From NCBI GenBank assembly GCA_024330215.1, contig JANDLU010000003.1, positions 57,074 to 121,073 of the forward strand: 64,000 nucleotides of DNA, given 5' to 3'. This DNA comes from Candidatus Gaiellasilicea maunaloa (GTDB lineage Bacteria > Actinomycetota > Thermoleophilia > Gaiellales > Gaiellaceae). Below the pieces are notes generated by a model that did not search any database, had not been told where the DNA came from, and saw only the letters and a program-made list of their open reading frames with translations. Within the stretch, counting starts at the first letter, position 1. Each line of letters starts with the position of its first letter. The translations under genes and the position numbers were made by a program. Positions 1-64,000 of this stretch are shown here, in pieces.

Positions 1-1408
1 CGACCCGGGCGATGCGGGCGAAGACCGCGCCGGCGTCGAGCGAGGAAGCGAAGAGCTCGCCCGCCTCGGCGAGCAGGCGCAGGCGGTCGTCGGCCCGACG
101 CTGGCGGGTGGTGTCCATGATCACGGCGCCCACGCCCGTGATCTCACCGTCGTCCGACCTGACCGGGTAATAGCTGGAAAGCCAGTGGCGCCGATCGCCG
201 AGCCGGGCGCCGGCGTCGTCCGTCGACTCGTTGTGGACGATCGGCTCGCCCGTCTCCAGCACCTGCCGATAGAGCGGCTCGAGGATGGGCGCGAGCTCCG
301 GCTTCACGTCGGCGAGCGTCTTGCCGACGTGCTCGACGGCCGCGAGCCCGTTGATCTCGGCGAGCGCGTCGTTCACGCGCACGAAGCGGAGGTCACGATC
401 CCAGAAGCCGATTCCCACCGGCGCCGAGAGGAGCAGCGTGTCGAGCAGGGCATACGACGACCGCAGGGCCGTGTAGAGCTGCGCGTTCTCGACGCCGAGC
501 GCGATCCGGGTCGCCGCCTCCTCCGCGAAGGCGACGTCCTCCGGCGTGTACCGACGGCCTGACTCACCCGTGCCGAGCGCAAGTGTCCCGAGCGTGCGGC
601 CGCGAACCGTCAGCGGCACGACCAGGTACGACGTCGGCTCGAGCCCGCGATAGAGCTCGAGGTGGTGGTCGTCGCGCGCGGTCGTAGCCAGCACGTCCAC
701 GTCGACGCGCTCGATCAGCAGCGGGGAGCCGCGGGCCAGCACCTGTGAGGCCGGGTGGTCGGGGTTTCCGTCCGGTGGATAGAGCCGCCTGACCTCGCGG
801 AGCAACGCCTCCTTTGCCGGGTCGACGTGGCGCAGCGCCCCCTGCCGGAGGGGACCTCCCTCGACGACGAGGTCGACGATGCAGTAGTCGGCTACGGCGG
901 GAACGATCGCGTCGACGAGTCTCGTCAGTGCCAGCTCGAGCTCGATCGGCGACGCCAGCAGGGTGCTCACCTCGCCGAGGAAGCGCGCGCGCTCGCCGAA
1001 GCGACGCTGCTCGGTGACGTCGTAGAAGGCGGTGATCGCGAGCTCGACCTTCCCGCTCTCGCCAGTCACCGGCGTCGAGCGCACGACCGACCACCGCTCG
1101 TCTCCCTGGTCGACGGCGCGGTAGCAGATCGTTCTCTCGGCCGGCCGGCCATCACGGAGCGCGACCTGGCCTGGCAGCTCCTCGAACGGAAGCGGGCGGC
1201 GGTGCTCGTCGAGCAACTCGGATCGCGCGGACAGCTCGCCGGGCGGTGCGGCGAGGAACTCCTTCGCAGACTCGTAGCCGACGAGCCGGGCCGCGGCATC
1301 GTTCGCGTAGACGAGGCGCCCGTCGGCGTGCTCGGCCGTGATCCCCTCCGCGACGGTATCGAAGATGGCTTCGTAGACGGATTCGCGACGGAGGATCTCC
1401 TCCGTCAT
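1..1408 (-). CDS. PAS/GAF multi-sensor signalling protein (C-terminus outside window)
   Basis: Continuous minus-strand reading frame from the ATG at 1408 to the window edge: MTEEILRRESVYEAIFDTVAEGITAEHADGRLVYANDAAARLVGYESAKEF (PAS), then a GAF-like region and a second PAS-like region (GFWDRDLRFVRVNDALAEINGL). Not in the supplied ORF list because it has no stop codon in the window. Confidence 0.8.
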   Translation of the reverse strand, partial: MTEEILRRESVYEAIFDTVAEGITAEHADGRLVYANDAAARLVGYESAKEFLAAPPGELSARSELLDEHRRPLPFEELPGQVALRDGRPAERTICYRAVDQGDERWSVVRSTPVTGESGKVELAITAFYDVTEQRRFGERARFLGEVSTLLASPIELELALTRLVDAIVPAVADYCIVDLVVEGGPLRQGALRHVDPAKEALLREVRRLYPPDGNPDHPASQVLARGSPLLIERVDVDVLATTARDDHHLELYRGLEPTSYLVVPLTVRGRTLGTLALGTGESGRRYTPEDVAFAEEAATRIALGVENAQLYTALRSSYALLDTLLLSAPVGIGFWDRDLRFVRVNDALAEINGLAAVEHVGKTLADVKPELAPILEPLYRQVLETGEPIVHNESTDDAGARLGDRRHWLSSYYPVRSDDGEITGVGAVIMDTTRQRRADDRLRLLAEAGELFASSLDAGAVFARIARV

Positions 1409-1545
1409 ACCAGCGACGGCGACTCGTTCAGCCGAACGATCCTCGCCTCGTCGAACCGACACGTCACGCGACTCCCTGAGCGACTGGCGGGATGGTAGCC
1501 CTGTCCTGCGCATCGCGTTTCCAGCACCCGACTGGGGATCGCGAA

Positions 1546-1618
1546 TGGGCCGTGAAGGGATCGAACCTTCGACCTTGGGATTAAGAGTCCCCTGCTCTAC
1601 CAGCTGAGCTAACGGCCC
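1546..1618 (-). tRNA. tRNA-Lys (anticodon CUU)
   Basis: Minus strand GGGCCGTTAGCTCAGCTGGTAGAGCAGGGGACTCTTAATCCCAAGGTCGAAGGTTCGATCCCTTCACGGCCCA folds as a cloverleaf; anticodon loop CTCTTAA; no encoded CCA. Confidence 0.95.
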
Positions 1619-1643
1619 AAACGGCTGACTAGTGTAGCCGCCG

Positions 1644-2687
1644 ATGAAAGTGCTCACCGTCGTCGGGAACCGGCCGCAGTTCATCAAGGCGGCGCCGCTC
1701 TCGCTCGCGCTTCGGGAGGCCGGGATCGAGGAGGTCTCGCTGCACACCGGCCAGCACTACGACCGGGCGATGTCGGCCGTCTTCTACGAGGAGCTCGCGC
1801 TGCCGGAGCCCCTGTACTCGCTCGATCTCCGCTCGGCCGACGCCGCTCTGATGCAGCCGGAGATTCTCTCCGTGCTCGAGCGCGAGCGGCCCGACTGGGT
1901 GCTCGTCTTCGGCGACACGAACTCGACCCGCGCCGGCGCGCTTGCCGGAGTCGAGGCCGGGATTCCTGTCGCGCATGTCGAGGCGGGCCTCCGCAGTGGC
2001 GACGTCGCGATGCCGGAGGAGCGAAACCGGATCGAGGTCGACCGGATCTCGACGCTCCTCCTCTGCCCCGACGAGCGCTCGCGGGAGCTGCTCGCCGCGG
2101 AGGACAAGACGGCCGAGGCCGAGGTGGTCGGCGACGTGATGGCCGATGCGGCGCGGCTCTTCGCCCCGATCGCGCGGGAGCGCATCGCGATCGAGCGCGA
2201 GCCCGGTAGCTATCTCGTCGCGACCGTCCACCGCGAAGCGAACGTCTCCCAGCCGCGGCTCGGACGGATCGTCGACGGCCTGAACCGGCTCGAGGAGCCG
2301 CTCGCGTTTCCGGTTCACCCGCGCACACGCCGGGCGCTCGCGGCGGCGGGACTCGAGCTCGGCGCCCACGTCGACCTGCTCGAGCCACTCGGCTATCTCG
2401 AGCTCGCGGCGCTCGCCTCGCAGACACGCGTCGTCCTCACCGACTCGGGCGGGCTCCAGAAGGAGGCCTACTGGTACGGCGTCCCGTGCGTAACGCTTCG
2501 GCCGTCCACAGAGTGGGTCGACACCGTCGAGACCGGTGCGAACGTTCTCGTCGACGACGACCCCGACCGGCTCGTCCGCGCGGTGCGCGAGGCCCGGCTA
2601 CCCAACAGCCTCCCTCGGCTCTACGGGGACGGCCATGCCTCGGAGCGGGTCGCGCAGGCGCTGCTCGATCGCCGCACTGCTCGGTAG
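1644..2687 (+). CDS. wecB: UDP-N-acetylglucosamine 2-epimerase (non-hydrolysing; WecB/WbpI type)
   Basis: MKVLTVVGNRPQFIKAAPLS..., HVEAGLRSGD, EERNRIEVDRIS, LTDSGGLQKEAYWYGVPCVTLRPSTEWVDTVETGAN are family signatures. Confidence 0.95.
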   Translation: MKVLTVVGNRPQFIKAAPLSLALREAGIEEVSLHTGQHYDRAMSAVFYEELALPEPLYSLDLRSADAALMQPEILSVLERERPDWVLVFGDTNSTRAGALAGVEAGIPVAHVEAGLRSGDVAMPEERNRIEVDRISTLLLCPDERSRELLAAEDKTAEAEVVGDVMADAARLFAPIARERIAIEREPGSYLVATVHREANVSQPRLGRIVDGLNRLEEPLAFPVHPRTRRALAAAGLELGAHVDLLEPLGYLELAALASQTRVVLTDSGGLQKEAYWYGVPCVTLRPSTEWVDTVETGANVLVDDDPDRLVRAVREARLPNSLPRLYGDGHASERVAQALLDRRTAR

Positions 2688-2698
2688 GATCGGCGGCC

Positions 2699-3970
2699 GT
2701 GACTGACGTAGCCATCGTCGGAGCCGGCTACGTCGGTGTCCCGCTCGCCCAGGTCTTCGCCGAGGCCGGACGCTCCGTCCTGCTCCTCGACGTCGACGCC
2801 GAGCGGGTCGCGATGCTGAACCGCGGCGAGAGCTACATCGAGGACGTCCCCGCGGCGACGATGAAGGCGCTCGTCGAAGAGCGCGGGCTGCGCGCGTCGA
2901 CCGACTTCGACGAGCTGCGTGACTGCGACGCAATCCTGATCGCCCTTCCGACGCCGCTCTCCAAGCAGCGCGAGCCGGACCTCTCGATCGTGAAGGACGC
3001 GAGCCGCGAGATCGGCAAGCGATTGCGCGAGGGCCATCTGGTCGTGCTCGAGTCGACCACGTATCCCGGCACGACGCGTGAGGAGGTGCTGCCGATCCTC
3101 GAGGAGGAGAGCGGCCTGCGCGCAGGCGAGGGATTCCACCTCGCGTTCTCGCCCGAGCGGATCGATCCGGGCCGCACCGACTGGACGACGAAGACGGTGC
3201 CGAAGGTCGTCGGGGGGATCAACGAGGCCTCGACCGAAGCGGCCGCGCAGCTCTACGGAAGCGCGATCGAGAACATCCACCGTGTCTCGACGCCCGAGGC
3301 GGCGGAGCTGACGAAGCTGCTCGAGAACATCTTCCGCTCGGTCAACATCGCCCTCGTCAACGAGCTCGCGATGCTCTGCGACCGGATGGGGATCGACGTC
3401 TGGGAGGTCGTGGACGCGGCGGCGACGAAGCCGTTCGGCTTCATGCGCTTCGAGCCCGGCCCAGGGCTCGGCGGCCATTGCATCCCGATCGATCCCTTCT
3501 ACCTGACCTGGAAGGCGCGCGAGTACGACTTCACGACGCGTTTCATCGAGCTGGCCGGCGAGGTCAACCAGAACATGCCGTACTACTGCCGCTCGGTCGT
3601 CTCGCAGGCGCTGAATCACGGCGCGGGCAAATCGCTTGCAAGCTCGCACGTGCTGATCCTCGGTGTCGCCTACAAGGCCGACATCGGCGACATGCGCGAG
3701 TCGCCGGCGCTGAAGCTGATCGAGCTGCTCCAAAACGCGGGCGCCGACGTCTCCTATCACGACCCGCACGTGCCCGCAGTGGAGGAGCACGGCCTCTCGC
3801 TCCGCTCCGTCGAGCTCGACCCGGGCGCCTACGACGCGGTCGTGATCGTCACCGCACACTCGGGGATCGACTACGGGCAGCTCGTCGCCGACGCGCAGCT
3901 CGTGATCGACTTCCGCAATGCCACCGGTCGGAACGGCGTCGCGCGCGGCACGAAGATCTGGAAGCTGTAG
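2699..3970 (+). CDS. nucleotide-sugar dehydrogenase (UDP-GlcNAc/UDP-ManNAc 6-dehydrogenase family, WbpA/WecC)
   Basis: GTG start at 2699: MTDVAIVGAGYVGVPLAQVFAEAG; GPGLGGHCIPIDPFYLTWKA motif; VLILGVAYKADIGDMRESPA. Confidence 0.92.
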   Translation: MTDVAIVGAGYVGVPLAQVFAEAGRSVLLLDVDAERVAMLNRGESYIEDVPAATMKALVEERGLRASTDFDELRDCDAILIALPTPLSKQREPDLSIVKDASREIGKRLREGHLVVLESTTYPGTTREEVLPILEEESGLRAGEGFHLAFSPERIDPGRTDWTTKTVPKVVGGINEASTEAAAQLYGSAIENIHRVSTPEAAELTKLLENIFRSVNIALVNELAMLCDRMGIDVWEVVDAAATKPFGFMRFEPGPGLGGHCIPIDPFYLTWKAREYDFTTRFIELAGEVNQNMPYYCRSVVSQALNHGAGKSLASSHVLILGVAYKADIGDMRESPALKLIELLQNAGADVSYHDPHVPAVEEHGLSLRSVELDPGAYDAVVIVTAHSGIDYGQLVADAQLVIDFRNATGRNGVARGTKIWKL

Positions 3971-3971
3971 C

Positions 3972-4940
3972 GTGGTGCGCATCGGCCAGGCCGGACTCGG
4001 CTACTGGGGCACGAACCTCGTCCGCAACTTCGACGACCTCGCCGAGCTGATCTGGCTCTGCGACGCATCGGAGGAGCTGCGAGCCCAGTTCGCGCAGCGC
4101 CATCCGCAGGCCCGCGTGACAGGCGACTTCGCGGAGCTGCTGGCCGATCCGGAGCTCGACGCCGTCGTGATCGCGACGCCGGTGCCGACGCATCACGCGC
4201 TCGCAAAGCAGGCGCTCGAGGCCGGCAAGCACGTCTTCGTCGAGAAACCGCCGGCGATGAAGGGCGCGGAGATGGAGGAGCTCGTGCGGCTGGCGGCGGA
4301 GCGCGACCTCGTGCTGATGCCCGGGCACTTGCTCCTCTACCACCCGGGCGTCCGCAAGCTGAAGGAGCTCGTCGACTCGGGCGAGCTCGGCGACATCCTC
4401 TGCGTCTACTCGAATCGGCAGAACCTCGGGATCATCCGCCGCGACGAGAATGCGCTCTGGTCGCTCGGCGTGCACGACCTCTCGGTGATCCTCTACCTGG
4501 TCGGCGAGGAACCGGAGGAGGCCGTCGCGAACGGGAACGCCTTCCTCAATCCGGGCGTCGAGGACGTCGTCTTCTGCTACCTCCGCTTCCCCTCCGGGAA
4601 GATCGCGCACATGCACCTCTCCTGGCTCGATCCGCACAAGATGCGCAAGCTGACCGTGGTCGGAAACGAGAAGATGGCCGTCTTCGACGACATGGAGCTC
4701 GAGCGCAAGGTGACGATCTACGAGAAGGCTCCCTGGGAGCCCGCGGGCACCTACGGCGAGTGGCGGACCCGCACCGGCGACATCTTCAGCCCCAAGATCC
4801 CGAACGACGAGCCGTTGCGGCTCGAGTGCGAGCACTTCCTGCGCCTCGTCGAGCAGGGCCCGGGCGACCACCGGGAGGCGCGCGACGGGCTCACGGTCGT
4901 GCGCGCGCTCGACCGGCTGACCGAGAGTCTCCGTGGCTGA
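3972..4940 (+). CDS. Gfo/Idh/MocA family oxidoreductase (WbpB/WlbA-like)
   Basis: GTG start at 3972: VVRIGQAGLGYWGTNLVRNF; VIATPVPTHHALAKQALEAGKHVFVEKPPA motif. Confidence 0.9.
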   Translation: MVRIGQAGLGYWGTNLVRNFDDLAELIWLCDASEELRAQFAQRHPQARVTGDFAELLADPELDAVVIATPVPTHHALAKQALEAGKHVFVEKPPAMKGAEMEELVRLAAERDLVLMPGHLLLYHPGVRKLKELVDSGELGDILCVYSNRQNLGIIRRDENALWSLGVHDLSVILYLVGEEPEEAVANGNAFLNPGVEDVVFCYLRFPSGKIAHMHLSWLDPHKMRKLTVVGNEKMAVFDDMELERKVTIYEKAPWEPAGTYGEWRTRTGDIFSPKIPNDEPLRLECEHFLRLVEQGPGDHREARDGLTVVRALDRLTESLRG

Positions 4941-5577
4941 CGTGCATCCGAGCGCAATCGTCTATCCGGGGACGGTTCTCGGCGAGGGCGTCAAGGTGCT
5001 GGAGAACGCCGTCGTCGGCAAGCAGCCGACGCTCTCGCCGCGCTCGACTACGAAGCGCGAGCCGCTGCCGCCGGCGAGGATCGGCGACGGCGCGATCGTC
5101 TCGACGGGCGCGATCGTCTTCGCCGGGACGACGATCGGTGCGCGTGTGATCCTCGGCGACCAGTCGTGCGTCCGCGAGCGAGTCGAGATCGGCGACGACG
5201 TGGTCGTCGGCCGCGGCTCCCTCGTCGAGAACGACACGACGATCGGAGCGCTGACGAAGATCCAGGCCGAGGCCTACATCACTGCCTACTCGACGCTCGA
5301 GGACAACGTCTTCATCGCGCCGTGCGTCGTCACGACGAACGACAACTACATGGGCCGGACCGAGAAGCGCCATGGCGAGATGCGCGGCCCGACGATCAGG
5401 CGCGGCGCGCGGGTCGGCGGCGGCGCGATCCTCTGTCCCGGGATCGAGATCGGGGAGGAGGCATTCGTCGGCGCCGGTGCGGTCGTGACGAAAGACGTGC
5501 CGCCGCGTGCGCTCGTCGTCGGGAATCCGGCAAGAGTCCTGCGCGAGGTCCCGGAATCCGAGCTGTTGGACCGATGA
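4933..5577 (+). CDS. hexapeptide-repeat acyltransferase (WbpD/WlbB-like N-acetyltransferase)
   Basis: Left-handed beta-helix repeats (IGDGAIVSTGAIVFAGTTIGARVILGDQ...); C-terminal GAGAVVTKDVPPRALVVGNPARVLREV; overlaps preceding gene by 8 bp. Confidence 0.9.
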   Translation: MADVHPSAIVYPGTVLGEGVKVLENAVVGKQPTLSPRSTTKREPLPPARIGDGAIVSTGAIVFAGTTIGARVILGDQSCVRERVEIGDDVVVGRGSLVENDTTIGALTKIQAEAYITAYSTLEDNVFIAPCVVTTNDNYMGRTEKRHGEMRGPTIRRGARVGGGAILCPGIEIGEEAFVGAGAVVTKDVPPRALVVGNPARVLREVPESELLDR

Positions 5578-5579
5578 CG

Positions 5580-5933
5580 CTAGAGCTGAATCACCGGCTT
5601 GAAGCCACCGTAGATCATGCGCTTGCCGTCGAAGGGCGCCTTGCTCATGTCGGTCTCGAGCCGCGGGTCCCCCATCACCTTCTTGTTGACGGCGTCGCGG
5701 TCGCGCTTGGACTTGTAGGTGATCCACGAGAAGATCACCGTCTCGCCCTGCTTCAGCTTCACAGCTTTGGTGAACGACGTCAGCTTCCCCACCGGCACGT
5801 CGTCGGCGACGCACTCGACGTAGGAGAGCGCACCGTGCTCCTTCCAGATCTTTCCGGCCTTGCGAGCCATCTTCTTGTACTCCGTCAGCTTCTGCTTCGG
5901 AACTGCGACGACGAATCCGTCGACGTACGGCAT
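5580..5933 (-). CDS. DUF1428 (YbaA-like) protein
   Basis: MPYVDGFVVAVPKQKLTEYKKMARKAGKIWKEHGALSYVECVADD...; pattern of the DUF1428 family. Confidence 0.85.
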   Translation of the reverse strand: MPYVDGFVVAVPKQKLTEYKKMARKAGKIWKEHGALSYVECVADDVPVGKLTSFTKAVKLKQGETVIFSWITYKSKRDRDAVNKKVMGDPRLETDMSKAPFDGKRMIYGGFKPVIQL

Positions 5934-6160
5934 GCGTCAGCCCTCACTCGGGTTGTGGCCAGCTCTGCTCGAACCCTACCCGCAGCTGGCTCAATGACGG
6001 TGCGGCGACGCGCGCCGAGACTCATCCTCCAGCACGTCTCGAGGAGAGTACCTCGGCGAGCGGCGTCCCCGGTGCGCGCCGGCGACTCGCTGGCTCGACA
6101 CGCCCGGGTCCGGCAGAGTCGCGCAGAACGGGGATTGAGGCGGCCGCGTCGTGAATCCGG

Positions 6161-7798
6161 TCAGGCCTTGACGATGGTCAGCTTGTAGCGGCCGCCGCCG
6201 CGGGAGCCGAGCTTGACCTGGACGTAGTAGGTGCCCCGGGTCGGGGCTCGGTACTCGAGGTACTCGCGGGCACCGGGCCGGGCCGACTGGGCGGCGACCC
6301 GACCCAGCGAGCCGAAGTGCTCGATGCTCCTCGCGCCGGGGCGCCAGAAGATCAGGTTCGTATCGACGCCCGCCGGTCCGCGGACGCTCACGTAGACGGG
6401 CTGGCCCTTCCGGAGACGAATCGCGTAGACGTCGTTCTGGTCGTCCCAGAAATCGAGCGTCGCCTGGAAGCGCTGGATCGGCCCCCAGACTGGCGCGGCC
6501 TGGGCCCCGAGGTCGTCGTTCGGCTCGCGCGCGTCGGCCGGTGGCAGCGTGTCGGCGGCGAGCGTGCGGAGCGCGGCGGCGACGTCGAGCCGACCCCAGC
6601 CGGTGAGCGCGTCGCGCCGGAGTGCACAGGCCCGGCAGCCGGTGCCCGCGTTCACGTCGACGGCCGTGCCGGTGAGGAGCGCGGTCACCTGCTCGGGCCG
6701 GAGCGAGGGCCTGAGCGCGATCAGGGCCGCGGCGGCGGCGCTCACCTGCGGTGCTGCGAACGACGTACCCTCGGCGGCTCGATACTCGTCGGAGCCGCAG
6801 CTCGAGTACCCCTGGTCGGCGCACTCCTTGAACGACGCGGTGAGCGCTCGCGGGAAGGTGGAGAGCAGGCCCTGCCCCGGCGCCGCGAGGTCGTTGTAGA
6901 TCCGATCGCGGTTCGAGAACGCAGGCGAGGAGCCGTTGCGCGCGAGCGCGCTGACCCCGAGGACGTGCGGCAGCGCGGCCGGATAGCTCGCGTACGGCCA
7001 GGGCATGGATGGAGCCGCGTCGCCGTTGCCGACGGCCGCCACGACGACGACTCCTTTCCGTGTCGCGTAGGCGAGCGCGGCCTCCTCGAGCGGCGAGTAG
7101 GTGTCGCGGCTCCGATCGCGCGGGTCGCGCACCCCGCCGAGGCTCATGTTGATCACCCGCGCGCCCTCGTCGACGGCCCAGCGGATGGCGCGCGCCTCGG
7201 CCTCGACGTCGATCGTGCCGTCCTCCGCGACGACCTTCGCAATCAGGAGCTCAGCCGACGGCGCCATCCCGGCGACACCTTCCGCGTTGTCGATCGCAGC
7301 CCCGATCAGCCCGGCGACGAACGTGCCATGGCCGGTCGCGTCCTCGCGGGCCGGCGTGCCGACGAAGCTCTCCGCGGCCACGATCCGGCTCCTGAGATCC
7401 GGGTGGCCCCCGTCGATCCCCGAGTCGATGACGGCGACCCGAACGGGCGGCAGGAGCGGGAGCGTCGGCCAGAAGTCGAAGGCGTGATTCGCCGCCAGAT
7501 GCCACTGCTCGAGCGCGAGTGGATCGTTGGGCTCGAACGACGGCGTGCGGGTGCCGAGGCGCTCGACGTAGGTCGCGCCGGGAAGCTCGAGCAGCAGCGG
7601 CGCTTTCGTGCGCTCGACGACGACAGCGGGCAAGGGAGCGAGGCTCTCGGCGCCCGGGCCGAGAGCCCGCCGGAGCGGCGCGATCGCGTCCAGGCTCTCG
7701 ACTCCGATCGCGTAACGGGCCGCCGCCGCAGAGTGCGGCGCAGCGACGCCGAGGGTCAAGCACGCGAGGGCCGCGAGTCCGAAGCGGCGGCGCATCAC
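6161..7798 (-). CDS. S8 family serine peptidase (subtilisin-like), secreted
   Basis: Signal-like N-terminus; triad motifs VAVIDSGIDGGHPDL, GHGTFVAGLIGA, GTSFAAPQVSAAAA; C-terminal pre-peptidase-like region. Confidence 0.92.
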   Translation of the reverse strand: MMRRRFGLAALACLTLGVAAPHSAAAARYAIGVESLDAIAPLRRALGPGAESLAPLPAVVVERTKAPLLLELPGATYVERLGTRTPSFEPNDPLALEQWHLAANHAFDFWPTLPLLPPVRVAVIDSGIDGGHPDLRSRIVAAESFVGTPAREDATGHGTFVAGLIGAAIDNAEGVAGMAPSAELLIAKVVAEDGTIDVEAEARAIRWAVDEGARVINMSLGGVRDPRDRSRDTYSPLEEAALAYATRKGVVVVAAVGNGDAAPSMPWPYASYPAALPHVLGVSALARNGSSPAFSNRDRIYNDLAAPGQGLLSTFPRALTASFKECADQGYSSCGSDEYRAAEGTSFAAPQVSAAAAALIALRPSLRPEQVTALLTGTAVDVNAGTGCRACALRRDALTGWGRLDVAAALRTLAADTLPPADAREPNDDLGAQAAPVWGPIQRFQATLDFWDDQNDVYAIRLRKGQPVYVSVRGPAGVDTNLIFWRPGARSIEHFGSLGRVAAQSARPGAREYLEYRAPTRGTYYVQVKLGSRGGGRYKLTIVKA

Positions 7799-9402
7799 CC
7801 GATCCGGAGCTGCGAGCTCAGGCCTTCCGCAAAGCCGGCCGCGGGAGCGACGCGAGCGCGGTAGGTGCCCGGCGCGAGCTCGGGGTCGATGCGGAAGGCG
7901 CCGAGGTCATCGAGCACGGCCACTCCGGCCGGAACCCAGTCGTCCCCTTCGAGCAGCTCGAGCTGGACCGCCGTCCCCGGACTTGCGGGAGTCACTGTTC
8001 CCTCGAGACCGCCGGCCGCCGGCGACAGCTTGACGAGCGGTGCAACCGGCATTGCGAGGACGGGGCCGGCAACGGCGCCCGCGGAGAGCCTGAAGCTCGT
8101 CGGGGCGAGGAGCTTCGTCGTGAACTGGATCGCGCCGGCAGTGGCTCGCGCGGCGACCTGCGTCCAGATCCCGCCCACACGCTGGGCGAGCACCGTGCTG
8201 CCAACGCCCTTCGCATCGGCGCGCACCGTCACGGTCCGGCCGTAGACGACGGGACCCGCCGGCCGGGTCAGCGTCAGCGAGCCGAGGGTCGTGATCCACG
8301 TCGAGCGCAGTCCGAGCCCGGCACGCAGGGCGGCGGCGGTCACCGTCCTCGGCCCGGCCGAGGTCGTGACGGTAGCGGAGCGCACGCGCCCGGAGGCGCT
8401 CCGGGCGAGCTGGAGTCCGAGCACCGAGCTCGCGATCCCGAGACCCCGCCGAACGGTCGAGTCCGTCACCGCCGTCGGCCCCCAGCGGTCGACCGGCGAG
8501 AGGGAGCTGTACGGATCGACGACGGCGGCAAGATACGGCACGGCCGTGCCGAAGACCTCCGCCGCGGACACCGTCCGACCGCCCGAGGTGGAATGGAAGA
8601 GCGCGTCGACGACCTTGCCCTCGTGGAGCAGGATCCGACCCGCCGTTCCCTTGATCGCGGCGGTCGCTCGGGCGTCCTCGCTCGCGATCCCGCCGTAGAC
8701 CTGGCTGCGGACATCGGCATAGAGGTCGAACGCGCGGCCGCTGACGCGGTGGGCCAGCGCGTACGAGCGAGCGGCGATCGCCTGCGCCTTCAGCGCCTCC
8801 ACCGGCCAGGCGGCCGGCATCTCGCGGGGGACGACGCCAGCAAGGTAGTCCTCGAGTCCGACGAGGTTGATCGCGCTCAGCCTCGAACCGGCGACGGTGA
8901 CGGCGAGCCGGCCCCGGAATGGAGTACCGAGCTCGAGCGGCGCCCGGCCGGGAAGAACGACGATCGGGCCGGCGAGCGGGGTCGGGACGCCGTTCAGCAG
9001 CGGCTCGAGCTTCGGCCGGAGCTCGAGCGGCCCCGCAGGGACCGTGTACGTCGTGCCAAGGACGTCGCGAATGCGGAACGGCGCCTTCGAGGAGACGGTT
9101 AGCACCGGCTTCGACTCCGCGAGCAGCACGCGTACGCGCGCGACCGGTGCCGGGCCGAGCGTCGTGCCGGGATAGAAGTGACCGAGGATCTGCGCATGCG
9201 CTCGACCAGCGTTGGCGAACCCGAGCGCGCCGTACTGGCTCATCCCGACACCGTGGCCCCAGCCCCGGCCGCTGACGAGGAACGTGGTCGCGGCGACCGG
9301 TGCGGGCGAGACCGCGCGCACGCCAGCGTCCGCCTGCGCGGCGAGCACGAGCGCCGCGCAGCCGGATACCGAACCGATGAGAGCGAGAAGCGGGCGCCGC
9401 AT
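7795..9402 (-). CDS. SpoIID/LytB domain-containing protein, secreted
   Basis: GRGWGHGVGMSQYGALGFANAG, GLEDYLAGVVPREMPAAWPVEALKAQAIAARSYAL; 4-bp overlap with the S8 peptidase; AGGAGG ribosome site before ATG. Confidence 0.9.
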   Translation of the reverse strand: MRRPLLALIGSVSGCAALVLAAQADAGVRAVSPAPVAATTFLVSGRGWGHGVGMSQYGALGFANAGRAHAQILGHFYPGTTLGPAPVARVRVLLAESKPVLTVSSKAPFRIRDVLGTTYTVPAGPLELRPKLEPLLNGVPTPLAGPIVVLPGRAPLELGTPFRGRLAVTVAGSRLSAINLVGLEDYLAGVVPREMPAAWPVEALKAQAIAARSYALAHRVSGRAFDLYADVRSQVYGGIASEDARATAAIKGTAGRILLHEGKVVDALFHSTSGGRTVSAAEVFGTAVPYLAAVVDPYSSLSPVDRWGPTAVTDSTVRRGLGIASSVLGLQLARSASGRVRSATVTTSAGPRTVTAAALRAGLGLRSTWITTLGSLTLTRPAGPVVYGRTVTVRADAKGVGSTVLAQRVGGIWTQVAARATAGAIQFTTKLLAPTSFRLSAGAVAGPVLAMPVAPLVKLSPAAGGLEGTVTPASPGTAVQLELLEGDDWVPAGVAVLDDLGAFRIDPELAPGTYRARVAPAAGFAEGLSSQLRIG

Positions 9403-9529
9403 TCGTATCCTCCTACGGTTGAGGCTAGCGCAGGAATTGCGCGTCGTCGGGCCTCTTTACCGAACCTTCAACTCGTCCACGGCCGGACCAGCGGTTTTCC
9501 TCCCCGGCGGCGAGGGCACCGAAGCACCG

Positions 9530-10966
9530 ATGACCTCGATCCTGCCACCCCGCTATCGGCAGCCCGAGCGCATCGCGCGGGGCGGCATGGGCGAGATCTT
9601 CCGCGCCGAGGACGGTGTGCTCGGCAGGATCGTCGCCGTCAAGGTGCTCGCGGAGCGCTTCGCCGACGAGGAGGGGATCCGGCGCCGCTTCACGCACGAG
9701 GCGCTCGCGGCCGCACGGCTCTCGAACGCCCCGAACACGGTCACGATCTTCGACGTCGGCGAGCACGACGACCGGCCGTACATCGTCATGGAGTATCTAC
9801 CCGGAGGCTCGCTGGCCGATCGCCTCGAAGCCGAGGGCGCCCAGCCGCCGGGGCGCACGCTCGCATGGCTCGGGCAAACAGCCGCCGCGCTCGATGCCGC
9901 GCACGTCGCCGGGGTCGTGCATCGCGACGTCAAGCCCGCCAATCTGCTCTTGGACGACGAGGGCAACGTACGAGTCGCCGACTTCGGGATCGCAAGCGCT
10001 GTCGGCCTCGACTCGTTCACCGCCGCCGGAACCGTGCTCGGCACCGCCGGCTACCTCGCTCCGGAACAGGCACGAGGCGAGCAGGCGACATCCTCGAGCG
10101 ACCGCTACGCGCTCGCCGTTGTCGCGTTCGAGTTGCTCACGGGCGAGCGGCCGTTCGCGATGGACTCCCCGACCGCCGAGGCGGCCGCACATGTCCACGG
10201 CCCGATCCCGAACGCCTCCGACCGGAACCCGGAGTTGCCGACCGAGGTCGACGCGGTCCTCCTCCAGGGACTCGCCAAGGAGCCGGAGCGACGGTTCGCG
10301 GCGTGCGCCGACCTCGTCCACGCCCTACGCGACGCGCTCGACGCGGCCGCCGGTCATACGACAGTCGGCGCCGTCCCCGCGGTCGAGCGGCAGCGGAGCC
10401 GCAGCCGGCTCCCGCTCCTCGCGGCGGCCGTGACCGCGCTCGCGCTCGGCGGCGTCGCGCTCGCAGCAGTGCTCGGCGGCGAGGATCCTGTCGAGAACGC
10501 GGTCGACTCGGGTCCGCGCACCGTCAAGGAGACGGTGACCCTCGGGGGTACGACGATCGTCGAGACCGTGACGACCGCCCCCGAGCCGGAGCCCACGACC
10601 GAGCCGCCGCCCACCACCGAGCCGCCGCCCACCACCGAGCCGCCGCCGACAACCGAGCCGCCGCCGACGGAGCCCTCGGGCGACCCCTCGGCACTGAACG
10701 ACCAGGGCTTCGCGCTGATGCAGGCCCGCGACTACGACGGCGCGTTGCCGCTGCTCGAGCAGGCTGTGGCGGGCCTCGCCGGCTCGGGCAGCACCACCGA
10801 GGCCTACGCGAGCTACAACCTCGCCTTCACGCGGCTCGCACTCGCGCACTGCGACGGCGTGCTCGACCTGCTCGACCGCTCGGAGGCGGTTCAGGGCGAG
10901 CGCAAGGAGATCACCAGGCTGCGCCGAGAGGCCGAGCGGAACTGCGGCGGCGGAGGCGACGACTAG
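9530..10966 (+). CDS. Ser/Thr protein kinase with TM segment, Pro/Thr-rich repeat linker and TPR-like C-terminus
   Basis: ATG at 9530: YRQPERIARGGMGEIFRAED; HRDVKPANLLL; VADFGIAS; APEQ; linker TTEPPPTTEPPPTTEPPPTTEPPPTEP; C-terminal ALNDQGFALMQARDYDGALPLLEQAV. Confidence 0.92.
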   Translation: MTSILPPRYRQPERIARGGMGEIFRAEDGVLGRIVAVKVLAERFADEEGIRRRFTHEALAAARLSNAPNTVTIFDVGEHDDRPYIVMEYLPGGSLADRLEAEGAQPPGRTLAWLGQTAAALDAAHVAGVVHRDVKPANLLLDDEGNVRVADFGIASAVGLDSFTAAGTVLGTAGYLAPEQARGEQATSSSDRYALAVVAFELLTGERPFAMDSPTAEAAAHVHGPIPNASDRNPELPTEVDAVLLQGLAKEPERRFAACADLVHALRDALDAAAGHTTVGAVPAVERQRSRSRLPLLAAAVTALALGGVALAAVLGGEDPVENAVDSGPRTVKETVTLGGTTIVETVTTAPEPEPTTEPPPTTEPPPTTEPPPTTEPPPTEPSGDPSALNDQGFALMQARDYDGALPLLEQAVAGLAGSGSTTEAYASYNLAFTRLALAHCDGVLDLLDRSEAVQGERKEITRLRREAERNCGGGGDD

Positions 10967-11970
10967 TCGCGAACCGCCCAGGCCGACTCGACGACAGGGG
11001 CGCGGCCCTTCATCGACTCCCACCACTCGCGATGGGTCTCGTACCAGCGCACGGTCTGCTCGAGTCCCGCCTCGAACTCGATCGACGGTTCCCAGTCGAG
11101 TTCGGAGCGCAGCTTCGACGAATCGAGCAGGTAGCGCCGATCGTGCCCCGGCCGGTCCGGCACGATCGTCATTAGGCTCTCGGGCTTCCCCGTTAGCTCG
11201 AGCACGAGCTCTGCGATCTCGCCGATGCTCTTCTCCACTCCCGAGCCGACGTTGTAGGTCTCGCCGATCCGACCGCGATCGAGCACGAGCTCGATCGCGC
11301 GGCAGTGGTCGAGCACGTGCAGCCACTCGCGCTTGTTCGCGGTCGACGCGTACATCGGCAGCGGCGCGTCGTCGAGAGCGTTCGTGACGAAGAGCGGAAT
11401 CACCTTCTCGGGAAACTGGAACGGGCCGTAGTTGTTCGAGCAGTTGGTGATCGTCACGGGGAGTTCGTAGGTCTCGCTGTACGCGCGGACAGCGTGATCG
11501 GCCCCGGCCTTCGAAGCGTTGTAGGGCGTGCGCGGACGGTACGGCGTGTCCTCCGTGAAGACGTCGTCGCTGTCGAGAGCGAGATCGCCGTAGACCTCGC
11601 ACGTCGAGACGTGATGGAAGCGCTCGACGCGGTGCTGCCTCACAGCCTCGAGCAGCGTCTGCGTCCCGAGCACATTCGTCCGGAAGAACAGCGTTGGATC
11701 GAGCACGGCCAGGCTGTTGTGCGACTCCGCAGCGAAGTTCACGACCGTGTCGATCTCGTGGTCGCGCAGCGTTCTGCCGGCAAGCTCGGCGTCGCCGATG
11801 TCGCCCTGGACGAAGTCGACCCGGTCGCCGAGGTCGGCGATGTTCCTGCGATCGCCGGCGTACGTGAGCAGGTCGTAGACGACGACGCGATCGTCGGGAC
11901 GGTTCTCGCACCAATAGCGAGCGAAGTTCGAGCCGATGAAGCCGGCGCCACCGGTGACGAGCACGCGCAT
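10963..11970 (-). CDS. rfbB: dTDP-glucose 4,6-dehydratase
   Basis: MRVLVTGGAGFIGSNFARYW; YxxxK region YNASKAGAD; HVSTCEVYGDL. Confidence 0.94.
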   Translation of the reverse strand: MRVLVTGGAGFIGSNFARYWCENRPDDRVVVYDLLTYAGDRRNIADLGDRVDFVQGDIGDAELAGRTLRDHEIDTVVNFAAESHNSLAVLDPTLFFRTNVLGTQTLLEAVRQHRVERFHHVSTCEVYGDLALDSDDVFTEDTPYRPRTPYNASKAGADHAVRAYSETYELPVTITNCSNNYGPFQFPEKVIPLFVTNALDDAPLPMYASTANKREWLHVLDHCRAIELVLDRGRIGETYNVGSGVEKSIGEIAELVLELTGKPESLMTIVPDRPGHDRRYLLDSSKLRSELDWEPSIEFEAGLEQTVRWYETHREWWESMKGRAPVVESAWAVRD

Positions 11971-12056
11971 GGCGGCAGCGTAACGGCTGGTCGATGTCAC
12001 GAAGTCGACACTGATCCGTCACACGCCCGTTGCACCTCGGCCGCTGGCGTTTCGAG

Positions 12057-12075
12057 TGGGGGCCTTGCTCCCCCA
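12057..12075 (-). terminator. candidate hairpin downstream of the SRPBCC gene
   Basis: TGGGGGCCTTGCTCCCCCA, 6-bp arms, between the SRPBCC stop and rfbB start; no obvious U-tract. Confidence 0.35.
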
Positions 12076-12104
12076 TAGGGGATTCGTGGACCGACGCGGC
12101 CGCG

Positions 12105-12575
12105 CTAGTCGCAGACGAACAGCTTCGAGCCGAGCAGGCGCGCGAGCCCGCGGCCGCCGTTCCGCATCACGTGGTTGTGACTCCAACGGAATGCGGGCCT
12201 CCCGATTGGCGCGATCGCGTTCATCCAGGGGATTGTCGTCTCCACGTTCCACTCGTAGGTGACCGCGGTGCCTCTACCCGACCAGAGCCGCCAGCGTCCG
12301 GTGCCACGAAGCTCGCCGTCCGCCTCGCCCTCGAGCAGGAACGGACGCTCGAGGCGGGTGGTGCGCATCCGGAACTCGATGTCGTAGGGAAGCCTACTCC
12401 GCCAGACGTAGCGGTGGATCGAGCCGACACCGTCGCCGTCGCCCTCGCCGAGCCGATCCGCAATCTTCACCCCCCGCCACCACTCCGGCCAGCGCTCGGT
12501 CGCGTGGATCGCCTCCCAGACATCGTCGACTGGAGCATCGAGGGCCCACGTGGTCAGGAACGAGTAGCGCGCCAC
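12105..12575 (-). CDS. SRPBCC (START/polyketide-cyclase-like) family protein
   Basis: VARYSFLTTWALDAPVDDVWEAIHATERWPEWWRGVK... typical SRPBCC N-terminus; GTG start at 12575. Confidence 0.8.
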   Translation of the reverse strand: MARYSFLTTWALDAPVDDVWEAIHATERWPEWWRGVKIADRLGEGDGDGVGSIHRYVWRSRLPYDIEFRMRTTRLERPFLLEGEADGELRGTGRWRLWSGRGTAVTYEWNVETTIPWMNAIAPIGRPAFRWSHNHVMRNGGRGLARLLGSKLFVCD

Positions 12576-12585
12576 GGAGCGATCC

Positions 12586-13362
12586 CTAGGCCAGCCGGTC
12601 GATGCACTCTCGAAGCCCGTCCCGCCAATGGGGCAGGGTCGGCGCCCCTTTCTCGCTCCGCAGCACCGAATAGGCCGGCCGCGGCGCCGCGCGCCCGAGC
12701 TCGACGGTGGTGATCCGACGGACACGACAGCGGAGGCCGGCGCCGTCGAAGATCGCGTCCGCGAAGTCCGCCCAGGTGCACTCGCCCTCCGCGGCGACGT
12801 GCCAGATCCCCGAGCGGAGCTCGAGCAACTCGCGGGTCGCCGCGGCCAGATGCCCGACGTAGGTCGGCGAGCCGCGCTGGTCGTCGACGACGGCGACCTC
12901 GTCGCGTTCCGCTCCGAGCCTGAGCATCGTGCGAACGAAGTTGTGGCCGGTCGGGCCGAAGAGCCAGGCGCTGCGCACGATCCATGCGGTCTCGCCGGCC
13001 GCCGCCTCACCGTGCAGCTTCGAGCGGCCGTAGACCGAGAGCGGATTCGGGCCGTCGGACTCGACGTACGGCTCCTGCTTGCGTCCGTCGAAGACGTAGT
13101 CGGAGGAGTAGTAGACGAGCGGCGCGCCCAGCTCCGCAACGTTCGCCGTTCCGCCGACGTTGATCGCGGCGGCCCCCTGCGGATCGTCCTCGGCACCGTC
13201 GACGTCGGTCCAGGCGGCGGCGTGGAGGACGATGTCCGGGCGCGTGAGCAGGGCTGGAGCGGGCAGCGCGACGTCCCACTCCGAGCGGGTCAGCGCCAGC
13301 GCGTCCGGAAACTCCTCCGCGAGCGCCTGCCCGAGCTGCCCGCTCGCCCCGGTGATCAGCAA
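12586..13362 (-). CDS. rfbD: dTDP-4-dehydrorhamnose reductase
   Basis: LLITGASGQLGQALAEEF; LHAAAWTDVDGAEDDP; YYSSDYVFDG; YGRSKLHGE. Likely TTG start at 13362. Confidence 0.92.
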   Translation of the reverse strand: MLITGASGQLGQALAEEFPDALALTRSEWDVALPAPALLTRPDIVLHAAAWTDVDGAEDDPQGAAAINVGGTANVAELGAPLVYYSSDYVFDGRKQEPYVESDGPNPLSVYGRSKLHGEAAAGETAWIVRSAWLFGPTGHNFVRTMLRLGAERDEVAVVDDQRGSPTYVGHLAAATRELLELRSGIWHVAAEGECTWADFADAIFDGAGLRCRVRRITTVELGRAAPRPAYSVLRSEKGAPTLPHWRDGLRECIDRLA

Positions 13363-13820
13363 GCCGCGAGGTCTCGCGCGGAGAGGATCGGCGTCTCGGT
13401 CTTCCACAGGTGCTTGACGCGCGGATCGGCCCAGCAGAGCCCGTGCTCGTCGGGATCGTCGGCGTCGTACTCCTCCGTGACGTGGTAGAGGAAGAGGCAG
13501 TCGGTCAGCGCCTCGTAGCCGTGAGCGTTGAGGCCGGGGATGTAGATCGCGACAGGGTTCTCCTCGCCGATGTCCTCGGTAAAGGTCTCGCCGCTCTCGC
13601 GGTCGAGGACGACCACGCGCACCATTCCGTGCACGCACGCGAAGAGGTCGTCCTGGCCCCGCTCGTGGAAATGGAGACCGCGCACGGCTCCTCGCCGGGA
13701 GAAGACGAGGTTCGACTGGCGGACCGGCTTCGGCAGCGCGCCCGCCCGCATCAACTCGGAGAACCAACCGCGCTCGTCCTCGAACCGCCGCAGCGGGATC
13801 CTGAGCAGACCCTCGATCAC
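13356..13820 (-). CDS. rfbC: dTDP-4-dehydrorhamnose 3,5-epimerase family protein
   Basis: RIPLRRFEDERGWFSELMRAG, QSNLVFSRRGAVRGLHFHERGQDDLFACVHGMVRVVVLD; GTG at 13820. Confidence 0.9.
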   Translation of the reverse strand: MIEGLLRIPLRRFEDERGWFSELMRAGALPKPVRQSNLVFSRRGAVRGLHFHERGQDDLFACVHGMVRVVVLDRESGETFTEDIGEENPVAIYIPGLNAHGYEALTDCLFLYHVTEEYDADDPDEHGLCWADPRVKHLWKTETPILSARDLAAC

Positions 13821-14602
13821 GCGACCTTGTTCACTCCCGTGCGGGCGATCAGGGCGCCAATCTCCGGCAGCGACTCCTGCGTCCCCGCGTCCTCCCACCA
13901 GCCGGTCACGCGATGGGCCGCGAGGGTGCCGCGCTCGGCGTAGTGGCGATTCACGTCGGTGATCTCGAGCTCGCCGCGCGACGAGGGCCGCAGGTCGCGG
14001 ATCAGGTCGAAGACGCCGTCGTCGTAGCAGTAGAGGCCGACCACGGCGTCGCTCGACGGCGGCGCGTCGTAGCGCATGTCGACGACGCCGGCCTTCTCGA
14101 CGACATCGGTGACGCGGCCCTCGTCGCCGTAGACGACGACGCCGAAGCGCTCCGGATCGGGCACGTCCTTGACGAAGACCGCCGCGCCGTCGTCGCCCTC
14201 GACGAAGGCTCGGATGGCGGCCACCTCCGCGTACTCGAAGATGTTGTCGCCGAGGCAGACGACGAGCTTGTCGGCACCGACGAAGGTCTCAGCCATTCCG
14301 ACAACCTGAGCGATCCCGCCCGCCTCGACCTGCACCTTGTAGGTCAGATCGAGGTCGAAGAGCGGCTCCTCCGAGCCTCGCCTCGGCATCCGGCCATCGC
14401 CGAGCAGGTCGATTAGCTGGCCCGCGTGCCCCTGCCCCGTCACGATCAGGACGTCGTGCACGCCGGCGAGCTGGAGTAGCTGGAGCGGGTAGTAGATCAT
14501 CGGCCAGCCGCCCACCGGGAGCAGGTGCTTGTTGACGACGCGCGTCAGCTCGCCGAGCCGCGTCGCCTCGCCGCCCGCAGCGATCAGTCCCTTCACGTTC
14601 AT
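13817..14602 (-). CDS. rfbA: glucose-1-phosphate thymidylyltransferase
   Basis: MNVKGLIAAGGEATRLGELTRVVNKHLLPVGGWPMIYYPLQLLQLAGVHDVLIVTG; ATG at 14602. Confidence 0.92.
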   Translation of the reverse strand: MNVKGLIAAGGEATRLGELTRVVNKHLLPVGGWPMIYYPLQLLQLAGVHDVLIVTGQGHAGQLIDLLGDGRMPRRGSEEPLFDLDLTYKVQVEAGGIAQVVGMAETFVGADKLVVCLGDNIFEYAEVAAIRAFVEGDDGAAVFVKDVPDPERFGVVVYGDEGRVTDVVEKAGVVDMRYDAPPSSDAVVGLYCYDDGVFDLIRDLRPSSRGELEITDVNRHYAERGTLAAHRVTGWWEDAGTQESLPEIGALIARTGVNKVA

Positions 14603-15249
14603 GGCTGGGGCGATGCTACTGCGGGAGTGGCGAGGGGCGTTCGCTCGAGCAGCCAGAACGAGATCTCGACCGCAGGCCCGATCCCGAGCGCGAAGACGAG
14701 CGTGCCGATCCCGACGGTGCCGCCCAGGGCGAAGCCGAGCGCGAGCGCGAGCACCTCGATCACGGTTCGTGCCGTTCCGATCCGTAGGCGAAGCCGCCGG
14801 GAGGCGACGAGCATCAGCGAGTCGCGCGGCCCCGCACCCATGCTCGGCGCGATGTAGAACGCCGACCCGACGCCGAAGCAGGCCAGCGCGAGAGGGAGTA
14901 GACCGATCCGAACCGCCAGGGTCTCGTCCGAGAGTGCCGAGATTGCGTCGATCGCCGTGAGCGCGATCACGAAGCTGCCGATCAGGATCGCGTTCAGGAG
15001 CGTGCCGAGACCGATGTGCGCTCGCAACGCCCAGGCGAGCGCGAGGATAACGCCCGAGACGATCAGGTTGGCGGCGCCGAACGAGACGCCGACCTGCTCG
15101 GCGAGCCCTTGGTGGAGGACGTCCCACGGAGGCAGTCCGAGCTCGGACTCGAGGAAGAGGACGATCCCGACCGCGCAGAGAAAGAGCCCGACGATGAGAC
15201 CTGCGAGCCGGATCGTGAAGCCGCCGCGCAGCTCGGGTGGGGCGTGCAC
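14599..15249 (-). CDS. YczE/YitT-like integral membrane protein
   Basis: Multiple hydrophobic helices; LFLESELGLPPWDVLHQGLAEQVGVSFGAANLIVS and SMGAGPRDSLMLVASRRL are YczE-like motifs. Confidence 0.8.
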   Translation of the reverse strand: MHAPPELRGGFTIRLAGLIVGLFLCAVGIVLFLESELGLPPWDVLHQGLAEQVGVSFGAANLIVSGVILALAWALRAHIGLGTLLNAILIGSFVIALTAIDAISALSDETLAVRIGLLPLALACFGVGSAFYIAPSMGAGPRDSLMLVASRRLRLRIGTARTVIEVLALALGFALGGTVGIGTLVFALGIGPAVEISFWLLERTPLATPAVASPQP

Positions 15250-15284
15250 GCTTCGGAAGCTACCGGTCGGGGTACGAGCCGCCC

Positions 15285-15488
15285 ATGACGGAGAGAGAAG
15301 TCCAGCACGATCCGCAGGTGCTCGAGGGCGAGGACGAGAGTCCGCGCCAGCCGGCGCCGCCGCTCGACCCGTACACGCCCGAGCCGGGGCCGGGCCCCGG
15401 CGAGCGGCGGGCCTTCCGGGTCATGCGGCTCGCGTTCATCGCGATCGCGATCGCCGTCGCGGTCGTCGTCTACGCCGCGATTCGGTAG
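15285..15488 (+). CDS. small single-TM protein, unknown function
   Basis: MTEREVQHDPQVLEGEDESPRQPAPPLDPYTPEPGPGPGERRAFRVMRLAFIAIAIAVAVVVYAAIR; Pro-rich N-terminus and C-terminal TM helix. Confidence 0.55.
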   Translation: MTEREVQHDPQVLEGEDESPRQPAPPLDPYTPEPGPGPGERRAFRVMRLAFIAIAIAVAVVVYAAIR

Positions 15489-15489
15489 C

Positions 15490-15951
15490 TCACCAGATCG
15501 GACGCAGCGGAGGCAGCTCGCCGGCATGGCGCTCGCGGACGATCTGCTCGAGACCGCGGCGGAGAGCGCTCAACTGCGAGGGGCCGACGTGTTCCGCCCA
15601 CTCCGCCTCGAGCCGACGCTGAACGTCCTCTGCTCGACTCAGCAGCTCACGGCCGCGCGACGAGAGCACGAGCAGGACCGAGCGGCCGTCGGCGACGTTC
15701 CGCTCGCGCTCGACGTAACCCCGCTCGACAAGCGAGTCGACGAGCTTGGCCACGCCTTGCTTCGTCATGCCGAGAAGCCCGGCAAGTTGCGTTGCTGTGG
15801 CACCGTTTACCCCGATCCCGTTCAAGGCGAAGCCGTGCGTCGGCCTGAGGTCTGGATGCCCCGCTGCGCGGAGACCCTCGTTCAGCTCGTCCGCGACCAA
15901 TCTGGTCGCCATCAGGAGGAGCCGCGCGAGCGGTAGCTCAGCCATGTCCAT
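15490..15951 (-). CDS. MarR family transcriptional regulator
   Basis: ATATQLAGLLGMTKQGVAKLVDSLVERGYVERERNVADGRSVLLVLSSRGRELL winged-helix pattern; ATG at 15951 preferred over the upstream TTG. Confidence 0.88.
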   Translation of the reverse strand: MDMAELPLARLLLMATRLVADELNEGLRAAGHPDLRPTHGFALNGIGVNGATATQLAGLLGMTKQGVAKLVDSLVERGYVERERNVADGRSVLLVLSSRGRELLSRAEDVQRRLEAEWAEHVGPSQLSALRRGLEQIVRERHAGELPPLRPIW

Positions 15952-15955
15952 CAGG

Positions 15956-16009
15956 ATAGACAACCTGGTGGTAGAACCTTGCTAGGCTTCGGTCAGCTTG
16001 GTTGTCTAT
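15956..16009. promoter_or_regulatory. candidate MarR operator pair (inverted ATAGACAACC ... GGTTGTCTAT)
   Basis: Perfect 10-bp inverted arms at 15956-15965 and 16000-16009 between MarR and the divergent cupin-like ORF. Confidence 0.45.
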
Positions 16010-16029
16010 TATCGAAGGAGCTGAGCTCG

Positions 16030-16227
16030 ATGAAGCTCGCGGATGCAACAGTCTTCGAAACCCCGAATGCGGTCATGCACGTCCATGCCGGCCCTGAGGC
16101 GACCGGCAGCGAGCTCGCGGTCTGGCGGGCCGAGCTTAGCGGACGAAAAGAGGAGCGCCGTACGTACCGTCGCGCGGGAAGAAGGTGCGCACGAGCGAGC
16201 CGCGCGGCGCGGTCACGGCCGCGCTGA
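16030..16227 (+). pseudogene. truncated cupin-like ORF
   Basis: MKLADATVFETPNAVMHVHAGPEATGSELAVWRAELSG resembles the N-terminus of a cupin-domain protein, then runs into sequence antisense to the 3' end of the glycosidase gene. Confidence 0.5.
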
Positions 16228-17374
16228 GATAGCCGCGCGCGCTTGTCCGGCGCGTTCCTCCGACGAAGCGCCAGCCGCTGGCGCTGCGTAGCTGCACCCG
16301 GTAGCTCTGTGCGCCGAGCCCAGGCCGCACCTGCCCCCAGAGGACGACGTCGCCACCACTCCGACCCGCTTGGACGAGCGGGAGCGGGAAGGCGAGCGCG
16401 GCGAGCTTCGGCGCACCCGACGTCGTGAAGAGGCCGCTCTGGAAGCGGGCGCTCGTCGGCTCGTCGACGACGAGGTAGTGGATCAGGAGGTCGATGCGCG
16501 GCGCCTTGTAGACCCGGAGCGCAGCCTGGCCGAGCAGCTCGGCCTGCCGCTGCGGCGAGACTCCGCCGGGCCCGGTCTGGTAGCCGTACTCGGTCAGCCA
16601 GATCCGCTTCGGCCCGAACGCCTTCGTCACCTCCGCGAGCAGCCGCTCGAGCGTGGCCATCGTGATCGTCTCACAGTCCGCTTGACGACAACCGCCGGCG
16701 AAGGGGCTGTCCGAGGGTCGGCCGGGATACGGGTGGTGCGCGTAGGCGTCGAGCCTCGCTCCGGCCGCGTCCATCCCCCGGATCCACTTCACCGGGGAGA
16801 CGCCGGCTGAGCCTGCCCGCGGCGCGGTCACGCCGCCGGCAACCCTGGCGCGCGGATTCGCGGCGTGAATCGCGGCATAGGCCGGGTTGAGGAGCGAGCG
16901 GACATACACGGCCGGGGAGGTCGGCTTCAACCAGCGCGCCTGGTTCGGCTCGTTCCAGACGAGCCATTCGCGCACCCAGGCGTAGCGCGAGGCGGCTGCG
17001 CGCGCGAACGCGGCGAAGCTCGCAGCCGTAGGGGCGTAGTTGGACGCGCGCCCGCCGTTCGCCCAGCGAGGCGAGCCGACGAGACCGACGACGGCGCCGA
17101 TCCTCCGCGCCCGTAGGCCTTGCAGGACGGCGTCGCTCGAGGCCCAGTCGGGACTGCCGCGGGTCGGCTCGATCTCGTTCCAATGCAGGTTGAAGCGGAC
17201 AACATCGACGCCGAGGCCCTCGAGCCGGTCGAGCCGGCTCTCGAGCGTGCCGGGACCCTGGGCGAGCCAGGCATCGTCCTGGATCCCGAAGCGGACACCG
17301 CTCGCCGCCGAGCCCGAAGGCGCAAGCACCCCGGACAGGGCACACGTCAATGCGAGCGTGAGAAGCCACCGCAT
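16136..17374 (-). CDS. secreted glycoside hydrolase, cellulase/GH39-like TIM-barrel superfamily
   Basis: Signal peptide MRWLLTLALTCALSGVLAPSGSAA; LVWNEPNQARW and IWLTEYGYQT are candidate catalytic Glu motifs. Confidence 0.75.
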   Translation of the reverse strand: MRWLLTLALTCALSGVLAPSGSAASGVRFGIQDDAWLAQGPGTLESRLDRLEGLGVDVVRFNLHWNEIEPTRGSPDWASSDAVLQGLRARRIGAVVGLVGSPRWANGGRASNYAPTAASFAAFARAAASRYAWVREWLVWNEPNQARWLKPTSPAVYVRSLLNPAYAAIHAANPRARVAGGVTAPRAGSAGVSPVKWIRGMDAAGARLDAYAHHPYPGRPSDSPFAGGCRQADCETITMATLERLLAEVTKAFGPKRIWLTEYGYQTGPGGVSPQRQAELLGQAALRVYKAPRIDLLIHYLVVDEPTSARFQSGLFTTSGAPKLAALAFPLPLVQAGRSGGDVVLWGQVRPGLGAQSYRVQLRSASGWRFVGGTRRTSARGYLSAAVTAPRGSLVRTFFPRDGTYGAPLFVR

Positions 17375-17437
17375 GACGGACGGTCTCTCCGGCCCTCCCC
17401 AGTGGCACACATCAGGATTCCGTTAGGTGATAGGGCG

Positions 17438-17587
17438 TCAGCGCGAGTCCCGAGGGCTTCGGGACGTCCGGCGCCGGGCCTTCCGCCGCTTGACGGCCGG
17501 CGCGTGGCGGACCGCGGCGTACCAGACGTAGACGCCGAACGCGAGTGCCGCGCCGAGTAGCCGGAGGATCCGTCGGACGAGCGTCAT
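17438..17587 (-). CDS. possible 49-aa membrane/basic protein
   Basis: MTLVRRILRLLGAALAFGVYVWYAAVRHAPAVKRRKARRRTSRSPRDSR in an otherwise empty gap; hydrophobic N-terminal helix. Confidence 0.35.
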   Translation of the reverse strand: MTLVRRILRLLGAALAFGVYVWYAAVRHAPAVKRRKARRRTSRSPRDSR

Positions 17588-17624
17588 GCGTCGAATCGTA
17601 CGCCTAGGGGTAGGCTCCCGGGGC

Positions 17625-18062
17625 ATGGCGCGGCGCGACATCGACCGCCTGCAAGGGGAGATCGAGGAGCTCTTCGCCGACCTCTGGCAGGTACCCCGGT
17701 TCTCGGGGATGCGACACGGCTTCAGGCCGTCGGTCGACTGCTTCCACACCTCGGAGCCGCATGAGCTGACCGTCGTCGTCGAGCTTCCCGGCGTCGACCC
17801 GGAATCGGTTCGGATCGCCGTCGAGGAGCGCTCGCTGACGATCGCAGGCAAGCGTCCGCGGCCACGGGTCGGAGGCCAGGTCTACCAGCAGATCGAGATC
17901 GAGTACGGCCCCTTCCAGCGAGTCCTCCAGCTCGCCGAGGACGTCGACGTCGCCGCCGCGAGCGCGAGCTACGAGCGCGGTCTGCTCACGATCACGCTCC
18001 CGATCGCCCCGCGGCCCGCGCAGCCCCAGCCCGTGGCGATCCTCGTCGAGAGGATCGGATGA
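17625..18062 (+). CDS. Hsp20/alpha-crystallin family small heat-shock protein
   Basis: PSVDCFHTSEPHELTVVVELPGVDPESVRIAVEERSLTIAGKR and YERGLLTITLPI. Confidence 0.9.
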   Translation: MARRDIDRLQGEIEELFADLWQVPRFSGMRHGFRPSVDCFHTSEPHELTVVVELPGVDPESVRIAVEERSLTIAGKRPRPRVGGQVYQQIEIEYGPFQRVLQLAEDVDVAAASASYERGLLTITLPIAPRPAQPQPVAILVERIG

Positions 18063-20464
18063 GCGAGGTCGATGCCGGCGAGGTGCCGCTCGAGACGCCG
18101 TCGCGGCTCCCCGTCCTGCCGCTGAAAGAGACCGTCGTCTTCCCCGAGTCGATGACGCCGCTCGCCGTCGGGCAGGAGCGCTCGATCAAGCTGATCGACG
18201 ACGTCGTGGCGGGCGAGCGGATGCTCGCGCTCCTCACCGTCAGGAACGGCGAGGTCGAGCACCCTGGCTGGGACGATGTCTACGAGGTGGGTACGGTCGC
18301 CGTCGTCCACAAGATGATCAAGGTGCCCGACGGAACCCTGCGAATTCTCGTCCAGGGGCTCCAGCGCGTCCGCCTGCGCGAGCGGATCACGGACGAGCCG
18401 TACCTCCTCGCGGAGTTCGAGGAGCTCGACGACGTCATCCCGAGCTCGCCGAGCGTGCAGGCGCTGACACGCAACGTCCAAGCCCAGTTCGGTCGAATCA
18501 TCGGGATGACGCCGTATCTCCCCGAGGAGCTCCAGCTCGCGGCGGCGAACGTCGACGATCCGAGCGCCCTCTGTCATCTGGTCGCCTCGACGCTGCGCCT
18601 GAAGACCGAGGAGCGCCAGGCTCTGCTCGAGACGGTCGACGTGCTCGAGCGTCTCCGAGCCGTCTCGGTGATCCTCGAGCGCGAGCTCGATGTCTCGGAG
18701 CTCGGGACGAAGATCCAGACACAGGTCGCCTCGGAGATCGAGAAGGGCCAGCGCGAGTACTTCCTCCGCCAGCAGCTGAAAGCGATCCAGGACGAGCTCG
18801 GCGAGGGCGACGAGCAGCAGGCCGAGGCGAACGAGCTGCGCGAGCAGATCGAGGCGAAGCGGCTTCCCGAGGACGCGTACAAGGTTGCGCTGCGGGAACT
18901 CGGCCGGCTGGAGAAGCTGCCGCCCGCCGCCGCAGAGCACGGGGTGATCCGCACCTACCTCGATTGGATCCTCTGCCTGCCCTGGAACGAGTCGACCCAG
19001 GACGACCTCGACCTCGACCGCGCGCGGGAAATCCTCGACGAGGATCATTTCGACCTCGAGAAGGTGAAGGAGCGGATCGTCGAGCATCTCGCCGTCTCGA
19101 AGCTGAAGAACGACCTCTCCGGCCCGATCCTCTGCTTCGTCGGGCCGCCGGGAGTCGGCAAGACCTCGCTCGGCCATTCGATCGCGCGCAGCGTCGGGCG
19201 GAAGTTCGCGCGCATCTCGGTCGGCGGCGTCCGCGACGAGGCCGAGATCCGCGGGCATCGTCGTACCTACATCGGCGCGATGCCGGGCACGATCGTCAGG
19301 GCGCTGCGCGACGCCGAGTCGCGCAACCCCGTCTTCCTGATCGACGAGATCGACAAGATGGGCGCCGACTCGTTTCGCGGCGATCCCGCCTCGGCGATGC
19401 TCGAGGTGCTCGACCCGCACCAGCACTCGAGCTTCCGCGACCATTACCTCGACCTCCCCTTCGACCTCTCGAAGACGCTCTTCATCTGCACCGCGAACAC
19501 GCTCGACACGATTCCCGGGCCCCTCCTCGACCGGATGGACGTGATCCACCTCTCCGGCTACACCCACGACGAGAAGCTCGGGATCGCCAAGCGCTACCTC
19601 GTGCCGAAGCAACTGCGCGAGCACGGGCTGAAGCGGTCGCGGATCGGGCTCGGCGACAAGGCGCTGAGGCTGACGATCGCCGAGTACACACGGGAGGCCG
19701 GCGTCCGGAACCTGGAGCGCCAGATCGCGACGCTCCTGCGCAAGGCGGCAACCCTGGTGGCGCGCGGCGAGAATGCGCGGATCGCGATCGACGAGAACCG
19801 AGTGCGCGAGTGGCTCGGGCCGCGACGGTTCTCGAGCGAGGCCCGGAAGCGCACGGCCGATCCGGGAGTCGCGACGGGGCTCGCCTACACGGCGGTCGGC
19901 GGCGACGTGCTCTTCATCGAGGCGACCGCGTATCCGGGCAAGGGCAGGTTGCAGATCACGGGCCAGCTCGGCGAGGTGATGCAGGAGTCAGCCCAGGCAG
20001 CGCTCTCCTGGACGCGTTCGCACGCGGGCCGGGTCGGACTCGAGCCGGAGTGGTTTGCCGAGCACGACATCCACATCCACGTGCCGGCGGGCGCCGTTCC
20101 GAAGGACGGGCCGTCGGCCGGGATCACGATGGCGACGGCAATCGCCTCGCTCGCACGCGGTGAGGCCGTCTCCGAGGACGTCGGGATGACCGGCGAGATC
20201 ACGCTGACCGGCCAGGTGCTGCCGATCGGCGGCCTCCGGGAGAAGGTGCTCGCCGCGCAGCGTGCCGGCCTGAAGCGCGTGATCATGCCACGGGAGAACG
20301 AGCCCGACCTCGAAGAACTGCCGCAGGAGACGCGCGACGAGCTCTCGTTCGTGCTCGTCGACTCGATCGAGGAGGTGCTCGAGAACGCGTTCGACGGCGA
20401 TGCGCTCGCTCCGCGCAGACGGCGGGCCTCGCTCGAGCGCCAGGCAGCAGCGCCCAGGCGATAG
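18059..20464 (+). CDS. lon: ATP-dependent protease Lon
   Basis: LON N-domain [19 protein letters not shown]; Walker [12 protein letters not shown]; protease [18 protein letters not shown] and [20 protein letters not shown] overlap with Hsp20 gene. Confidence 0.97.
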
Positions 20465-20535
20465 GACCGTTTGGGAGCGTCAGGAGGCGGCAACACTGAT
20501 CCGGCGACTACGACACTCGAAAGGACGAGCCAGCT

Positions 20536-20964
20536 ATGGCGAAGACCAAGGACAGGCTGTACGACACGGCCGACACCGTGCGCCCCTACGTCGACCGTGC
20601 GCTTCACGACGACGACCTCCGCGACAACCTCAAGGAGGCGTTCAACGCCGCCCGGGACGTCTACGCGGAGCTGCTTGGCGGCCGCAACCTGACGGCGACG
20701 GCAACGCGCGTCGCGACCGACAAGGACATCCAGGACAACCTGAAGAAGACGATCGAAGAGCTCCGGACTGCCGCCGACCGGCTTCAGGGCAAGAAGGATC
20801 ACGGCACGCGCAACTCGATCCTCCTGCTCGGCGGGATCGCGGCCGGGATCCTGCTCAACCCGATGACCGGGCCGGCCACGCGCTCCTGGATCATGGAGAA
20901 GATCACCGGCGAGAGCTCGAACGACTTCGGCTACACCTCCGGCAACTCCGACTCTGCCGCGTAA
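20536..20964 (+). CDS. hypothetical protein, YtxH-like with one TM segment
   Basis: MAKTKDRLYDTADTVRPYVDRALHDDDLRDNLKEAFNAARDVYAELL...NSILLLGGIAAGILLNPMTGPATRSWI. Confidence 0.65.
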   Translation: MAKTKDRLYDTADTVRPYVDRALHDDDLRDNLKEAFNAARDVYAELLGGRNLTATATRVATDKDIQDNLKKTIEELRTAADRLQGKKDHGTRNSILLLGGIAAGILLNPMTGPATRSWIMEKITGESSNDFGYTSGNSDSAA

Positions 20965-20967
20965 CCC

Positions 20968-22455
20968 CTAGCTGCGAAGCAAGGCGCCGTCGCCCTCGGC
21001 CGACACCGGGGCGACGAGCGCCCGCTCGAGCGAGCCCGGGTCGAGGCCGCTCGCATTCGAGATATCGGTCGAGCCGAGTAGGAATGCGCCCGGCCGCGGG
21101 GCTGTGGCCGCCGCCGGCACCGGCGGTGCCCAGCCGTAACCAACGGCTAGGGCCAGATCGACGTCGAGGAGCCGGCGCCAGGCCCCGAGGTACAGATAAG
21201 GGTTGACGGCGCCACCTTCGTATCCGAGCGGGAGCAGTGCGACCGGATGGATCTCGAAGTGCACGTGGTACGGCGTGCCCTGGGCATCGCCGCTGTTGCC
21301 GTTGAATCCGATTACCTGACCCGCGCGCACCTCGGTCCCGTCGACCGCGAGCGGACTGTACGCAGAGAGATGGGCGTAGTAGAACTGGTTTCCGGCGCGA
21401 TCGCGGAGCCAAAGCCGCCAGCCGCCAACCGCGTTCCAGCCGACCGAGAAGACCGTTCCGTCCGCGACGGCTAGGACTGGGGCTCCGAGAGGCGCGAAGA
21501 TGTCCGTGCCCTGGTGACGCCCAGTCGTTGCGCGGGGTGCGCCCCAGGTATCGCTGAAGCCTGCGTCCCCGTAGATCGGGAAGACGAAGCCGCCGGGCGA
21601 GAGGGGGGCAAAGAGACTGGTTGGCGCCGGCAGCACTTTCACCCGTGGGATTCCAGAGGGATCAGCTCTCGGTTTCGACGGCTTGGGCAGCTTCTCCCTT
21701 TTCTTGGCGGCTGGGCGGGGATTTGGCGGCGCCGGCTCGGATGTCGTGGTCGTCGTGGACGTCGTGGACGTCGTGGGCGTTGTAGGCGTCGTGGGCGTCA
21801 GCGCTTCGGGCGGGACAGGGACGGAGATCGCCGTCTCCGCATGGCCGATCAGGATCTCGCTGCCCGCCGGCAGCCCGCCGTGCTCGGCGGTCAGCGTCAC
21901 GCGCACCGCTGTCACCGTCGCGTGAGCGTCGATGGTGGAGCCGGTCGTGCGCTCCGCCGCCCCCTCGAGGGTGACGAGCGTGCCCCAGTCGCCGAGGGCG
22001 ACTCGCTGGTTCGGCGCTGCACCGACGGCCTGCCCGGCCACGAGCAGGTTGGTGACCGACGAGCCTGTCGTGTCGGCCGCGAAGCTCGACGATCTCGCAC
22101 GGCCCGCAGCGCCGTCGAGGGTGATCTCGCCGTTGAAGAGGGAGACGCCGAGAACGTCCGTGACGGCGTCGGACGCTCCGCCCGCTTCCGGACTCGCCGA
22201 CGCGCTCGACGAAAGGGCACCTGCTCGCACGATCGAGCCGTCGGCCGGGTAGGCAAAGCTGTTGGCAAGGCTCGTGGGGTCGCCGCCGGGCACGCTGACC
22301 CCACCGGCCGCGGCACCGGCCTGACCCGGCACGATGACGCTGATCGCGTACGCGCTCGCGGAGGCAGCCGGTTGCTGCGCGGTCGTGGCGACGCCGGTCA
22401 CGCCGGCGGCGAGGCCGCCGGCGAGCAACAGGAGTGCTGTGAGCCGATACGTCAT
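20968..22455 (-). CDS. M23 family metallopeptidase, secreted, Thr/Pro-rich linker
   Basis: MTYRLTALLLLAGGLAAGVTG; linker TPTTPTTPTTSTTSTTTTTSEPAPPNP; GRHQGTDIFAPLGAPVLAVADGTV and YHVHFEIHP zinc-site motifs. Confidence 0.88.
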   Translation of the reverse strand: MTYRLTALLLLAGGLAAGVTGVATTAQQPAASASAYAISVIVPGQAGAAAGGVSVPGGDPTSLANSFAYPADGSIVRAGALSSSASASPEAGGASDAVTDVLGVSLFNGEITLDGAAGRARSSSFAADTTGSSVTNLLVAGQAVGAAPNQRVALGDWGTLVTLEGAAERTTGSTIDAHATVTAVRVTLTAEHGGLPAGSEILIGHAETAISVPVPPEALTPTTPTTPTTSTTSTTTTTSEPAPPNPRPAAKKREKLPKPSKPRADPSGIPRVKVLPAPTSLFAPLSPGGFVFPIYGDAGFSDTWGAPRATTGRHQGTDIFAPLGAPVLAVADGTVFSVGWNAVGGWRLWLRDRAGNQFYYAHLSAYSPLAVDGTEVRAGQVIGFNGNSGDAQGTPYHVHFEIHPVALLPLGYEGGAVNPYLYLGAWRRLLDVDLALAVGYGWAPPVPAAATAPRPGAFLLGSTDISNASGLDPGSLERALVAPVSAEGDGALLRS

Positions 22456-22540
22456 GAGTCGTCCTCGCTTGGGCAGGCCTTCCCTAGGGTACAAGACCCG
22501 GTTCGCCGCTCCTGCGTCGCGCTCGAAAGTTCCAGGGAGG

Positions 22541-22972
22541 CTAGGCCGCGCGGCAGTCGCCGCACTCACCGCGCAGGAGGACCTCGTGCGCCACGATGTC
22601 GTAGCCGAGCTGGGCCGGTAGGACGGAGATCGCGCGCTCGAGCGAGACGTCGGTGAATGCCTCGACTTTGCCGCAGTCGTCGCACACGACGTGATGGTGG
22701 TGCGCGCTGGGAACCGCGGCCTCGAACCGCGAGATCCCGTCGCCGATCTCCACTCGCTGGACGAGCCCGAGCTCGACCAGCGTGTCGAGGACGCGATAGA
22801 CAGTGGCGACCCCGACGCTCCGGCCCCGCGCACGAAGTGCGGCATGGAGCTCCTGGGCGCTGCGGCAGCAATCCCGTCGCGCGAGCTCGTCGATCAGGGC
22901 CGCTCTCGCGCCGCCCGCACGGTGGCCGGCCGTTCGGAGCGCCTCCTCGGTGGTCGCGATCCAGTCGTCCAT
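22541..22972 (-). CDS. Fur family regulator, probably Zur
   Basis: GVATVYRVLDTLVELGLVQRVEIGDGISRFE; HHHHVVCDDCGKVEAF; CGDC C-terminus; divergent from znuACB. Start at 22972 or 22996. Confidence 0.88.
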   Translation of the reverse strand: MDDWIATTEEALRTAGHRAGGARAALIDELARRDCCRSAQELHAALRARGRSVGVATVYRVLDTLVELGLVQRVEIGDGISRFEAAVPSAHHHHVVCDDCGKVEAFTDVSLERAISVLPAQLGYDIVAHEVLLRGECGDCRAA

Positions 22973-23016
22973 TCGCTTGATGATAGCGAGTCTCATCTTG
23001 CTGCTACGATCGCCGG

Positions 23017-23895
23017 ATGAAAAAGAGAATCGTTCTCAGCACGGTCGGGCTGATCCTGACCGCGGCGGGCTGCGGGAATGGCGGTAGCACCGAAGCCGGC
23101 TCCAACTCGACGATCGTCGCCGCGTTCTATCCGCTGGCGTTCGCCGCCGAGCGCGTGGGAGGCGGCGAGCCTGAGGTACGGAATCTGACGCCACCCGGCG
23201 TCGAGCCACACGATCTCGAGCTCTCGGCCCGCGACGTGCGAACAGTGGCCGACGCCGACCTCGTCCTCTACCTCGGCCAGGGTTTCCAGCCGGCGATCGA
23301 GGACGTGCTCGCCTCGACCGACGCGCGGGCCGTCGATCTGCTCGACGGGCTCGAGCTGCTCGAGGACGCAGAGGAGCAAGGCAGCGAGGGCGGGGGCCGC
23401 GACCCGCACGTCTGGCTCGATCCTCTGCGCTACGCAGCGATCGCGGAGCGACTCGGGGAGGAGCTCGATCGTCCGGAGGCCGCCGGGGATCTCGCCGCGG
23501 CGCTGCGCGCGCTCGACGGCGAGTTCCAAGCGGGCCTTGCAGACTGCGAGCGGCGCGAGCTCGTCACGAGCCACGCGGCGTTCGGCTACCTCGCCGAGCG
23601 TTACGACCTGGCGCAGGTCGCGCTCAGCGGCTTGGAGCCGGAGGCAGAACCGACCCCCCGCGAGCTCGAGCAGGTCGTCCAGGAGGTGCGCGCGCACGGC
23701 GCCACGACGATCTTCTTCGAGACGCTCGTCTCGCCGCGACTCGCGCAGACCGTCGCGCGGGAGGTGGGCGCCAGGACATCGACGCTGAACCCGCTCGAAG
23801 GGCTGACTCCGGAGGAGATCGACGACGGCGCGGACTATTTTTCCGTCATGCGCGCGAACCTCGCGGCTCTCCGCGAAGCCCTCGAATGCCGCTAG
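23017..23895 (+). CDS. znuA: zinc ABC transporter substrate-binding lipoprotein
   Basis: Lipobox TAAGCGN; LTPPGVEPHDLELSARDVRTVADADLVLYLG; DPHVWLDPLRYA. Confidence 0.9.
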   Translation: MKKRIVLSTVGLILTAAGCGNGGSTEAGSNSTIVAAFYPLAFAAERVGGGEPEVRNLTPPGVEPHDLELSARDVRTVADADLVLYLGQGFQPAIEDVLASTDARAVDLLDGLELLEDAEEQGSEGGGRDPHVWLDPLRYAAIAERLGEELDRPEAAGDLAAALRALDGEFQAGLADCERRELVTSHAAFGYLAERYDLAQVALSGLEPEAEPTPRELEQVVQEVRAHGATTIFFETLVSPRLAQTVAREVGARTSTLNPLEGLTPEEIDDGADYFSVMRANLAALREALECR

Positions 23896-24605
23896 CGGTC
23901 GAGCTCCGTGGGCTCTCGTTCGCCTACGGCGGCGGCGCCCGCGTCCTCAGCCGCGTCGATCTCCAGATCGCGACCGGCGAGTTCGTTGCGATCGCGGGTC
24001 CGAACGGCGGCGGCAAGACCACGCTGATGCGCGTGATGCTGGGTCTGGAGCGGCCTTCGGCCGGAGAGGCGCTGCTCTTCGGCGAGCCCGCAGACCGCTG
24101 CTCGCGTCGTTCGACGCTCGGGTACCTGGCCCAGCGGTCGCAGCTCGGGGTGGATGCTCCTGCGACGGTCCGCGAGGTCGTATCGGCCGGTCGCCTCGCG
24201 GTCGGAGGCTTGCTCGGCCCTCTGCGGCGGCGCGATCGCTCGATCGTGGCGGAGGCGATCGAGCGTGTCGGCCTTTCCGACTGCGCCGAGCTTCCGTTGC
24301 GCACGCTCTCCGGCGGACAGCAACAGCGCGCCTTCATCGCCAAGGCGCTGGCAGCGGAGCCTACGCTGCTCGTGCTCGACGAGCCGACGACGGGCGTCGA
24401 CGTCGACGCGCAGGAAGCGCTCGCCGCTCTGCTCGACCGCCTCCACCGCGAGCTCGCGGTGACCGTGCTCTACGTCTCGCACGAGTTCGGCGCCGTGGAG
24501 CGATTCGTCGAGCGCCTCGTCCTCGTCCGAGGCGGGATCGTCTTCGACGGCTCGCCGGCGGAGCTGCCGCACGTCTGGCACGACCCGTCCCATGTCCATG
24601 CTTGA
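23886..24605 (+). CDS. znuC: zinc ABC transporter ATP-binding protein
   Basis: AGPNGGGKTTLMRVMLG Walker A; LSGGQQQRAFIAKALAAEPTLLVLDEPTTGVD. Confidence 0.92.
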   Translation: MPLAVELRGLSFAYGGGARVLSRVDLQIATGEFVAIAGPNGGGKTTLMRVMLGLERPSAGEALLFGEPADRCSRRSTLGYLAQRSQLGVDAPATVREVVSAGRLAVGGLLGPLRRRDRSIVAEAIERVGLSDCAELPLRTLSGGQQQRAFIAKALAAEPTLLVLDEPTTGVDVDAQEALAALLDRLHRELAVTVLYVSHEFGAVERFVERLVLVRGGIVFDGSPAELPHVWHDPSHVHA

Positions 24606-25407
24606 GCTCGAGTTCATGCGCCTGGCCTTCGGAGCGGGGCTCGTCGTCGGCCTGCTCGCCCCCGCCGTCGGCTTCTTCCTCGTCCAGCGCCAGCTCAGCC
24701 TGGTGGGCGACGGGATCGGTCACGTCGCCTTCGCCGGCGTCGCCGCCGGTTACCTGCTCGGCCTGCCGCCCGTGCTCACGGCGCTCGTTGCGTCGATCGG
24801 CGGGGCGGGAGCGATCGAATGGCTCCGGTCCCGGAGGCACACCGCGGGCGATCAGGCGCTCGCGCTCGTCTTCTACACGGGCATCGCCACGGGCGTTGTC
24901 CTGATCTCGCTTGCGGGCGCGCTCAACGTCGATCTCTTCGGGTTCCTGTTCGGGTCGATCCTGACGACGACGCGAGGCGATCTCGCGCTCGTGGCGGTGC
25001 TCGGCATCGCCGGTCTCGGAACGATCGCGCTTCTCTATCGTGCGCTGGCGGCGATCGCCCTGGACGAGGAGGGAGCGAGGGTCGCGGGCGTCCCGGTCGG
25101 GTTCCTGAACGTGGTTCTTGCAGTGCTAGCCGCGACGACCGTTGCGGTGTCGATGCGCATCGTCGGCATCCTCCTGATCGCGGCGCTGATGGTCCTGCCC
25201 GTGATCGCGGCGTCGCGCGTCGCCCGGAGCATGCGCGGCACGCTCCTACTCGGAATGGCGATCGGGCTGGGCAGCGTTCTCGGCGGGCTCACGCTGGCGT
25301 ACTACGTCGACCTCCCGCCCGGCGGCACGATCGTCCTGCTCGCGGCGGCGACCTTCCTGGTCACGAGCGTCGCCGGTGGTCTCCGCCACGCCTCACCTTG
25401 CCGCTAG
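24592..25407 (+). CDS. znuB: zinc ABC transporter permease
   Basis: FMRLAFGAGLVVGLLAPAVGFFLVQRQLSLVGDGIGHVAFAGVAAGYLLG; ABC-3 family pattern. Confidence 0.92.
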   Translation: MSMLELEFMRLAFGAGLVVGLLAPAVGFFLVQRQLSLVGDGIGHVAFAGVAAGYLLGLPPVLTALVASIGGAGAIEWLRSRRHTAGDQALALVFYTGIATGVVLISLAGALNVDLFGFLFGSILTTTRGDLALVAVLGIAGLGTIALLYRALAAIALDEEGARVAGVPVGFLNVVLAVLAATTVAVSMRIVGILLIAALMVLPVIAASRVARSMRGTLLLGMAIGLGSVLGGLTLAYYVDLPPGGTIVLLAAATFLVTSVAGGLRHASPCR

Positions 25408-25799
25408 CGCTGCTCGAGCTGCTTGCGGGCAAAGTCGCGGAAGCGCTCGCGAGCCTCGTCGTCCGGGCAAAGCTGCTCCTCGGCCGCGTACCTCGGATCG
25501 GCGGCGATCTCCTCCGCCACGGCCCGCACCTCGCCCGCGACCGCCGCCCTGTGCGCCGGATCCTTGAGCAGGAGCTCGATCCAGGTATCGGTGCCGTCGT
25601 AGGGAGGCAGGTCGCTCTCGACGAGGAGCTCGCCGAGCTTCATCCCGACCCGGATGTAGGCGAACGTGCGAAAAACGAGGATCCGACGCGGCGAGCGCAC
25701 GAGCCGGTCGATCTCGGGATCGTCTGCTCGGAGCTGCTCGACGATGCTCCCGATCGGCTCGTCGACGAGCGGGAGCCAGATCTCCTCGTGCTCCGTCAT
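25404..25799 (-). CDS. hypothetical protein
   Basis: MTEHEEIWLPLVDEPIGSIVEQLRADDPEIDRLVRSPRRILVFRTFAYIRVGMKLGELLVE; 4-bp overlaps with both neighbours. Confidence 0.65.
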   Translation of the reverse strand: MTEHEEIWLPLVDEPIGSIVEQLRADDPEIDRLVRSPRRILVFRTFAYIRVGMKLGELLVESDLPPYDGTDTWIELLLKDPAHRAAVAGEVRAVAEEIAADPRYAAEEQLCPDDEARERFRDFARKQLEQR

Positions 25800-26188
25800 G
25801 AGGGCGAAGCATAGGTCGTCGGCCGACACGCCCGCCAGGCGAGCTGGACCGCGACGATCAGGAGCAGGACGGCGAAGAGGCGGCGCAAGGTGACCTCGGA
25901 GAGCTCGGTCGCGATCTGCACTCCCGCCTCGACGCCGGCGATCGATGCCAGTCCGACGACGAGCGCGGTGCGCCAGCGGACGTTGCCGTAGTGCCGCTGC
26001 CTCCACGTGCCCGCGACGACGGTCGGGAGGATCGCGAGCAGAGAGGTCGCCTCCGCGTCGAGCTGGCCCAGCCCGAGTCCGACGAGCGTCGGCACGAAGA
26101 GGATCCCTCCGCCGACGCCGAAGAGCCCGGCCAGGATCCCGGCTCCGAAGCCGAGGAGGAGAGCGAGCGCGACGGTGCCGGCGCTCAT
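25796..26188 (-). CDS. TauE/SafE (TSUP) family permease, short
   Basis: GFGAGILAGLFGVGGGILFVPTLVGLGLGQLDAEATSLLAILPTVVAGTWRQ. Confidence 0.85.
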   Translation of the reverse strand: MSAGTVALALLLGFGAGILAGLFGVGGGILFVPTLVGLGLGQLDAEATSLLAILPTVVAGTWRQRHYGNVRWRTALVVGLASIAGVEAGVQIATELSEVTLRRLFAVLLLIVAVQLAWRACRPTTYASPS

Positions 26189-26211
26189 GGGTTGCTCTCT
26201 GACCCATGAGC
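26183..26211 (-). promoter_or_regulatory. hairpin containing the TauE/SafE start codon
   Basis: GCTCATGGGT (26183-26192) and ACCCATGAGC (26202-26211) are perfect 10-bp inverted arms with a 9-nt loop; the minus-strand ATG (26186-26188) is in one arm. Confidence 0.5.
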
Positions 26212-26220
26212 TTTAGGGCG

Positions 26221-26248
26221 TGTGGGGGAACTTGAAAGTTCCCCCACA
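26221..26248. repeat. perfect palindrome TGTGGGGGAACTT-ga-AAGTTCCCCCACA
   Basis: 13-bp perfect inverted arms, 2-nt spacer. Confidence 0.85.
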
Positions 26249-26266
26249 TGGCCAAAGAAGGGGGCT

Positions 26267-26293
26267 CGTGGGGGAAACATGGTTTCCCCCACG
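26267..26293. repeat. perfect palindrome CGTGGGGGAAAC-atg-GTTTCCCCCACG
   Basis: 12-bp perfect inverted arms, 3-nt spacer; flanking GGCTCG/CGAGCC extend the symmetry with a bulge. Confidence 0.85.
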
Positions 26294-26318
26294 GGAGCGA
26301 GCCGAAGGCGAGCGACGC

Positions 26319-26660
26319 TCACACCAGGAGCCAGACGGCGATCGACGCGAGCAGGACCGCGAAGCCGAGCGTCAGCGGCCTAGGGTCGAGCCGCTGGGCG
26401 AGCGTCGCGCCGACGACCGCTCCCGCGGCTGCGGGCAATCCGACGAGCGCCGCGTGACCGACATCCAGGTGGCCCTCGAAGCCGTAGCGAGTCGCGCCCG
26501 CGAGGGCTGTGATCCCGATCGCCGCGAGCGATGTCGCGGCCGCGGGGTGCGCAGGCACTCCCGCCGCAAGGATCAGCAACGGCACGATCACGATTCCGCC
26601 GCCGACGCCAAACAGGGCGCTGAAGAAGCCCGCGACAACGCCGATCAGGACGAGTCTCAT
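26319..26660 (-). CDS. TauE/SafE (TSUP) family permease, short
   Basis: MRLVLIGVVAGFFSALFGVGGGIVIVPLLILAAGVPAHPAAATSLAAIGITALAGA. Confidence 0.82.
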   Translation of the reverse strand: MRLVLIGVVAGFFSALFGVGGGIVIVPLLILAAGVPAHPAAATSLAAIGITALAGATRYGFEGHLDVGHAALVGLPAAAGAVVGATLAQRLDPRPLTLGFAVLLASIAVWLLV

Positions 26661-26851
26661 GCTCTTCCTCCGACGACGAGCCGACGGATCGCCGGCGAAG
26701 CCGGGCTTGGCCCGGCGCAGCCGCGGAAACGCTTGTGGTCGAAGGCGAAGAGGAGGGGGCTCGCGGGGGAACCAGGGGTTCCCCCGCGTCGGACGCCAAA
26801 CAAGGCGCTGAAGAGACCCGCGACGACGCCGATGATGATGAGCCGCGGCAT
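26657..26851 (-). pseudogene. truncated third TauE/SafE gene copy
   Basis: MPRLIIIGVVAGLFSALFGV matches the start of the downstream TauE gene, then diverges at the palindromic repeat into RRGGTPGSPASPLL...; stop overlaps next ATG. Confidence 0.6.
26762..26788. repeat. perfect palindrome CGCGGGGGAACC-agg-GGTTCCCCCGCG
   Basis: 12-bp perfect inverted arms, 3-nt spacer; shares flank AGGGGGCTCG with the 26267 copy. Confidence 0.85.
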
Positions 26852-26868
26852 CGCCGTATCCTAGGGCC

Positions 26869-27588
26869 GTGGCCGGAGCCGACCTGATCGCGCGTCTGAT
26901 CCAGGCGCCCGAGCTAGCGGCAATCCTGCTCGACGTCGACGGCGTGCTCGCGCCGATCGTCGACGTCCCCCACGAAGCGGCCGTGCCCGAGGAGACGAGG
27001 ACCGAGCTGAGACGTCTGCACGCCCGCTATGGGCTCGTCGCCTGCATCAGCGGCCGCGCCGGCCCGGACGCGCGCCGCGTCGTCGGGCTCGACGAGCTCG
27101 TCTACGTCGGCGAGCACGGGCTCGAGCTCGTACCGGGGGCGGCGAACTGGAGCGAGCGCCTGCTCGGCCTGGCGGCGACCGTCGACTGGGAGGATGTGGA
27201 GCGCAAGCCGCTGACCGTCACCTTCCACTACCGCCGCGCCGACGACGAGTCGGAGGCGGTTCGCTTTCTCGAAGCGGTGGCCACGCGTGCTCGGGCCGAG
27301 GGGCTCGTCGCTCGCTTCGGCCGCAAGGTGCTCGAGCTGCGCCCGCCGCTCGACGCCCACAAGGGCACGGCGGTCGCGCATCTGCTCGACGAGCGAGGGC
27401 TCGGGCGCGCGCTCTACGCGGGCGACGACACCACAGACCTCGACGCGTTTCGCGCGATCGCGAGCCTCGAGGTCGGCGTGGCGGTCGCGGTGGACTCGGC
27501 CGAGGGGCCGGCAGCGCTCAGAGAGGCGGCGGACATGGTCGTCGGAAGCACCTCCGCTTTCCTCGACGAGGTGCTGCGAGAGCTCTAG
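26869..27588 (+). CDS. otsB: trehalose-phosphatase (HAD superfamily)
   Basis: AAILLDVDGVLAPIVDVPHEAAVPEETRTELRRL; GEHGLEL; LELRPPLDAHKGTAVAHLL; YAGDDTTDLDAFR. Confidence 0.9.
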   Translation: MAGADLIARLIQAPELAAILLDVDGVLAPIVDVPHEAAVPEETRTELRRLHARYGLVACISGRAGPDARRVVGLDELVYVGEHGLELVPGAANWSERLLGLAATVDWEDVERKPLTVTFHYRRADDESEAVRFLEAVATRARAEGLVARFGRKVLELRPPLDAHKGTAVAHLLDERGLGRALYAGDDTTDLDAFRAIASLEVGVAVAVDSAEGPAALREAADMVVGSTSAFLDEVLREL

Positions 27589-28604
27589 GCCCTGACCGCG
27601 AGCTCCGTCTCCGCGTCGAAGAGATGCAGCTTGTCGCGCGGGATCGAGAACCGCTGCTCCACACCCGTGGGAACACGATCCTCGACCGGAAGCTTCGCGA
27701 GCAGCTTCTCGTCGCCCGCGGCGAGATGGACGAGTTGCTCGTCGCCCAGGTACTCGACCACCTCGACGGTTGCCTGGAAGTAGGCGGCATCCCCGTTCCC
27801 GCCGCCGAGGACGACATGCTCGGGACGGAATCCCGCCAACTGCCCACCGGTACCCGCTCCCTTGACGAAGCCGGCGGGAACGAGGTTCATTGCCGGCGAG
27901 CCGATGAAGCGCGCCACGAAGACGTTCGTCGGCTTGGTGTAGAGCTGCTCGGGCGTCCCCGCCTGTTGGAGCACGCCCTGCTTCATCACCGCGATCCGGT
28001 CGCCCATCGTCATCGCCTCGACCTGATCGTGCGTGACGTAGACCGTCGTCACCTTCAGGTCGCGCTGCAGCTTGAGGATCTCTGCCCGCGTATTCACACG
28101 CAGCGCGGCATCGAGGTTCGAGAGGGGCTCGTCCATCAGAAACGCTTTGGGCTGCCGCACGATCGCGCGTCCGAGCGCGACCCGCTGCCGCTGCCCTCCG
28201 GAGAGCTGCTTCGGCTTGCGCTTGATCAGTTCGGTCATGTCGAGCACCTCGGCCGCCTTCGAGACACGTCGATTGATTTCGTCCTTCGGTGTGCGCACGT
28301 TTCGGAGGCCGAAGGCGAGATTGTCGTAGACCGTCATGTGCGGGTACAGGGCGTACGACTGGAAGACCATCGCGACGTCGCGGGCGCCTGGAGCCAGGTT
28401 GTTGACGACGCGATCGCCGATCAGGATCCGTCCGGAGGTCGTCTCCTCGAGGCCTGCGAGCATCCGGAGCGCGGTGCTCTTCCCGCAGCCCGATGGGCCG
28501 ACGAGGACGAGGAACTCGCCGTCGCTGATCTCGAGCGTCAGCTCGTCGACGGCGACGGTATCGTCGAATCGCTTGGTGACGTTCTCGAACGTGACTGTTG
28601 CCAT
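27585..28604 (-). CDS. carbohydrate ABC transporter ATP-binding protein (UgpC/MsmK/MalK type)
   Basis: MATVTFENVTKRFDDTVAVDELTLEISDGEFLVLVGPSGCGKSTALRMLAGLEETTSGRILIGDRVVN; C-terminal TOBE-like region. Confidence 0.93.
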   Translation of the reverse strand: MATVTFENVTKRFDDTVAVDELTLEISDGEFLVLVGPSGCGKSTALRMLAGLEETTSGRILIGDRVVNNLAPGARDVAMVFQSYALYPHMTVYDNLAFGLRNVRTPKDEINRRVSKAAEVLDMTELIKRKPKQLSGGQRQRVALGRAIVRQPKAFLMDEPLSNLDAALRVNTRAEILKLQRDLKVTTVYVTHDQVEAMTMGDRIAVMKQGVLQQAGTPEQLYTKPTNVFVARFIGSPAMNLVPAGFVKGAGTGGQLAGFRPEHVVLGGGNGDAAYFQATVEVVEYLGDEQLVHLAAGDEKLLAKLPVEDRVPTGVEQRFSIPRDKLHLFDAETELAVRA

Positions 28605-29254
28605 CAGGATCCGGCCTCCAGGATCGGGTCGTCTGGGAGTGCGAAGCGTGCCGCGGCGAGAAACGAGTAGGCGACGGTGAGCGTCAGCAGTGGAAGCACG
28701 GCGGCAGCCGCGCCGAGCGCGTTGACAAGCAGCAGGAAGAACGCAAGCACGATCGAGGACAGCGGCCGGCGGGCCAGGGCGAAGCCCGACTTGCGCAGCA
28801 CCTCCCGCAGGGGCCGCTCGCGCTCGTCGATCGCGATCGGCCAGAGCTGCACCTGGAAGACCACGAAGAGCGCGAGCACGTAGGCGACAAGGAACGCAAG
28901 CGGCCAGCCGAACGAGCCGGCGCCGGCGTACGAGCGGATCGCGATCGTGCCCGCGAGGAACACGAGGATCGCGATGAGCGAAAGCTCGAGCCCTCGTCGC
29001 CACTGGAGCCGCAGCCCTTCGACCGCGCACCGGAGCGAGAGCTCCTCCTCGTGCACGACGCGGACGGCACAGTGCATGAGGGCCGCGGCGAGCGGGCCCA
29101 GCAAGAGCGCCAGCGCCAGCGCCGACCGCGTGTAGCTCGCCGCGACGAGCAGGCTCAGAACGGCCACCGAGAGGAGGCTGTTCAGGACGACGAAGCGCCA
29201 TGACTGCTCGTAGAAGTCGCGGACCGCGGTGCGCATCGCGTCGCCGATCCTCAT
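28604..29254 (-). CDS. DUF624 (YesL-like) membrane protein
   Basis: MRIGDAMRTAVRDFYEQSWRFVVLNSLLSVAVLSLLVAASY..., multi-TM; position inside a sugar ABC operon. Confidence 0.75.
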   Translation of the reverse strand: MRIGDAMRTAVRDFYEQSWRFVVLNSLLSVAVLSLLVAASYTRSALALALLLGPLAAALMHCAVRVVHEEELSLRCAVEGLRLQWRRGLELSLIAILVFLAGTIAIRSYAGAGSFGWPLAFLVAYVLALFVVFQVQLWPIAIDERERPLREVLRKSGFALARRPLSSIVLAFFLLLVNALGAAAAVLPLLTLTVAYSFLAAARFALPDDPILEAGS

Positions 29255-30117
29255 CCCTTGACTCCGCTGGCGACGACGCCGGCGACGAAGTAGCGCTGGA
29301 AGAAGACGTAGATCAGCGCGATCGGCAGGATCGCGAGCGCGCTCGCCGCCATCAGCTGCGGCCAGAGGGTCTGGTACTGGAACCGGAACTGCGCGAGGCC
29401 GAGCTGGATCGTGTAGACGTCCGGGTCGCCGAAGCCGAGGATGATCAGCGACCAGAAGAAGTCGTTCCACATGCCCTGGAACGTGAGGATCGTGACCGCG
29501 GCGAGCGCCGGAGCCGCGAGCGGCAGCATCACCTTCCAGTAGGTCTTGAGGAAGCCCGCGTTGTCGAGCTTGGCCGCCTCCTCGAAGTCCTTCGGAATCG
29601 TGAGAAAGTACTGGCGCATCAGGAAGAGCTCGGTCGGAAGCACGAGGTGGATCGCGATGAAGCCGAAGAAGCTGCCGACGAGCCCCCAGTTCGTGAGCAT
29701 CTGGAACACGGGGACGAGGCGGAGCTGATCGGGGATCATCAACGTCGCCAGCACGAGCATGAACAGAACCTCCCGGCCGGGAAAGCGCAGCCGTGCGAAC
29801 GCGTAGCCGCCTAACGACGCGAGCACGAGGTTTGCGACCGTGATCGCGCCCGCGAGGATGAAGCTGTTGAGCGCGAAGCGCGCGAAGTTGAAGTCCGTCA
29901 GCACCTCGCGAAACGCACGCAGGCTGGGGTTGTCGGGGACGAGGTCGAATCCCGTCGTCTCGGGCAGCGACTTCAGCGCAGTCGAGATCGTCCAGAGGAA
30001 GGGGACGAAGAAGAGCGCCGAGACGAGCACGAGCAGCACGTAGACGAGCAGGCGACGAGCCCGGTAGGAGAGCGGCCGCCGGGGGATGGCGGAGGTGCTG
30101 GCAACGTCGACCGCCAT
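29251..30117 (-). CDS. carbohydrate ABC transporter permease (MalG/LacG type)
   Basis: MPLAAPALAAVTILTFQGMWNDFFWSLI and EEAAKLDNAGFLKTYWKV EAA-loop pattern; ATG at 30117. Confidence 0.92.
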   Translation of the reverse strand: MAVDVASTSAIPRRPLSYRARRLLVYVLLVLVSALFFVPFLWTISTALKSLPETTGFDLVPDNPSLRAFREVLTDFNFARFALNSFILAGAITVANLVLASLGGYAFARLRFPGREVLFMLVLATLMIPDQLRLVPVFQMLTNWGLVGSFFGFIAIHLVLPTELFLMRQYFLTIPKDFEEAAKLDNAGFLKTYWKVMLPLAAPALAAVTILTFQGMWNDFFWSLIILGFGDPDVYTIQLGLAQFRFQYQTLWPQLMAASALAILPIALIYVFFQRYFVAGVVASGVKG

Positions 30118-31025
30118 CAGGCGGTGTCGGGTCGACCGAAGAGAAGGCGCTGCACCAGCGTCACGGTGAAGATCAGGACGAAGAGCACGATCCCCATCGC
30201 CGCGGCGTAGCCGAAGCGGATGTCCCCGATCGCCGTCCGATAGAGGTAGAGGACGGCCGTCAGGGTCGAGGAGTTCGGTCCGCCCGACCCGTTCGAAACG
30301 ATAAACGCCTGGTCGAAGACCTTGAGCGCCCCGACCACCGAGACGACGCCGACGAAGAAGTGGCCCGGCTTGAGCAGCGGAAAGGTGATCTTCCAGAACG
30401 TTCGCCAGGCGCCGGCGCGGTCGATGGCCGCAGCCTCGTAGACGTCGGTCGGAATCGCCTGAAGCGAGGCGAGGTAGAACAGCATCATCGTCCCGGAGGT
30501 CGTCCACGCGTTCAGCCCGACGATCGAGAAGAGCGCCGTGTCGGAGTCGCCGAACCACGGCCGGTTGCCGCCGATGATCGCGTTCAGCAGGCCGTCAGCG
30601 GAGAGGATGTAGATCGCAATCGCGGTGATCGCCGCCGACGAGGCGAGCGAGGGAAAATAGAACGCGGAGCGGAAGAACGTCTTGCCGCGGATGCCGGCGT
30701 TGACGATCACCGCCATCGCGAGCCCGAGGGCCATTTGGATCGGCACCACGAGCGCCGTGTACAGCAGCGTGTTCTTCAGCGCCTTGTGGAAGATCTCGTC
30801 GCGGTAGAGCTCGCGGTAGTTCTCGAACCCGAGCGTCTCGATCTTCCCGAACACGCCCCAGTCGTAGCGGCTGATGTAGACCGCGTAGGCGAGGGGCCAG
30901 ATGAAGAAGAGCAGGAAGACCCCCATCGGCACGAGGATAAACGCGTAGGCGACGAGCGCCTCGCGAAGCTTGGCCGACCCGACCGAGCGGTGCCGCGGCG
31001 CGTTCTCGACTGTGGCCAAGCTCAC
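30117..31025 (-). CDS. carbohydrate ABC transporter permease (MalF/LacF type)
   Basis: YEAAAIDRAGAWRTFWKITFPLLKPGHFFVGVVSVVGALKVFDQAFIVSNGSGGPNSST. Confidence 0.92.
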   Translation of the reverse strand: MSLATVENAPRHRSVGSAKLREALVAYAFILVPMGVFLLFFIWPLAYAVYISRYDWGVFGKIETLGFENYRELYRDEIFHKALKNTLLYTALVVPIQMALGLAMAVIVNAGIRGKTFFRSAFYFPSLASSAAITAIAIYILSADGLLNAIIGGNRPWFGDSDTALFSIVGLNAWTTSGTMMLFYLASLQAIPTDVYEAAAIDRAGAWRTFWKITFPLLKPGHFFVGVVSVVGALKVFDQAFIVSNGSGGPNSSTLTAVLYLYRTAIGDIRFGYAAAMGIVLFVLIFTVTLVQRLLFGRPDTA

Positions 31026-31038
31026 CTCACAGGGGTCG

Positions 31039-31081
31039 GCCAGGATCCTCCACGCATGGAATGCACGTGGAGGATCCTGGC
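31039..31081 (-). terminator. strong intra-operon hairpin between substrate-binding protein and permease genes
   Basis: GCCAGGATCCTCCACG (31039-31054) and CGTGGAGGATCCTGGC (31066-31081): 16-bp perfect arms, 11-nt loop. Confidence 0.65.
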
Positions 31082-31095
31082 GGGGCGGGGCGGAG

Positions 31096-32337
31096 CTAGC
31101 GCAGGGCCTCGTTCGCGGCCTTGTCGACCTTAGTCAGCATCGCGGCCACGGACTGCTTTCGCTCGATCACCGCGGACAGCTCGTTGTTCGCGATATCGAT
31201 CACCTTCGTGAACGTCGGCGCGAACTGCCACGGGCGGGCAGCAGGGGCAGCGGCGATGAAGTTCTCGCGGCCCGCCGGTGCCCTCACGTCGCTACGGGAC
31301 GGGAGCGCGAGCCCCTTCGACGTCCACGTCTTCATCCCGGGCTGGCCGACGAGGTAACGGATCAGCTGCCACGCAGCATCCTTGTTCTTGGAGTCGCGCG
31401 CCATCGAGTAGCTGACGGTGAAGGCGAGATTCCCCTCCTGCTTGCCGCGGATCATCTTGTTCACCGTGAAGCGGACGTCCGGGAACGTCTCGGCCATGAA
31501 CGGCACGACCCAGTTGCCCTCGAAGATGATCGCCGCCTTCGCCTTGCCGAGCGCCTCACCGCACCAGCCGACGCCGAGCTGAGCCGGCGTGCCGGCGAGG
31601 CCCTGGTTGATCAGCGTCACATACCACTCGGCGGCCCGCCGGACGGCGGTCGTGTTGACCGTCGACCTCGTCTTCGAGGCGTTCAGGAACGTGCCCCCGT
31701 TCTGGTAGACGAACGCGAGCAGGCGATCCCAGCTCGGTGAGAGACAGATGGGCCGGCCGCCGGGAACCTTCCCCTGCAGCTTCCGGGCCGCGGCTCTGAG
31801 CTCATCCCAGGTCTTCGGCGCTTTCGTGCCCGCCGCTGCGAGGAGGCGGTTGTTCGTCTCCATCGCGAGCGGAGACCAGTCCTTCGGGAAGCCGTAGGTC
31901 TTGCCATCGGGGCCCTTGAACCCTCTCAGCAGCGATGGGAAGAACGCCGACGTCTTGAGCTTGCTCTTCGCAACGTACGGGTCGAGCGGCTCGAGCAGCC
32001 GCTGCTTGATCCAATCCGGCGCCACATTCGAATCGACGTAGAAGACGTCGGCGGGCGTGCGCGCGGCGAACTTCGCCAGCATCGCGGCCGGGTAGTCACC
32101 GGAGATCGGCGCGTAGTTCACCTTGACGCTCGGGAACGTCTTCTCGAAGCCGCGGATGACCTCTTTGAGCAGCTTCGTCTCGGTCGGCGACGAAGCCCAG
32201 CCCGAGAGCGTGACCTCCCCGGTTGCCGCGACGCCCGTCGTCCGATCGGTTGTTCCCTGGCTCGTGCTCGCGGCGATGCCCGCGAAGACCACGAGGCCGA
32301 GGAGCAGAGCCGGGAGTAGGAGCCTGTAACGCTTCAT
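31096..32337 (-). CDS. extracellular sugar-binding protein of ABC transporter
   Basis: MKRYRLLLPALLLGLVVFAGIAAS signal; VTLSGWASSPTETKLLKEVIRGFEKTFPSVKVNYAPISGDYPAAMLAKFAARTPADVFYVDS. Confidence 0.92.
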   Translation of the reverse strand: MKRYRLLLPALLLGLVVFAGIAASTSQGTTDRTTGVAATGEVTLSGWASSPTETKLLKEVIRGFEKTFPSVKVNYAPISGDYPAAMLAKFAARTPADVFYVDSNVAPDWIKQRLLEPLDPYVAKSKLKTSAFFPSLLRGFKGPDGKTYGFPKDWSPLAMETNNRLLAAAGTKAPKTWDELRAAARKLQGKVPGGRPICLSPSWDRLLAFVYQNGGTFLNASKTRSTVNTTAVRRAAEWYVTLINQGLAGTPAQLGVGWCGEALGKAKAAIIFEGNWVVPFMAETFPDVRFTVNKMIRGKQEGNLAFTVSYSMARDSKNKDAAWQLIRYLVGQPGMKTWTSKGLALPSRSDVRAPAGRENFIAAAPAARPWQFAPTFTKVIDIANNELSAVIERKQSVAAMLTKVDKAANEALR

Positions 32338-32402
32338 CTGGTGCACCCTCCCTGGTAGACCTCATTTGTCTCGAGACCGACAATCGTCTTAGATGACGAG
32401 TG

Positions 32403-32416
32403 TGGAACCGCTTCCA
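32403..32416. promoter_or_regulatory. candidate LacI-family operator TGGAACCGCTTCCA
   Basis: Near-perfect 14-bp palindrome upstream of the sugar-binding protein; 13/14 identical to the palindrome at 36014-36027. Confidence 0.7.
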
Positions 32417-32513
32417 AACCTTCGAGCGAGAGTAAAACACCTCGTGCCGACGGGCGCAAGCCGACGAGGTCGGTCGTCTATCCTCGGCGGCGCACGCCCG
32501 GATTGAGGTCTAG

Positions 32514-34604
32514 GTGCCGCTCACGATCCTCGAGGGCTCGACCTTCTGCATTTCCGATGAGCAGGGCGACATCGGCGCCGCCGCCGACGGGCTCTTCGCC
32601 GCCGATACCCGCTACCTCTCGCGGCTCGTACTCACGCTCGGCGGCAAGCGGCCGCTGCTTCTCACGGGCCGCGCGCTCGTCCCCGCCGAGGCGAGCTTCG
32701 TGTTGCGGAATCCGCGTCTGCCGGGCCTCGGCCCCGACACGCTCGCGATCCTGCGGCACCGGACGGTGGCGGACGGGCTACGCGAGCACGTCGAGGTGCG
32801 CAACCTCACCGCGCAGAGCGTCGCGGTCACGCTCGAGCTCGAGCTAGGCTGCGACTTCGCGGACATCTTCACGGTCAAACGGCACGACTTCGGCGTCAAC
32901 GGCGACGGGCCCCCGGCACCCGCTCCGGCCAACGCAGTCCCTGAGCTCCGTGCCGGCGGAACCGAGCTCCGCTTCGAGGACGCCGACGCGTCCGGAGCCG
33001 AGCTTCAGGTCGTCCTCTCGAAACCCGCTGCGGTGAGCGGGGGCCGGCTCGGCTACGCGCTCGAGCTCGGCCCGCATGAGCGCTGGAGCCTCGAGCTCGA
33101 GGTCGTCCCCTCCGCCGAAGGCGCGCTCGGCTCTCCTACCGGGGCCGCCGCCAGGTTGGAGGCCGGGCGGCAGAGCGCAGCCGCGTCGCTCGCCGCCTGG
33201 CAGTCGAGCGTCCCCACCCTGACCGCCTCGTGGGTCGATCTCGATCGGAGCTACCGCCAGGCGGTGCGGGACATCGCCGCTCTGCGGATGCGCGTCGGCG
33301 ACACGGGCGAGCTGATCGCGGCCGGCATGCCGTGGTTCATGACCGTCTTCGGCCGCGACACGCTGATCGCGAGCCTACAGACGCTGCCGCTCGGCGAAGG
33401 CCTCTCGCGCGCCGGGCTGCTCGCGCTCGCCGCGCTTCAGGCAGACGCCGACGATCCCTCGATCGACGCCGAACCCGGCAAGATCGTGCACGAGATCCGG
33501 CGTGGCAAGGCGGCGCAGAGGTGGTTCGCGCGGTACTACGGCACCGTCGACGCAACACCGCTCTTCCTCGTCCTTCTCTCCGAGCACTGGCGCTGGACGC
33601 GCGACGACGCCCTCGTCGAGCGGCTGCAGCCGAACGCGCTGCGAGCGCTCGAGTGGATCGACGTCCACGGCGACTCTGACGGTGACGGCTTCGTCGAGTA
33701 CGAGCGTCGCGCTCCGCAGGGGATCGCCAACCAGAGCTGGAAGGACTCGCACGACTCGCAGCTCTTCCACGACGGCACGCAGGCCCGCGGCGCGATCGCC
33801 GCGGGTGAGGTGCAGGGCTACGTGTACGACGCAAAGCTTCGCCTGGCGGAGCTCGCCCGCGAGGTCTGGCGTGATCCGACACTCGCGACGCGACTCGAAG
33901 CGGAGGCGGCGCTGCTCCGCGAGCGGTTCGACGCGGCGTTCTGGTGCGAGCGCGGCGGCGAGCACACCTACGCACTTGCGCTCGACGGCGAGAAGCGACC
34001 GGTGAACTCGCTCACCTCGAACATCGGGCATCTCCTCTGGAGCGGGATCGTCCTCGACGAGCGCGTCGACACGATCGTCGCCCAGCTTGCCGGCGACTCC
34101 CTCTGGTCGGGGTGGGGCGTGCGCACGATGGCGGCGGACGACGCCGGCTACAACCCCCTCGCCTACCACGATGGCACCGTCTGGCCGCACGACAACTCCC
34201 TGATCGCATGGGGCCTCGTTCGGGCCGGGCGCCACGACGAGGCGCTCCGAATCGTGCGCGCGATGCTCGAGGCGGCGTCGTACTTCGACTACCAGCTACC
34301 CGAGGTGTTCGCCGGTTTCGCCCGCTCCGAGGTCGCGCACCCGATCGTCTATCCCACCGCGTCGCGGCCGCAGGCCTGGGCGGCAGGAACCGTCGTGCTG
34401 CTGCTCCGGCTACTGCTCGGGCTCGAGCCCGACCCAACTGCGCGCCGGCTCGTGACGACGGCGCCCGGACGCCTGCCGGACTGGCTCGGAACGCTCCAGC
34501 TCGACCGCATTTCGGCTTTGGGAACGACGTGGTCGGCGGCGGTGGAGGACGGTGCCGCGCGCGTCTGGGAGAACGACGGCGAGAGCCTGCTACCTGCGAG
34601 GTGA
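32514..34604 (+). CDS. amylo-alpha-1,6-glucosidase / glycogen-debranching N-terminal domain protein
   Basis: LTILEGSTFCISDEQGDIGAAADGLFAADTRYLSRLVL; GMPWFMTVFGRDTLIASLQTLPL; YHDGTVWPHDNSLIAWGLVRAGRHDEA. Confidence 0.88.
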   Translation: MPLTILEGSTFCISDEQGDIGAAADGLFAADTRYLSRLVLTLGGKRPLLLTGRALVPAEASFVLRNPRLPGLGPDTLAILRHRTVADGLREHVEVRNLTAQSVAVTLELELGCDFADIFTVKRHDFGVNGDGPPAPAPANAVPELRAGGTELRFEDADASGAELQVVLSKPAAVSGGRLGYALELGPHERWSLELEVVPSAEGALGSPTGAAARLEAGRQSAAASLAAWQSSVPTLTASWVDLDRSYRQAVRDIAALRMRVGDTGELIAAGMPWFMTVFGRDTLIASLQTLPLGEGLSRAGLLALAALQADADDPSIDAEPGKIVHEIRRGKAAQRWFARYYGTVDATPLFLVLLSEHWRWTRDDALVERLQPNALRALEWIDVHGDSDGDGFVEYERRAPQGIANQSWKDSHDSQLFHDGTQARGAIAAGEVQGYVYDAKLRLAELAREVWRDPTLATRLEAEAALLRERFDAAFWCERGGEHTYALALDGEKRPVNSLTSNIGHLLWSGIVLDERVDTIVAQLAGDSLWSGWGVRTMAADDAGYNPLAYHDGTVWPHDNSLIAWGLVRAGRHDEALRIVRAMLEAASYFDYQLPEVFAGFARSEVAHPIVYPTASRPQAWAAGTVVLLLRLLLGLEPDPTARRLVTTAPGRLPDWLGTLQLDRISALGTTWSAAVEDGAARVWENDGESLLPAR

Positions 34605-34650
34605 GGCCGAGCCGACCGCTCCGACCCGACACCGCCGCTCGAATCCTGAC

Positions 34651-34982
34651 GGCGGGCTTCGAGCCGGGCTTTGGACGGCACCGTTCCTCGTGAGCGAGCG
34701 GAGCGCGCTCGCGCGAGAGCATCCCGGAGTGGCTGGTCGGCGGCGCCGATGCCGGCCGGAACTGGCACCAGCGGCTCCGGGTGCTCGATGTCACGAATCC
34801 CGGCGCTGCCGCCCATCTCGAGCCGTCTACGCGACGCTCACACATTGGGGGTTCAGCTTCCACAAGCTCGACTCCCTCTACGCCGGTGCGCTCGACGGGC
34901 GCCAGCACGCGGACTGTTCTCCGATCGAGGTCGGCCGCGCGGGGCTGCGCCTGATCCGTCGCGCGGCGGGGCCGGAAGCCAC
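34651..34982 (+). pseudogene. GH36-type alpha-galactosidase remnant, frameshifted
   Basis: Frame A: GLRAGLWTAPFLVSERSALAREH; frame B: PEWLVGGADAGRNWHQRLRVLDVTNPGAAAHLE; frame A again: YATLTHWGFSFHKLDSLYAGALDGRQHADCSPIEVGRAGLRLIRRAAG. Together they form one collinear GH36 catalytic-barrel segment. Confidence 0.8.
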
Positions 34983-34984
34983 GC

Positions 34985-36028
34985 CTAACGCTTTCGCGGG
35001 CCCGTCGATCTGCGGACGACGAGCTCGAGCGGCAGCGTCTCGGTGCGGACGGCGAACGGCTCGCCCGCCAGCGCCTGGAGCAACAGCTCGGCGCCGCGCC
35101 GACCACTCTCGAACAACGGCTGGCGCACCGTCGTGAGCCCCACGTAGGAGGCCGCCTCGATGTCGTCGAAACCGACGACGGAGAGCTCGTCGGGAACGCG
35201 GATACCCAGGTCCCGTGCTGCCTCGAGCACTCCCAGCGCCTGCGTGTCGGAGGCGGCGAAGATCGCGGTCGGCGGCTCGGGCAGTCGCAAGAGCTCCTCC
35301 GCGATGCTCCGCGCGACATGACGGCTCTGCGTTCCCTGGCGCACGTACCCGGGCTGCCGCTCGAGCCCGGCGCGGGCGAGTGCCCGGAGATACCCCTCGG
35401 TCCGGTCGCGACTCGAGCGGAACCGGAAGCGGTCCGGCGGTTTGTCTCCGACGAATGCGATCCGCCGGTGGCCGAGGTCGAGGAGGTAGCGGGTGGCGAC
35501 CTCGCCCCCTGCGACGTCGTCGGACACGACGCACGGCAAGGAAGGATGTGGCGCGTCGACGAGCACGCAGGGAATCTGCGCCGCCTCGAGGCGGGCGAGC
35601 TCGGCATCGGGGGGGACAAGCGAGACCGCGAGCAATCCGTCCGCCCTGTCTCCTCTGCCGAACATGTCGAAGGCCCGCCGCCGACGGTCCGGCGACTCGA
35701 CGTCGAACAGCGCCAGGTCGTAGGGCGAGGCCTCGAGCCCGGCCACGATGCCGCGCACGCGCTCGACCGCCGAGTCGCTGGTGAAGAACGGGACGACCAC
35801 CCCGATCACGAACGTACGGCGGAGGGAGAGGTTGCGCGCGACGGAGCTCGGCCGGTAGTCCAGCTCGAGGATGGCGGCGAGCACTCGCTCCCGGGTTGGC
35901 CCGGCGACGTTCGGATGGCCGTTGACGACCCGCGAGACGGTCGCCAAGCCTACGCCCGCGCGCGCCGCCACGCCGGCGATCGTCGCCGGCTGTCCGCTTT
36001 TGGGAGGGGTGTCTGGAAGCGCTTCCAT
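34985..36028 (-). CDS. LacI family transcriptional regulator
   Basis: [56 protein letters not shown] at 36028 inside candidate operator (GTG at 36049 is an alternative). Confidence 0.93.
36014..36027. promoter_or_regulatory. candidate LacI-family operator TGGAAGCGCTTCCA
   Basis: Perfect 14-bp palindrome overlapping the start codon of the LacI gene. Confidence 0.75.
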
Positions 36029-36067
36029 GCCGCGTCCGCACTTTCCCACCCGGTGACCGCCGAGTCA

Positions 36068-36100
36068 AACCGGGGAGCAGGGCGCGCCCGCTCCCCGGTT
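36068..36100 (-). terminator. hairpin AACCGGGGAGC...GCTCCCCGGTT downstream of the MFS gene
   Basis: 11-bp perfect arms enclosing AGGGCGCGCCC, just past the MFS stop codon at 36113. Confidence 0.6.
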
Positions 36101-36112
36101 GGACGCGCGTGA

Positions 36113-37555
36113 CTAGGCGGCGTCGAGCGCCGGCACGGCGTCGACCGCGTCCTCGCTCTCGAGCTCGTCGCGGCGGATCAGCGTGATCGCGACCACGATC
36201 CCGAGTGCGCCGACGACCAGCGCTGCCCAGAACGCGCCCTGGAAGCCGTCGACCAGGCCGACCGGCAGGGCGGCGCCGTCTTCCACGGAGCTCGTCGTAC
36301 GGCTGGTCGCGATCGCGGAGAGCGCGGCGATCCCGAGCGCGCCCCCGATCTGCTGCGAGGTGTTGAACAGGCCGGAAGCGAGACCCGCCTCGGCCGGCTC
36401 GACCCCCGCGAGCGCGGCGATCGAGATCGGCACGAACGAGAAGCCGAGCGCAATCCCGATCAGGAGGAAGCCCGGCAGGAGGTCGCCGAGGTACGAGCCG
36501 CCGACCGAGACCTGGGTGAAGTAGACGAGCCCGGCCGTCAGGAAGGCCATGCCCGCGATCATGACGGGCTTGACGCCCACCTTGGTCACGAGTTGGGCGG
36601 CGACCGCCGACCAGAGGATCGCCGTGCCGGCCACCGCCAGATAGGCAACACCGGTCTTCATCGCCGAGTAGCCGAGCACCTGCTGCATGTAGAGCGTCAG
36701 CATCAGGAACATGGCGAACATCGCCGTGCCGAGAATGAACCCGGCGACGTTCGCGCCAAGCACGGTGCGGATCTTGAGGATCCCGAAGCGCATCAGCGGC
36801 TCGGGATGGCGTAGCTCCCAGACGACGAACGCGCCGAGGAGGGCGAGTGCGCCGGCGAAGATCGCCCACGTCGTCCCCGAGGTCCAACCGAAGTCGTTCG
36901 CCTCCGTGATCCCGTAGACGAGCGCCATCAGCCCTCCGGTCACGAGCACGGCGCCCGGCGCGTCGAAGCGCTTGACCTTGGCGTCCTTGCTCTCGCCGAG
37001 GAGAAGCGGCGTCAAGGCCAGGCCGGCGATCCCGACCGGAATGTTGACGAAGAAGATCCACTCCCAGGAGAGCGCGTCGGTGAGGACGCCGCCGAGCAGA
37101 ACGCCCGCCGCGGCGCCGAAGCCGCCGACGGCACCCCAGACCCCGAGCGCGAGATTGCGTTCCTTGCCCTCGGCGAACGTCGTCGTCAGGATCGAGAGCG
37201 CCGCCGGGGAGATCACCGCCGCGCCGAGGCCCTGCAGCGCCCGCGCAGCGATCAGCGAGCCCTCGCTCCACGCCAGGCCGGCGAGCAACGAAGCGACGGT
37301 GAAGAGGATCAGGCCGGCGATGAAGATCCGTCGTCGGCCGAGGATGTCGGCGAGCCTGCCGCCGAGGAGCAGGAACCCACCGAAGACGAGCGCGTAGGCG
37401 CTGATCACCCATTGCAGGTTCTCCTGCGAGAAGCCCAGGTCGACCTTGATCGACGGCAGGGCGACGTTCACGATCGCGATATCGAGGACGACCATGAACT
37501 GCACCGCGCTGAGAAGCGCCAGTGCGAACCATCTCTTGTCAGTCGAAGCAGCCAT
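36113..37555 (-). CDS. MFS transporter, DHA2/EmrB-QacA drug efflux type
   Basis: RWFALALLSAVQFMVVLDIAIVNVALPSIKVDLGFSQENLQWVISAYALVFGGFLLLGGRLADILGRRRIFI. Confidence 0.92.
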   Translation of the reverse strand: MAASTDKRWFALALLSAVQFMVVLDIAIVNVALPSIKVDLGFSQENLQWVISAYALVFGGFLLLGGRLADILGRRRIFIAGLILFTVASLLAGLAWSEGSLIAARALQGLGAAVISPAALSILTTTFAEGKERNLALGVWGAVGGFGAAAGVLLGGVLTDALSWEWIFFVNIPVGIAGLALTPLLLGESKDAKVKRFDAPGAVLVTGGLMALVYGITEANDFGWTSGTTWAIFAGALALLGAFVVWELRHPEPLMRFGILKIRTVLGANVAGFILGTAMFAMFLMLTLYMQQVLGYSAMKTGVAYLAVAGTAILWSAVAAQLVTKVGVKPVMIAGMAFLTAGLVYFTQVSVGGSYLGDLLPGFLLIGIALGFSFVPISIAALAGVEPAEAGLASGLFNTSQQIGGALGIAALSAIATSRTTSSVEDGAALPVGLVDGFQGAFWAALVVGALGIVVAITLIRRDELESEDAVDAVPALDAA

Positions 37556-37602
37556 TTCTTTCCCTTCTGCGGTATGCTGAGCTTGCGAAGTTACACCATC
37601 TG

Positions 37603-37617
37603 CTTGCTAAATGCAAG
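37603..37617. promoter_or_regulatory. candidate HxlR operator CTTGCTAAATGCAAG
   Basis: Perfect 5-bp arms with a 5-nt spacer in the AT-richer gap between divergent MFS and HxlR genes. Confidence 0.45.
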
Positions 37618-37664
37618 TTAGCACTGTAGATTGTGAAGTACAGGTGTAGATCAGGGGAAGTGAA

Positions 37665-38279
37665 GTGAAGCGCTACGACCAGTACTGCCCCGTCGCCCAC
37701 TCGCTCGGCCTCGTCGGCGAGCGCTGGTCGCTGCTCGTCGTCCGTGACCTCATCGACGGCCCGAAGCGCTACACGGACCTCGTCGAGGGGCTGCCCGGAA
37801 TCGGCACGAACATCCTCGCGTCACGACTCAGGGACCTCGAGGCCGGCGGAATCATCCGGAAGACGAAGCTGCCGCCGCCGGCGGCCTCTACGGTCTACGA
37901 GCTGACGGAGTGCGGCCACGACCTCCGGCCCGTCCTCCACGAGCTCGCCCGCTGGGGAGCGCGTACGCTCGGCCCGCCGCCGCTCGATGCGCTCCGGCCC
38001 GGTTGGCTCAAGAACGCGCTCCAGATCGCACTCTCACCCGTCGCGAACGAAGGTCGGCTCGCCTTCCGGGTCGGCGAGGAGGAGGCGTCGGTCGTGGACG
38101 GCCAGTCGTCGGCCGGGATCGTCGCGGACGCGGACGTCCTTGTCGAGACAGACGCCGCGGGCTTCTACCACTTGCTCGTGAACCGCGAGCTCGAGGGCGT
38201 GCGGGTGGAAGGCGACGCGGAGCTGCTCGAGCGCGTCGTGAACGCGGTTGCGACCCAGCCGCTTCCCGCGTCCATCTGA
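37665..38279 (+). CDS. HxlR family transcriptional regulator
   Basis: YDQYCPVAHSLGLVGERWSLLVVRDLIDGPKRYTDLVEGLPGIGTNILASRLRDLEAGGIIRKTKLPPP. Confidence 0.9.
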   Translation: MKRYDQYCPVAHSLGLVGERWSLLVVRDLIDGPKRYTDLVEGLPGIGTNILASRLRDLEAGGIIRKTKLPPPAASTVYELTECGHDLRPVLHELARWGARTLGPPPLDALRPGWLKNALQIALSPVANEGRLAFRVGEEEASVVDGQSSAGIVADADVLVETDAAGFYHLLVNRELEGVRVEGDAELLERVVNAVATQPLPASI

Positions 38280-38287
38280 CGCTGCGC

Positions 38288-38740
38288 CTACTCGGCCCGT
38301 CGCGGCACATCGTAGATGAACCAGAGCTGATCGCCTGTCTGCGAGCCCGTAGGAGCCTGGGCGGTGATCTGTCCGATGTCGGGGTACTCGGCGACCTCGG
38401 GCGAGCCGAGGGTGGAAACCACGACGAACCGTGCAGGACCGTCCGTCTCGTTCGTCAGCCCGTGCGCGCCGTCAGGCCCGACTGGAAAGTGAACGACATC
38501 GCCTTCGGAGAGCATCTTCGTGCCTTCCGAGGTGCGCAAACTCGGACGGCCGTGGAGGACTACCAGGAGTTCCTCCCACCGATGATGGAAGTGGTAGACG
38601 AGGAAGTTCCCAGGATCGAGCTCATAGACGGTCGCGCCCAAACCGTCGCCTCGGGGCAAGCGTTTGCTCCGGCCTCCGCCGCCCGACCAGTCATCACCCT
38701 GCTCTCCCCACTCGTCCGACCAGATGTTGCTGTCGGTCAT
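38288..38740 (-). CDS. cupin domain protein
   Basis: LGATVYELDPGNFLVYHFHHRWEELLVVLHGRPSLRTSEGTKMLSEGDVVHFPVGPDGAHGLTN. Confidence 0.88.
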   Translation of the reverse strand: MTDSNIWSDEWGEQGDDWSGGGGRSKRLPRGDGLGATVYELDPGNFLVYHFHHRWEELLVVLHGRPSLRTSEGTKMLSEGDVVHFPVGPDGAHGLTNETDGPARFVVVSTLGSPEVAEYPDIGQITAQAPTGSQTGDQLWFIYDVPRRAE

Positions 38741-38795
38741 GTGCGCAATCTACGCCCGCCACCCTCGTTCACCTAACCTCGCTCGCGCGGAGCGC

Positions 38796-40109
38796 TTACG
38801 CGGCCGGCGTCTTCGAGGCCTCCCGCCTGAGCAGCTCCCAGGCCAGCCGCACGTCCACTTCGGTCGTACGCGCGCTCCCGACCGCGAGCCGCAGCACGTA
38901 GCGACCGTTCAGCCTCGTGTGCGAGAGGAAGATCTCGCCGCTTGCGTTGACGCGCTCGAGGAGCGCCTCGTTCTCCTCGTCCGAGCCCTCACGTCGAAAG
39001 CAGACGAGCGAGAAGGGGCGCGGCGCGGCGAGCTCCCAACCGGGCTCCTCGCGCACCCAGCCCTCGAAGAGCCCGGCGAGCCGAACTGCCTCGCGGATCC
39101 GCTCCTGCAGCCCCTCGCGGCCGTAGCAGCGCAGGACGGCCCAGAGCTTGAGCGCCCGGAAGCGGCGGCCGAGCGCCGGGCTGTACTCCGAAAGGCTCGC
39201 CACCTCCTCGCTGACGCGCAGGAACTCGGGGACGAGTCTGAAAGCGGCGCGCAGGTCCTCCGGCCGGCGTGTCCAGAGAGTCGAGCAGTCCATCGGCGTC
39301 AGGAGCCACTTGTGGGGGTTGACGACGATCGAGTCGGCGCGGTCCCAACCGGCGAAGTGATGACGCAGCTCGGGACAGACCGCCGCCGAGCCCGCATACG
39401 CGGCGTCGACATGCAGCCAGACGGACTCCCGAGCCGCTGCGTCCGCGACCGCAGCGACGGGATCGACAGAGCTCGTGGACGTCGTCCCGACCGTGGCCAC
39501 GACGGCGCAGGCGGCGGTGAGGTCGAGCTCGTCCAGCCGGATCCGGAAGCCGTCGTCCACCGGCGCCTTGCGCAACTCGAGCTCGAGGAGGCGGCAGGCC
39601 TTCTCGACCGACGAGTGCGCGTGCTCGGAGCAGACGACGACCCGGGCGCCCGGCTTCGCGTGGCGGGCAGCCGCGAGCGCCGCCATCGTCGCCGTCGAGG
39701 CGGTGTCCTCGATGTGGCCGTGCAGGCCGGACGGAAGGCCGAGCAACTGTGCGAGCCAGTCGAGCGTCAGCTCCTCCAGCTCCTGCAGCGCCGGCGAGGT
39801 ACGCCAGAGGATTCCGACCTGGTTCAGTCCCGCTGCGAGGAGCTCCGCAAGGATCCCCGGCTCGGAGGCGGTCGCGGCGAAGTAGGCAAAGAAGCGCGGG
39901 CTCTGCCAGTGCGTGAGCCCCGGCAGGAGGACGTCGTCGAGGTCGCGGAGGACGTTCGCGAACGGCTCGGCCTGCTCGGGCGGCGAGGCCGGCAGGCGCG
40001 AGCGGATCTCGCCCGGCTCCACCTGCGCGAGCACCGGCAGCTCGCCGACGCGCTCGAGGTAGGAGGCGACCCACTCGAGCGCGGCGGCGCCGTCCTCGCG
40101 AAAGCTCAC
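38796..40109 (-). CDS. PLP-dependent aromatic-L-amino-acid decarboxylase family protein
   Basis: LTHWQSPRFFAYFAATASEPGILAELLAAGLNQVGILWRTSPALQELE; HVDAAYAGSAAVCPELRHHFAGWDRADSIVVNPHKWLL (PLP lysine). Confidence 0.92.
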   Translation of the reverse strand: MSFREDGAAALEWVASYLERVGELPVLAQVEPGEIRSRLPASPPEQAEPFANVLRDLDDVLLPGLTHWQSPRFFAYFAATASEPGILAELLAAGLNQVGILWRTSPALQELEELTLDWLAQLLGLPSGLHGHIEDTASTATMAALAAARHAKPGARVVVCSEHAHSSVEKACRLLELELRKAPVDDGFRIRLDELDLTAACAVVATVGTTSTSSVDPVAAVADAAARESVWLHVDAAYAGSAAVCPELRHHFAGWDRADSIVVNPHKWLLTPMDCSTLWTRRPEDLRAAFRLVPEFLRVSEEVASLSEYSPALGRRFRALKLWAVLRCYGREGLQERIREAVRLAGLFEGWVREEPGWELAAPRPFSLVCFRREGSDEENEALLERVNASGEIFLSHTRLNGRYVLRLAVGSARTTEVDVRLAWELLRREASKTPAA

Positions 40110-40435
40110 GCGTCGTCCGCCGGCAGCTCCAGCGCCACTGTGGCGGCGGTTGATGAGCGCCCGTCCTGGATCGTCGCGATCACAACGCGATCCTCGTCTT
40201 CGTAGACGTCGTAGACGATGATCATCCATCGCCACGGGCCGAGCACGAAGCGGAAGCCTTCCCACCCGCGGGCCTCGAGCCCAGCCCCCTCGAGCGCAGT
40301 CCCGAGTCGAGGAAAGCGGCCGAGCGACCGGATCGAGCGTCTCACGCGAGCATTGGTGTCCGCGGGCAAGCGGTGAGTGACGCGAAGGCGCGCGAGATCC
40401 TCGGCCGCCGCCGGGCTGACCTCGACACGCGCCAT
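40106..40435 (-). CDS. ParE/RelE-like toxin
   Basis: MARVEVSPAAAEDLARLRVTHRLPADTNARVRRSIRSLGRFPRLGTALEG...GPWRWMIIVYDVYEDEDRVVIATIQDGRSS: ParE-superfamily pattern. Confidence 0.75.
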   Translation of the reverse strand: MARVEVSPAAAEDLARLRVTHRLPADTNARVRRSIRSLGRFPRLGTALEGAGLEARGWEGFRFVLGPWRWMIIVYDVYEDEDRVVIATIQDGRSSTAATVALELPADDA

Positions 40436-40437
40436 TG

Positions 40438-40695
40438 TCAGAGGTCTTCGAGCGAAATCGTCCGACCCGACCGACCCTGTTCGCGCCCGAGGTTCGCCCG
40501 CTCCAGAGCGCCAGGAATGCCGTCGAGCAACTGGACCATCGTCTCGGCATCGAGGTCGGCCTCGTCGATAGCGCGCGTGAGGAGCGAGCGTGCGAGCGTC
40601 CCCTGCTGCGTGTACGCGCGCTCGGCCATCCGGCTGAGCTTCTCCGCATGCTCGCCGTCGAGGGTGACGTTCAGCCGAGTCGCTCGCTCCGCCAT
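40438..40695 (-). CDS. RHH/CopG-like antitoxin
   Basis: MAERATRLNVTLDGEHAEKLSRMAERAYTQQGTLARSLLTRAIDEADLD; directly upstream of the ParE-like gene. Confidence 0.75.
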   Translation of the reverse strand: MAERATRLNVTLDGEHAEKLSRMAERAYTQQGTLARSLLTRAIDEADLDAETMVQLLDGIPGALERANLGREQGRSGRTISLEDL

Positions 40696-40735
40696 TCCCG
40701 GAGCGTACACGACCGGCCACGAATCGTGCAGACCG

Positions 40736-40793
40736 TCACTTGCGGAGCTTCTCGATCTCGGCCCACGGGCGCGTGTTCAGGATCTGCTCTTCG
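40736..40793. repeat. duplicate of polX 3' end (copy 1, relic)
   Basis: TCACTTGCGGAGCTTCTCGATCTCGGCCCACGGGCGCGTGTTCAGGATCTGCTCTTCG; minus strand encodes EEQILNTRPWAEIEKLRK*. Confidence 0.85.
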
Positions 40794-41358
40794 CAGCTAC
40801 ACCCGACGCGCCTGCGCGGTCCCATCCCGACGCTCCGAACGGCAGCGCCTCGAGCTCCCGCCAGCGTTCGGGCTCATACTCCTCGAGCAGGGATGCGGCG
40901 CCGATCGAACAGGCCACCGGCAGCAGCGGCGTCAGTCGAGTGCGCACTCGTTCGAGGCTGATCGCCACCCGCGCAAAGCTAGCGATCGTCGCATGCGGCA
41001 CGGGCTCGTCGAACGCGCCTCCGTAGGGAGGAGTGTCCGGATAGCTCTTCCATAGACTGCGCATCGACTCCTTCAGCTCGCCCTGCGGCTCGGGAGCGAC
41101 GTATGCGACGACGTCGGGGAATTCCTCAACCCTCACAAGCGCGAACTGGAGCGGCGCGCGTTCGGCGAAGAATCCGAGCAGACCGTCGACCAACTCTGGC
41201 GTGACCGCTCCACGGGGAACGAACGGATGGAGCAGCGTGAGATGCAGACCGATGCGAGCTGCCCCTGCCGGATCGAGTTCGGCTCGCGCCTCAGCAACAG
41301 CCGGAGCGGCGTCATCGAGCATCAGCGAGATTGCCGTGCGAGGCGGTGACCCGCTCAC
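40777..41358 (-). CDS. 2'-5' RNA ligase / 2H phosphoesterase-like protein
   Basis: VSGSPPRTAISLMLDD...RIGLHLTLLHPFV (HxTL) and EPVPHATIASFARV (HAT-type second H motif); GTG start overlaps polX TGA. Confidence 0.75.
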   Translation of the reverse strand: MSGSPPRTAISLMLDDAAPAVAEARAELDPAGAARIGLHLTLLHPFVPRGAVTPELVDGLLGFFAERAPLQFALVRVEEFPDVVAYVAPEPQGELKESMRSLWKSYPDTPPYGGAFDEPVPHATIASFARVAISLERVRTRLTPLLPVACSIGAASLLEEYEPERWRELEALPFGASGWDRAGASGVAAKSRS

Positions 41359-41413
41359 TTCAGAAGCTTCTCGATCTCCGCCCACGGGCGCGTGTTCAGG
41401 ATCTGCTCCTTCG
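41355..41413. repeat. polX 3' end (copy 2, in the intact gene)
   Basis: TCACTTCAGAAGCTTCTCGATCTCCGCCCACGGGCGCGTGTTCAGGATCTGCTCCTTCG; encodes KEQILNTRPWAEIEKLLK*. Confidence 0.85.
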
Positions 41414-43064
41414 AGAGCCACGCGCGCCGGGCCTGCGCGATCCCGAGCTCGACGTAGCCGAGCGCGCCGGTGGAGTGGCCGTCGCTCGAGACGACGAGCG
41501 TCAGGCCAGCCTCGCCGGCGAGCCGCGCGTTCGCGTCGCGGAGGTCGAGCCGGTCGGGCTGCGAGTTGATCTCGAGGAACGTGCCTGTCGCGAGGGCACG
41601 CTCGACCACGCGCTCGACCGCGATCGTCGAGGGCAGGCGCTTGCCGATCTTACGGCCAGTCAGGTGGCCGATGCAGTCGACGTGCGGGTTCTCCAGCGCC
41701 GCGAGCACGCGGCCCGTCGGATCGTTCTCGAAGCTCGAGTGCACCGACGCCATCGCCCAGTCGAGCTGCTCGAGCAGCTCGTCCGCGAGATCGAGCTCGC
41801 CGTTCGCGCGGATGTTCACCTCGATCCCCTTCAGGATCCGGAAGGGCGCGAGCCACTCGTTCAGCGCGTCGATCTCCTCCCACTGGCGCTCCAGCCGGCC
41901 CTCGCGCAACCGCTGCGAGTGGTCGCACATCGCGAGGTAGTCGTGCCCGAGCTCGCGTGCCGCGAGCGCCATCTCCTCGATCGTCGCCTTCCCGTCCGAC
42001 CAGGTCGAGTGCGAGTGGAGGTCCCCGCAGAGGTCGGCGCGCTCGACGAGCGTCGGCAAGTTGCCCTCGCGCGCGGCCGCCAGCTCACCGCCGTTCTCGC
42101 GCAGCTCGGGCGGGATGAACGCGTAGCCGAGATGCGCATAGACGGCCTCTTCGTCCTCGGCGCTGAAGACCTCGCCGGTCTCGGTCGTCGTGATCCCGTA
42201 CTCCGACACGGAGAAGCCGCGCCTGACGGCCTCCTCGCGGAGGGCGACGTTGTGCTCCTTGGAACCCGTGAAGTGCTGGAGCAGGTTCCCGTACGACTCG
42301 GGCGGAACGACGCGGAGGTCGAAGCGGAGACCGTCGTTCGAGATCACCGTTGCCTTCGTCTCGCCCTTGGCGACGACGTCCGCGACCCAGACGAGCTTCG
42401 TGAAGTAGTCGATCAGGGCGGGCGGATCGGTCGAGGTGGCGATGAGGTCGAGGTCGCGGAAGGTCTCGCGGCGCCGGCGTACCGAGCCGGCCTCGGAGAC
42501 CTTCACCGCGGCCGGATGCTCGCGGAGAACGGAGACGACGGCGAGCACCGCCGGCAGGCCCGCCCCCAGCAGGCGGCGCGACTCGCGCGGGTCCTTCGGC
42601 GTCTCGGCGAGCGCCTTCAGGATCTTCGCCTCGGTCGTCGCTCCCAGCCCGGCGAGCGTGCGCAGCCGCTCGCCCTCGGCCGCGGCCTTCAGCTCCGCGA
42701 CGGTCGTCACCCCGAGCTCCTGCCAGATCCGCCGCGCGGTCTTCGGGCCCAGGCCGGGCAGGTGCATGAAGCGGACGACCTCCTCGGGAATGAGCGCCTT
42801 CCTCTTCGTTAGCGCCTTCATCTCCCCGAGCTCGACCACCTCGACGATCTTCCCTTCGATCGTGGCGCCGATCCCGGCGAGGCTCTTGGCCTTGCCGTCG
42901 AGCGCGAGCTGGGCGACCGGGCCGCCGGTCTCGCGGATCCGGGTCGCCGCGCGCCGGTAGGCGAGCACGCGGAACGAGCTCTCGCCCTCGAGCTCGCTCA
43001 GATCGGCCAGCAGCTCGAGCTGCGCCGCGAGCTCGTCGTTCCTCGGCAGGGTTGCAGAGCTCAC
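41355..43064 (-). CDS. polX: DNA polymerase/3'-5' exonuclease PolX (Pol X + PHP)
   Basis: LPGLGPKTARRIWQELGV; SVRRRRETFRDLDLIATS; PHP domain GDLHSHSTWSDGKATIEEMALAARELGHDYLAMCDHSQRL. Confidence 0.95.
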   Translation of the reverse strand: MSSATLPRNDELAAQLELLADLSELEGESSFRVLAYRRAATRIRETGGPVAQLALDGKAKSLAGIGATIEGKIVEVVELGEMKALTKRKALIPEEVVRFMHLPGLGPKTARRIWQELGVTTVAELKAAAEGERLRTLAGLGATTEAKILKALAETPKDPRESRRLLGAGLPAVLAVVSVLREHPAAVKVSEAGSVRRRRETFRDLDLIATSTDPPALIDYFTKLVWVADVVAKGETKATVISNDGLRFDLRVVPPESYGNLLQHFTGSKEHNVALREEAVRRGFSVSEYGITTTETGEVFSAEDEEAVYAHLGYAFIPPELRENGGELAAAREGNLPTLVERADLCGDLHSHSTWSDGKATIEEMALAARELGHDYLAMCDHSQRLREGRLERQWEEIDALNEWLAPFRILKGIEVNIRANGELDLADELLEQLDWAMASVHSSFENDPTGRVLAALENPHVDCIGHLTGRKIGKRLPSTIAVERVVERALATGTFLEINSQPDRLDLRDANARLAGEAGLTLVVSSDGHSTGALGYVELGIAQARRAWLSKEQILNTRPWAEIEKLLK

Positions 43065-43083
43065 TGCGGGACGACCACACGCT

Positions 43084-43189
43084 GCCGGGGCGCGCCGCCC
43101 GCGTGCGATGCAAGGACGCAGGGAGCGGCGATAGCAGCGCTATCGCCGCGACTGAGGACGCCGCAGCGTGCCGGGCGGCGCGTCCCGGC
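43084..43189. repeat. nested palindromic element
   Basis: Outer arms 43084-43101 and 43172-43189 (18 bp, one G:T), inner arms GCGGCGATAGC/GCTATCGCCGC at 43125-43135/43139-43149. Confidence 0.8.
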
Positions 43190-43244
43190 GGCCTGTGCTT
43201 CGTTCCGAAGGGAGCTCCTAGCCACTTCCCGCGATGATACGGAG

Positions 43245-43958
43245 GTGAGAGCGATGGTTTGCTTGCCCACATACGATGAGCGCGAGAGCCTCGAGCCGAT
43301 GCTGCGCGCGCTCGGCGAGGTGCTCGGACCGGACGACCGCGTGCTCGTGATCGACGACAACTCCCCCGACGGCACCGGCGAGCTCGCCGACCGACTCGCG
43401 GCCGAGCTTCCCTTCGTCGACGTGCTCCACCGGCAGCGGAAGGACGGACTCGGGCGCGCGTACATCGCCGGCTTCCGGATCGCGCTCGACCGCGGCGCCG
43501 AGCTCGTCCTCGAGCTGGACTGCGACTTCTCGCACGACCCGAGAGACGTGCCCCGGTTGATCGAGGCGGCGGGCTCCGCCGATCTCGTGCTGGGCTCGCG
43601 CTACGTGGCGGGCGGCGGGGTGCGGGACTGGGGGCTCGTCCGCCGCCTGATCTCGCGAGGCGCGTCCCTCTACACTCGCCTGCTGCTGATGCCGGTGCGG
43701 GATGCCACCGGCGGCTTCAAGTGCTTCCGCCGTGAGGTGCTCGAGCGGCTCGATCTCGACGCGATCACCTCGCGTGGCTACATGTTCCAGATCGAGACGA
43801 CGTTCCGCGCCCGTCGCGCCGGCTTCCGGGTCGTCGAGATCCCGATCGTCTTCTCCGACCGCGAGGTCGGCGGGTCCAAGATGTCGCGGGCAATCGTCGC
43901 GGAAGCGATCTGGAAGGTGCCGGCGCTGCGGCTTGCGTCGCTGCGAGGGCGGCTGTGA
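43245..43958 (+). CDS. polyprenol monophosphomannose synthase-like GT2 glycosyltransferase
   Basis: MVCLPTYDERESLEPMLRAL; VLVIDDNSPDGTGELADRLA; ELDCDFSHDPRDVPRLIEAA; GGFKCFRREVLERLDLD. Confidence 0.92.
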   Translation: MRAMVCLPTYDERESLEPMLRALGEVLGPDDRVLVIDDNSPDGTGELADRLAAELPFVDVLHRQRKDGLGRAYIAGFRIALDRGAELVLELDCDFSHDPRDVPRLIEAAGSADLVLGSRYVAGGGVRDWGLVRRLISRGASLYTRLLLMPVRDATGGFKCFRREVLERLDLDAITSRGYMFQIETTFRARRAGFRVVEIPIVFSDREVGGSKMSRAIVAEAIWKVPALRLASLRGRL

Positions 43959-44275
43959 GGCAGGCGACGGACGCGAGCTTCGCGGACGACGTGCTCGCCG
44001 CGGCCGGCCCTGTGATCGTGGACTTCTGGGCACCCTGGTGCAAGCCGTGCAAGGCGCTCGAGCCGATCCTCGAGGCGCTCGCCGCCGAGCACGGGCTCGG
44101 CCTGGTGGGGCTGAACATCGACGAGCACCTCGGCGTGCCGTCCCGCTACGGCGTCCTCTCGCTGCCGACGGTGATCCTGTTCGAGGGCGGCGAGCCGCGC
44201 TCGGAGGTGATCGGAGCCCGGCCAGGCTCCCACTTCGAGCGGGCCTGGGCCGGCTGGCTCGGCGGCGGCGGATGA
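43955..44275 (+). CDS. thioredoxin family protein
   Basis: VIVDFWAPWCKPCKALEPILEALA (WCKPC); YGVLSLPTVILFEGGE. Confidence 0.92.
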   Translation: MRQATDASFADDVLAAAGPVIVDFWAPWCKPCKALEPILEALAAEHGLGLVGLNIDEHLGVPSRYGVLSLPTVILFEGGEPRSEVIGARPGSHFERAWAGWLGGGG

Positions 44276-44928
44276 GCGAGGTGCGCTACGACGGGCATGC
44301 GGACTGGTTCGATGCCATCGCGACCTCTGAGCTCGGCCTCTTCGGCCGTCGGATCGTGATCGAGCTGTTGGGTTCGGGTCCGGGTGCGCTCGTCGACGTC
44401 GGCTGTGGTGGTGGCTCGCACGCCGCCGCGTTTGCGGAGCTTGGCTGGAGCGTCACCGGGATCGACGTCTCGGAGGATCAGTTGCGCCTGGCGCGCGCCC
44501 GTGGAATCGACGCGCGGCTCGGGCGCGCAGAGGAGTTGCCCTTTGCAAACGCGAGCTTCGACGCCGCCGTCTCGATGTGGACACACACCGACGTGGACGA
44601 CTTCGACGCGGAGGCGCGAGAGATCGCGCGCGTGCTTCGGCCCGGAGCGCCGTTCGTCTACTTCGGCGCGCACCCCTGCTTTGTCGGGCCGCACACGCGC
44701 TTTGTCGTCGACGAGGGGCTGCCCGAGCTGCACCCTGGCTATCGCACGACAGGCCGCTACGACAACGCCCACCGGCCCGACGGAATCCGAGCACGGGTCG
44801 GCGCGGCACATCTCCCGCTCGCGCTTCTTCTGCGAGCCTTCGTGGAAGCTGGGCTTCGCCTCGAGCGAATCGAAGAACCGGGTGACCGCGAGTACCCGTA
44901 CACGCTGGCGCTGCGTTGGCGTCGGTAG
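44272..44928 (+). CDS. class I SAM-dependent methyltransferase
   Basis: ALVDVGCGGGSHAAAFAELGWSVTGIDVSEDQLRLARARGIDARLGRAEELPFANASFDAAVSMWTHTDVDD. Confidence 0.9.
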   Translation: MSEVRYDGHADWFDAIATSELGLFGRRIVIELLGSGPGALVDVGCGGGSHAAAFAELGWSVTGIDVSEDQLRLARARGIDARLGRAEELPFANASFDAAVSMWTHTDVDDFDAEAREIARVLRPGAPFVYFGAHPCFVGPHTRFVVDEGLPELHPGYRTTGRYDNAHRPDGIRARVGAAHLPLALLLRAFVEAGLRLERIEEPGDREYPYTLALRWRR

Positions 44929-47156
44929 CCGAATCCGCCTGGCTGCAGATCCTCGAAGGCGAGGAACTCGCCTACCTCGGCACGGAGCCGGCTCGCGCGG
45001 GCCGAGCCGAGCCGTTTCCGGACGATCTCGACCCGCGCGTCGCCTCAGCGCTCGTTGGGCTCGGGATCGCGTCGCTCTGGCGTCACCAGGCCGAGGCGTG
45101 GGAGGCGGCACGCGCCGGCGGCAACCTGATCGTCACGACCGGCACCGCGAGCGGCAAGAGCCTCGCGTTCAACCTGCCCGTGCTCGACCTGCTCGCTCGG
45201 GAGCCGAAGAGCCGTGCGCTCTACCTCTATCCCACAAAGGCGCTCGCGCAGGATCAGGCGCGGGCGCTGCAGGCGTTCGGGCTGAAGGGCGTGAAGCCGG
45301 CGATCTACGACGGCGACACGGAGACCGAGAGGCGCTGGCAGATCCGCAAGTGGACGAACGTCCTCCTGACGAACCCGGACATGCTCCACGTCGGGATCCT
45401 CCCGCGGCACGACCGCTGGGGCGACGTGCTCTCGAACCTTCGCTTCGTGGTCGTGGACGAGGCTCATGTCTACCGCGGCGTCTTCGGCTCGCACGTCGCC
45501 AACGTGCTGCGGCGGCTGCGGCGGCTCGCGCGGGCATACGGCGCCGAGCCGCAGTTCATCCTCGCCTCGGCGACGATCGCGAACCCCGGCGAGCTGGCGG
45601 CGGCGCTGCTCGGGGAACCCGCCACGGTGATCGAAGGGGACGCGGCTCCGAGGGCCGAGCGGACGATCGCGCTCTGGAACCCGCCGCTCACGGATCCCGA
45701 GCTCGGGTTGCGGGCCAGCTCGCTCGGCGAAGCCTCCCGGCTCCTCGCCGGCTTCACGCAGCGCGGCCTGCGGACGATCTGCTTCGCGAAGAGCCGCAAG
45801 GCGGTCGAGCTGATCCATCGCTTCACGGTCGAGCGCGTCGACGACGCCGCCGCAAAGCGGCTCGCTCCCTACCGCGCCGGCTACACGCCCGCGCAGCGGC
45901 GCGAGATCGAGGGGCGACTGATGGCCGGCGAGCTGCTCGGGGTGACCGCGACCGACGCGCTCGAGCTCGGGATCGACATCGGCGCGCTCGACTGTGCGAT
46001 CTCGGTGGCGTTCCCCGGTACGGTCTCCTCGCTGCGGCAACAGTGGGGTCGCGCCGGGCGCAGGGGTCACGGCGTCGCCGTCCTCGTCGCGAGCGAGGAC
46101 GCGCTCGACCAGTTCTTCATGCGCGATCCCGAGGCGCTCCTCTCCCGCATCGTCGAGGCGGCGATCCTCGACCACGCGAACCCTCGCGTGCTGGACGGGC
46201 ACGTGCTCTCGGCCACGTTCGAGGGACCGATCGACGCGGCGGATGCGCAGACGCTCGGGCCGGAGGCGCTCGAGCGAGCGGCCGTGCTCCCGGAGCTCAA
46301 GCACACCGCCGCCGGCTGGATCTGGGCGGGCACGGACTATCCGGCCGCGCGGGTCGGGCTCCGCTCCGGCGAGCCCGAGTCGTTCACCGTGGTCGACCGC
46401 GAGACCGGCGCGGTGCTTGGGCTCGTCGAGCGCTCGCGCGCCTACTCGACGGTGCACGAGGGCGCCGTCTACCTCCACCTCGGCGAGCAGCACCTCGTCC
46501 GCGAGCTCGACCTGGAGGCGCGGACCGCCGTCGTCAGCTCGGCCGCGGTCGACTGGTACACCCAGGCGAAGAAGGAGACGCAGACCGCGATCGTGGAGCC
46601 GCTTCGGATGGAAACGCGGCTCGGACTCGAGCTCTACTTCGGCCGGGTCTCCGTGACGGAGCAGGTCGTCGCCTACCAGCGCAAGTCGATCAGTGGCGGC
46701 GACACGCTCGAGACCGTCCCGCTCGACCTCCCCGAGACGAGCTTCGAGACCGAGGCCGTCTGGTTCGCGCCGACGGCCGCACAGCTTGAGGGGCTCGAGG
46801 AGATGCCGAAGCTCCTCTCCTCGCTACACGCCGCCGAGCACTCGCTGATCGCGCTGCTGCCGCTCTGGGCGATGTGCGACCGCTGGGACATCGGCGGGCT
46901 CTCGACGAACGTCCACTTCCAGACCGGGCTGCCGACGATCTTCGTCTACGACGGCCACGCTGGCGGAGTCGGGATCACCGAGCGCGGCTTCGAGCGTTTC
47001 GAGGGTTGGGTCGAGGACACGGCGCGGATGCTCGCCGGCTGCCCCTGCTCGGCCGGCTGCCCGAGCTGCGTCCAGAGCCCGAAGTGCGGCAACCTGAACG
47101 AGCTCCTGGACAAGGCGGGCGCGCTGCTGCTACTCCGGCGGCTGCTCGCCGGCTGA
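44916..47156 (+). CDS. DEAD/DEAH-box helicase, MrfA/YprA-like with C-terminal Cys cluster
   Basis: GTASGKSLAFNLPVLDLL; VVVDEAHVYRGVFGSHVANVLRRLRR; QQWGRAGRRGHG; C-terminal CPCSAGCPSCVQSPKCGNLNELLDK. Confidence 0.92.
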   Translation: MASVAESAWLQILEGEELAYLGTEPARAGRAEPFPDDLDPRVASALVGLGIASLWRHQAEAWEAARAGGNLIVTTGTASGKSLAFNLPVLDLLAREPKSRALYLYPTKALAQDQARALQAFGLKGVKPAIYDGDTETERRWQIRKWTNVLLTNPDMLHVGILPRHDRWGDVLSNLRFVVVDEAHVYRGVFGSHVANVLRRLRRLARAYGAEPQFILASATIANPGELAAALLGEPATVIEGDAAPRAERTIALWNPPLTDPELGLRASSLGEASRLLAGFTQRGLRTICFAKSRKAVELIHRFTVERVDDAAAKRLAPYRAGYTPAQRREIEGRLMAGELLGVTATDALELGIDIGALDCAISVAFPGTVSSLRQQWGRAGRRGHGVAVLVASEDALDQFFMRDPEALLSRIVEAAILDHANPRVLDGHVLSATFEGPIDAADAQTLGPEALERAAVLPELKHTAAGWIWAGTDYPAARVGLRSGEPESFTVVDRETGAVLGLVERSRAYSTVHEGAVYLHLGEQHLVRELDLEARTAVVSSAAVDWYTQAKKETQTAIVEPLRMETRLGLELYFGRVSVTEQVVAYQRKSISGGDTLETVPLDLPETSFETEAVWFAPTAAQLEGLEEMPKLLSSLHAAEHSLIALLPLWAMCDRWDIGGLSTNVHFQTGLPTIFVYDGHAGGVGITERGFERFEGWVEDTARMLAGCPCSAGCPSCVQSPKCGNLNELLDKAGALLLLRRLLAG

Positions 47157-47579
47157 CCCCGACTCGGTCAGCGCGCCCTCGATTTTCGCAATCGCAGCCG
47201 CTTCTACGTCGTCCCCGCCTCCCGCGGCAGCCGACACCGAGCGGGCGAGCTCGAGGACGAAGGCGCGATACGCCTCGAGCTCGTCGGGGGCCTTCGTCCG
47301 CAGCAGCTCGGCCGAGGAACGGAGCGCCTCCAGCGTTCCCGACTCGACGTCGCCGGCCGTTGCCGTCAGCCCGAACCCGGTGCCACGTCCCTCCGCGAGT
47401 CGCTGGATCAGCGGGCTCTGGGAGCTCCGCTTGGCCGCGACGAGATGCTTCGCGATTGAGCCGGCCTCCTTGAACGTGTCGAAGAAGCCCTTGTCGCTGA
47501 CCGCGACGAGCAAGCCGGCGCCGGTGGCACCCGTGCGCAGGGTCTCGATCTCGGTGTCGCTCAACGGCTGTGCGTTCAT
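47130..47579 (-). CDS. hypothetical protein
   Basis: MNAQPLSDTEIETLRTGATGAGLLVAVSDKGFFDTFKEAGSIAKHLVAAKR...; 27-bp convergent overlap with the helicase gene. Confidence 0.65.
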   Translation of the reverse strand: MNAQPLSDTEIETLRTGATGAGLLVAVSDKGFFDTFKEAGSIAKHLVAAKRSSQSPLIQRLAEGRGTGFGLTATAGDVESGTLEALRSSAELLRTKAPDELEAYRAFVLELARSVSAAAGGGDDVEAAAIAKIEGALTESGSAGEQPPE

Positions 47580-47621
47580 GTCCGCTCCTTTGTCGTGAGG
47601 TCGCCTCGAGCCGTCGAGCGT

Positions 47622-48614
47622 TTACTTCTTCCAGCCGGCCTTCTTCATGGCTGCCCGCCTCGGCTTCGCCGACGGGCCACTTCCGTTCGCGACCTCTCCG
47701 GTCGGCTGCTTCGGGAGGCCCGCTTGCGTGCGCAGCTTCTGCGCGATCTCCGCGATCTCCTCGGGCGCGTAGTCGGGCGCGAAGACCGCGGGCTGAGAAG
47801 GCAGATCGTGGGCGGGCACTCCCTCGGGCGCCTCGTCGACGACGACGAGCTCCTCCCCGGTCTCCGGGTGCGGCCCGTTGAAGACGGCGCCGAGCTCGTG
47901 GTAGTCCGCCGGCGAGAAGCGATAGAGCCGGAGATGGTCGCCGCGCTCGATGTGCGGCCTGCACTCCGGGATCTTCTCCGTCGGGATGCGCGGCGAGGGG
48001 AAGAGCTTCGTCAGGTCGGCCCCGGTCAAGCGCTCGAGTGCGCGTGCGTAAGCCACCTGGTGAACCCCACCACGGACGAGCAGGTAGCCGGTCAGCGCTC
48101 GCGCCGCCGGGTGCTCGACCATCTCGTACACCTTGAGCTTGCCGTTGCGGGCCCCCGTTTCGAGGAAGAAGTTGTGGGTCAGATCCTCCACGAGGTCGCC
48201 GGACGAGAAGACGTAGCTGCCGTCCCACGGCTGACCCAGCGAGTTCTGTGGGAGCGCCCCCTGGCCACCGACGAGGAAGTGATGCGGATTGCCGATTCCC
48301 TTCACCTTGGCCAGCGCGGCCTTCGGCGCCTTCCCGTCGGTCACGGGCGTAGCACCGGTGAGCATCGTGTTGATCGTCGCTGCGACGAGCTCAACGTGTC
48401 CGAACTCCTCGGCCGCGATGTTCGCGACGAGATCGTAGAAGGGCCGCGCTCCCTGCCGGTTGCGGAAGTTGAACGACTGGAACGTGTAGTTCATGAACGT
48501 CGACATCTCGCCGAAGCGTCCGCCCATCAGCTCCTGCACCGCGGCTGCTCCCGCGACATCCGGCTCCGACGGGGGCGGCAACTCGGTGGCGATGCGATCG
48601 ATCCTGCGAATCAT
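47622..48614 (-). CDS. manganese catalase family protein
   Basis: VQELMGGRFGEMSTFMNYTFQSFNFR; DLVANIAAEEFGHVELVAATINTML; LVRGGVHQVAYARALE di-Mn ligand motifs. Confidence 0.9.
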   Translation of the reverse strand: MIRRIDRIATELPPPSEPDVAGAAAVQELMGGRFGEMSTFMNYTFQSFNFRNRQGARPFYDLVANIAAEEFGHVELVAATINTMLTGATPVTDGKAPKAALAKVKGIGNPHHFLVGGQGALPQNSLGQPWDGSYVFSSGDLVEDLTHNFFLETGARNGKLKVYEMVEHPAARALTGYLLVRGGVHQVAYARALERLTGADLTKLFPSPRIPTEKIPECRPHIERGDHLRLYRFSPADYHELGAVFNGPHPETGEELVVVDEAPEGVPAHDLPSQPAVFAPDYAPEEIAEIAQKLRTQAGLPKQPTGEVANGSGPSAKPRRAAMKKAGWKK

Positions 48615-48753
48615 GAGTGTCCTCCAGTTCTGTTGGTGTTCTGTGCCATTACGCGCAGGCTGAGGCGAGCGAACGAGCCACTCCCGGTGCGACCGGTGTC
48701 ACGGCCCCACCGGGAAGTCGCCGCGCCCAAAACAAGGCCGGTACCGACGCTCC

Positions 48754-49095
48754 TTAGCGTCCAGTCCGTGCCCCGCTCGGCCGCTCGTCGTGATCCGCCC
48801 AATACGGGTCGCGGCTTCCTGCCTTCGCGAGCCCCCGGCTGACCATGTACGCCGACGCCGTGATGGCGACGTAGAGCCAAGCGCGAACCGCCGGGAAAGC
48901 GTCCGTCGGATCGTCACCGTTGCTGCCGCCGGTGTTGCCGTCTCCCTCGCCAATGAGCGCCGAGGCGATCAGGATGCCGACCACTACCGCAACCATCGCC
49001 CAGAACTCCGTCGTCTTGAACGCCTGTTTGGTCTCTGTCGTAAGCCGCATAGCGTCGCGCGTGCCTTGCCGAGCCGTGCCATTGTCTGGTGCCAT
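48754..49095 (-). CDS. small membrane protein, unknown function
   Basis: TTEFWAMVAVVVGILIASALIGEGDGNTGGSNGDDPTDAFPAVRAWLYVAITASAYMVSRGLAKAGSRDPYW; two TM helices. Confidence 0.65.
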   Translation of the reverse strand: MAPDNGTARQGTRDAMRLTTETKQAFKTTEFWAMVAVVVGILIASALIGEGDGNTGGSNGDDPTDAFPAVRAWLYVAITASAYMVSRGLAKAGSRDPYWADHDERPSGARTGR

Positions 49096-49280
49096 CGAGC
49101 CCCTCCTTAGCGAATGTGCCGCATGAGCCGGGGTCAGGGGCCGTAGCGAACTTCGACGGTGACGTCCCCTCTCACCCGCTCCACAAACGTCACGCTCGAG
49201 GCTCACGCGAGCATGAGAATGTTGTCGGGAGTGCGAACCAGTACGGAAAGGACTGGCCGCTGCCCGGTTATCATCGTGCG

Positions 49281-49655
49281 GTGGCATCCAGTACCGAGCG
49301 AGCAGCCGTGGCCGGGCTAATGGACGACGAGGAGCTTCCCGTGGCCCTTCGACGGCTGATGGCCGTCACCGAGGCATCGTTCGAGCACCGCGCACAGCTC
49401 GAGCGTGCTCTCAAGACGAGAATCGTGGTCGAGCAGGCAAAGGGGGTGTTGACGGAGCGCTTTCGTGTGAGGCCCGACGAGGCGTACGAGCTCCTGAGAG
49501 GAACAGCCCGGTTTCGCCAGATCAACGTCCACGAGCTTGCGCGCGCGGTTGTCGACACCTCCGACACGCCGGCCGCAATTCTTGCGTACATCCAGAAGTC
49601 GATGACTGAGAGCACCGACGCTCCGAGTGTCGAAGGGCTGCGTGAAGGCTCATGA
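49281..49655 (+). CDS. ANTAR domain protein
   Basis: QLERALKTRIVVEQAKGVLTERFRVRPDEAYELLRGTARFRQINVHELARAVVDT fits ANTAR; no GAF domain in the short N-terminus. Confidence 0.82.
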   Translation: MASSTERAAVAGLMDDEELPVALRRLMAVTEASFEHRAQLERALKTRIVVEQAKGVLTERFRVRPDEAYELLRGTARFRQINVHELARAVVDTSDTPAAILAYIQKSMTESTDAPSVEGLREGS

Positions 49656-50002
49656 GCGGGCACGGTCAGCACGATGAGCGAGCCCGCCGAATCGGAGTGA
49701 ACGAGGGCTTGTTCCGCAACATGAACGAGCAGCTCCAGCGGCTTGCAGAGCAGTTCGAGCTGGACGACCAGCTCCTATTGGTCTGCGAGTGCGGATACCC
49801 CGAGTGTGAACAGCGTGTCCGTGTCCCCGCTGAGGAGTACGAGGGAATCCGTTCGGATCCCCGCCTCTTTGCGTTGGTTCCCGGGCACGAACTCGAAGAC
49901 GTCGAGGAGGTCGTGGCCGAACGGGAGGGCTACAACGTCGTGAAGAAGCATGACGGAACACCGGCCCGGGTCGCGAGAGAAACCGACCCGCGCTCCGACT
50001 AG
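49652..50002 (+). CDS. hypothetical protein coupled to the ANTAR gene
   Basis: MSGHGQHDERARRIGVNEGLFRNMNEQLQRLAEQFELDDQLLLVCECGYPECEQRVRVPAEEYEGIRSDPRLFALVPGHE; ATGA overlap. Confidence 0.75.
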   Translation: MSGHGQHDERARRIGVNEGLFRNMNEQLQRLAEQFELDDQLLLVCECGYPECEQRVRVPAEEYEGIRSDPRLFALVPGHELEDVEEVVAEREGYNVVKKHDGTPARVARETDPRSD

Positions 50003-50050
50003 AGACTTCCCCGCGTTTTCTCGGCAACCGTCCGGGGAGATCACCCGCGA

Positions 50051-50557
50051 GTGGAACTGCTTCTTGTTCTCTTTGTGTTCTTCGCGCTGACCTCGTTGGT
50101 GAGCCGCGCGGTGCGCCGCCGGTCCCGGAGGGCGGCGGAGAATCGGCAGGCGGAGTACGAGCGGGCAGTCGAAGCCGGTGAGATCGAGCCCGAGGCGATC
50201 TCGCCATTCGGGATGTTCCCGTTCGGGGGGATTCTCGAGGAGTTGATGCGCTCGCAGGGGATGAGTCGCTCGTCCGAGATCGATCCGGAGACGGGCGAGT
50301 GGGTCGAGATCACGGAACGAGAACCGGAGCCGCTGCCCGAGCCGGCGCCAGCGCCGGTGCCTTCCGGGGCAAGCGATGCCGAGCGCCGCGCCGAGGCGAA
50401 GCGTCGTCGCCGGGCGACCAGCGCCGCGAAGGCCTCGCGCCCGAAGAGTCCCCTCTCGATGCTGGGCGGGAGCGAGACTCCGTCAGTTATGCACGAGGAC
50501 TTCCTCGAGGGTCTGAGCCGGGTGCGCGAGCCTGCACCCAGCACCAGTTTCGTCTGA
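50051..50557 (+). CDS. hypothetical protein, N-terminal membrane segment
   Basis: MELLLVLFVFFALTSLVSRAVRRRSRRAAENRQAEYERAVEAGEIEPEAISPFGMFPFGG. Confidence 0.65.
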   Translation: MELLLVLFVFFALTSLVSRAVRRRSRRAAENRQAEYERAVEAGEIEPEAISPFGMFPFGGILEELMRSQGMSRSSEIDPETGEWVEITEREPEPLPEPAPAPVPSGASDAERRAEAKRRRRATSAAKASRPKSPLSMLGGSETPSVMHEDFLEGLSRVREPAPSTSFV

Positions 50558-50576
50558 AGTGGATGACCGCCCGCGT

Positions 50577-50714
50577 CTAGAACAGGTAGATGCAACCGTT
50601 GACGGCGAGCGTCAGGAAGACCGAGATTCCGAGGGAGACGGCGAGGCAGCCCGGCGAGCAGCCGTAGACCTTGACCCGGCCGTCCTTGTACTCCCGTGGC
50701 GAGAAGAAACCCAC
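50577..50714 (-). CDS. 45-aa Cys-containing membrane protein
   Basis: VGFFSPREYKDGRVKVYGCSPGCLAVSLGISVFLTLAVNGCIYLF* in a gap convergent with 50051-50557; below the supplied ORF length cut-off. Confidence 0.45.
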   Translation of the reverse strand: MGFFSPREYKDGRVKVYGCSPGCLAVSLGISVFLTLAVNGCIYLF

Positions 50715-50791
50715 GGCGGCTTCCTGTCCGGCTGTCGATCTCGCGACACCTCGTTCGTCTTCATGGTGGAATCGACCGCAAAGGAGGCTGC

Positions 50792-51160
50792 ATGCAGTAT
50801 CTGGCGATGATCTACGGCGAGGCGGGCCGATGGGAGGCGCTCTCCGACGACGAGCGCACCGCCGTCTACGCCCGTTACACCGCCTTCGCGGAGGAGGCAG
50901 GCGCGGCAGGAGTGCTCGCCGACGGCGCCGAGCTCGCCCCCACGACGAGCGCCACGACGGTGCGCGTCCGGGACGGCGAGACGCTCGTCACCGACGGGCC
51001 CTTTGTCGAGGCGAAGGAGGCGCTCGGCGGCTACTTCCTGCTCGAGTGCGCCTCGATCGACGATGCAGTCGACTGGGCGGCGCGGATCCCCGGCGCCGAG
51101 CACGGCGCGATCGAGGTCCGGCCGTGCTACGTCGACGAGACCGAGGAGGTCGTGGCATGA
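50792..51160 (+). CDS. YCII-related (DGPF) protein
   Basis: MQYLAMIYGEAGRWEALSDDERTAVYARY...LVTDGPFVEAKEALGGYFLLEC. Confidence 0.92.
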   Translation: MQYLAMIYGEAGRWEALSDDERTAVYARYTAFAEEAGAAGVLADGAELAPTTSATTVRVRDGETLVTDGPFVEAKEALGGYFLLECASIDDAVDWAARIPGAEHGAIEVRPCYVDETEEVVA

Positions 51161-51522
51161 AGTACGCGCTGGTACTCACCAACAGCCTCGAGGATCGCGA
51201 GCGCTGGGAGTCGATGAGCGAGGACGAGGCGCAGGCAGCGCGCGCGGCCGAGGTGCCACGGTGGAACGCGCTCTTCGGCGAGCTCGGAGCGGGCGGGAAG
51301 CTTCTCTCCGGCAGCGAGCTCGACGATCCCGGAACGGCGAAGACGGTGCGGCTGCGCGACGGGGAGCGCGTCGTCACCGATGGGCCGTTTGCCGAGACGA
51401 AGGAGCAGATCGGCGGTCTGATGGTGATCGAGGCGGACGATCTCGACGAGGCGATAACGATCGCAGCGCGGATCCCGGTCGTCGAGCGGGCCTCGGTGGA
51501 GATCCGCCCCCTGGTGGGGTAA
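51157..51522 (+). CDS. YCII-related (DGPF) protein
   Basis: [24 protein letters not shown]...[30 protein letters not shown]. Confidence 0.92.
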
Positions 51523-51532
51523 TCGAGCTCGG

Positions 51533-52741
51533 GTGATCGAGCCGATCTTCCGGGAGGAGTGGGGCCGTGCGGTCTCGATCCTCACCCGCGTCCTCGGCGA
51601 CCTCGCTTTCGCCGAGGACGCGGTGCAGGACGCCTTCACGGTCGCGCTGGAACGCTGGCCCGGTGACGGGTTGCCGAGCAATCCGGGCGCCTGGATCGTC
51701 ACGACCGCCCGCAACCGCGCGATCGACCGGATCCGGCGCGAGCAGGTCTTCGCGCGCAAAGCCGAGCTGCTGGCGCGCCTCGAATCGCTGCCCGCCGAGG
51801 AGGATGACGTGAGCTCGATCCCCGACGACCGGCTCGCGCTCGTCTTTACCTGCTGCCATCCTGCGCTCGCCCCCGATGCACGGATCGCGCTGACGCTGCG
51901 CGAGGTTGCCGGCCTGACGACGACCGAGATCGCGCACGCCTTCCTCGTCGCGGAGCCGGCGATGGCGCAGCGGCTCGTCCGGGCAAAGCGGAAGATCCGC
52001 GAGGCGGGGATCCCCTTCCGAGTCCCGCCCGACCATGTCCTTCCCGAGCGGCTCCGCTCCGTCCTCGCAGTCCTCTACCTCGTCTTCAACGAGGGCTACT
52101 CGGCGAGCGGCGGCGACGAGCACGTCCGTGCCGACCTCTGCGAGGAGGCGATCCGGCTCGCGAAGCTCCTCGCCGTTCTGATGCCCGACGAGGCCGAGGC
52201 GCTCGGGCTGCTGGCGCTGATGCTCTTCCATGACGCCCGGCGCGAGGCGCGCACCGCGGCAAACGGCGGGGTCGTCCTGCTCGCCGAACAGGATCGCCGT
52301 CGCTGGAACGCGGCGCGGATCGCGGAGGGCGTCCGGGTGCTCGAACGGGCGATGTCGCTGCGCAGCCCCGGCCCGTACCAGCTTCAGGCCGCGATCGGCG
52401 CGCTCCACGTCGAGGCCCGCCGGCCCGAGGAGACGGACTGGGAGCAGATCGCCGGTCTCTACGACGCGCTCGCCCGATTCGCTGCCTCTCCGATCGTCGC
52501 CCTCAACCGCGCCGTCGCCGTCGCGATGGCCGAGGGGGCCGAGCGCGGGCTCGAGCTGATCGACGCAATCGAGCTACCCGGCTATCACCTCCTGCCCGCG
52601 ACGCGCGCCGATCTGCTGCGCCGCCTCGGCCGGCTGGAGGAGTCCGCCGCCGCCTATGCGGAGGCGCTCGCCCTAGAGATGAACGCCGCCGACCGGGCCT
52701 TCCTGGAGAAGCGCCTCGCCGAGGTCACGTCGGGAGCATGA
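51533..52741 (+). CDS. ECF RNA polymerase sigma factor, DGPF-associated (ECF42-like) with long C-terminal extension
   Basis: [66 protein letters not shown]-terminal [29 protein letters not shown]. Confidence 0.93.
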
Positions 52742-52751
52742 CAATGCGGGC

Positions 52752-52892
52752 ATGCGCGCCTACGCCAGGGTCGATCACGCCCTGAAGGCAACAACGGAGC
52801 TCGCGGGAGCGCAGTTCGAGACCGACCGGGCACGCGCGGCGTTCTCGAGTCAACGACGGACGCTAGCCGACCTCGTGGCAAGATCCCGCTGA
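52752..52892 (+). CDS. possible 46-aa ORF coupled to the VOC gene
   Basis: MRAYARVDHALKATTELAGAQFETDRARAAFSSQRRTLADLVARSR*; stop overlaps the VOC ATG (ATGA-type). Confidence 0.3.
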   Translation: MRAYARVDHALKATTELAGAQFETDRARAAFSSQRRTLADLVARSR

Positions 52893-53311
52893 TGGAGCAG
52901 CGCGTCTCGCTCGTAACGCTCGGAGTCGCAGACCTCGTGCGGGCCCGAGCCTTCTACGAAGCGCTCGGCTGGCACACCGACTCCGATCCCGCCCAAGGCG
53001 TTGTCTTCTTCCAGGCGGGCGGGATGATCGTCGGGCTGTGGGATCGTGGCGAGCTTGCGAAGGACAGCGCCGCCGAGGATGCCGGCGGCTGGGGTGGGAT
53101 CACGCTCGCCCACAACCTTCGCTCGCCGGGTGAAGTCGACGCCGTGCTCGCGGAGGCCGAGGGAGCCGGCGCGGAGATCAGGCGCCCCGGCGCGCCGACC
53201 TTCTGGGGCGGCTATTCCGGCCTCTTCGCCGATCTCGACGGCCACGCCTGGGAGGTCGCGCACAACCCCGGCTGGCAGCTCGCAGACGACGGCTCGATCA
53301 GCCTCGCCTGA
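52892..53311 (+). CDS. VOC (glyoxalase/bleomycin-resistance-like) family protein
   Basis: MEQRVSLVTLGVADLVRARAFYEALGWHTDSDPAQGVVFFQAGGMIVGLWDR...FADLDGHAWEVAHNPGW. Confidence 0.92.
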   Translation: MEQRVSLVTLGVADLVRARAFYEALGWHTDSDPAQGVVFFQAGGMIVGLWDRGELAKDSAAEDAGGWGGITLAHNLRSPGEVDAVLAEAEGAGAEIRRPGAPTFWGGYSGLFADLDGHAWEVAHNPGWQLADDGSISLA

Positions 53312-53424
53312 ACTGCACCATCGCGCCTGGCTTGACTTCGCCCAGCAGCGCGTTATCGTCGGCTGCGGCAACGAGGGAGGAAAGCGATGGCCCTGGATGT
53401 TGCTGCGGCGGCTGGATCGGCGCG

Positions 53425-53913
53425 ATGAGCGCGCAATCGGTCGATGACGCTCTCGTCGCCGCTCTCGCGCGCGCCTCGGTAGAGCGCGCTGCGCCCGAGG
53501 AGCTGCCTCTCTTCCGGGCGACGAGCACGGCGTACTTCGAGAATCCCGCGGCGCTCGAGCAGCGGCGCTCCCGCGACGAGATGCTCGGCTTCGGCGTCGA
53601 CGCGGCGGTGATGCTCGTGACCCCGGTGGCGCTCGCGGTCGCGAAGGACGTGATCGAGTTCATCGGGACGCAGCTCCGTGCGCGCGCCGAGAAGGAGGGC
53701 GAGGGGGCGATCGACCGCGTGTTGAACCGGCTGCTCCGGCGCGACGAGAAGGAGGCTGCATCGCCCGAGCCTGCGGGCGTGCCGGAGCTGACCGACGAGC
53801 AGCTCGAGCAGGTGCGAGCGCTCGCGCTCGAGAAGGCGAAGCAGCTCAAGCTCTCCGACGCCAAGGCGGAGCTGCTCGCCGAGTCGCTCGTCGGCAGCCT
53901 CGCCACGGCATGA
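53425..53913 (+). CDS. hypothetical protein
   Basis: MSAQSVDDALVAALARASVERAAPEELPLFRATSTAYFENPAALEQRRSRDEMLGFGVDAAVMLVTPVALAVAKDVIEFIGTQL; ATGA overlap with the protease gene. Confidence 0.7.
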   Translation: MSAQSVDDALVAALARASVERAAPEELPLFRATSTAYFENPAALEQRRSRDEMLGFGVDAAVMLVTPVALAVAKDVIEFIGTQLRARAEKEGEGAIDRVLNRLLRRDEKEAASPEPAGVPELTDEQLEQVRALALEKAKQLKLSDAKAELLAESLVGSLATA

Positions 53914-56201
53914 GTGGCGTCGGCTCGACTGAGCCGACAGAGAGCGCAGCGCCGCCGCGCCCTCGGCTGAACCCGTTCGTCTTCCCGTCCGAGACGACCT
54001 TCCGCTTCGGCCTGCTCGTCACCGCCGTGCTCGGGGCGAGCCTCTACGTCTGGAACTGGATCTCGACCGTGGTCGCCGACCCGGCCGAGGAGGTCGCCGA
54101 GTTCCGCGCCTGTTTCGTGCTCTCGCCGCTCGTCACGGGCGTGACCGACGTCGACGAGTTCTCCGCCGCGAGCGACGCCTTCACGGCCTGCCTCAACGCC
54201 GCGAACCGGGACGTGCTCTGGTGGATGCTCGGCGGCACCGCCGGTCTCGTCGCTCTGACGATTGCGTTCGTCCTTGCCGCGCCTCGCTGGATCGAGCGGC
54301 GGCGGCGCCTCGAGCCGCTGACCGAGGAGGAGGCGCCGGCTGTACGGGCGCGGTTGCGCGAGCTCGTCCGCGAGGCGGGCCTCGACGAGGAGCCGCGCTT
54401 CCTCTGGAACCCGCTCGACCAAACGGCGACCGGGCTCGCGTACGGCTACGCGGGCACCTACTCGGTCGCCCTCACCGGTGGCCTCGTGATCCGCCAGATC
54501 GCGGATCCACCCGCCTTCGATGCGGTCGTCCGCCACGAGCTCGCTCACATCCGCAACCGCGACGTCGCCATCACCTACGCCACCGTGGCTCTCTGGTATG
54601 CGTTCCTCGTCGCCGCAGTCGCACCGTTCTTCCTCACGCTGCTCGACGATGGCGGCGACGGGCTGAGCAATCTCTCCTGGCGGGTCGTCGCGCTCGCGGC
54701 GCTCGTCTACGGAACCCGCAACTCGGTGCTCCGGTCGCGGGAGGTCTACGCCGACGTCCGGGCCTCGGCCGGCGAGGGGCGCCGAGGCGGTCTGCGTCGC
54801 GTACTCGGCTCCTTGCGGAAGCCGGTCGGCGGGGTGTTCGCACGACTACGGCGGCTGCACCCCGATCCCGCCGTGCGTCTCGCCGCCCTCGACGACACGC
54901 GACCCCTCTTCCGCTTCTCGCCGCTCGTTGCCTTCGGCTCGGGCGTGGCGGCGACGATCGCGTACGAGAACGTGGTCACGCTCGTCTCGTTCTTCGTCGA
55001 CGACCCGATCGACATGCGCTTCGTCGCCGCCCTCGCGTTCGCGCCGTTCGCGGTCGGGATCGTCGGCTACGGGATCTGGCGGGCCACGTTCGCCGCGGTT
55101 GCCGAGGGCGGAACGGGAATCCCTACGGTGAAGATCGGGCTGGCGCTCGCAGCAGGGTTCCTCGTCGGGCCGGAGCTCTCGCTTGCCCAGTTCATCGTCA
55201 CCGACGACGATGCGCTCCTCGCGTCGCTCCTCCGAGGCAACGATTTCCCCTGGGGCGCGGCGCTCGTGCTCGGGCTCGTCCTCTTCAGCGGCTGGCTCGG
55301 CACCGTCGCCTCCTACTGGGCGCGTTCGCTCGGCGACCGGCGGCCGCAGATACCCGCGTTCCTGACGTTGCTCGCCGGCTCGGCGGTGCTGAGCGCCTTC
55401 ATGGGTGTCTTCTACGTCGCTCGGGACACGCGCGAAGCGATCGACTTCTCGACGAAGGGGAGCGCGCTCCAGCACGCGGCGGTGGCGGAGACCGCGTGGG
55501 CAGGTCCCGTCTGGCTCTGGCAGGCGCTCCTGGATCCCGCGTTCCTCGTCGTCGCGCAGCGCCCGTTCATCCCGCCTGCGCTCGCGCTCCTTTGTGCCGT
55601 CCCGCTCGCGGCCGTGCTCGTAGGCGGAGGCCGGCGTGACGGCGTGACCGACTGGGCATTTCTCGACCCGGGCGGACAGCTGCGCCCCTCTCGGCTCGGG
55701 CTCGACGTCGTGCGGCCACTCGCGATCGGACTCGGCGCGGGACTCGCGTTCTGGGCGCTCCTCCTCGTCCTCCGCTTCTCGCTCCACAACGGCGTCTCGG
55801 CCGAGACGCGGGCGACGGACGCCTTCCTGCTCTCGTTCTACTTCTGGACGCTCGTGCTCGCGCTGGCCGCCCAGCTCGCGGCGGGGGCGCTCGCCGCGTT
55901 CCTTTCCCGAAACCCGAATCGCCTCGTAGACGCGCTCGCTGCCGGCTTCGTGGCCGGCTCGCTCGCAACGCTCGGGATCGTCGGCGGCCCCTCGGTCGCG
56001 AGCTGCATCGACCCGATCGCACTCAATCCAGCGCCCTGCGCCTGGACTGTCAGCGCCTCGTTCTCGTGGGACGTCTTTCGCCAGGTCGTGGCTCAGGGAG
56101 CGCTCGGCTCGCTCGCAGGCGGCGGCCTCGCCCTCGGGCTGCGCGCGTGGCTCGATCGGCGCCGCGCCGACGAGCTGAGCGCCGCCGGCGTGCCAGGCTA
56201 G
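53910..56201 (+). CDS. polytopic membrane protein with M48-like metallopeptidase domain
   Basis: AVVRHELAHIRNRDVAITYATVALWYAFLVAAVAPFFL (HExxH as HELAH); many TM segments; SREVYADVRAS as possible third ligand region. Confidence 0.82.
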   Translation: MSGVGSTEPTESAAPPRPRLNPFVFPSETTFRFGLLVTAVLGASLYVWNWISTVVADPAEEVAEFRACFVLSPLVTGVTDVDEFSAASDAFTACLNAANRDVLWWMLGGTAGLVALTIAFVLAAPRWIERRRRLEPLTEEEAPAVRARLRELVREAGLDEEPRFLWNPLDQTATGLAYGYAGTYSVALTGGLVIRQIADPPAFDAVVRHELAHIRNRDVAITYATVALWYAFLVAAVAPFFLTLLDDGGDGLSNLSWRVVALAALVYGTRNSVLRSREVYADVRASAGEGRRGGLRRVLGSLRKPVGGVFARLRRLHPDPAVRLAALDDTRPLFRFSPLVAFGSGVAATIAYENVVTLVSFFVDDPIDMRFVAALAFAPFAVGIVGYGIWRATFAAVAEGGTGIPTVKIGLALAAGFLVGPELSLAQFIVTDDDALLASLLRGNDFPWGAALVLGLVLFSGWLGTVASYWARSLGDRRPQIPAFLTLLAGSAVLSAFMGVFYVARDTREAIDFSTKGSALQHAAVAETAWAGPVWLWQALLDPAFLVVAQRPFIPPALALLCAVPLAAVLVGGGRRDGVTDWAFLDPGGQLRPSRLGLDVVRPLAIGLGAGLAFWALLLVLRFSLHNGVSAETRATDAFLLSFYFWTLVLALAAQLAAGALAAFLSRNPNRLVDALAAGFVAGSLATLGIVGGPSVASCIDPIALNPAPCAWTVSASFSWDVFRQVVAQGALGSLAGGGLALGLRAWLDRRRADELSAAGVPG

Positions 56202-56212
56202 CGCCGGGGGCC

Positions 56213-58546
56213 CTAGCGCAACGAGCTCAGCGCCGCACCGAGCGCCTGCCTGGTTGTGAGCACACCCTCGAAGAGATCGCCTTCGCGGGCGACCCTGTCC
56301 AGCACTGCGTCCATCGTGAACGCGGCCGGATCGAGTGCCGCGTTCAGCTCCTCCCAGCGCAGCGGCGTCGAGATGGGCGCGCCCGGCTTCGGCCGCACCG
56401 AGTAGACCGAGGCGATGGTCTTTCCCTCCCCGTTCTGGTTCGAGTCGATCAGGACGCCCTTCCGCTTGGCCTTCGTCCACTCGGTCGTCGCAAGCCGCGG
56501 CTGGGCGCGGGCGATCGCGCCGGCGACGATCTCCGAGAACTCGCGCGTCTGGTCGAAGGTATGCCGACGGTCGATCGGGACGAGAACGTGGATCCCTTCC
56601 GAGCCGCTCGTCTTCGGGAAGGAGACGAGCCCGACGAGGGCGAGAGCCTCCTTGACGAGGAGCGCCACCTCCACGGTTTCCGCGAAGCCGACGTCGGGCG
56701 AGGGGTCGAGGTCGAAGAGGACGAAGTCGGGCCGCGAGGGCCTGTCCACGCGCGAGTACCACGTGTTCAGGTCGATGCAGCCCATGTTCACGACCCAGAG
56801 GAGCGCCAGCTCGTCGTTCACGAGCGCAAAGTCGATCTCACGGCGCGTGCGCGGCGACTCGCGGGTAGACACCTCGAAGCGCCGCGTCGGGATCCAGTCC
56901 GGCATATGCGTCGGCGCATTCTTCTGGAAGAAGAACTTCCCACCTGCGCCGTCGGGATAGCGCTTCATCGTGAACGGCCGGTCGCGCAGGTGGGGCAGCA
57001 GCACAGGCCCGATGTCGCGGTAGTAGGTGAGCAGGTCGCCCTTCGTGATCCCCTCTTCCGGCCAGAACGGCTTGTCGAGGTTGGAGAGCTTGAGAACCCG
57101 CTTCCCGCGTCGCACCTCCGGGCCGATCGGCTCGACCTCGCGTCGCACCTCCTCGGGGCGCTTGTCCTCGCGCAGCCCCTGATAAGAGGGCGCCCGGAGT
57201 CGGCCGTCGTGCGTCCACTCGATGAACTCGACCTCGCAGACGAGCTCGGGCTCGACCCAGACGATGTCGGCCTTGCGCACCTTCGCCAGCCTCGGTGCCA
57301 CGTCGAACGGAGTGCTCGTGCGCTCGAGCGGCCGCAGCAGCGCCTGGAGCTTCTGGATCTCCGCGTCGTTGAACCCGGTGCCGACGTTCCCCACGTAGCG
57401 GAGCCCGCCCTCTTCCCGGACCGCGAGGAGCAGCGAGCCGAACCGCCCCGTGCGTCGTCCCTGGCCCTTCGTGTAGCCGGCGATCACGAACTCCTGACGA
57501 CCGTGGGTCTTGATCTTGAGCCAGGCCCGCGAGCGCTTGCCCGGCTCGTAGCGGGAGTCGGCGCGCTTGGCGAGGATTCCCTCGAAGTGCTGCGCCTGCG
57601 CCGCCTGGAAGAGCGCCGCGCCGTCGTCGAAGGCATCCGAGAGCTGGACGCCGCCGCGCCGGAGGTCGACGACGGCCTCGAGGCGCTCGCGGCGCTCGCT
57701 GAGGGGCAGCCCGACGAGCGCCTCGCCTTCCACCTCGAGCAGATCGAACGCGACGTACAGGTAAACCGTGCCCTCCTTCCCCTGCTGCATCGCCGAGAAG
57801 GTGGCGCGCCCGTCTTCGCCCACCGCGACGACCTCGCCATCGAGCACGCAGTCGGGGGTACGGAGGCTGCGCTCGAGCGCACGTACCACGCTGGGGAATC
57901 GCTCCCCGAGCGGGTTGTCGTTGCGGCTGCGCAGGTCGATCTCGCCGCCCCGGATCGTCGCGAGCGCCCGATAGCCGTCCCACTTCACCTCGAAGAGCCA
58001 ACCCGCGCCGGACGGAACGTCGCTCGCGAGCGTTGCGAGCATCGGCTTGTAGCTCTTCCTCTCCGAAAACGAGACTCCGTCTCGTTTTCGGACCAGCAGC
58101 CAGTTCTTGGGATCTCCCGAGAGCTTCGCGGGCACGAGCGTCCAGAGCCCCTGCAGCCGCTCGCCGTGGAGACGCACGGTCAGGCCGCCGTCGCGCTTCT
58201 CCTCCACGAGGTCGTAGGTGCCGCGATCCCAGATCTCGACCGTCCCGGCGCCGTAGTTGCCCTTCGGGATCTCGCCCTCGAAGCTCGCGTACTCGAGCGG
58301 ATGATCCTCGACGTGGACGGCGAGGTGCTGCGTGCCGGACTCGAGCGGAACGCCCTTCGGGACGGCCCAGCTCGCGAGCGCCCCGTCGCGCTCGAGCCGG
58401 AAGTCGTAGTGGAGCCGGGTCGCGTCATGGCGCTGGACGACGAAGATCGAGCCTCCGTCGGCCGCGGCTGCGGGAGCACGATCTCCCGCGAACGGCTCGG
58501 GCGTCCTCGCCGGATCGCGCTTCTCGCGATAGTCGCGGGCCGGCAT
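56213..58546 (-). CDS. ligD: ATP-dependent DNA ligase LigD, order PE-ligase-polymerase
   Basis: PE: FVVQRHDATRLHYDFRLERDGALASWAVPKG; ligase motif EVKWDGYRALATI; Pol: LSNLDKPFWPEEGITKGDLLTYYRDIGPVLLPHLRDRPFTMKRYPDG. Confidence 0.95.
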   Translation of the reverse strand: MPARDYREKRDPARTPEPFAGDRAPAAAADGGSIFVVQRHDATRLHYDFRLERDGALASWAVPKGVPLESGTQHLAVHVEDHPLEYASFEGEIPKGNYGAGTVEIWDRGTYDLVEEKRDGGLTVRLHGERLQGLWTLVPAKLSGDPKNWLLVRKRDGVSFSERKSYKPMLATLASDVPSGAGWLFEVKWDGYRALATIRGGEIDLRSRNDNPLGERFPSVVRALERSLRTPDCVLDGEVVAVGEDGRATFSAMQQGKEGTVYLYVAFDLLEVEGEALVGLPLSERRERLEAVVDLRRGGVQLSDAFDDGAALFQAAQAQHFEGILAKRADSRYEPGKRSRAWLKIKTHGRQEFVIAGYTKGQGRRTGRFGSLLLAVREEGGLRYVGNVGTGFNDAEIQKLQALLRPLERTSTPFDVAPRLAKVRKADIVWVEPELVCEVEFIEWTHDGRLRAPSYQGLREDKRPEEVRREVEPIGPEVRRGKRVLKLSNLDKPFWPEEGITKGDLLTYYRDIGPVLLPHLRDRPFTMKRYPDGAGGKFFFQKNAPTHMPDWIPTRRFEVSTRESPRTRREIDFALVNDELALLWVVNMGCIDLNTWYSRVDRPSRPDFVLFDLDPSPDVGFAETVEVALLVKEALALVGLVSFPKTSGSEGIHVLVPIDRRHTFDQTREFSEIVAGAIARAQPRLATTEWTKAKRKGVLIDSNQNGEGKTIASVYSVRPKPGAPISTPLRWEELNAALDPAAFTMDAVLDRVAREGDLFEGVLTTRQALGAALSSLR
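58062..58092. repeat. perfect palindrome TCCGAAAACGAGAC-tcc-GTCTCGTTTTCGGA inside ligD
   Basis: 14-bp perfect arms, 3-nt spacer, AT-rich relative to surroundings; encodes RKRDGVSFSE in frame. Confidence 0.9.
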
Positions 58547-58623
58547 CAGGCTCGTGCGACCGGCTCGCGGCAGATGTTTCGGCCGCCCGGGCTCGGGAAT
58601 GGACAGCACCAGCGGGGGTCCTG

Positions 58624-58649
58624 TTGAGGTCGGCGGTTGCCGGCCTCAA
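58624..58649. terminator. intergenic hairpin between ligD and accA
   Basis: TTGAGGTCGGC-ggtt-GCCGGCCTCAA, 11-bp arms with one G:T; no U-tract. Confidence 0.4.
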
Positions 58650-58724
58650 CGCATTCTCGGGCCGGTTCCGATCCCGATCCCGGCCGGGGGAAAAGCCTGT
58701 GGAAGATGTGGAAAGCCGGATCGG

Positions 58725-59657
58725 TCAGGCGAGCACGCCCATCGAGCGGAACTTCTGCCGCCGCCGCGCCCGCAGCTCGGCCTGTGGAACGCCCTCGAGG
58801 CCGTCGAAGGCGTCTGCGAGCGCCGCTCCGAGCAGCCTCGCCGCCTCGTCGTGGCTCTCGTGCGCACCGCCCACGGGCTCGGGGACGATCCCGTCGATCA
58901 CGCCGAGCTCGAGGCAATGGGCGGCGTCTGGCTTGAAGGCCGCCGCTGCCTTCTGCCGCTCGCCGGCGTCGCGCCAGAGGATCGCTGCGCAACCCTCGGG
59001 CGAGATCACCGAGTAGATCGCGTTCTCCTGCATGAGGACGGTGTCGGCGAGCGCGATCGCGACCGCACCCCCGGAGCCGCCCTCGCCGATGATGCACGCC
59101 ACCGTCGGCACCTTCAACCGCGCCATCGCGGCCTGCGAGCGGGCGATCGCGCCGCCCTGGCCATGCTGCTCGGCCGCGACTCCCGGGTAGGCGCCGGGCG
59201 TGTCCACGAAAGTCGCGAGCGGGCAGCCGTGGCGCTCGGCGATCTCCATCACCCGCATCGCCTTCCGGTAGCCCTCCGGATAGGCCATCCCGAAATTCCG
59301 GTTCGACCGCTCCTTGATGTCGCGGCCCTTCTGGTGCCCGACGAGCGCCAGCGTGCGGCCCTCGAGCTTGCCGATCCCGGCGACGAGCGCAGCGTCGTCG
59401 CCACGACCGCGGTCGCCGTGGAGCTCGAACCAGTCGTCGAAGAGCCGCTCCACGTAGTCGAGGGTGTACGGGCGCTCCTCGTGCCGGGCGAGCTCGACCT
59501 TGCTCCAGATCTCCTCGTCGGTCGGCTCGGCCTCGATCCGATCGATCTGCCGCTTCAGTCGCTCGAGCTCGCCGGAGAGCCGGGCGCCGCGCAGGAGGTC
59601 GAGTCCGCTCAACTTGCTCAACCGATCCCTGAGTCGAATCTCTGCATCGTTGGCCAC
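58725..59657 (-). CDS. accA: acetyl-CoA carboxylase carboxyltransferase subunit alpha
   Basis: WSKVELARHEERPYTLDYVERLFDDWFELHGDRGRGDDAALVAGIGKLEGR; FVDTPGAYPGVAAEQHGQGGAIARS; IGEGGSGGAVAIALAD. Confidence 0.95.
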   Translation of the reverse strand: MANDAEIRLRDRLSKLSGLDLLRGARLSGELERLKRQIDRIEAEPTDEEIWSKVELARHEERPYTLDYVERLFDDWFELHGDRGRGDDAALVAGIGKLEGRTLALVGHQKGRDIKERSNRNFGMAYPEGYRKAMRVMEIAERHGCPLATFVDTPGAYPGVAAEQHGQGGAIARSQAAMARLKVPTVACIIGEGGSGGAVAIALADTVLMQENAIYSVISPEGCAAILWRDAGERQKAAAAFKPDAAHCLELGVIDGIVPEPVGGAHESHDEAARLLGAALADAFDGLEGVPQAELRARRRQKFRSMGVLA

Positions 59658-60503
59658 TCAGCGCTCCCCGAAGAGCCGCAGCAGACGCGCGAGCGTCGGG
59701 CGCAGCTCGGATCGGCGGACGATCGCGTCGACGTGTCCGAACCGGAGATTGGACTCGGCGAGGCCGAAGTCGTCGGGCAGCTTCTCCCGCGTGGTCTGGG
59801 CGACGACGCGCGGACCGGCGAATGACATCAGCGCGCCCGGCTCGGCGAGGAGGACGTCACCCAAGCTCGCGAAGCTCGCGAGCAGGCCGCCCGTCGTCGG
59901 GTGGGCCATCACGCTGAGGAGAGCGCAGCCGGACTCGTGCAGCTCCTCGACGGCGCAGACAGTCTTCGGCATCTGCATCAGCGCGAGGATTCCCTCCTGC
60001 ATCCGGGCGCCGCCCGAGGCCGAGATCGAGACGAGCGGGATTCCCGCTGCCGCCGCGCTCTCGCAGGCGCGCGCGAACTTCTCGCCCGTCACCGAGCCCA
60101 TCGAGCCGCCCATGAACGAGAAGTCCATCACCGCCAGCTCGCACGACTGCTCCTCGATCGTGGCGCTCCCGATCAGGAGCGCGTCGCCGAGCCCGGTCGC
60201 GACCTCGGCCTCCGCGAGTCGATCCTTGTAGGAGCGGAGGTCGAAGAAGTCGAGCGGGTCGGCCGATCGAAGCTCGGCGGCCTCCTCCACGAAGCTCCCG
60301 GGATCGGCGAGTTGCTCGATCCGCTTGCGCGCTTTCACCGGGAAGTGGTGGTCGCAGTGCGTGCAGACCCGGAGGGCCGCGTCGAGCTCGTCGTCGCGAA
60401 AGTGCGAGCCGCAGGTCGGGCACGTGTTCGGGTGCTTCTTCGGCGGCGGCTCCGGTGCGTGCTTGTGCTCGATGGAGACGTCGATCCTGCTTGCTTCGAC
60501 CAT
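59658..60503 (-). CDS. accD: acetyl-CoA carboxylase carboxyltransferase subunit beta
   Basis: CPTCGSHFRDDELDAALRVCTHCDHHF zinc finger; FMGGSMGSVTGEKFARACESAAAAGIPLVSISASGGARMQEGILALMQM. Confidence 0.95.
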   Translation of the reverse strand: MVEASRIDVSIEHKHAPEPPPKKHPNTCPTCGSHFRDDELDAALRVCTHCDHHFPVKARKRIEQLADPGSFVEEAAELRSADPLDFFDLRSYKDRLAEAEVATGLGDALLIGSATIEEQSCELAVMDFSFMGGSMGSVTGEKFARACESAAAAGIPLVSISASGGARMQEGILALMQMPKTVCAVEELHESGCALLSVMAHPTTGGLLASFASLGDVLLAEPGALMSFAGPRVVAQTTREKLPDDFGLAESNLRFGHVDAIVRRSELRPTLARLLRLFGER

Positions 60504-60551
60504 GCCTGATCTTAGACCTGCTCCCGCCGTCCGAGGTTGCAGAGAGGGAGG

Positions 60552-61328
60552 TCAGAGGTGGAGGGCGGCGCAGAGCCGCGTGAGCTTCGGCACATTCGCC
60601 GGATCGCCCACGAGGCCGGAGAGCCCGGCACCCGCCACGGTCGAGCTGACCGCGATCGAGCGCAGCAGCTCCTCGAGCTCGGCGAGCCGGAACCCGTTCG
60701 GCTCGGGCATGAAGACTGCGAGCTCGTCCGGCTCGACCGAGTCGCCGTCGAGTGCGACGTACACGGCACCCGTACCTCCGAGCGCCCGCTCGACCGCCCC
60801 GTCGCCCGTGTGGAGCCCCGAGGTCGCGATGAACTCGACCTCGGCCGGGTCGAGGTTCCGCGCACCGACGAGCGCGACGTTCGCGGGCTCGATCGCGCCG
60901 TCGTCGAGCAGCAGCCGCAACGGCATCCCCCAGGCATTCCCGGACGGCGAGCCGGCTGGAGTGTTCAGGTCACCGTGCGCGTCGATCCAGACGACGGCGA
61001 GCGGCTCCTCGCCCGACGCAAGTCGCTCGATCGCTCCCATGTGCGCGCAGCAGCAGCCGCCGAGGACGAGCGGGCGGTCGGGAAGCTCGGCTGCGACCAT
61101 CAGCGTCTGCTCGGCGAGCGAGGAGGCCTCGACGACGCCCGTCTCGGGATAGGGAAGCTCGAGCCACGCGGCCTCGACCATCGCTTCGCCGCCGTCTCCC
61201 CACGCGCGCGGGACACGCACGAGCCCGGCAGCGAACTCGCGGCCGCACGAGTGGCACTGGTACTCGGGGCCGATCGCGACCGCGGTGAGCGTCCGACAAT
61301 CGGGACAGCGGGCGCGAAGGCGGCTCAC
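60552..61328 (-). CDS. arginase/ureohydrolase family protein with N-terminal zinc ribbon
   Basis: N-terminal CPDC..(x)..CHSC; VVWIDAHGDLNTPAGSPSGNAWGMPLRLLLDDG; YVALDGDSVEPDELAVFMPEPNG. Confidence 0.82.
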   Translation of the reverse strand: MSRLRARCPDCRTLTAVAIGPEYQCHSCGREFAAGLVRVPRAWGDGGEAMVEAAWLELPYPETGVVEASSLAEQTLMVAAELPDRPLVLGGCCCAHMGAIERLASGEEPLAVVWIDAHGDLNTPAGSPSGNAWGMPLRLLLDDGAIEPANVALVGARNLDPAEVEFIATSGLHTGDGAVERALGGTGAVYVALDGDSVEPDELAVFMPEPNGFRLAELEELLRSIAVSSTVAGAGLSGLVGDPANVPKLTRLCAALHL

Positions 61329-62284
61329 GTCCGGAGCTCCCGCGCATCCTCGCGCGTCGGCTCACGAGCTGCACGCAACTCCTTCTCGTAGACGATCGCA
61401 TGCCAGAGCGTCCGCATTCCGGCGCGTTCGTAGACTCGGGTCGCGCCGGTCGGGCTCTCGGCATCGACGCCCAGGCCGACCTTGCGCTCGCCTCGGCGAA
61501 AGAACTCGGCGAACGCGGTCGTAAGGAGCGCCTCCGCGATCCCGCGGCGCCGGTAGGCCGGCCGCACGCCGAGCACGTCCACCCAGCCCTGATCGGGGTC
61601 ACGACGCTGCTCGCCGAAGACGAGACCCGCGATCTCCTCGCCGTCCGCGGCGACCCACCAGAGCGTTGGGTCGAACGTCTCGCGCCCGAACCACTTCTTC
61701 TCCCACTCCTGCCAGGGAGTCGGGCGATGCTCCCAATGGCCGGCGAACGACTCTTGGTGGGCGGCGTGGTAGGTGCGCGCCTCGTCGGGATGACGGTATG
61801 GGCGGATCTCGATCCCGGGCACCGCGGCGGGCACCGGCGCCTCCTCGAGCTCGATCACCATGCCACGGAATCCGCGCACCGCCTCGTAGCCGCGCTCGCG
61901 GTAGAAGCTCACCGTGAGCTCGTCCTGGTTCAGGGTCGCGTTCTGGAGATAGACCCGCTCGCCGGCCGGCACGTTCGACTCCTCCTCCTTCGCCCGCTCC
62001 TCGGTGAGGCGAACGATCTCCGAGCCGATCCCGCGGCCGCGGAGCTCCGGCTGGACGTAACCGTCCGCGTTCAGTCGGCCGCCTCTCGTCGAGAAGTCGG
62101 CATAGCCGACGACTCTGCCGTCCAGCTCGAGCACCCACGCGTCGCGCGCCAGATCGAGGTCGGCCCAGGTCTCGACGAGCTCGCTCGCCGTCCAGTCCGA
62201 GTCGCCGGCGACGGCGATGTCGGCTGCGCGCATCAGCTCGAGCACGGCGTCGAGATCGCCAGCGTCGGGCCGGCGGACGTTCAC
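61325..62284 (-). CDS. GNAT family N-acetyltransferase, probably two GNAT domains
   Basis: GYVQPELRGRGIGSEIVRLTEERA and VDVLGVRPAYRRRGIAEALLTTAFAEFFRRGERKVGLGVDAESPTGATRVYERAGM. Confidence 0.9.
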   Translation of the reverse strand: MNVRRPDAGDLDAVLELMRAADIAVAGDSDWTASELVETWADLDLARDAWVLELDGRVVGYADFSTRGGRLNADGYVQPELRGRGIGSEIVRLTEERAKEEESNVPAGERVYLQNATLNQDELTVSFYRERGYEAVRGFRGMVIELEEAPVPAAVPGIEIRPYRHPDEARTYHAAHQESFAGHWEHRPTPWQEWEKKWFGRETFDPTLWWVAADGEEIAGLVFGEQRRDPDQGWVDVLGVRPAYRRRGIAEALLTTAFAEFFRRGERKVGLGVDAESPTGATRVYERAGMRTLWHAIVYEKELRAAREPTREDARELRT

Positions 62285-62952
62285 CGCGGGACGAGCTCGT
62301 CGAGCGCGCTCGGCAGACCGGAGAGATCGGGCAGCTCGACGTCCGGATCGTGCTTCGCCCTTTCGCCGAGCCGGTTGATCCACACCGTCTTGAGACCGAG
62401 CTCCTTGCTCGGCGCGATGTCGTGGAACAGGCTCGCGGCGACGTGAACGTGGTGCTCGCGATCGGCGGTGAGCTCGTCGAAGCGCTGCCAGTGTCCGTGC
62501 TCAGGCTTGTAGGAGCCGACGTCCTCGGCGACGACCACGAGGTCGAACGGGACGCCGAGCTGCTTCTGCGAGGCGGCGATCAGGTCGCGATCCGAGTTGG
62601 AGAGGATCGCGAGGCTCCAACCGCGGGTGCGAAGCTCGGCGAGCGCCTCGGGGACCTCCGGAAAGGGCGGCCAGTCCGGGAGCGACTGCGGCAGGGCGCC
62701 GCTCTCCCCCTCGGGGATCCCGTAGCCGACCTCGTTCGCGAGCCGCTCGAGCGTGAGCGTCAGCACCTCGGCATAGGAGCGGTAGCGCTCGGCCTGGACC
62801 TCGGGCTCGAGCTCGTGGAAGCGGCGCAGGAGCTCCGGCGCCTGCTCCGCACCCCCGATCTCGGAACCCCAGAGACGCTCGAGCACGCCGCCGATCCCGG
62901 CGTTCCAGTCGATCAGCGTGCCATAGCAGTCGAAGGTGGCCCAACGGGACAT
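62281..62952 (-). CDS. HAD family hydrolase (haloacid dehalogenase type II-like)
   Basis: MSRWATFDCYGTLIDWNAGIGGVLERLWG; SLAILSNSDRDLI; GSYKPEHGHWQRFDEL. Confidence 0.9.
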   Translation of the reverse strand: MSRWATFDCYGTLIDWNAGIGGVLERLWGSEIGGAEQAPELLRRFHELEPEVQAERYRSYAEVLTLTLERLANEVGYGIPEGESGALPQSLPDWPPFPEVPEALAELRTRGWSLAILSNSDRDLIAASQKQLGVPFDLVVVAEDVGSYKPEHGHWQRFDELTADREHHVHVAASLFHDIAPSKELGLKTVWINRLGERAKHDPDVELPDLSGLPSALDELVPR

Positions 62953-62975
62953 GCGAGGAGCTTACTGTCAGCCTG

Positions 62976-63449
62976 ATGCGGATCGAACCGTTGCGCGAGG
63001 CCGACTGGCCCGCCGTAGTTGCCATCTTCGCGGAGGGAATCGCGACGCGGCTCGCGACCTTCGAGACCGCAGCTCCAACGTGGCAGGCGTGGGACGCGGG
63101 CCATCTCGCAGAGCATCGATTCGTAGCGTCCGACGAGACCGGCGTGGTCGCCTGGGCCGCACTCTCCCCGTACTCGCACCGGCCCGCGTACGCCGGCGTC
63201 GCCGAGGTCAGCGTCTACGTGGCCGCCGGAGCGCGCGGCCAAAGGGTCGGCCGCGCCCTCCTCGCCGCCCTTGTCGAGAGCGCGCGCACCGGCGGCCTCT
63301 GGACGCTCCAGGCGGGCATCTTTCCGGAGAACGAGGCGAGCCTCGCTCTCCATCGCTCGCTCGGCTTCCGGGAGGTCGGAGTCCGCGAGCGGATCGGCAG
63401 GCTCGGCGGCACCTGGCGAGACGTCGTCCTCCTGGAGCTACGTCTCTAG
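62976..63449 (+). CDS. GNAT family N-acetyltransferase (phosphinothricin acetyltransferase-like)
   Basis: MRIEPLREADWPAVVAIFAEGIATRLATFETAAPTWQAWDAGH; SVYVAAGARGQRVGRALLAALVE; SLGFREVGVRERIGRLGGTWRDVVLLEL. Confidence 0.92.
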   Translation: MRIEPLREADWPAVVAIFAEGIATRLATFETAAPTWQAWDAGHLAEHRFVASDETGVVAWAALSPYSHRPAYAGVAEVSVYVAAGARGQRVGRALLAALVESARTGGLWTLQAGIFPENEASLALHRSLGFREVGVRERIGRLGGTWRDVVLLELRL

Positions 63450-63466
63450 CCCGGTCGCCCGTTTGG

Positions 63467-64000
63467 TCACAGGGCAACCTGTCCGACGACCTCGACCGCC
63501 TCTGCGATCGCCTGCGCGAGCGGCAGCTCCCGTCCTTCGGCCTCCAGCCGGGCGAAGGCGTCCTCTCCGAGCCCGAGCTGCAGCCGAGACACGGCACGCT
63601 CGTAGCCGTTTCGCTCCTCCGGCCCGATCGGAATCCCGAGGTGCTCCAGCATCGCGATCCCCGCTCCCAGCAGCCGTGCGGCGTCGCGCTCGTGTCCGGC
63701 GACCGCCGCGAGCTCGCCGATTCCCTCCAGACAGTAGGCGATCACTTCCTTGTACCCGAGCCCGGCGCTGAGCTCCAGGCTCTCGCGCAGGCGCCGCCGC
63801 GCGTCGTCGAGACGCCCCTCGTTCAGGGCGGCTCGTCCGAGATTGTGCAGCGAGATCGACGTCTGATCCTGGTCTCCCTCGCTGCGCGCGACCGCGAGCG
63901 CCTCCTCGCCGAGCGCGCGAGCGCGGCCGTGCCTTGGGCTCAAGACCCAGCTGCGCCAGGAGTGTCCGCAGCGACGCGAGCGCCGCTTCGGCTTCACTCC
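63467..64000 (-). CDS. C-terminal part of a TPR-containing regulator (LuxR/AfsR/adenylate-cyclase-like), truncated by window edge
   Basis: EEALAVARSEGDQDQTSISLHNLGRAALNEGRLDDARRRLRESLELSAGLGYKEVIAYCLEGIGELAAVAGHERDAARLLGAGIAMLEHLGIPIGPEERNGYERAVSRLQLGLG. Confidence 0.7.
   Translation of the reverse strand, partial: GVKPKRRSRRCGHSWRSWVLSPRHGRARALGEEALAVARSEGDQDQTSISLHNLGRAALNEGRLDDARRRLRESLELSAGLGYKEVIAYCLEGIGELAAVAGHERDAARLLGAGIAMLEHLGIPIGPEERNGYERAVSRLQLGLGEDAFARLEAEGRELPLAQAIAEAVEVVGQVAL

Follow-up and report, generated by a model that had tools for sequence, protein, structure and literature searches.

The window analysed here, a 64-kb stretch of DNA, comes from a genome assembly, taken to be metagenome-derived, of Candidatus Gaiellasilicea maunaloa (3.85 Mb, 200 contigs, 97% complete, 5% contamination estimate). 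In this window an intact polX gene is separated from its usual downstream partner, a decarboxylase gene (AADC), by a predicted 2H phosphoesterase gene, a second copy of the polX 3' end (tail 2) and a putative toxin-antitoxin pair. All genes discussed lie on the minus strand. The features are as follows.

41355..43064, minus strand: intact polX (DNA polymerase/3'-5' exonuclease PolX, 569 aa; NCBIfam NF006375, 463.9 bits, cut-off 426)
41355..41413, minus strand: polX 3' end, copy 1, functional (from the sequence; 54-nt core at 41355-41408)
40777..41358, minus strand: predicted 2H phosphoesterase gene (2'-5' RNA ligase-like, 193 aa; PF13563, E 1.7e-18)
40777..40832, minus strand: extension of the 2H reading frame into tail 2, out of the polX frame (from the alignment with homologues)
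40736..40832, minus strand: polX 3' end, copy 2, or tail 2 (54-nt core at 40736-40789 at 93%, the rest decayed)
40438..40695, minus strand: putative RHH-type antitoxin gene (85 aa from the ATG; 74% amino acid match in G045, the genome of a relative in the family)
40106..40435, minus strand: putative ParE-type toxin gene (109 aa; PF05016, 23.7 bits, cut-off 23; 67% match in G045)
40110..41354, minus strand: whole interposed block (not present at the empty site of genome G048; gap of 1245 nt vs a 4-nt overlap)
38796..40109, minus strand: AADC (PLP-dependent decarboxylase), usual partner downstream of polX (93% amino acid identity in G048)

PolX shares 93% amino acid identity with its counterpart in G048, the closest relative among the genomes compared, which belongs to the same genus. 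The NCBIfam decarboxylase matches of AADC are partial, and the PF18090 match of the RHH protein is weak and below the cut-off.

A preliminary description of this DNA had reported two copies of the polX end in the same orientation, and we confirmed both copies and their positions. Positions 40736-40789 and 41355-41408 are identical at 50 of 54 nucleotides without gaps (BLAST E 5e-18). The second-best 54-mer match to the polX tail in the window reaches 31/54, and nowhere else in the window do non-tandem direct repeats of 40 nt or more lie within 3 kb of each other. The repeat is longer than first noted: homology continues to about 40832, giving a 100-nt alignment (84%, 3 gaps; 40736-40832 vs 41355-41454) in which the upstream 36 nt show 67% identity vs 93% over the last 54 nt. 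The upstream part of tail 2 carries two 1-nt deletions, and in the polX frame a TGG has become TAG. Tail 2 is therefore a decaying polX fragment that has lost the capacity to encode the PolX end. Changes specific to tail 2 are spread unevenly along it (Fisher p 0.006), and simple neutral decay does not account for this pattern.

The gene between the two polX ends is bounded as previously described: its GTG start overlaps the polX stop (GTGA), and its stop lies within the second copy in another frame. Both HxT/S motifs (HLT and HAT) are kept in the sequence and in the alignment, and the gene product is a member of the 2H phosphoesterase family, a predicted enzyme. Most homologues in the alignment (n = 13) stop a few residues at most from LPFG. 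The window protein runs past LPFG with GASGWDRAGASGVAAKSRS, about 16 extra codons; most of these residues are encoded by tail 2 in a frame other than that of polX, and a TGA inside CCTGAAC of tail 2 serves as the stop. The 2H gene and the polX fragment therefore join at about the 2H stop codon, and the stop falls inside the duplicated tail because the 2H gene's own end was lost. The gene is thus without a stop of its own and has borrowed a TGA from tail 2. Within the family, 2H genes are scattered over 33 of 103 genomes, and the closest one found (49% identity) does not lie near polX. A search of solved structures gave no match for 2H, and a search of Rfam was likewise negative.

We compared this junction with that of G048, where polX ends in ...AAGTGAGCTTTCGCGAGG and shares a GTGA with AADC, the GTG start of AADC overlapping the stop of polX. 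On either side of the junction the two genomes remain collinear, save for a 165-nt insertion upstream of polX. AADC is the next gene after polX in 55 of the 69 polX loci of the family, and the two overlap by 1 or 4 nt in 46. The source genome is the only one in which AADC starts 1245 nt past polX (at 40109), and here the AADC GTG overlaps the ParE stop (GTGA). Because polX and AADC normally overlap and lie 1245 nt apart here, the block includes RHH-ParE and extends down to 40110. The interposed block is 2H, tail 2, RHH and ParE, which is larger than first noted. Neither 2H, RHH nor ParE stands between polX and AADC in the other family polX loci (69 loci examined), and a second polX tail is unique to the source genome among them. 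The original proposal, that an insertion at the end of polX duplicated this gene end, is supported by this same-genus empty site and by the overlapping polX-AADC pair found family-wide. Relatives had been expected to show polX followed directly by RHH; instead AADC follows polX, and RHH-ParE belongs to the insert.

Other family loci with a gap between polX and AADC have 5-148 nt there. None of these gaps holds 2H, RHH or ParE, and no second polX tail occurs in those gapped loci whose tails were searched. Two genomes of genus g3 (L006 1350-1500 and L024 3184-3259) have 76-148 nt at the polX-AADC junction with a GGGGAAACC palindrome; these gaps are small non-coding insertions at the same junction. 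The block has GTGAGC at each end, but these 6 nt were rejected as evidence of a target duplication, since the gene overlaps already require the GTGA.

Other differences and repeats were seen in the window. The 165-nt insertion (43056-43220) is a near-perfect palindrome directly upstream of polX that is missing at that spot in G048. It has about two dozen other diverged matches in the genome (71-85% identity), forms a very stable hairpin (z −7.7) and looks like a member of a MITE/REP-type repeat family. Downstream, at 38252-38795, G048 has AADC, then a 5'-nucleotidase-like gene, then an HxlR-type regulator; in the window the place after AADC is taken by a short cupin-like gene (38288-38740) and the nucleotidase is absent, a second indel nearby. 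Units of 18 nt repeated in tandem at 10572-10668, as four overlapping 43-nt copies, probably encode a proline/threonine-rich linker.

RHH and ParE genes lie adjacent as a pair in G045 and at other loci in unrelated neighbourhoods; L103, L110 and L104 are the loci at which the pair is kept together. Each RHH start is closely preceded by a TANNNT box, a hint that the module may have its own promoter. In the window this box lies ~30 nt after tail 2, which places the module immediately downstream of the polX stop in tail 2. Third-position GC content (GC3) is 0.73 for 2H, 0.83 for RHH and 0.81 for ParE, vs 0.95 for polX and 0.92 for AADC. The repeat brackets 2H only, not RHH-ParE.

There are 4 differences between the tails in the 51 nt of the coding core (3 synonymous, 1 nonsynonymous); each tail differs from G048 at 5 positions, and other genera differ at 6 at least. 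This core is too short to tell which tail is native. Synonymous divergence (dS) between the tails is ~0.33, from only 11 sites, vs 0.38 for the whole of polX between the source genome and G048. These values fit two same-genus polX genes that may have diverged before they met, with an old duplication as the alternative. The earlier suggestion of recombination with a diverged polX is thereby plausible, the tails being about as far apart as each is from the congener.

We consider it rather probable that the locus is a recombination scar at one operon junction, probably formed in two steps, the later of which would have brought in a foreign polX-2H fragment from a congener. In what may have been the earlier step, a self-promoted RHH-ParE module would have entered exactly at the overlap of the polX stop and the AADC start, sparing both genes. 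A short fragment with a congener's polX 3' end followed by the 2H gene would then have been added. The polX end of this fragment would have undergone homologous recombination in the resident polX end, and its other end, cut in the last 2H codons, would have been joined illegitimately ~97 nt before the polX stop. If the fragment had closed to a circle, a single crossover in the polX end would give this arrangement; a linear fragment may have reached it by homology-facilitated illegitimate recombination. The product would read, in order, recombinant polX, 2H, the illegitimate joint, a partial polX end and the old downstream genes. In such a product polX would be complete, 2H would stand in translational overlap with it and would presumably be expressed from the polX transcript, and the old tail, displaced downstream and decaying, would supply the 2H stop codon.

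Evidence counted for this scar comprises the empty site, the conservation of polX-AADC in the family, the uniqueness of tail 2, its decay, the truncated 2H gene and the lower GC3, together with the RHH-ParE pairs found in unrelated contexts elsewhere. Against it, a donor with polX followed by 2H was not found in the family, order or class, nor in plasmids (distant matches only), phages (none) or viral contigs (none). The shortness of the repeat, the uneven decay of tail 2 and the metagenomic nature of the assembly also weigh against it. Both routes have precedents. In laboratory E. coli, single crossovers of recircularised fragments were scored as duplications in 56 of 60 clones, and the 14 clones sequenced had 109-950 bp of the homologous gene end duplicated (PMC3240628). 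Homology-facilitated illegitimate recombination has been proposed for displaced 3' ends of T6SS effectors in Vibrio cholerae (PMC5361080).

The same end product would result if 2H had been inserted into polX ~97 nt before its stop in a single step, with the target stretch copied during break repair or by some unknown process, without a foreign polX, and with the copies diverging later. The pattern of H. pylori restriction-modification genes named insertion with long target duplication is of this kind, as far as the citing paper describes it (Nobusato 2000, cited in PMC1643837). Tail 2 also has more private changes than copy 1, as would an unconstrained duplicate. We nevertheless regard a single step as unlikely, the core differences being mostly synonymous, as they would be had both copies spent some time evolving as polX, although the numbers are small. 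The same order of parts is predicted if the polX end was first duplicated locally in tandem and 2H was then inserted separately between the copies. This sequence of events is very improbable: it needs two precise events and does not explain why the 2H stop was lost exactly where the copy begins. We likewise give little credence to an assembly artefact that joined two strains. The sequence is metagenome-assembled, with the contig number and contamination estimate given above, but both flanks are collinear with G048 and the stretch contains no Ns. The junction of 2H and tail 2 has private indels seen in no polX examined, and this decayed junction is unlikely to be assembler-made.

The layout also resembles integration at a gene end with the gene regenerated. 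The polX 3' end could then be an att site, with 2H or the whole block as a minimal element between attL and attR. The 1245-nt block, however, holds only the 2H, RHH and ParE genes and no recombinase gene; the repeat flanks only part of it, and repeat divergence is uneven. Pattern searches found no further copy of the polX tail in the genome or, outside polX, in the family, and none in viral contigs, and other cargo between polX and a copied tail occurred in 0 of 69 loci. We therefore hold site-specific integration to be highly doubtful. The cassette-style insertion envisaged in the preliminary description is not supported: the insert has no recombinase gene, and 1.15 Mb of the genome yielded no further example. 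A scan of these 1.15 Mb for copied gene ends returned 16 short-range repeats. The two closest look-alikes (L156 and L157), inspected closely, proved to be ordinary paralogous neighbours, most other matches look like paralogues or within-gene repeats, and no other copied gene end was recognised around an unrelated gene. It is far-fetched to see in the polX 3' end a recurrent, recombinase-free cassette site at which congeners would trade small tail-anchored genes, polX staying intact and the new genes riding on its transcript.

Our data indicate that the locus clearly bears the scar of a known type of one-off recombination and is not a new mobile element. It is a natural, well-bounded example, with its empty site, of a single gene hung on a conserved operon without a mobile element and with the target left whole, and the scar has lent this gene another stop codon and a short, new C-terminus. 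The example adds modestly to what is generally known. Insertion with long target duplication, as outlined for H. pylori in the paper that cites it, is alike in placing a foreign gene between long direct target repeats, with an empty site in a relative. Here, G048 provides the empty site, and the target repeat stands on both sides of 2H (54-nt core at 93%, extending to ~97-100 nt). By comparison with that account, the cargo here is 2H beside a toxin-antitoxin pair, the target is a gene end, the repeats are diverged and the phylum is another. The recircularised fragments in E. coli gave a similar product, a gene-end copy of ~100 to 950 bp beside foreign DNA with illegitimate end joining; that case was a laboratory selection with a plasmid, whereas this one is natural (PMC3240628). 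In the route proposed for the Vibrio T6SS effectors, too, a new module is anchored by homology and the old 3' end is displaced with the downstream genes, but here the target product is essentially unchanged and the cargo is unrelated to the target gene (PMC5361080). The RHH-ParE pair resembles other chromosomal modules of its kind, which are adjacent, patchy and found in varied contexts, and differs in lying exactly between the normally overlapping polX and AADC.
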